Shown here: one piece after another, positions 1 through 20,377 of the stretch
How the letters are laid out: each line of letters starts with the position of its first letter
How positions within the stretch are numbered: position 1 is the first letter of the stretch
DNA from: a virus
Strand: one strand, 5' to 3'
DNA: 20,377 bases
IMG/VR virus record: IMGVR_UViG_3300046007_008356
Span: 1 to 20,377 of that record
Translations under genes and position numbers: made by a program
The notes under the pieces: generated by a model
What the model was told of the DNA's origin: nothing
The model's database searches: none
What the model saw: only the letters and a program-made list of their open reading frames with translations

Positions 1-1
1 G

Positions 2-748
2 CAAGTTTTATTGATTGACGTCAGTGGAGCATATTTCAACGCGAGGTGGAACCCTGTGTACGCAAAAAGCCTAAAATTAAATCTGGGAGTGGACAATGTG
101 ATCCTGTTCCAGTTCCTAAATCAGGATCAAAAGCCCGTGAACATCACCGGAGCCACTTTCACGTTCCGTATCATCAGCCAAAACGGTGACAACCTGCTGT
201 ATGCCAAAGAACTGGTGAGTCTAAGCAACGCCTTGGGCCGGGCCAAGGTCACTGTGACCCAGGCCGAAACCTGGCAACTGCAGGCACAGCCTGCATCCTG
301 GAGCCTGGAAATTTCATCGGGCGTGCTAAACCAAGCTGTACTCACCGATGACTATTCGGGAGCACGCGGCGATATAGACATCGTGGATTCGGTATTTCCC
401 TCATTCGTGGCCAGTGAAGAACTTACCATACCCAGCCAGGCACCTGACAGTTCTATCTACTATACCAGCACCTTGACCACAGAAGGTGCCCGACTCACAA
501 CGTTCCAGTTGGATCCTGTGGCGTTCACAGGAAGTCTCAGAGTGCAGGGTGCTTCGGATGCCACAGCACAGACTGTGGATTGGTATGACGTGGACTTTGA
601 AGATCTCAAGACTGGGAATACAGTGGATAGCCTGCACTTCGTGGATCGCACCGAACGCCTGGGCATCAATGTGGAAGGATTCCATCCTTACATACGTTTA
701 GAACTAGATATCAACAACGGCAACATAGATCTCATCCAATATCGTTGA
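2..748 (+). CDS. Baseplate/tail-fibre-associated structural protein, 5' end cut by the window
   Basis: The reading frame is open from base 2 with no clear ATG; TTG at 11 is the only possible start inside, so the gene most likely begins upstream of the window. The visible 248 residues have no signal peptide or membrane segment. The first part (around DNVILFQFLNQDQKPVNITG, then TFTFRII and GRAKVTV) has the beta-rich pattern of N-terminal domains of baseplate upper protein/fibre-attachment proteins: a polar strand, 'kPvnitG', then a strand ending in a linear segment. Proteins of this look occur in T4-like cyanophages and related marine myoviruses, where they are annotated as virion structural. 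The C-terminal part (WYDVDFEDL, INVEGFHPYIRL) looks like another beta domain. A role in attaching fibres to the baseplate is inference; that it is a virion protein is fairly likely. Confidence 0.6.
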   Translation, partial: QVLLIDVSGAYFNARWNPVYAKSLKLNLGVDNVILFQFLNQDQKPVNITGATFTFRIISQNGDNLLYAKELVSLSNALGRAKVTVTQAETWQLQAQPASWSLEISSGVLNQAVLTDDYSGARGDIDIVDSVFPSFVASEELTIPSQAPDSSIYYTSTLTTEGARLTTFQLDPVAFTGSLRVQGASDATAQTVDWYDVDFEDLKTGNTVDSLHFVDRTERLGINVEGFHPYIRLELDINNGNIDLIQYR

Positions 749-773
749 TATCTTGAAAATTTGATGCTACTAT
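745..773 (+). promoter_or_regulatory. Possible sigma70-type promoter before the primase gene
   Basis: TTGATA at 745-750 and TACTAT at 768-773 are separated by 17 bases, the standard spacing for a host-type promoter. It overlaps the last codons of the preceding structural gene and lies in the only gap before the replication pair. Transcription would begin close to the ATG at 780, leaving almost no leader, which weakens the call. A middle-type promoter sharing the -10 is also possible. Confidence 0.3.
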
Positions 774-779
774 AGCAAG

Positions 780-1763
780 ATGCTAGACATCTATGCCTAT
801 CTACCTGCCAAACGCAAACAAACCGCATCGGGCTGGATCTCTGTAAATGCACCGTGTTGCATACACAATGGTGAAACAGCAGATCATCGTCAGCGTGGCG
901 GCATAAAGATCACAGATCAAGGCTGGTCGTGGCATTGTTTTAACTGCGGCTTCACCGCATCATTCATCCTGGGGCGTAATCTTTCATTCAAAGCCCGCCG
1001 ACTGTTGTCATGGCTTAATATTCCCAAGGAGGAGATCGAACGCATCAATCTTGAAAGCCTGCGTCATCGCAGCGTGCAAGGCCTCCTGGATGATCGCCAG
1101 CGTACGGCCAATGTAGTGCAAGGTATAGAGTTTGAAGATCGAGAACTGCCTGAAGAGTTTGCCTTGATTGATGCCAGCATGCCAGTGCATTATCAGTATC
1201 TGCGAGACAGATACGTACCCGAAGATTATCCCATTGGCATGATCCATGGTCGACCCGATGACAAGTTTAGCCGCAGGCAAGGTGTGATCATACCCTTTAC
1301 CTATGATGGACACATCGTAGGGCATACCCGTAGATTCTTTGACGATCACAATCCTCGATACATTCACGACATGCAATCAGGCTATGTGTTTGGCACAGAC
1401 CTACAGCGAGCCGACTGGCAACATGTGATTGTGGTGGAAGGCGTGTTTGATGCACTATCAATCGCGGGGTTGGCTGTGTTGCATGCTGATATCTCTGACA
1501 GTCAAGTCCGCCTGATACGCAGTCTGAATCGCGAAGTTACTGTGGTACCTGATCAAGATGCCGCGGGTATGAAATTAGTTGATCGTGCTTTGGAACTAGG
1601 ATGGGCTGTAAGCATGCCCAACTGGCCCGAGGGTGTTAAGGATGTCAATGATGCAGTAAAAGAATATGGAAAATTAGCTAGCTTGATACATATCATGCAG
1701 GCCCGAGAAACCAGCAAAATCAAGATCGAACTAAGGAAGAGGCAACTTGTTAAAGGATTATAG
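780..1763 (+). CDS. DNA primase, T4 gp61-type
   Basis: DnaG-superfamily primase that would make RNA primers for lagging-strand synthesis together with the helicase encoded next. The N-terminus has a zinc-binding region: Cys26/Cys27 and His29, then C53-x2-C56 (HCFNCG). A toprim domain follows, with the glutamate in VVEGVFDAL (Glu220) and the acidic pair in PDQDAAG (Asp258, Asp260), the usual metal-binding residues. At 327 residues it matches the short T4 gp61 class and lacks a helicase-binding domain of bacterial DnaG size. The ATG at 780 lies 31 bases after the previous stop with only a weak AGCAAG upstream. Its 3' end overlaps the helicase gene by 17 bases, so the two are translationally coupled; gp61 and gp41 form the primosome in T4. 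Confidence 0.9.
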   Translation: MLDIYAYLPAKRKQTASGWISVNAPCCIHNGETADHRQRGGIKITDQGWSWHCFNCGFTASFILGRNLSFKARRLLSWLNIPKEEIERINLESLRHRSVQGLLDDRQRTANVVQGIEFEDRELPEEFALIDASMPVHYQYLRDRYVPEDYPIGMIHGRPDDKFSRRQGVIIPFTYDGHIVGHTRRFFDDHNPRYIHDMQSGYVFGTDLQRADWQHVIVVEGVFDALSIAGLAVLHADISDSQVRLIRSLNREVTVVPDQDAAGMKLVDRALELGWAVSMPNWPEGVKDVNDAVKEYGKLASLIHIMQARETSKIKIELRKRQLVKGL

Positions 1764-3141
1764 TGTAGACGTACAGAGGTTGTTTCTGGAGATGATGCTG
1801 CAGGATGCACAGAGTTATGTGCGTGTGCAGAATATTTATAATCCTGAGAACTTCGATCGCAGTCTACGGACAGCCGCAGAATTCATCCGGCAACACAGTA
1901 ATGATCACAAGACCATGCCGGTGCTGGAACAGGTGGTGGCAGCCACCAACACGAAATTATCGCATGTGCCAGATCTCACAGAAGATCATTTCGCCTGGTT
2001 TATGGAAGAGTTCGAAGCCTTTACACGCCGCCAGGAACTGGAACGGGCGATTTTAAAATCTGCAGACTTGCTGGAAAAAGGCGAGTACGATCCTGTAGAG
2101 AAACTGATCAAAGATGCGGTACAGATCAGCCTCACCAAGGACATGGGCACAGACTACTGGGAAGATCCTCGTGCCCGCATCAATCGATATTTCAACTCCG
2201 GCGGCCAGGTAAGCACAGGATGGCCGCAGCTGGATCGTCTGCTCTATGGAGGATTCAGCCGCGGCGAGCTCAACATCTTTGCTGGTGGATCTGGATCGGG
2301 CAAAAGTCTGGTGATGATGAACATCGCATTGAACTGGTTGCAAGCCGGGCTCAGTGGCGTGTATGTCACATTGGAACTCAGCGAAGAACTATGTGCCTTG
2401 CGGACAGATGCCATGCTCACCAATGCATCAACCAAGGACATACGACGAGATATCGATACCACGGAACTCAAGGTCAAATTGGTAGGTAAAAAAGCCGGAC
2501 AATATAGGATCAAAGGATTTCCGGCACAGAGCAACATCAACGACATCCGAGCCTATCTCAAAGAAGCACAGATACAGACTGGCATCCGAGTGGACTTTGT
2601 TATGATTGACTATCTAGATCTGCTGATGCCAGTGAGTGCCAAGGTCAGCCCCAATGACCTGTTCGTAAAAGACAAGTATGTGTCGGAAGAACTGCGTAAC
2701 TTAGCAAAGGAACTGGGTGTGCTCATGGTCACTGCGTCGCAGTTGAACAGATCAGCAGTGGAAGAGATCGAGTTTGATCACAGCCATATTTCTGGTGGTA
2801 TTTCCAAGATCAACACAGCCGACAATGTGTTTGGCATATTCACTAGCAGGGCCATGCGAGAGCGTGGACGCTATCAGATTCAGTGTATGAAATCTCGCAG
2901 TAGCACAGGTGTAGGTCAAAAGATTGATCTTGAGTACAACATTGAGACCATGCGTATCACTGACGCAGGCGAAGAACAGTCACAAAATGCACCAGGATTT
3001 GCCAAGTCCGCTATATATGATTCGATCAAGGCTCGAAGTCGTGTGGCAGATTCCACTGACAACGAGGATACTGGAAAAATCACAGCCGAAGTACAAGGCA
3101 ACAAACTCAAACAACTGCTGGGACAGATCAAACAATCATGA
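1747..3141 (+). CDS. Replicative DNA helicase, DnaB/T4 gp41-type
   Basis: Hexameric RecA-fold helicase expected to unwind the fork and work with the primase encoded just upstream. Walker A is GGSGSGKS (Lys186), Walker B is VMIDYLD (about 285-291), and the downstream TASQLNR (about 329-335) is the Q-containing sensor motif. The N-terminal 140 residues are helical, as in the gp41 N-domain. The length of 464 residues fits gp41 (475 in T4). I keep the TTG start at 1747 because a purine-rich AAGGAAGAGG ribosome site lies at 1733-1742 and the N-terminal sequence is family-like; the next in-frame Met (residue 16) would trim the N-domain. The frame is continuous, with no intein or intron. Confidence 0.9.
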   Translation: MLKDYSVDVQRLFLEMMLQDAQSYVRVQNIYNPENFDRSLRTAAEFIRQHSNDHKTMPVLEQVVAATNTKLSHVPDLTEDHFAWFMEEFEAFTRRQELERAILKSADLLEKGEYDPVEKLIKDAVQISLTKDMGTDYWEDPRARINRYFNSGGQVSTGWPQLDRLLYGGFSRGELNIFAGGSGSGKSLVMMNIALNWLQAGLSGVYVTLELSEELCALRTDAMLTNASTKDIRRDIDTTELKVKLVGKKAGQYRIKGFPAQSNINDIRAYLKEAQIQTGIRVDFVMIDYLDLLMPVSAKVSPNDLFVKDKYVSEELRNLAKELGVLMVTASQLNRSAVEEIEFDHSHISGGISKINTADNVFGIFTSRAMRERGRYQIQCMKSRSSTGVGQKIDLEYNIETMRITDAGEEQSQNAPGFAKSAIYDSIKARSRVADSTDNEDTGKITAEVQGNKLKQLLGQIKQS

Positions 3142-4256
3142 GTGATCTGTACTGTTCCATGATACACGGAGGTCTCAATCTGGACCTCAAAATGCAGTCA
3201 CAGATCCGTGTGCAACACTGCTGCCTGCGTGATGATCTATGGCCAGTCAATGATCTCAAGGACGTCTGGCACAATCAAAATTATATCCCTCTGCGTGCTG
3301 TCAATCTAGAAAACAAATGGGCCGACGGATGTGCCAACTGTGAAAATCTAGAAAAAAGCGGCATGTACAGTTTCCGCAATGGCATGAATGATGGACTGGA
3401 AATCTTCAAGCAGCAGGATCTATCTGGACCGGCCCGGATCGATCTCATGTTTGACATCAGCTGCAATCTGGCCTGCAGGACCTGCGGTACATGGTCCAGC
3501 ACCTTCTGGCAAAAGCATCTCAAACAGCATGGAGAGTGGAACCAACCTATTTTCACTCCCAGGAACAAACAAGACGTGATTGAGTGTTTGAAAAATCTCG
3601 ATCTTTCCAATCTCCGACAGGTGGTATTCTGTGGCGGAGAAACATTGATGGGGCAAGAATATTGGCATGTGGCAGAATGGTTGGCTGATAATGTGCCCAA
3701 TGCCAAACAAAACCTCATGATCTGCTTCCAGACCAATGGCACACAGCCCATATCACAAAGACAGTTTGGCATCATTGAAAAATTGTCGCTGGTAAAATTG
3801 CACATTAGCATCGATGGTCTACAGCAACGGTTTGAATATCTACGTTGGCCAGCTCAATGGAATCAGGTGGTTGACAATATCATGGACATAAGACAACACT
3901 GTCCTAGCAATGTGATGTTCGTGATAGAAGAAACTATTTCCATATTCAATCTGGCATACCTAGAAGAAACCGATCGATGGGTCAGAGAAAATTTTTCAAC
4001 CAATCGCGATGGTGACGTGGTCAATCACACACGACATCTGGCACACGGTCATTTTTCGTTGGTCAACTGCAGCCAAGAATATGTTGATCACATGGCATTG
4101 ACCACTGCAAAAAATCTCATCAATAAAAACTGGCAGGAAAATGCGGAATCTATATCCGTAATGATCAACGAAATTAAAAAATTTGATCTATACCGCGATC
4201 AATCTTTTGCTAGGACATTTCCCGAAGTGCATGAGCACTATAAGAGATTTTGGTAG
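3138..4256 (+). CDS. Radical SAM protein with N-terminal twitch-type cysteines
   Basis: The motif C109-x3-C113-x2-C116 (CNLACRTC) binds the 4Fe-4S cluster that cleaves S-adenosylmethionine, and CGGETL (165-170) is the GGE motif. Before the barrel, Cys28-Cys29 and C65-x2-C68 match the auxiliary-cluster (twitch/SPASM-like) layout of phage radical SAM proteins, so a second Fe-S cluster is likely. Later strands are present (FQTNGTQ, HISIDG). The substrate is unknown: peptide, tRNA or nucleotide modification are all open. The gene starts four bases inside the helicase gene (ATGA overlap), so it is coupled to the replication operon. Its last 47 bases overlap the end of the oppositely oriented gene at 4210-5289, which encodes a divergent relative with the same cysteine layout. 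Confidence 0.85.
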   Translation: MSDLYCSMIHGGLNLDLKMQSQIRVQHCCLRDDLWPVNDLKDVWHNQNYIPLRAVNLENKWADGCANCENLEKSGMYSFRNGMNDGLEIFKQQDLSGPARIDLMFDISCNLACRTCGTWSSTFWQKHLKQHGEWNQPIFTPRNKQDVIECLKNLDLSNLRQVVFCGGETLMGQEYWHVAEWLADNVPNAKQNLMICFQTNGTQPISQRQFGIIEKLSLVKLHISIDGLQQRFEYLRWPAQWNQVVDNIMDIRQHCPSNVMFVIEETISIFNLAYLEETDRWVRENFSTNRDGDVVNHTRHLAHGHFSLVNCSQEYVDHMALTTAKNLINKNWQENAESISVMINEIKKFDLYRDQSFARTFPEVHEHYKRFW

Positions 4257-5289
4257 CAGCAAAATCTGGCAAGTAATCACTGATAGCGATCTGTTTGAGA
4301 TTGTCTTGACGATCGAGTTCTTGCCAACACCTCGTCCAGGAATCAGCACTGTATTTTCCCATGCTGAGAAATGGCAATACCTCAGCAGCATTATTGAGAT
4401 TCTGTTGCATGATCTGATTCTTGAAGTCACTGGGCAGATTACCAGGACTGAAGCAATCTGGACTAAAGATCTGTTTGCAGAGGTAAGGCAGATTTTCTCT
4501 GCGGAAAAAATCTATGGTACTGTCGAGATAGAACAAGCTGAGATTTGAGACCATGCAGCTGACACTGACATGTTTGGAAAAACTCCTTAGCCTGTTGAGA
4601 TTGTCCAACAGCATGTTCCATTCCAGAGGATATCTGAGGTATTCAAAGGCCTGTCCAGTGGCATCTATGCTAAAACATACATTGAGATTTTTGAAGGCTG
4701 TCAGCAATTCAAACTGCCGCTGGCTGAGTTCGATCGAACCATTGGTGACCAGAGATATGAAACAGTCATGATTTCCTTGATCCAGCAGATTTTGCAATAT
4801 ATCAAAATTCTTTTTTTCCAACAAAGGTTCGCCACCTACAAAGGAAAGCTGCACCACTTGAGACCAGTCAATGTCCGACAATTCATTGAGCCCAGATCTA
4901 ATCATGATGGTTTTTTTCTTTTCCAGACTGGCCCAGGCCGAACTGTTATGGCTGTTGCAAGTTACACAGGTACCGTTGCAGATGTTAGAAGTGGCTATCT
5001 TTATGATCTTCGGAGAAAATCCCTTGGCCAATGCATCTTGCTTGATCAGGCCAATGTCACGATCAAGATAATGATCAAAAGTGCGATTGTGCATGAGTCT
5101 TTCGCTGTCTAGACCCTGATCTTCCAGAGTCCAGCAGGCAGCACAGTTAGTGCTTCTTTTATTGTGTCTGATACTGTCACGCACAGCATCTATGTCAGTG
5201 TGATTAGGTAAACGACAACAATAGATATTTTTTGGATTTCCATGAGTGATTTCCACACTGTAGAACGGTAATACGCAAAAGTTGTCCAT
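4210..5289 (-). CDS. Second radical SAM/twitch protein, only minus-strand gene
   Basis: This 359-residue protein shares the architecture of the plus-strand neighbour. It has C5, C24-C25 and C49-x2-C52 for an auxiliary cluster, then C104-x3-C108-x2-C111 (CNGTCVTC) for the SAM cluster, VGGEPLL (151-157) as the GGEP motif, LVTNGS and CFSIDATG as later barrel strands. Motif spacing and shared blocks (Q-RQFELL versus Q-RQFGII; FEYLR-P-EWN versus FEYLRWPAQWN) indicate the two are paralogues. The start ATG (complement of 5287-5289) is preceded on its strand by TGTAAATA then four C, resembling the late promoter boxes elsewhere here. The substrate is unknown. The region is AT-richer than the flanking structural genes, and its opposite direction suggests separate acquisition. 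Confidence 0.85.
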   Translation of the reverse strand: MDNFCVLPFYSVEITHGNPKNIYCCRLPNHTDIDAVRDSIRHNKRSTNCAACWTLEDQGLDSERLMHNRTFDHYLDRDIGLIKQDALAKGFSPKIIKIATSNICNGTCVTCNSHNSSAWASLEKKKTIMIRSGLNELSDIDWSQVVQLSFVGGEPLLEKKNFDILQNLLDQGNHDCFISLVTNGSIELSQRQFELLTAFKNLNVCFSIDATGQAFEYLRYPLEWNMLLDNLNRLRSFSKHVSVSCMVSNLSLFYLDSTIDFFRRENLPYLCKQIFSPDCFSPGNLPSDFKNQIMQQNLNNAAEVLPFLSMGKYSADSWTRCWQELDRQDNLKQIAISDYLPDFAATKISYSAHALREMS

Positions 5290-5293
5290 GGGG

Positions 5294-5301
5294 TATTTAC
5301 A
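5294..5301 (-). promoter_or_regulatory. Putative late promoter box (TGTAAATA) for the minus-strand radical SAM gene
   Basis: On the minus strand the octamer TGTAAATA matches the TATAAATA late consensus of T4 in seven of eight bases. It ends four bases before the ATG, closer than usual: transcription would begin at or just inside the start codon. Either the message is leaderless or the match is fortuitous. Confidence 0.35.
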
Positions 5302-5344
5302 ATATCACAAGTTCGATACATAGATTGTTGTTGATGCTGCACAC

Positions 5345-5352
5345 GGTAAATA
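5345..5352 (+). promoter_or_regulatory. Putative T4-type late promoter box (GGTAAATA)
   Basis: GGTAAATAAG at 5345-5354 is repeated exactly at 7987-7996 before another late gene. It lies 21 bases before the ATG at 5374, in the 84-base divergent gap between the minus-strand radical SAM gene and the next plus-strand gene. It probably drives the small gene and the 780-residue protein late in infection. Confidence 0.55.
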
Positions 5353-5373
5353 AGAAGGTAAAGGTTCCAGATT

Positions 5374-5634
5374 ATGCAAAAACGCACACGAAGCATATTA
5401 GAAGAATTAGATGCGATATACGTGGAACGCCATGAGGATCGTGATCGCCGCTACATCATCGAAAGCCGGGCAAGCAACGTGATTGCAAGTGCTGTTCGGT
5501 TGGTAGAGCAGATCGAAGCAGCATATCCTGCTGATCAAGCAGAGAATCTAGTGCGTAAATTGCTGAACGCAATACGCACCAAGGACGCGGCCAAATTTGC
5601 CCGCACAGTGAGACGTACAGATGCAGATCTATGA
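5374..5634 (+). CDS. Small helical protein of unknown function
   Basis: 86 residues, rich in Arg, Glu and Ala, predicted from composition to be nearly all alpha-helix, with no membrane segment and no cysteines. The first half is strongly charged (RHEDRDRRY) and the second has the pattern of an amphipathic helix (VRLVEQIEAAY, LVRKLLNAI). I do not recognise the family. It lies between a late-type promoter box and the large nucleotidyltransferase/ligase-like gene, whose start it overlaps by 14 bases, so the two are probably co-expressed. A virion-assembly or partner role for the next protein is possible but unsupported by a motif. Confidence 0.7.
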   Translation: MQKRTRSILEELDAIYVERHEDRDRRYIIESRASNVIASAVRLVEQIEAAYPADQAENLVRKLLNAIRTKDAAKFARTVRRTDADL

Positions 5635-7963
5635 AATAACACGCCAACGCTTGGATGAAGTGGGGCTAATGACACGGCTGGGTGCGGCCTTGGGCAACCA
5701 GCAGGCCCAGGTGGCTACCAGCACAGCGGCCTTGAGCCAGGCTGCTCTCAAACAATGGAACAACAAAGTGCTGCAACTGCAACAGGCCAACCAAGGCATG
5801 CCCATCAGTGATCAAGAATACGACACCAATCTCGAAGATTTCGTAGATCGTGTTATGCTGCAAGGACGTCTTGACAGCCTGGATCAGACCAGTCTCACCC
5901 GCCTGACACCAGCCATGGATGCTGTGATCAAGGCCCGCAATGATCCCAAACTCCTGCCCGCAGCCTTTGAAAAGATGGTGGCCGTGGTCAACGTGGCTCG
6001 CCAAGATCCCGCCAAGTCCGCACAAACTTCACAGTTTACACCGCAACAGACCGCAGCCACAGTGAAACAGGTATTAGCGGGTGCCAATGTGAACACACAG
6101 GCTGTGGCCGCTGCCTTGCAACAGGCCGCAGGTGGGCAACTCACTGCTACCAAGCAACCCAATCCCATGATCAACAGCCTGCTCAACGCCCTGGGCGTGG
6201 CCACCCTGGTATGGTTGGAACACATGCTGCCCGGCTTGGATCTCCGCAACAACATGCTGGGATCCACGGGACTCAAGCCCACGTCCGGCGACATCGATAT
6301 CGCCGTGGATGCCAACTCAGTGACCAAGGAACAACTGGTCAAGCGGCTCACGGACTGGGCTGTGGCCAACAATTTTGATCCCCGAGATTGGGTGCGGAAG
6401 TCGGGTGTGGCCGTGCATTTCAAAACACCCATCGTGGGAGTACCTGAGCGTGGCTACGTGCAGACCGACTTCATGTTCCTCAACAAGCCCGAGTTCTCCA
6501 AGTTCATCCTGCGGCAGGATCCCAACAGTGAATACAAGGGTGCCACCCGCAATGTGTTGCTGAATTCCTTGGCCAAGAGCATGGGCTACAAACTGAACCA
6601 AAACGACGGCATCATGGACCGAACCACCAATGAATTGATCACGGATGACCCAGATCAGATCGCCCAGATGCTGCTTAACCCCCGGGCTACCCGAGAAGAT
6701 CTTGGGTCAGTGGAAAAGATCCTGGCACAGTTAAAAACAGATCCCAAACGTGATGCCAAACTGGCCGACTTCCGCGATCACATGCAGCGTGCAGGCACAC
6801 CGCTAGACGAAAACATTGGCTACACCGAAGTGAACTGGATGGCCCGACTGCGAGACAGAATCATGGTACAGGGCATGCAGGTCATCACCGAAGGGGTGCG
6901 TATCGAGCATCCTGAAGACCGAGTCTTGGATGCCGGCAGCCGAGGACTGACACAAGCTCTGCAGGGCATCTTGGCAGCGGCCCGGCAGCCCGAGACTACA
7001 ACGGTGAAATGGGACGGCAAGCCCGCCATCATATTTGGCCGCAAGCCCTCAGGCGAATTCGTGCTCACAGACAAGTCGGGATTCCTGGCCAAGGGCTATG
7101 ATGGCCTGGCCACATCACCTGAGCAGATCGAACAAATCATGGCTGCTCGAGGTGGTGAACGCGGCGAGTTGGTGGCCATCTACAAAAAATTATTCCCTCT
7201 GCTGAGACGCACAGTGCCCCAGGACTTCCGTGGCTATGTGCAGGGCGATCTGCTGTATGCTGCCCGTCCACCGGTGGTGCAAGGTGCCTATGAGTTCCAG
7301 CCCAACACAGTGAAATATCGTGTGCCCGTAGACAGTGAACTGGGGCAACAGATTGGTAAAAGCGAAGTTAGTGTGGTGGTGCACACACAGTTGGCAGCAC
7401 CGGGTGCTGCAGCACAGCCCATCACTGCCACGGATCTCGTGCCGGCCCCGGGCGTGTTGATCCTGGATCCCAGCCTGAGGACTTCAGGCGAGATCAAGTT
7501 GGACTCGGGCACAGTGAAAATCATCCAAGATATCATAGCCCAGCATGGTCGGGCCATTGATAAACTGTTCAACCCGCAAGAGCTGAGAGATCGCAGGATC
7601 ACGGATCTCCCGCAGTTGATCAAGCAGTACATGAACAGCCGTGTGCGATCCGGCAGTTATGACGACCTCATAGCAGGGTTTGGTACCTGGGTGCAACAAC
7701 AGGCTCCGGCCAAGGCCCCGCGGATATTTGACTGGGCCACACAGAACAAAACCGCCATGGCCGCTGTGTTTGAAGCGTTCTTGGCAGTGAGCCAACTCAA
7801 GAACGATCTAGTGCGTCAGTTAGATGCACAAGCACAGGATGTTTCAGCGTCGGTAAACGACGAACCTGGCCACGAAGGCTATGTGGGCCAGGGCATGAAA
7901 TTCGTGGATCGCATGAGATTCTCAGCCGCAAACTTCGCCCGAAACAATCCAGAACTAGCCTAG
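5621..7963 (+). CDS. Fusion of nucleotidyltransferase-like and ligase-like (DUF6267-type) domains
   Basis: A 780-residue protein with two recognisable catalytic-looking parts. Residues about 185-345 hold a polymerase-beta-type nucleotidyltransferase signature: GSTGLKPTSGDIDIAVD with Asp224 and Asp226, and a third carboxylate in QTDFMFL (Asp283). Residues about 425-600 resemble phage DUF6267 proteins: RIEHPEDRVLDAG, then VKWDGKPAII with Lys463 in a KxDG motif like motif I of ATP-dependent ligases and capping enzymes, then YVQGDLLY and FQPNTVKYRVP. The first 180 residues are Gln/Ala-rich and helical. The extreme N-terminus (MQIYEI...RLDE) carries LxE/IxE tripeptides like T4 prohead-protease sites. 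It overlaps the preceding gene by 14 bases. Substrates are unknown; nucleic-acid end joining or adenylylation is inference from the motifs. Confidence 0.7.
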   Translation: MQIYEITRQRLDEVGLMTRLGAALGNQQAQVATSTAALSQAALKQWNNKVLQLQQANQGMPISDQEYDTNLEDFVDRVMLQGRLDSLDQTSLTRLTPAMDAVIKARNDPKLLPAAFEKMVAVVNVARQDPAKSAQTSQFTPQQTAATVKQVLAGANVNTQAVAAALQQAAGGQLTATKQPNPMINSLLNALGVATLVWLEHMLPGLDLRNNMLGSTGLKPTSGDIDIAVDANSVTKEQLVKRLTDWAVANNFDPRDWVRKSGVAVHFKTPIVGVPERGYVQTDFMFLNKPEFSKFILRQDPNSEYKGATRNVLLNSLAKSMGYKLNQNDGIMDRTTNELITDDPDQIAQMLLNPRATREDLGSVEKILAQLKTDPKRDAKLADFRDHMQRAGTPLDENIGYTEVNWMARLRDRIMVQGMQVITEGVRIEHPEDRVLDAGSRGLTQALQGILAAARQPETTTVKWDGKPAIIFGRKPSGEFVLTDKSGFLAKGYDGLATSPEQIEQIMAARGGERGELVAIYKKLFPLLRRTVPQDFRGYVQGDLLYAARPPVVQGAYEFQPNTVKYRVPVDSELGQQIGKSEVSVVVHTQLAAPGAAAQPITATDLVPAPGVLILDPSLRTSGEIKLDSGTVKIIQDIIAQHGRAIDKLFNPQELRDRRITDLPQLIKQYMNSRVRSGSYDDLIAGFGTWVQQQAPAKAPRIFDWATQNKTAMAAVFEAFLAVSQLKNDLVRQLDAQAQDVSASVNDEPGHEGYVGQGMKFVDRMRFSAANFARNNPELA

Positions 7964-7986
7964 AGCCAGCCATTTTTGTCAGATTT

Positions 7987-7994
7987 GGTAAATA
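7987..7994 (+). promoter_or_regulatory. Putative T4-type late promoter box (GGTAAATA)
   Basis: GGTAAATA lies 39 bases before the ATG at 8034, a comfortable distance for a late leader, and the ten-base GGTAAATAAG is identical to that at 5345. It starts the self-contained cassette of the small structural gene that ends in a strong terminator. Confidence 0.6.
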
Positions 7995-8026
7995 AGTGCA
8001 GAGGCAGAGCCTCACTTACTAAGGAG
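7994..8026 (+). promoter_or_regulatory. Leader hairpin and strong ribosome binding site
   Basis: AAGTG (7994-7998) pairs with CACTT (8013-8017) and AGGC (8002-8005) with GCCT (8009-8012), giving a nine-pair stem with a three-base bulge and an AGA loop just downstream of the late promoter box. AAGGAG at 8021-8026 is the best Shine-Dalgarno in the window, seven bases before the ATG. This suits a highly expressed, stable message. If transcription begins near 8000, the outer part of the stem is lost. Confidence 0.4.
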
Positions 8027-8033
8027 ACTTAAA

Positions 8034-8513
8034 ATGGCATTTTTCCCACCCGCGAATGGTGATTCGCAACCAGTATTTGCACTAGACATCAACAACGGTC
8101 CTCAGTCCGCTCAGATCTCGTCAGCTGCCTTGGTGCAGATGGCAGGTCCCAAGTTAGACTTCATCGCATTGATCGTTGAGAATGCATCAAACCAGGCCAT
8201 CGACCTACGCAACCAGTTGGGTAATGCCAACGGCGGCGGCACAGGCGTGTTCAATCCTGGTGTTGTCAACACTATCAATGCAGCGATCCAGCGTACTTCT
8301 ACCATCGCTTTCTACCAGGTAGAAGCCACCACGACAGGCCAGATTTCTTATGGTATCTATCCTTCGGGTGCTTTCGCCAACGCCACAGACCTCGGCAACG
8401 TGGTCGCTGGTCTCGGCACAGTCACAGTCACTGAAGAAGATGGCACAACCAACTCAGTGGACGTTTCTGGTTCGCAGAGCACCAATGTTGGTTTCAAACT
8501 GGCATTGTCGTAA
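8034..8513 (+). CDS. Small, probably abundant virion structural protein
   Basis: 159 residues without cysteine or a membrane segment, rich in Ala, Asn, Gln, Thr and Val, as in head-decoration or tail-surface proteins. N-terminal MAFFPPANGDSQPVFALD resembles the start of small structural proteins in T4-like marine phages. The C-terminal third (VAGLGTVTVTEEDGTTNSVD then VGFKLALS) looks like beta strands. It has its own late promoter box, the strongest ribosome site in the window (AAGGAG) and a near-perfect intrinsic terminator right after it, an arrangement typical of a protein made in large amounts. The exact virion location (head decoration, tail or fibre) cannot be told from sequence alone. 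Confidence 0.65.
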   Translation: MAFFPPANGDSQPVFALDINNGPQSAQISSAALVQMAGPKLDFIALIVENASNQAIDLRNQLGNANGGGTGVFNPGVVNTINAAIQRTSTIAFYQVEATTTGQISYGIYPSGAFANATDLGNVVAGLGTVTVTEEDGTTNSVDVSGSQSTNVGFKLALS

Positions 8514-8528
8514 TCCATCACGCAGTAG

Positions 8529-8563
8529 AAAAACAGCCCGGGTTTTTGCCCGGGCTTTTTTTT
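8529..8563 (+). terminator. Strong rho-independent terminator
   Basis: AGCCCGGG (8535-8542) and CCCGGGCT (8549-8556) form a perfect eight-pair GC-rich stem with a six-base TTTTTG loop, followed by eight T (8556-8563). An A run at 8529-8533 precedes it, so it may also stop transcription from the other side. It lies 16 bases after the stop of the small structural gene. Confidence 0.92.
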
Positions 8564-8567
8564 GGCC

Positions 8568-8575
8568 ATTAAATA
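8568..8575 (+). promoter_or_regulatory. Putative late promoter box (ATTAAATA)
   Basis: ATTAAATA sits directly after the terminator and seven bases before the ATG at 8583. It would restart transcription for the 2OG oxygenase gene with a leader of only a couple of bases. The following CCC is also found after the box at 13616. Confidence 0.45.
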
Positions 8576-8582
8576 CCCACAT

Positions 8583-9233
8583 ATGCAAACATTACCTTTG
8601 TGGCCCGTGCTGATGTATGACTTCCAATGGGCCGAACATGACCGTTATCGATCGGACCTACGCAGGGTGTGCTATGAACAACAGGCCGCCAAACGCACCA
8701 GTGGTGTGGCACCTGATGCCAAGCGAGGCTTGTACGAAAGTGGATTTGATTTCGTCACTATCTCGGATCCTGCAGTAGAGGCATTTAGTCACTGGGTCAA
8801 GAACTGTTTCTTCCAAGCCGCTGCTGCTGCCAATGCCAGATATTGGCCCAAGGGCATGAACGTGTCCGTGGAGATACACGAATCATGGTGCCATATCACC
8901 CAGGATGGAGGTTATCATGACATGCATGTTCATCCCAACTCGTCCTGGTCGGCCATCTACTATCTTGAAACCGGCGACACAGATGTGACCACCAAGAATG
9001 GTGTGAACAGATTCTACAATCCCAACAACAGCATGTACCTGGATGCGGGCACAGCCTGGGTCACTGCCAACACCAGCATAGACATGGCTGCCGAAGCCGG
9101 CATGATGGTGGTTTTCCCTAGTTGGGTGCCACATTCCGCGGTGCAGTATCGCGGTGATAGAGATCGCATCGTCATAGCCGCCAACTGCCGCATACAGCCA
9201 GCCAACATGACTTCAGTGGCCCTGAACATATGA
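8583..9233 (+). CDS. Putative 2OG-Fe(II) oxygenase (TIGR02466-like)
   Basis: 216 residues in the jelly-roll dioxygenase family common in T4-like marine phages. HDMHVHPNSSWSAIYYL (112-128) supplies the H-x-H metal site (His115, His117) plus the 'S-xx-YYL' strand. PSWVPHSAVQYRGDRDRIVIAANC (179-202) supplies the distal His184 and the Arg195 that would bind 2-oxoglutarate. The substrate in phages is unknown. I chose ATG 8583 over the upstream in-frame TTG at 8562 because the latter lies inside the terminator's T run and the family begins with 'LPLWP-x-L', which fits the later start. No clear Shine-Dalgarno is visible. It overlaps the next gene by four bases (ATGA). Confidence 0.82.
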   Translation: MQTLPLWPVLMYDFQWAEHDRYRSDLRRVCYEQQAAKRTSGVAPDAKRGLYESGFDFVTISDPAVEAFSHWVKNCFFQAAAAANARYWPKGMNVSVEIHESWCHITQDGGYHDMHVHPNSSWSAIYYLETGDTDVTTKNGVNRFYNPNNSMYLDAGTAWVTANTSIDMAAEAGMMVVFPSWVPHSAVQYRGDRDRIVIAANCRIQPANMTSVALNI

Positions 9234-9652
9234 CCCAGCGGATCACGTGCCGCACCCAGTTTGACATCACGGCCACTGGAGTACGCAACAATTTCCACAG
9301 GAATCGCGTGCCTTTTGATACTGCACAGGGTGTGAAGATCGATTCTGATCAGGCCTGGAATCGTGCCCGCAATCAGCAACGCAACTGGGAAACCATCAAC
9401 CAAGTGTTGAGCCTGCGAGCCCTGCCCACGGACATCACAGATCCTGTGGTCATCGAACAGCAGGGTCTGCGACTGTGGCAGTTTGAATTTTCAGTAGAAC
9501 AGCCCGGGGCCCTGGCCGCGGATGGTGATGCTGTGGGTGCTCTCAAACAGGACTGTGTGGGTGTGCCCATGATCACGGGTCTGACCGAAAATGCCGGTGT
9601 GGATGACGCATTGATTGTGGACCGCAACATCACATTTACCTGTTCACAATAA
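9230..9652 (+). CDS. Conserved phage protein of unknown function
   Basis: 140 residues, starting with a four-base ATGA overlap on the oxygenase gene, so translation is coupled. No catalytic motif is evident. The sequence alternates short beta-like stretches (ITCRTQFDITATGV, LRLWQFEFSVEQPG, IVDRNITFTC) with polar helical ones (DQAWNRARNQQRNWETINQVLSL), as in small virion or tail-associated proteins. The position among late genes supports a structural or assembly role; that is inference only. Its stop codon lies inside the next late promoter box. Confidence 0.7.
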   Translation: MTQRITCRTQFDITATGVRNNFHRNRVPFDTAQGVKIDSDQAWNRARNQQRNWETINQVLSLRALPTDITDPVVIEQQGLRLWQFEFSVEQPGALAADGDAVGALKQDCVGVPMITGLTENAGVDDALIVDRNITFTCSQ

Positions 9653-9655
9653 ATA
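9648..9655 (+). promoter_or_regulatory. Putative late promoter box (AATAAATA)
   Basis: AATAAATA overlaps the stop codon of the preceding gene and lies 20 bases before the ATG at 9676, with an AAAAGGA ribosome site in between. Spacing fits a normal late transcript with a short leader. Confidence 0.55.
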
Positions 9656-9675
9656 ACTTATCAAAAGGATCCGCC

Positions 9676-9939
9676 ATGGCAGACACCACGGAAATAGAAA
9701 AAAAGAGCCTAGAAGCCCACGTGGAACTGTGTGCTGAACGCTATCGTTTCTTGGAGAACAAACTGGAAATGGTAGAAGGAAAAATACAGGATCTCAACAC
9801 TGTGATTAGAGAAGTGCATGACATGGTGCAGTCCATGGCAGAAAAACGCACAGATCAGATCATGGCCTGGGGACTGGGATTCATAGCCCTGCTGGTAGGC
9901 ATGATTGGGTATCTCCTAGCAACCTACGTGATCAAATGA
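9676..9939 (+). CDS. Coiled-coil, C-terminally anchored membrane protein
   Basis: 87 residues. Residues 5-58 form a long charged helix with heptad spacing (LENKLEMVEGKIQDLNTVI), followed by one hydrophobic segment (about 64-85, WGLGFIALLVGMIGYLLATYVI) reaching almost the C-terminus. This layout is shared with XhlA-like proteins (a holin-associated family) and with small coiled-coil membrane proteins found in cyanomyoviruses. A role in lysis is a reasonable guess, but a virion-assembly or superinfection role is also possible. The ribosome site AAAAGGA is clear, and it overlaps the following gene by four bases. Confidence 0.78.
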   Translation: MADTTEIEKKSLEAHVELCAERYRFLENKLEMVEGKIQDLNTVIREVHDMVQSMAEKRTDQIMAWGLGFIALLVGMIGYLLATYVIK

Positions 9940-10439
9940 AAAAACACCAGGCCCTGGCCCGGCTACAGCAGTTGATCGAACCGGAGCTGTTGGCTTTAGA
10001 ACGCAACATCATAATCCCCGACAGTGCAGGATTCATAGTTTTTGGCTGCTACCGCATAGATCCAAAGCACGGCCACTACTGGGTCAGCAAGCATGGCGAT
10101 GATCGCGGAGAATTTTCTGCCGTGCCTACGGCTCTGAGTTGGTGCATAGCAGACAAATATCAACAGCATCACCTCGGCACCGACATCATGCGACTGGAGC
10201 AGCAAAAACTGCTGCTGACGGCAGACATACGTGCTCGCTCCACACTCAATACCCGCATACGATCTCGAGATCTACGTGAAAGTGTTGAAGCCAAGATCGC
10301 CACAAGAAAATCACGGCTGCAGCAGGTGGATGAGAGATTGACCAAATGCGTAAATCTGGCTAAATATTGGCAACAACGAGGATTCAACAATGAAACTGCA
10401 AGAACTGGACGCACGCCGTCCCACCGATCAAGTCGCTAA
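9936..10439 (+). CDS. Unknown protein with basic helical C-terminus
   Basis: 167 residues, begun by a four-base overlap with the membrane-protein gene. The first 70 residues include a beta-like segment (FIVFGCYRID, HYWVSKHG), then a long Arg/Leu/Gln-rich helix (about 82-145) with coiled-coil character (MRLEQQKLLL, IATRKSRLQQVDERL). No enzyme motif is seen. Its last 50 bases overlap the next gene in another frame, and the promoter box at 10359 is inside it. I do not recognise the family. Confidence 0.65.
   Translation: MKKHQALARLQQLIEPELLALERNIIIPDSAGFIVFGCYRIDPKHGHYWVSKHGDDRGEFSAVPTALSWCIADKYQQHHLGTDIMRLEQQKLLLTADIRARSTLNTRIRSRDLRESVEAKIATRKSRLQQVDERLTKCVNLAKYWQQRGFNNETARTGRTPSHRSSR
10359..10366 (+). 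promoter_or_regulatory. Putative late promoter box (GCTAAATA) inside the preceding gene
   Basis: GCTAAATA lies 23 bases before the ATG at 10390, with ACGAGGA as ribosome site. Position and spacing fit a late promoter for the 278-residue structural gene, though it lies within coding sequence and may be chance. Confidence 0.4.
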
Positions 10440-11226
10440 GACACTGGCCACGCACATGGGCAACCGTGTGAGTTTTGATACCCTGGGCGAAAGCCAGGCA
10501 CGGCACATGCTGACCCGGGTCCGCGGACTACTGCGTGAATACAAATCCTCTGTGAGCCGGCATTTTTCCGAACGCAATCCTGATTATCTCCGACTGATCA
10601 TGCTAGAGCAGGCCCTGAATCACAGGCTCTCAGAGATGGATGCCCAGGCCATAGCCGTGGACATGAACGATCCCAAGACACAGGCCATGATGAAAAAGGC
10701 CCAGAGCGGCCAGACTCTTAATCCCGAAGAAACCAAGACCATGGCCGCCATCGCTGCCATGAAAAAAGAGTCCGCCAAGAAAAAACGCATGGTGTCTGAA
10801 AGCGAAGTGCAGCAGGCCCAGGTTGTGATGGCCGCACAAGACATGGTGGACAAACTGCAGGGTATGTTGGAAGATGTATCAGAAATGCAGTTCAAAGATC
10901 TTCCCGCACTCACTGACGCCATCAAGAACGACACCGGAGTAGAACAGGCCACACAGTTCCAGGCCGATGTCACTGCTGCACTGACCACGCTGTTGGCAGC
11001 AATCCAAGCAGGCAAAGCACAGGTGGAAGCCGCACAGGGTGTGCTCACAGGTCAAGCACCAGTGGTTCCAGGTGCCGACGCCGCAGCCATGCCCGCTGGT
11101 GATGTGATGCCTGCCGCGGATCAATCTGCAGAAGTGGATGCGGATCTCAGCTTAGATGCCAATCTGCCCGCAGAAGAACCCGAAGCAGAAACACCCGCAG
11201 CCAGCCTGGGTCGTGAACGCAGATAA
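10390..11226 (+). CDS. Probable virion core/structural protein with acidic C-terminal tail
   Basis: 278 residues, mostly helical and rich in Ala, Gln, Met and Lys. The middle (residues about 118-135) is Lys-rich (MKKESAKKKRM), the segment about 140-220 is helical (VMAAQDMVDKLQGMLEDVSE), and the last 50 residues are acidic and proline/alanine-rich (AEEPEAETPA). The pattern resembles head-core or internal proteins of T4-like phages. The N-terminus MKLQEL has an LxE tripeptide as in T4 capsid-targeting leaders cut by the prohead protease. It starts inside the preceding gene and shares one base with the following gene (TAATG). The exact role is inferred. Confidence 0.68.
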   Translation: MKLQELDARRPTDQVAKTLATHMGNRVSFDTLGESQARHMLTRVRGLLREYKSSVSRHFSERNPDYLRLIMLEQALNHRLSEMDAQAIAVDMNDPKTQAMMKKAQSGQTLNPEETKTMAAIAAMKKESAKKKRMVSESEVQQAQVVMAAQDMVDKLQGMLEDVSEMQFKDLPALTDAIKNDTGVEQATQFQADVTAALTTLLAAIQAGKAQVEAAQGVLTGQAPVVPGADAAAMPAGDVMPAADQSAEVDADLSLDANLPAEEPEAETPAASLGRERR

Positions 11227-11573
11227 TGCGTATTACGGAAGTACAGACACCTTCAATTGATTCTGGCAAACTGGCAGCCCTGGCCCAGTTCATGCTGGGT
11301 CGTGCCCAAGACACTGACGCCAAGAAAACCATCTCCATCCAGACCTTCCTAAATCTCGCACATGGCATGGGCATCAGCCTCACTGCTGATCAACTCCGCA
11401 CTCTCATACAACAACCGCCTTTGAACAATTTGATAGCCAATGTGGAAGGTGACGATGCCACCGGCACAGTGGTATTCCGTGGTGCAGAGGCTGTCACAGA
11501 CACCATGACCGTGGATCAGGCTCGTGCCACTGTGGATTCAATGGCCAAACGTGCCGCTAAACGAGATTTGTAA
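11226..11573 (+). CDS. Small conserved phage protein, probable virion/core
   Basis: 115 residues. It starts at the ATG sharing a base with the preceding stop (TAATG). The N-terminus is MRITEV with an ITE tripeptide, the same cleavage-type sequence as T4 Alt. The body is a compact helical fold (AQFMLGRAQDTDAKKTISIQ, LAHGMGISLTADQLRTLI, PPLNNLIANV). I recognise it as a type recurring in marine T4-like genomes next to the preceding protein but know no defined function. A packaged internal protein is a plausible inference. Confidence 0.68.
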   Translation: MRITEVQTPSIDSGKLAALAQFMLGRAQDTDAKKTISIQTFLNLAHGMGISLTADQLRTLIQQPPLNNLIANVEGDDATGTVVFRGAEAVTDTMTVDQARATVDSMAKRAAKRDL

Positions 11574-11595
11574 TCGCACAGGCTGGTGCTCCTAC

Positions 11596-11603
11596 TATAA
11601 ATA
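11596..11603 (+). promoter_or_regulatory. Exact T4 late promoter TATAAATA before the HNH gene
   Basis: This octamer matches the T4 late consensus in all eight positions, the only perfect one noted in the window. It ends five bases before the ATG at 11609, so by T4 geometry transcription begins on the A of the start codon, giving a leaderless late message. Its last three bases are also the beginning of the left hairpin arm. Confidence 0.65.
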
Positions 11604-11620
11604 CTTGCATGAGCAAGTAT
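11601..11620 (+). promoter_or_regulatory. Perfect 8-bp hairpin with the HNH start codon in its loop
   Basis: ATACTTGC (11601-11608) and GCAAGTAT (11613-11620) are exact reverse complements; the four-base loop ATGA contains the start codon. In a message read through from upstream, the start codon would be trapped; in a message begun at the late promoter, the left arm is absent and the start is free. It could also be a protein operator, being a 20-base perfect dyad. Confidence 0.65.
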
Positions 11621-12208
11621 GGCATTCAAAAAAACTGTTTGTACTGTGGGTCGTTATTTGTGACTGTACCTCGCAAAGTCGATTACTGTTCACAACCTTG
11701 CAAAAATCCTCGTAACAGACCGGGTCACTCGGCCTGGAACAAAGGTCTCAAGATGACAGATGAATTTAAACAAACAAAAATGAATCTTGCTGGGCTTGCT
11801 AAGGGGTGGGGTTGGAACAAAGGAATACCAAATGAAAGACAAAGAGAGAAATGGTTAAAAGACAATCCCAACAAGGATGGCAAAGCAAATAACCAAAGAC
11901 CGAAAAATCCTATCACCGATCCATTGAGAAAGTATAGAAGCAAGGTAAGACACGCTACTTATAGAACTCTTAGAGAAATGAGAGACCAAGGCGAGTGGAT
12001 TCCTGAGAGGGGTAAAGGTCCAGATGATTGGCAACTTGATCACATCATACCTCATAAGCAAGGGTTTGATTTAGGTATAGAACCCTCTTTACTTGGACGA
12101 AGGAATAATATACAATTTATAAAGGGTAAAGACAACAGAAAAAAGTGGGACACATATCAACCACTTGATGTTGTGAAAGCTATAACAGGAGAAAACAATG
12201 GCCTATAG
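11609..12208 (+). CDS. Free-standing HNH homing endonuclease
   Basis: 199 residues: an N-terminal zinc finger (C10-x2-C13, C27-x3-C31), then NUMOD3-like DNA-binding repeats (HSAWNKGLKMTDEFKQ and GWNKGIPNERQRE), then an HNH nuclease (WQLDHIIPHKQGF with Asp144-His145, RRNNIQF with Asn167, KDNRKKW with Asn176). It is expected to cut DNA in phage genomes lacking the gene and promote its own spread. It is distinctly AT- and Lys-rich compared with the structural genes upstream, a sign of recent transfer. Its last 11 bases overlap the start of iscU, with AGGAGA for that gene inside it. Start and expression control look special: an exact late promoter and a start-codon hairpin. Confidence 0.9.
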   Translation: MSKYGIQKNCLYCGSLFVTVPRKVDYCSQPCKNPRNRPGHSAWNKGLKMTDEFKQTKMNLAGLAKGWGWNKGIPNERQREKWLKDNPNKDGKANNQRPKNPITDPLRKYRSKVRHATYRTLREMRDQGEWIPERGKGPDDWQLDHIIPHKQGFDLGIEPSLLGRRNNIQFIKGKDNRKKWDTYQPLDVVKAITGENNGL

Positions 12209-12597
12209 CGATAAAGTTTTGGATCATTATAATAATCCCAGAAATGTTGGGAGTTTAGATAAAGGAGATGCGCATGTCGGCACCGGTATGGTTGGTGCTC
12301 CGGCATGCGGCTGAGGGCGATGTAATGAAACTTCAGATCCAAGTGGATCCAGAAACAAATATCATCACAGATGCCCGTTTCAAGACCTATGGCTGCGGTT
12401 CGGCCATTGCCAGCTCAAGCCTTGTCACTGAGTGGGTCAAAGGCAAGACACTTGACGAAGCCGCCACAATCCGTAACACCACCATCGCACAGGAACTGGC
12501 CTTACCGCCTGTAAAAATCCACTGTAGTATCTTGGCGGAGGATGCCATCAAGGCCGCCATAGAAGATTACCGCAAAAAACATGATCTCAGTCACTGA
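12198..12597 (+). CDS. iscU: IscU Fe-S scaffold protein, reading frame interrupted at the active site
   Basis: IscU receives sulfur and iron and assembles 2Fe-2S/4Fe-4S clusters. From ATG 12198 (AGGAGA upstream) the frame gives MAYSDKVLDHYNNPRNVGS... to GMVGAPACG, IscU residues 1-38, then UGA at 12312. In another frame, from 12319, it continues without error: DVMKLQ, FKTYGCGSAIASSSL, LPPVKIHCSILAEDAI, to the stop at 12597. Cys37, Asp39, the second Cys (about 64) and His-Cys (about 106-107) are therefore all encoded. Skipping seven bases between two GGC codons restores a 130-residue IscU (E. coli has 128). A +1 shift at UGA would add Glu-Gly. It may be a recoded gene, a new pseudogene or a sequence error. 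It overlaps iscA by 17 bases. Confidence 0.85.
12262..12276 (+). promoter_or_regulatory. Internal ribosome site that could restart IscU translation
   Basis: AAGGAG at 12262-12267 lies six bases before ATG 12274, which is in the frame of the IscU C-terminal part. Translation from here would give a product beginning MSAPVWLVLRHAAEG then DVMKLQ, lacking Cys37. It could be a chance match since the same bases encode the normal IscU sequence DKGDA. Confidence 0.3.
12309..12318 (+). other. GGC-TGA-G-GGC: candidate bypass or frameshift site
   Basis: GGC (Gly38) at 12309 is followed at once by stop TGA, one G, and a second GGC at 12316 which is in the frame of the rest of IscU. Identical take-off and landing glycine codons with a stop directly after take-off are the hallmarks of T4 gene 60 bypassing (there with GGA and a 50-base gap). 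Here the gap is only four bases. Confidence 0.5.
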
Positions 12598-12910
12598 CAT
12601 CGCCGCGGAAAAAATCAAAAGTTCCATATCTCGGCGTGGTCGAGGACTAGGCATCCATGTAGGTGTGCGTACCACTGGCTGTTCGGGACTGGCCTATACC
12701 CTTGAGTATGTGGATCAAGAACAGGGACAGCAGCACTGTGTGGCCCATTACGATCACAAAGGTGTGAGGATCTACGTCAAACCCGAACATTTGGTGTATT
12801 TGGACGGCATGATCATTGACTATCAAAAACGTGGCCTCAATGAAGGGTTTGAGTTTATCAATCAAAATGAAAAGGATCGCTGCGGCTGCGGTGAATCATT
12901 CCGAGTTTGA
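12581..12910 (+). CDS. iscA: IscA-type Fe-S cluster carrier/assembly protein
   Basis: 109 residues of the HesB/IscA/SufA family. The three cluster-binding cysteines are present: Cys34 in TTGCSGLAYTLEY, and Cys101 and Cys103 in CGCGESFRV at the C-terminus (E. coli IscA: 35, 99, 101). It accepts iron or clusters and hands them to client proteins. It starts 17 bases inside iscU and shares TTGA with the following gene, so the three are coupled. In bacteria iscU and iscA are likewise adjacent; here iscS, hscA/B and fdx are absent, so the phage would rely on the host for sulfur donation and chaperones. Confidence 0.92.
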   Translation: MISVTDIAAEKIKSSISRRGRGLGIHVGVRTTGCSGLAYTLEYVDQEQGQQHCVAHYDHKGVRIYVKPEHLVYLDGMIIDYQKRGLNEGFEFINQNEKDRCGCGESFRV

Positions 12911-13620
12911 TCAATCAACGTTTTGATTATCATGTGATGAATCGTGTTTCCGAGGACGGCCGACGATTATATGCTACCCCTGACGGGAAAAAACTTCCTT
13001 CGGTAACAACAATATTAGATCACACCAAACCTGAAGAAAGCCGCCGGGCCCTGAACGAATGGCGGAAACGAGTAGGCACAGAACGTGCCCAGGCCATAAC
13101 CACGGAAGCAGCCAATCGTGGAACTCGCATGCACAGTTATCTTGAGCATTATGTAAAAACCGGTGAGATCAAGCCAGCTGGCACCAATCCCTATGCTTGG
13201 GCCAGCCATGTCATGGCCCAGACAGTGATAGATCAGGGCCTCAAGAACGTATCGGAATTCTGGGGCGTAGAGATACCTTTGTATTTTCCTGGATTGTATG
13301 CGGGCACATCAGACGGTGCCGGAATCCATCTTGGGGAAGAATCCATCCTGGACTACAAGCAGACCAACAAACCCAAACGATCAGAATGGATCGATGACTA
13401 CAGACTGCAACTGGTGGCCTATGCCTTGGCACACAACGAAGTTTACGGTACCCGCATACGCAAGGGCGTGATCTTGATGTGCGTGCGACCTGAAGTGGAT
13501 GATCAATTTAACATAACTAAACCACCCGAATATCAAGAATTCGTACTGGAAGCCCAGGATTTTGCTCACTGGGAACAGCAGTGGTGGAAACGCCTGGAAC
13601 TCTACTACTTGACCGCATAA
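12907..13620 (+). CDS. PD-(D/E)XK exonuclease, RecB/Cas4-like
   Basis: 237 residues with the motif order of the RecB-type nuclease family: RGTRMHSYLEHYV (His76, Glu80), then GVEIPLY (Glu122), YAGTSDGAG (Asp136), ILDYKQTNK (Asp149-x-Lys151) and DYRLQLVAYALA (Gln168). These residues bind metal and cut DNA. An N-terminal LPSVTTIL block is typical of phage members. It is probably used in recombination or processing of DNA ends. The TTG start at 12907 overlaps the iscA stop (TTGA) and retains the N-terminal block; the ATG at 12937 would also keep most of it, so the start is uncertain. Confidence 0.82.
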   Translation: MINQRFDYHVMNRVSEDGRRLYATPDGKKLPSVTTILDHTKPEESRRALNEWRKRVGTERAQAITTEAANRGTRMHSYLEHYVKTGEIKPAGTNPYAWASHVMAQTVIDQGLKNVSEFWGVEIPLYFPGLYAGTSDGAGIHLGEESILDYKQTNKPKRSEWIDDYRLQLVAYALAHNEVYGTRIRKGVILMCVRPEVDDQFNITKPPEYQEFVLEAQDFAHWEQQWWKRLELYYLTA

Positions 13621-13623
13621 ATA
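13616..13623 (+). promoter_or_regulatory. Putative late promoter box (CATAAATA) before the tail fibre gene
   Basis: CATAAATA overlaps the stop of the nuclease gene and lies 22 bases before the ATG at 13646, with AGGTAA as a modest ribosome site. Seven of eight bases match the T4 late consensus and the gene served is a late structural gene. Confidence 0.6.
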
Positions 13624-13645
13624 CCCTGAACATAGGTAAACTCAC

Positions 13646-15232
13646 ATGGCCATAGTACAAGTATCCAGGATCACTAATCGCAAAGGTCTCACTGAAAACC
13701 TGCCACAGTTAGCGGGTGCTGAACTGGGCTGGTGCCTAGACAGCCGCAGATTGTTCATAGGCAATGGTACCCTGCAAGAGGGTGCACCTGTGATTGGCAA
13801 CACCGAGATACTCACAGAATTTTCAGATATCACCACGCTGAGCAACTATACCTATGAAGATGGTGCTGTAGGCTATGTGGCACAGACTGGGCCCACGCCG
13901 TCAGATCCTGTGGTACGCACAGTACAGGCCAAACTGGACGACTTCGCTGATGTGCGAGACTTTGGTGCCGTGGGCAACGGAATCGCAGACGATACTGCAG
14001 CCATCAATCGTGCCCTTTACCAATTATACTGCCGTCAAGCCAACACACAGATCCGTCGTGCTCTATATTTCCCTGCAGGCACATACCGGGTCACGGAAAG
14101 CATCATCATACCCACCTATGCTAAACTAGTGGGCGAAGGTGCAGATTGTTCAATCATTGAATTAGATGTGTCCGGTGATATCTCCACGCTGAGTGCCTAT
14201 GTGGCTAGATTTGGCGATAGTCTGCAGCAGACCGGGGTGAACATCGGCAACAACGGAGCCACGGCACCCAGGAACATTGAAATATCATCAATGACCTTCC
14301 AGACCGTGCCTGTGACAGATGTGTTCCTGGTGGAGCAGGCCACACAGTGTTATTTTGATAGTGTTAACTTCCGTGGACCGTTGACCCAGACTTCGATCCT
14401 GGCCGATCTAGCCACGGACAATATCGCAGGAGTGCGTTTCAATTCCACCGGTAGCCTAGTGTGCAATCAGATAACTTTTGACAAATGCAGATTCGCTGGA
14501 CTCACCTACGGTGTCAATACCGATGAAGAGATACAGGGTGTCACTGTGAGTAATTCAGATTTCAATACCCTGTATCAGGGCATTGTGCTGGGAGCAGGTA
14601 CACCCATCAATGGTGGTGCCACAGGATTCCGTGCAGTCACAAACAGTTTTGATCTGATCTATGCCGAAGGCATAGTCTACGATGATGTCAGCCTCAATGC
14701 ATCGGCCTATAATACTTTTTACGCAGTGGGCCTGGAATTTACCACTAATCCTGCCACACCTGTTGTACTGTTTGGCAACGACAACAATGTCAGCATCTCT
14801 GACATGTTTGAACGCAGTGATGCCGATAATATCGTGTACCCTCGGGTGCAGATCACCGGAGGTGTCACGACCACCGGCACACAACTGCAGATTGGTAGAT
14901 ACAGTCGTGAAACTGGTCGTACTTTTACCTTGGCCAACAATCAGACCAATCAGGCCATTTTTACCACCAATGCCAGCCAGACGCAGGCTTTTGCCATGGA
15001 CTATACCATCAGCAGAGATGGTGAAATACGTCATGGTACCTTGACCGTGACATCCAAGATCAGCGATGGCAGCACCTTGAGCCAGGCCTACACCGATGAC
15101 TACACCGAAACTTTCGACACCGGAGTTACACTTGCTGTCACACAATCGGGTACCACGGTCACAGTGATATACACCACTACCAACACCGGCTCTGCCGGAA
15201 CATTGACCTATTCTTTATCACACCTAGCCTGA
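13646..15232 (+). CDS. Tail fibre/spike with pectate-lyase-like beta helix
   Basis: 528 residues. The first 50 residues (KGLTENLPQLAGAELGWCLDSRRLFIGNG) are the attachment-type module found at the start of many T4-like fibre proteins ('L-x-ElG-x-D-xRLfIGnG'). From about 107, VRDFGAVGNGIADDTAAINRAL and YFPAGTYRVTESIIIP are the classic start of the pectate lyase superfamily (PF12708) right-handed beta helix, continuing through about 390 with repeated short strands. The C-terminal 130 residues are Thr-rich beta sequence (TLTVTSKISDG, TVTVIYTTTNTG). It likely binds or degrades a surface polysaccharide of the host. No acidic catalytic set can be assigned by eye, so enzymatic activity is open. Confidence 0.85.
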   Translation: MAIVQVSRITNRKGLTENLPQLAGAELGWCLDSRRLFIGNGTLQEGAPVIGNTEILTEFSDITTLSNYTYEDGAVGYVAQTGPTPSDPVVRTVQAKLDDFADVRDFGAVGNGIADDTAAINRALYQLYCRQANTQIRRALYFPAGTYRVTESIIIPTYAKLVGEGADCSIIELDVSGDISTLSAYVARFGDSLQQTGVNIGNNGATAPRNIEISSMTFQTVPVTDVFLVEQATQCYFDSVNFRGPLTQTSILADLATDNIAGVRFNSTGSLVCNQITFDKCRFAGLTYGVNTDEEIQGVTVSNSDFNTLYQGIVLGAGTPINGGATGFRAVTNSFDLIYAEGIVYDDVSLNASAYNTFYAVGLEFTTNPATPVVLFGNDNNVSISDMFERSDADNIVYPRVQITGGVTTTGTQLQIGRYSRETGRTFTLANNQTNQAIFTTNASQTQAFAMDYTISRDGEIRHGTLTVTSKISDGSTLSQAYTDDYTETFDTGVTLAVTQSGTTVTVIYTTTNTGSAGTLTYSLSHLA

Positions 15233-15660
15233 TGTGGCACCAGGATTATTCCGCTAGGTTGCTGGCCTGGGCCAATCTCCGCAATCGATGCATCCAATCA
15301 CCCTTGGCACAAGCCATGTCAGATATCGATGTCTGGTGGCAGCAAACTCCATGGCAACCCTATTATCTACACTGGGATGATCACGATCATTGGCCCGGAC
15401 CTTGGGATCTTTTGAACGATAATGTGTATTGTGATCTTGCTCGTGCCCTGGGAATCATGTATACTGTTGCAATGATTGAGCGTGATGACATCACAGCGAT
15501 AGAATTAGCGGACACTGACCGGGGCAATTTAGTCCTGGTGAACCAGGGAAAATATATATTGAATTGGCACACGAGCGATGAGTTAAATATCCCATCAAAA
15601 CAGTTCACGATCAATCAACGGCTAGATCGCCGTGCAATACATCATTTGACGGATAGATAG
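15232..15660 (+). CDS. Conserved small phage protein, Trp/His-rich
   Basis: 142 residues, starting with a one-base overlap on the fibre gene (TGATG), and ending directly against the nrdA ATG. The block WDDHDHWPGPWDLL (48-61) is strikingly rich in Trp, Asp and His, followed by YCDLARALGIMYTV and the helical/beta stretch LVLVNQGKYILNW. The arrangement resembles a conserved unknown in cyanomyoviruses located among fibre genes. A fibre-assembly or chaperone role is possible by position only. The D-H-D-H cluster could bind metal. Confidence 0.72.
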   Translation: MWHQDYSARLLAWANLRNRCIQSPLAQAMSDIDVWWQQTPWQPYYLHWDDHDHWPGPWDLLNDNVYCDLARALGIMYTVAMIERDDITAIELADTDRGNLVLVNQGKYILNWHTSDELNIPSKQFTINQRLDRRAIHHLTDR

Positions 15661-17964
15661 ATGACACAGATACAAGTACAAAAAAGAAACGGCGACCGAG
15701 AATCTTTAGACATAGAAAAACTGCATCGAGTGGTTTTTTGGGCCACAGAAGGTGTGACTGGTGTAAGTGCCAGCGAAGTAGAAATAAAAAGTCATATACA
15801 ATTTTACAATGGAATCAAGACAGCAGACATACAAGAAACCTTGATCAAATCGGCTGCAGATTTGATTTCAGAAGAAACTCCTAATTATCAATATGTGGCC
15901 GGCCGGTTGATCTGTTATCATTTGCGAAAGCAAGTGTACGGACAATTTGAACCTTGGCATGTGATGGCCCTGGTGCGGCAAAATGTACAGGCCGGTTTCT
16001 ATGATGAGGAACTGCTCACAGCCTACTCGGAAGAAGAATGGGATCGCATCAATTCGTTCATTCGACATGAACGCGATGAACAACTGACCTATGCGGCCAT
16101 GGAGCAATTCCGCGGCAAGTATCTGGTGCAGAACCGTGTTACAAAAGATATCTATGAAACACCGCAGGTGGCCTATGCGTTGATCGCTGCCACGCTTTTC
16201 GCCGCTTATCCTCGAGACACACGCCTGATGTGGGTGCGTGATTACTATGATGCCATATCCACGCACGAGATCAGCCTGCCCACCCCTGTGATGGCCGGGG
16301 TACGCACACCCATGCGGCAGTTTTCATCATGTGTGTTGATCGAGACCGACGACAGTTTGGATTCCATCAATGCCACTGCCAGCTCCATCGTGAAATACGT
16401 GAGCCAGAAAGCCGGCATCGGCATCGGTGCCAGCAGGATCCGTGCTCTAGGCTCGCCCATACGCAACGGTGATGCCTATCACACCGGTGTGATTCCATTC
16501 TACAAATTGTTCCAGGCAGCTACCCGGTCCTGCAGCCAAGGTGGTGTGCGTAATGGTGCTGCCACCTTGTACTATCCCATCTGGCATCTGGAGGTAGAAG
16601 ATCTCTTGGTGCTGAAAAACAACAAAGGTACCGATGACAATCGTGTGCGGCACATGGACTATGGTGTGCAGTTTAACAAGGTCATGTACGAGAGATTGTT
16701 GAGCAACGGTGACATCACTTTGTTTTCACCGCATGACGTGCCTGAACTGAGAGATGCTTTCTATAACGACGTGGATCGTTTCCGCGAACTGTACGAAACA
16801 GCGGAACGCAATACCAAACTCCGCAAAAAGAAGATCAAGGCCGTGGAGTTATTTTCGGCATTCATGCAGGAACGCAAGGATACCGGTCGTATCTATCTCA
16901 TGAACGTGGATCATGCCAACTCACACGGAGCCTTCTTACCTGAATTGGCTCCCATACGGCAGAGCAATCTCTGCTGCGAAATCAATCTGCCCACACGTCC
17001 ACTATCAGACATCAATGATCCCAATGGCGAGATAGCTCTGTGTACGCTGAGTGCCATCAACTGGGGTGTGTTCCGAGAGCCCCAAGACATGGAACGTGCT
17101 TGCACTTTGGCCGTGCGTGGTCTGGATGCTTTGTTAAGTTATCAAAACTATCCCATCATCGCCGCTGAAATCGCCACAGAGAATCGTAGACCTCTGGGTG
17201 TTGGCATAATCAACTTGGCCTACTGGTTGGCCAAGAACGATCTTTCCTACAGCGATCCGCGTGCATTGGCAGTGGTAGATCGCTGGGCACAGCACTGGTC
17301 CTATTATCTGATCCGTGCATCAGTGGATCTGGCTCGTGAAATGGGTGCCTGTCCCAAGAGCCGAGAAACACGCTACCATCAAGGCATCTTGCCCGTAGAC
17401 ACCTACAAGCGTGAAGTAGACGAATTGGTGCCACATCAGGATCTAGTGGACTGGGCAGGACTGCGTGCGGCCTTGCGTGAGCATGGCATACGCAATTCTA
17501 CCTTGATGGCCTTGATGCCAGCGGAAACCTCAGCACAGATCTCCAATGCCACCAACGGAGTGGAACCACCTCGCAACTATGTGAGTATCAAGCAAAGCAA
17601 GGATGGTGTGCTCAAACAAGTGGTTCCAGAATATCGTCGGCTCAAAAACAAATACGAACTGCTATGGGATCAGCCCAGCCCCGAAGGCTATCTCAAGATC
17701 ATGGCAGTGCTGCAGAAATACATTGATCAAGGTATCTCTGTGAACACATCATACAATCCGCAGCACTATGAAGATGAGAAGATACCCATGAGTGACATGC
17801 TCAAGCATCTAATCATGTTCTACAAGTACGGAGGCAAACAACTGTACTATTTTAACACCTATGATGGATCGGGCGAGATTGATTTATCTAAACTTTCCAA
17901 GACTAATTCACCAGTAATGGACATAATTGACAATGGTGTCGAGTGTGAAAGCTGTACGATATAA
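15661..17964 (+). CDS. nrdA: Ribonucleotide reductase class Ia, large subunit
   Basis: 767 residues; reduces ribonucleoside diphosphates to deoxy forms for phage DNA synthesis together with NrdB. An ATP-cone lies at residues 1-95 (IQVQKRNGDRESLDIEKL), so allosteric activity control may be kept. Active-site cysteines are Cys224 (FSSCVL), Cys438 (NLCCEINLPT, with Asn436 and Glu440) and Cys461 (ALCTLSAINW). MPAETSAQISNATNGVEPPR is the family's substrate-binding block, LYYFNT carries the tyrosine pair for radical transfer, and the C-terminal ECESCTI provides the swinging thiol pair. Length fits E. coli NrdA (761). No intein or intron. The 3' end overlaps the start of the SGNH gene. Confidence 0.96.
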   Translation: MTQIQVQKRNGDRESLDIEKLHRVVFWATEGVTGVSASEVEIKSHIQFYNGIKTADIQETLIKSAADLISEETPNYQYVAGRLICYHLRKQVYGQFEPWHVMALVRQNVQAGFYDEELLTAYSEEEWDRINSFIRHERDEQLTYAAMEQFRGKYLVQNRVTKDIYETPQVAYALIAATLFAAYPRDTRLMWVRDYYDAISTHEISLPTPVMAGVRTPMRQFSSCVLIETDDSLDSINATASSIVKYVSQKAGIGIGASRIRALGSPIRNGDAYHTGVIPFYKLFQAATRSCSQGGVRNGAATLYYPIWHLEVEDLLVLKNNKGTDDNRVRHMDYGVQFNKVMYERLLSNGDITLFSPHDVPELRDAFYNDVDRFRELYETAERNTKLRKKKIKAVELFSAFMQERKDTGRIYLMNVDHANSHGAFLPELAPIRQSNLCCEINLPTRPLSDINDPNGEIALCTLSAINWGVFREPQDMERACTLAVRGLDALLSYQNYPIIAAEIATENRRPLGVGIINLAYWLAKNDLSYSDPRALAVVDRWAQHWSYYLIRASVDLAREMGACPKSRETRYHQGILPVDTYKREVDELVPHQDLVDWAGLRAALREHGIRNSTLMALMPAETSAQISNATNGVEPPRNYVSIKQSKDGVLKQVVPEYRRLKNKYELLWDQPSPEGYLKIMAVLQKYIDQGISVNTSYNPQHYEDEKIPMSDMLKHLIMFYKYGGKQLYYFNTYDGSGEIDLSKLSKTNSPVMDIIDNGVECESCTI

Positions 17965-18655
17965 CACCAACATTGTTACCACCGCAGTTTGGTTTGGAGA
18001 TTCATGGTGCATGGGTACCGAGTTGGAAAAATGCATGGGACCTGATTATAAATCTAAGGATCAGGAAGGTTATCGACGTGAGAATCGATTCAGCAATCTG
18101 GTGAGTAAACATTTTGGATGGAAAGAAGTAAATCTGGCACAGGAAGGTATCAGCACAGAGCATGTCACGCTGAAGATAATTGAATACACTGAACTACAAA
18201 ATGATCTCCAGAATCAGATTTATTTTATAGTTTGGCCCAGTTTCCAAAGATATTTTTGGATCAATGACAGCAATCAGCGACAAGATCTAAGATGGTGCTC
18301 TGAATACAAAGATTGGTATCGCACAGTAGACACAGGTGCGTATCAAATGTATTGTGCTCAACGAACCATATGGAGCACATGTTTATATCTGCAACAACAC
18401 AAAATTTCCTATGTCATGGTCAATGGTCAATCTCGAGTTACTAAAATTGGTCCTTTTCCGTTGCAGGATTATTATTGGATTTTAGAACCAGGCAAAACAT
18501 TGGGAGATATCTTAGATGTAGATTTAGATCAAGGATTTCCTGCGATAGATCAAAATCATCGGTATTTTTGGCCTGCAGAGAATCATCCCAACATGTATGG
18601 TCATAAAAAAATTGCCAAAGAAATTATAAATTATCTAAGTGATATGAGGGAATAA
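17933..18655 (+). CDS. SGNH/GDSL-type hydrolase inserted between nrdA and nrdB
   Basis: About 240 residues. VWFGDSWCMG near residue 20 is block I (Ser24 nucleophile), NLAQEGISTEHV could supply the glycine block, and WPAENHPNMYGHKKIAKEI near the C-terminus is block V with His218. The usual Asp before His is Glu216 here. Related enzymes are esterases, acetyl-xylan or peptidoglycan deacetylases; the substrate in this phage is unknown. There is no signal peptide. The start is uncertain: ATG 17933 is preferred; TTG 17927 and GTG 17942 are in frame, and all lie within the nrdA end. It is AT-richer with more Tyr/Trp/Ile/Lys than nrdA or nrdB, consistent with later insertion into the nrd operon. Confidence 0.72.
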   Translation: MVSSVKAVRYNTNIVTTAVWFGDSWCMGTELEKCMGPDYKSKDQEGYRRENRFSNLVSKHFGWKEVNLAQEGISTEHVTLKIIEYTELQNDLQNQIYFIVWPSFQRYFWINDSNQRQDLRWCSEYKDWYRTVDTGAYQMYCAQRTIWSTCLYLQQHKISYVMVNGQSRVTKIGPFPLQDYYWILEPGKTLGDILDVDLDQGFPAIDQNHRYFWPAENHPNMYGHKKIAKEIINYLSDMRE

Positions 18656-18656
18656 A

Positions 18657-19784
18657 ATGTCAGTACTAAATTTACGCAAAAACAGAGATCACACTGCCAG
18701 CCTGGCCTTCCTGGATCCTCTAGGAGGAGTGGGCATGCAGAGATACGATACCTTAAAGTATCGACAGTTCGACAAACTCACTGACAAACAGTTGGGATTC
18801 TTTTGGCGTCCAGAAGAAGTGGATGTGTTGCGTGATGCCAAAGATTATAAGGATCTCACACCCTGGGAACAGCACATATTCACTGCCAATCTCAAACGCC
18901 AGATCCTGCTGGATTCAGTGCAAGGTCGCAGTCCCAGCCTGGGATTCTTGCCCATCACCACCTTGCCCGAAGTAGAAACTTTCATCGCCACTTGGACCTT
19001 TTCCGAAACCATACACAGCCGCAGTTACACACACATTATCCGCAACATTTTCAGTGATCCTGGTCGTGTGTTTGATGAGATGCTGGACATCGAAGAGATC
19101 ATCCTGTGTGCCAACGACATCACACGCTACTATGACGATCTGGTAGAGTACAGCACAGCCTATCAGATGTTGGGTCCAGGATCACACGTGATCAATGGCA
19201 AGTCTCAGGAGATCACGGAATACGAACTCAAGAAACGCCTGTGGCTGGCACTGGCATCGGTCAATGTGCTAGAAGGCATCAGATTTTATGTGTCATTCGC
19301 ATGTTCATGGGCATTCGCCGAACTCAAGAAGATGGAAGGCAATGCCAAGATCATCAAGTTCATCGCACGCGACGAAAATGTGCATCTGGCATTCACCCAG
19401 CAGATGCTTAAACTCTTGCCCGGTGATGATCCAGATTATGCTCGCATCCGCACAGAAACACAGGCCGAGATGATCGAGATGTTTGAGTCTGCGGTCAAAC
19501 AAGAAAAAGCCTGGGCTGAGTATCTGTTCCGAGACGGCAGCATGATCGGCCTCAACCAGCAACTGCTGTCGGACTATGTCGATTGGATTGCACATAAAAG
19601 AATGACTGCCATAGGCCTGCCCACCAGTTTCAAAGGTGGATCCAATCCTTTGCCTTGGACTGCCAAATGGATCGCAGGTGCTGACGTACAAGTGGCACCA
19701 CAAGAAACCGAAATATCGTCCTACGTGGTAGGCGGCACACGCCAAGACGTAGATTCAAACACTCTCTCTGGACTATCACTGTAA
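18657..19784 (+). CDS. nrdB: Ribonucleotide reductase class Ia, small subunit
   Basis: 375 residues. It holds the di-iron centre and tyrosyl radical that start the NrdA reaction. Ligands are all visible: Asp86 (LLDSVQGRSP), Glu117 and His120 with radical Tyr124 in SETIHSRSYTHIIR, Glu206 (VLEGIRFYVSF), Glu240 and His243 (ARDENVHL). The C-terminal tail (SSYVVGG...LSGLSL) resembles the NrdA-docking tail of E. coli NrdB. It starts two bases after the SGNH stop, with GAGGGAA as a ribosome site, and shares one base with the glutaredoxin gene (TAATG). No intron is present, unlike T4 nrdB. Confidence 0.96.
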   Translation: MSVLNLRKNRDHTASLAFLDPLGGVGMQRYDTLKYRQFDKLTDKQLGFFWRPEEVDVLRDAKDYKDLTPWEQHIFTANLKRQILLDSVQGRSPSLGFLPITTLPEVETFIATWTFSETIHSRSYTHIIRNIFSDPGRVFDEMLDIEEIILCANDITRYYDDLVEYSTAYQMLGPGSHVINGKSQEITEYELKKRLWLALASVNVLEGIRFYVSFACSWAFAELKKMEGNAKIIKFIARDENVHLAFTQQMLKLLPGDDPDYARIRTETQAEMIEMFESAVKQEKAWAEYLFRDGSMIGLNQQLLSDYVDWIAHKRMTAIGLPTSFKGGSNPLPWTAKWIAGADVQVAPQETEISSYVVGGTRQDVDSNTLSGLSL

Positions 19785-20059
19785 TGCTGACTGTGTACTC
19801 AAAAAATCTCTGCCCACATTGTGTGCAGGCAAAAAATTATTTAAAATCAAAAAACATCAACTTCCGCGAGATCAACATCGAGCAAGATGCCGAAGCCCGT
19901 GAATTCATCATCAATCAAGGGCTGCGTACCATGCCGCAGATCTTCATGGACGGCAAGATATTTGTTGAAGGTGGATGGACAGGTTTAAGTAAGATGACTG
20001 CAGAAGACATCCTGTCTGAAATCGAACTGCGTAACTCACTTGCGGATCAAAGCCTATGA
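19784..20059 (+). CDS. Glutaredoxin (dithiol, CPHC)
   Basis: 91 residues of thioredoxin fold. The active site is C10-P-H-C13 in YSKNLCPHCVQAK; the cis-proline is in TMPQIF and the glutathione-binding GGW is present (EGGWTGL). It would re-reduce the NrdA C-terminal thiols, the same job as T4 NrdC, which suits its place directly after nrdB with a TAATG junction. As a two-cysteine form it is less likely to be an Fe-S carrier than a monothiol type, though CPHC is not exclusive. It overlaps the next gene by four bases. Confidence 0.92.
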   Translation: MLTVYSKNLCPHCVQAKNYLKSKNINFREINIEQDAEAREFIINQGLRTMPQIFMDGKIFVEGGWTGLSKMTAEDILSEIELRNSLADQSL

Positions 20060-20355
20060 AACTGGAAACAAACAACATCTACACATTCAAACTCAACACC
20101 GGCGAAGAACTCATCGCCCGCATAGTGGAGATTGGACCAGATCACATGATCATCGAGCATCCCATTCTCACTGTGATCAGCCAGCAAGGGCTGCAGATGA
20201 TGCCCGGGTTGTTTTCCGCAGATCTAGGTCAAAATGTCAGACTAAATAATGCTAGTTGGGCCATGATAGCAGAAACAAGACAGGATGTGCGAGACAGTTG
20301 GATCCAGGCCACCACGGGCATCGCCCCGATACGCAAGCAGATCATCACTGGCTAG
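20056..20355 (+). CDS. Small Sm-like beta-barrel protein
   Basis: 99 residues. The opening NNIYTFKLNTGEELIARIVEIG followed by HMIIEHPIL is the strand order of an Sm-like fold ('f-l-tGeel-a-v'), a type commonly found in T4-like marine phages near nrd/grx genes. SWIQATTGIAPIRKQIITG is the conserved end. It may bind RNA or stabilise an oligomer; its function in phage is not known to me. It starts by a four-base ATGA overlap on the glutaredoxin gene. Confidence 0.75.
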   Translation: MKLETNNIYTFKLNTGEELIARIVEIGPDHMIIEHPILTVISQQGLQMMPGLFSADLGQNVRLNNASWAMIAETRQDVRDSWIQATTGIAPIRKQIITG

Positions 20356-20356
20356 C

Positions 20357-20377
20357 ATGCCACATCGTTTCGTGATC
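20357..20377 (+). CDS. Possible start of the next gene, cut by the window end
   Basis: ATG at 20357, one base after the preceding stop, opens a frame of seven codons (MPHRFVI) to the window edge. The tight spacing fits the operon style here, but there is too little sequence to judge. Confidence 0.3.

What the first reader, a model, noticed from the sequence alone, without database searches (positions are those of the whole stretch)
5621..7963. Nucleotidyltransferase plus ligase-like domains in one 780-residue late protein
The first core has the GS...GDIDIAVD signature with a third Asp, and the second has KWDG with downstream motifs like DUF6267 proteins. Fused, they could add a nucleotide and then join or adenylylate an end. 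It lies among late virion genes behind a late promoter, an odd place for a repair enzyme, suggesting action in the capsid or on entry. It could be an undescribed end-processing or anti-defence enzyme.
Basis: partly seen in the sequence, partly recalled or inferred. Interest (0 to 1): 0.65.

Follow-up and report, generated by a model that had tools for sequence, protein, structure and literature searches.

The report
Phage virion polymerase-ligase end-repair fusion
A family of large water-dwelling phages carries one enzyme that pairs a DNA-polymerase-beta-like nucleotide-adding domain with an RNA-ligase-like joining domain; it appears to be made late and packed into the virus particle, so it may mend broken nucleic-acid ends the moment the phage enters a cell.

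Summary
The ORF and both catalytic cores are real, but the 780-residue length is not the family norm. In six 92-98% identical relatives the locus holds two overlapping genes: a ~195-aa 'MQIYEIT...' protein, then a 615-aa enzyme starting MILAEGGNIFKD. A 92-bp deletion in this contig joins them and removes 30 N-terminal residues, nine of them invariant in the family.

The intact enzyme is a large family (571 confirmed IMG/VR loci). Catalytic residues of both domains are invariant or nearly so. AlphaFold (pLDDT 91) gives a family-X-polymerase-like palm/thumb (Z 10.6) plus a DUF6267 domain whose 50 best solved matches are all ATP-dependent RNA/DNA ligases (best Z 7.3), with ligase motifs I, III, IV and V and no OB domain.

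Fourteen isolate phages carry separate NT and ligase-like genes; the same 14 carry both. In PA5oct the NT is annotated as a virion protein by ESI-MS/MS. Intact proteins begin with a short [L/I]xE|GG leader resembling the T4 prohead-protease site, and the longest genomes examined carry that protease.

Best reading: a late-made, capsid-carried add-and-seal end-repair enzyme, analogous to RlaP + RNA ligase but a distinct family. Substrate (RNA or DNA) and activity are untested.

The parts
5345..5352 (+). degenerate T4-type late-promoter position (GGTAAATA, 6/8 of TATAAATA), 29 bp upstream of the operon's first gene
   Evidence: in 29 of 44 relatives [TA]ATAAATA lies within 150 nt upstream of this gene, 25-29 nt upstream in the examples printed
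5374..5634 (+). 86-aa conserved small virion protein (phrog_11854), first gene of the cassette
   Evidence: phrog_11854 'virion structural protein' E 3.7e-12; same family beside NT/ligase genes in Atu_ph07 and Phosso
5621..6202 (+). upstream gene (~195 aa in relatives, starts MQIYEITRQRLDEVG with an [LI]xE leader), here fused in frame to the enzyme
   Evidence: separate ORF in L002, L003, L005, L008, L034, L037
6195..6209 (+). deletion junction GCGTGGCCACCCTGG; 92 bp present in relatives are missing here (stop of upstream gene, start and first 30 codons of the enzyme)
6203..6898 (+). Pol-X-like nucleotidyltransferase domain (palm + thumb) and linker; first 30 residues lost in this contig
   Evidence: structure match of the intact relative to Pol lambda/beta/mu, Z 10.6, Foldseek prob 1.00
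6260..6298 (+). NTase signature GSTGLKPTSGDID (G214, S215, D224, D226)
6467..6469 (+). third catalytic Asp (D283, QTDF)
   Evidence: invariant in 66 sequences and in jumbo-phage homologs
6902..7960 (+). DUF6267 domain, RNA/DNA-ligase-like covalent nucleotidyltransferase fold
   Evidence: Pfam E 5.5e-44; top 50 structural matches all ATP-dependent ligases
7007..7018 (+). ligase motif I KWDG (K463, candidate adenylylated lysine)
   Evidence: KWDG in 99/99 intact relatives; invariant
7241..7258 (+). motif III-like QGDLLY (D543 invariant)
7874..7912 (+). motifs IV (EGYV, E752) and V (KFVDR, K760, R764)
   Evidence: invariant; similar EGxV...K motifs in ligase-like neighbours of jumbo-phage NT genes

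Best explanation
The natural unit is a ~615-aa bifunctional nucleic-acid end-repair enzyme of T4-related large phages. Its N-terminal half is a polymerase-X-like nucleotidyltransferase that adds one or a few nucleotides to a 3' end; its C-terminal DUF6267 half is an Rnl-type ATP-dependent ligase that is adenylylated on Lys463 (window numbering) and seals the end. It is made late, has a short [L/I]xE leader that the prohead protease probably removes, is packed in the capsid with other core proteins, and enters the cell with the genome, so repair can begin before early genes are expressed. Shown here: the fold resemblances (from predicted models), invariant catalytic residues, co-occurrence of NT and ligase-like genes in isolates, synteny, leader pattern, and a deposited MS annotation for one homolog. 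Inferred: the activities, leader cleavage, injection, and the add-then-seal order. Substrate is open; I put RNA (for example nuclease-cleaved tRNA) slightly ahead of the incoming phage DNA.
For: Catalytic residues G49 (S50 at least 90%), D59, D61, D118, K298, D300, G301, D378, E587, G588, K595, R599 (615-aa numbering; add 165 for the window) conserved in 66 sequences. AF2 pLDDT 90.8 and 91.4. NT part vs Pol lambda Z 10.6, 181 residues, 3.3 A. DUF6267 vs Naegleria gruberi RNA ligase Z 7.3, 180 residues, 4.3 A, all 50 rows ligases. Viral structure library links DUF6267 to 'RNA ligase [Agrobacterium phage Atu_ph07]', 324 aa, prob 0.85, the same length as gp066 beside the Atu_ph07 NT homolog. NT profile vs Atu/Phosso/PA5oct NTs: hhalign prob 99.8, E 7e-29. 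The 14 isolate records with the NT are the same 14 with the ligase-like gene. Leader: P3 residue is L 42, I 23, V 1 of 66, then any residue, then E|GG; Atu and Phosso NTs start directly at MGG. T4-type prohead protease in L116's 344-kb contig, Atu_ph07, Phosso and PA5oct. Three IMG/VR relatives have a separate DNA ligase gene, so DUF6267 is unlikely to be the replicative ligase.
Against: No biochemical data. No sequence-level match to any polymerase X or ligase in the PDB; the Pfam Pol-beta thumb is reached only at 13.4 bits, E 0.024, below cut-off, though at the predicted thumb position. Ligase-fold Z of 7.3 lies below the aligner's own caution line of 8. hhalign between DUF6267 and jumbo-phage ligase-like genes is weak (prob 11) and covers only motifs IV-V. 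The PA5oct ligase-like gene is not marked as a virion protein, and DUF6267 was not found among listed virion proteins of cyanophage S-SZBM1. The PA5oct NT has no [L/I]xE leader. MS of purified particles can include carry-over. No coordinates were available to measure the pockets.
Confidence: 0.55

Rival explanations
1. DNA version: a gap-filling polymerase X plus nick-sealing ligase that repairs the incoming genome (gaps, nicks, UV or oxidative damage), comparable to viral base-excision-repair pairs.
For: Closest solved folds of the NT part are template-directed DNA polymerases beta/lambda/mu including the thumb; the gene cassette sits beside primase and DnaB helicase (also Phosso).
Against: Ligase half has no room for an OB domain after motif V and is structurally closest to RNA ligases; relatives already have a separate DNA ligase; host enzymes could do the job.
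Confidence: 0.27
2. The virion-borne transferase modifies host proteins (adenylylation or similar) rather than nucleic acids, in the manner of the injected T4 ADP-ribosyltransferase Alt; the ligase-like half is an auto-adenylylating partner.
For: Virion setting; T4 precedent of an injected modifying enzyme (PMC9026906); Pol-beta-type transferases with protein targets exist (general knowledge).
Against: Pairing with a ligase-like partner in all isolates and a conserved full motif set of a polynucleotide ligase fit end joining better.
Confidence: 0.1
3. The window's 780-aa reading is an assembly error or a broken gene, so this particular copy has no function as written (this concerns the copy, not the family).
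For: 92-bp deletion, unique junction, loss of nine invariant residues E5 G6 G7 N8 F10 K11 G15 R21 I22.
Against: The join keeps the frame and all catalytic residues, and a second in-frame join to an upstream leader-bearing gene exists in L054.
Confidence: 0.45
4. Ordinary structural role: a catalytically dead head protein that keeps enzyme folds only as scaffold.
For: Located among head-type genes; one homolog labelled structural protein.
Against: Catalytic positions of both domains are conserved across 66 diverse sequences while mean column identity is 56%.
Confidence: 0.07

Closest known systems
RlaP (PF10127) with ATP-grasp-type RNA ligases, phage RNA repair (PMC7824862)
   Same: Pol-beta-superfamily NTase acting beside a covalent ligase; predicted to restore lost nucleotides before ligation
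   Different: No Pfam RlaP hit; Atu_ph07 has a true RlaP at another locus; here the two domains are fused, late and virion-linked
DUF6267 / phrog_455 proteins of T4-like cyanophages
   Same: Same domain, same KWDG, GD, EGxV...KxVDR motifs; also next to or fused with another nucleotidyltransferase
   Different: Cyanophage partner is an NMNAT-like cytidylyltransferase, not a Pol-X-like domain
Family X DNA polymerases (beta, lambda, mu)
   Same: Palm and thumb arrangement, three acidic catalytic residues, GS motif
   Different: No 8-kDa lyase domain; no sequence-level match
Rnl-type RNA ligases (Naegleria gruberi Rnl, REL1, Trl1)
   Same: NTase-domain fold with motifs I, III, IV, V; no OB domain visible after motif V
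   Different: About 200 residues, largely helical, between motifs III and IV; no sequence-level match
T4 internal head proteins and Alt (capsid-targeting sequence, gp21 site)
   Same: Short N-terminal leader ending in [L/I]xE; T4-type protease in the longest related genomes
   Different: Leader usually only 5 residues; cleavage not shown
NT + ligase-like gene pairs of jumbo phages Atu_ph07, Phosso, PA5oct group
   Same: Homologous NT, adjacent or nearby ligase-like gene with EKxDG and EGxV...K motifs, same kind of cassette
   Different: Two separate genes rather than one; ligase not recognisably DUF6267 by sequence

Membership tests
DUF6267 (PF19782) | profile match above curated cut-off | tested here: met
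   151.5 bits vs cut-off 27; 17/17 relatives
RlaP (PF10127) | profile match | tested here: not met
   no hit at E<=1 for the window protein or 17 relatives; no RlaP in seven IMG/VR relatives' records
Family X polymerase | palm with GS and two Asp plus third Asp, all conserved | tested here: met
Family X polymerase | palm + thumb fold | tested here: met
   predicted model, Z 10.6 to Pol lambda over 181 residues
Family X polymerase | Pfam thumb profile above cut-off | tested here: not met
   best 13.4 bits vs 25 in the NT ORF
Family X polymerase | template-dependent nucleotide addition | not testable with these tools
   needs assay
Rnl-type RNA ligase | motifs I (KxDG), III, IV (EGxV), V (K) conserved | tested here: met
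   motif assignment by eye
Rnl-type RNA ligase | ligase NTase fold | tested here: inconclusive
   all 50 rows ligases but Z at most 7.3, Foldseek prob 0.2-0.3
Rnl-type RNA ligase | Pfam RNA_ligase PF09414 match | tested here: not met
   no hit for the window protein or relatives
Rnl-type RNA ligase | lysine adenylylation and strand joining | not testable with these tools
   needs assay
Prohead-protease-processed capsid protein | [L/I]xE site near the N terminus | tested here: met
   65 of 66 have L or I two before the Glu, one has V
Prohead-protease-processed capsid protein | T4-type protease gene in the same genome | tested here: met
   present in L116's 344-kb contig and three isolate jumbo phages; not seen in six shorter fragments
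Prohead-protease-processed capsid protein | cleaved form present in virions | not testable with these tools
   only the deposited note ESI-MS/MS for the PA5oct NT, which lacks the leader

The most novel reading that the evidence does not exclude
A capsid-packaged, prohead-protease-trimmed polymerase-X/ligase fusion that is injected with the genome and repairs cleaved tRNA or nicked/gapped incoming DNA at time zero of infection, ahead of any phage gene expression, as a pre-loaded counter to host nucleases.
Probability: 0.4. Interest if true: 0.82.

Novelty: new variant of a known kind. Interest (0 to 1): 0.6.

Why it matters
It gives a concrete, testable function to DUF6267, a family of unknown function found in 468 sequenced phage records, mostly cyanophages, and to a family of NT-ligase fusions with 571 confirmed loci in environmental viruses. 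If virion delivery holds, it would extend phage RNA/DNA repair from an early-gene response to a pre-loaded one, in the same class as injected T4 Alt. It also shows two unrelated nucleotidyltransferases (Pol-X-like and NMNAT-like) paired with the same ligase-like domain in virion-linked cassettes.

Tried and rejected
PDB sequence searches with the protein, NT profile and DUF6267 profile gave only chance matches. No paper in the library names DUF6267; a search for RlaP as a word returned no relevant paper; the primary RNA-repair paper (10.1093/nar/gkw722) is not held. Foldseek of the full model found no E<=0.001 match in PDB. The junction 20-mer was not found elsewhere. A scan of bacterial genomes found only one DUF6267 locus, on a contig of a Rickettsiales MAG, so no host assignment. 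Rejected: membership in RlaP (profile not met); the idea that the N-terminal 195 residues are part of the family (absent from intact relatives). The PA5oct proteomics paper itself was not found in the library; the MS claim rests on the GenBank note.

Full report
Observation. The ORF at 5621-7963 encodes 780 residues. DUF6267 covers 428-773. The record is a 20,377-base virus contig; flanking genes match primase, DnaB helicase, ribonucleotide reductase and virion families of tailed phages.

The length is derived. Six relatives at 92-98% identity have two genes in different frames: one ending ...NALGVATK*, overlapping the ATG of MILAEGGNIFKDADGVPVTQRIAQTDIKPT... The window lacks 92 bp between them, which fuses the frames and removes 30 residues, among them E5, G6, G7, N8, F10, K11, G15, R21 and I22 that are invariant in 66 relatives. 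The junction is unique in IMG/VR. Of 110 relatives with an upstream in-frame stop in the locus, one (L054) has a 235-residue in-frame extension made of another leader-bearing protein (MKIHDIFREG...) with the enzyme's own start kept. So joins to the preceding gene can occur, but are rare; whether this one is real needs reads.

Family. A profile search found 571 confirmed loci in IMG/VR, 80 kept. In 99 complete proteins KWDG is present in 99, the NT signature in 97, the third-Asp motif in 96 and the EGxV...KxVxR motif in 98 (these are regular-expression counts, and the aligned positions are invariant in the 66-sequence set).

Structure. A 66-sequence alignment gave a model at mean pLDDT 90.8 and pTM 0.58, so the two domains are well predicted but their relative placement is not. 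Residues 1-205 match family X polymerases, Z up to 10.6 over 181 residues (Foldseek E 3e-3, prob 1.00). DUF6267 alone (pLDDT 91.4, pTM 0.84) matches ATP-dependent RNA and DNA ligases only in the first 50 rows, best Naegleria gruberi RNA ligase at Z 7.3. This is under the aligner's caution line of 8; I accept the fold as likely because an independent line of evidence (motifs I, III, IV, V in the right order and invariant) agrees. About 18 residues follow motif V, so there is no room for an OB domain; this favours the RNA-ligase side. Pfam's Pol-beta thumb touches the L116 protein only weakly, but at the expected place (13.4 bits).

Split relatives. Atu_ph07 gp065, Phosso 447 and PA5oct EST35_0231 are homologous NTs (hhalign prob 99.8). 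Each has an adjacent or nearby ligase-like gene with EK(I/L)DG and EG(V/Y)V...K motifs; Pfam RNA_ligase reaches the Atu_ph07 and Phosso genes weakly. The NT search and the ligase-like search return the same 14 isolate records. All three carry a small gene of 81-83 aa near the pair (phrog_11854 in Atu_ph07 and Phosso; an unmatched 81-aa gene in PA5oct), as in the window.

Virion link. PA5oct EST35_0231 and neighbours 0226, 0227, 0230 and 0232-0235 are noted as found by ESI-MS/MS; the ligase-like 0228 is not. In intact fusions the start is a short leader ending [L/I]xE|GGN: the residue two before Glu is L 42, I 23, V 1, the residue between is variable, and the leader is 4-10 residues, mostly 5. 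Atu_ph07 and Phosso NTs begin directly at MGG, which suggests the leader is an added, removable part. T4 gp21 cuts head-protein propeptides, T4 targets internal proteins with N-terminal sequences, and a site that fits the gp21 logo is quoted as LIE-9 (PMC9026906); the general [L/I]xE rule is my own knowledge of T4. The 344-kb relative and the three isolates hold the T4-type protease. Six of 51 neighbouring gene families share the short leader in at least 60% of members against a mean of 4% at control positions; helicase and radical-SAM families lack it and primase nearly so. The window's own leader would be that of the upstream protein (MQIYEITRQRLDE|VG). Late promoters: TATAAATA occurs 77 times on the plus strand and 16 on the minus strand of the oriented loci, 28.5 expected per strand.

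Parallel in cyanophages. DUF6267 there lies beside or fused to an NMNAT-like cytidylyltransferase. Such a cytidylyltransferase/NMNAT was detected in virion preparations of S-SZBM1, S-SCSM1 and S-CREM2. In S-SZBM1 the DUF6267 gene itself was not in the printed list. This is a lead, not proof.

Mechanism. Fused NTase and ligase domains most simply act in turn on one substrate. RlaP + RNA ligase is the described precedent: predicted nucleotide restoration, then sealing of nuclease-cut RNA (PMC7824862). The present NT is not RlaP by profile, and Atu_ph07 has both. A separate DNA ligase in three fusion-bearing relatives argues against a replication role. DNA gap repair of the incoming genome remains a serious rival because of the Pol-X-like thumb.

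Verdict. It is a new variant of a known kind (NTase + ligase repair), with an unusual fusion, timing and likely virion location. Function is inferred.

Noticed in passing
window 4210-5289 (-) and 3138-4256 (+): Two convergent radical-SAM genes; the minus-strand one is 359 aa, just under Pfam's cut-off (29.1 vs 29.5 bits). The small plus-strand ORFs opposite it are probably not genes.
   Followed up: partly
window 12268-12597 and 12581-12910: Adjacent NifU_N (E 8e-38) and HesB/IscA-type Fe-S biosynthesis (E 8e-17) genes, a phage-borne iron-sulphur assembly pair in the same window as the radical-SAM genes.
   Followed up: no
window 11596-11603 and 11609-12208: Perfect TATAAATA late-promoter match right before a 199-aa ORF with zinc-finger and HNH-like residues (by eye), no Pfam hit.
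   Followed up: no
L033 4997, L015 9475, L058 803, L021 4247, window 10390 and 11226: Several unrelated gene families start with M-x-[IL]-x-E (MQIHEIT, MRLVEF, MRITELK, MQIFELA, MKLQEL), a possible shared capsid-targeting leader.
   Followed up: partly
L127 (S-SZBM1) 6004-8285; L041 5001-7277: Cyanophage DUF6267 gene followed directly by an NMNAT-like cytidylyltransferase gene; in S-SZBM1 that product is in the virion list; phrog_455 covers both genes.
   Followed up: partly
Phosso PV764938.1:118299-119132 (-): Second, divergent copy of the NT gene (E 4e-31).
   Followed up: no
L054 about 7296-8001: Independent in-frame join of an upstream leader-bearing protein to the enzyme, with no stop between.
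   Followed up: partly
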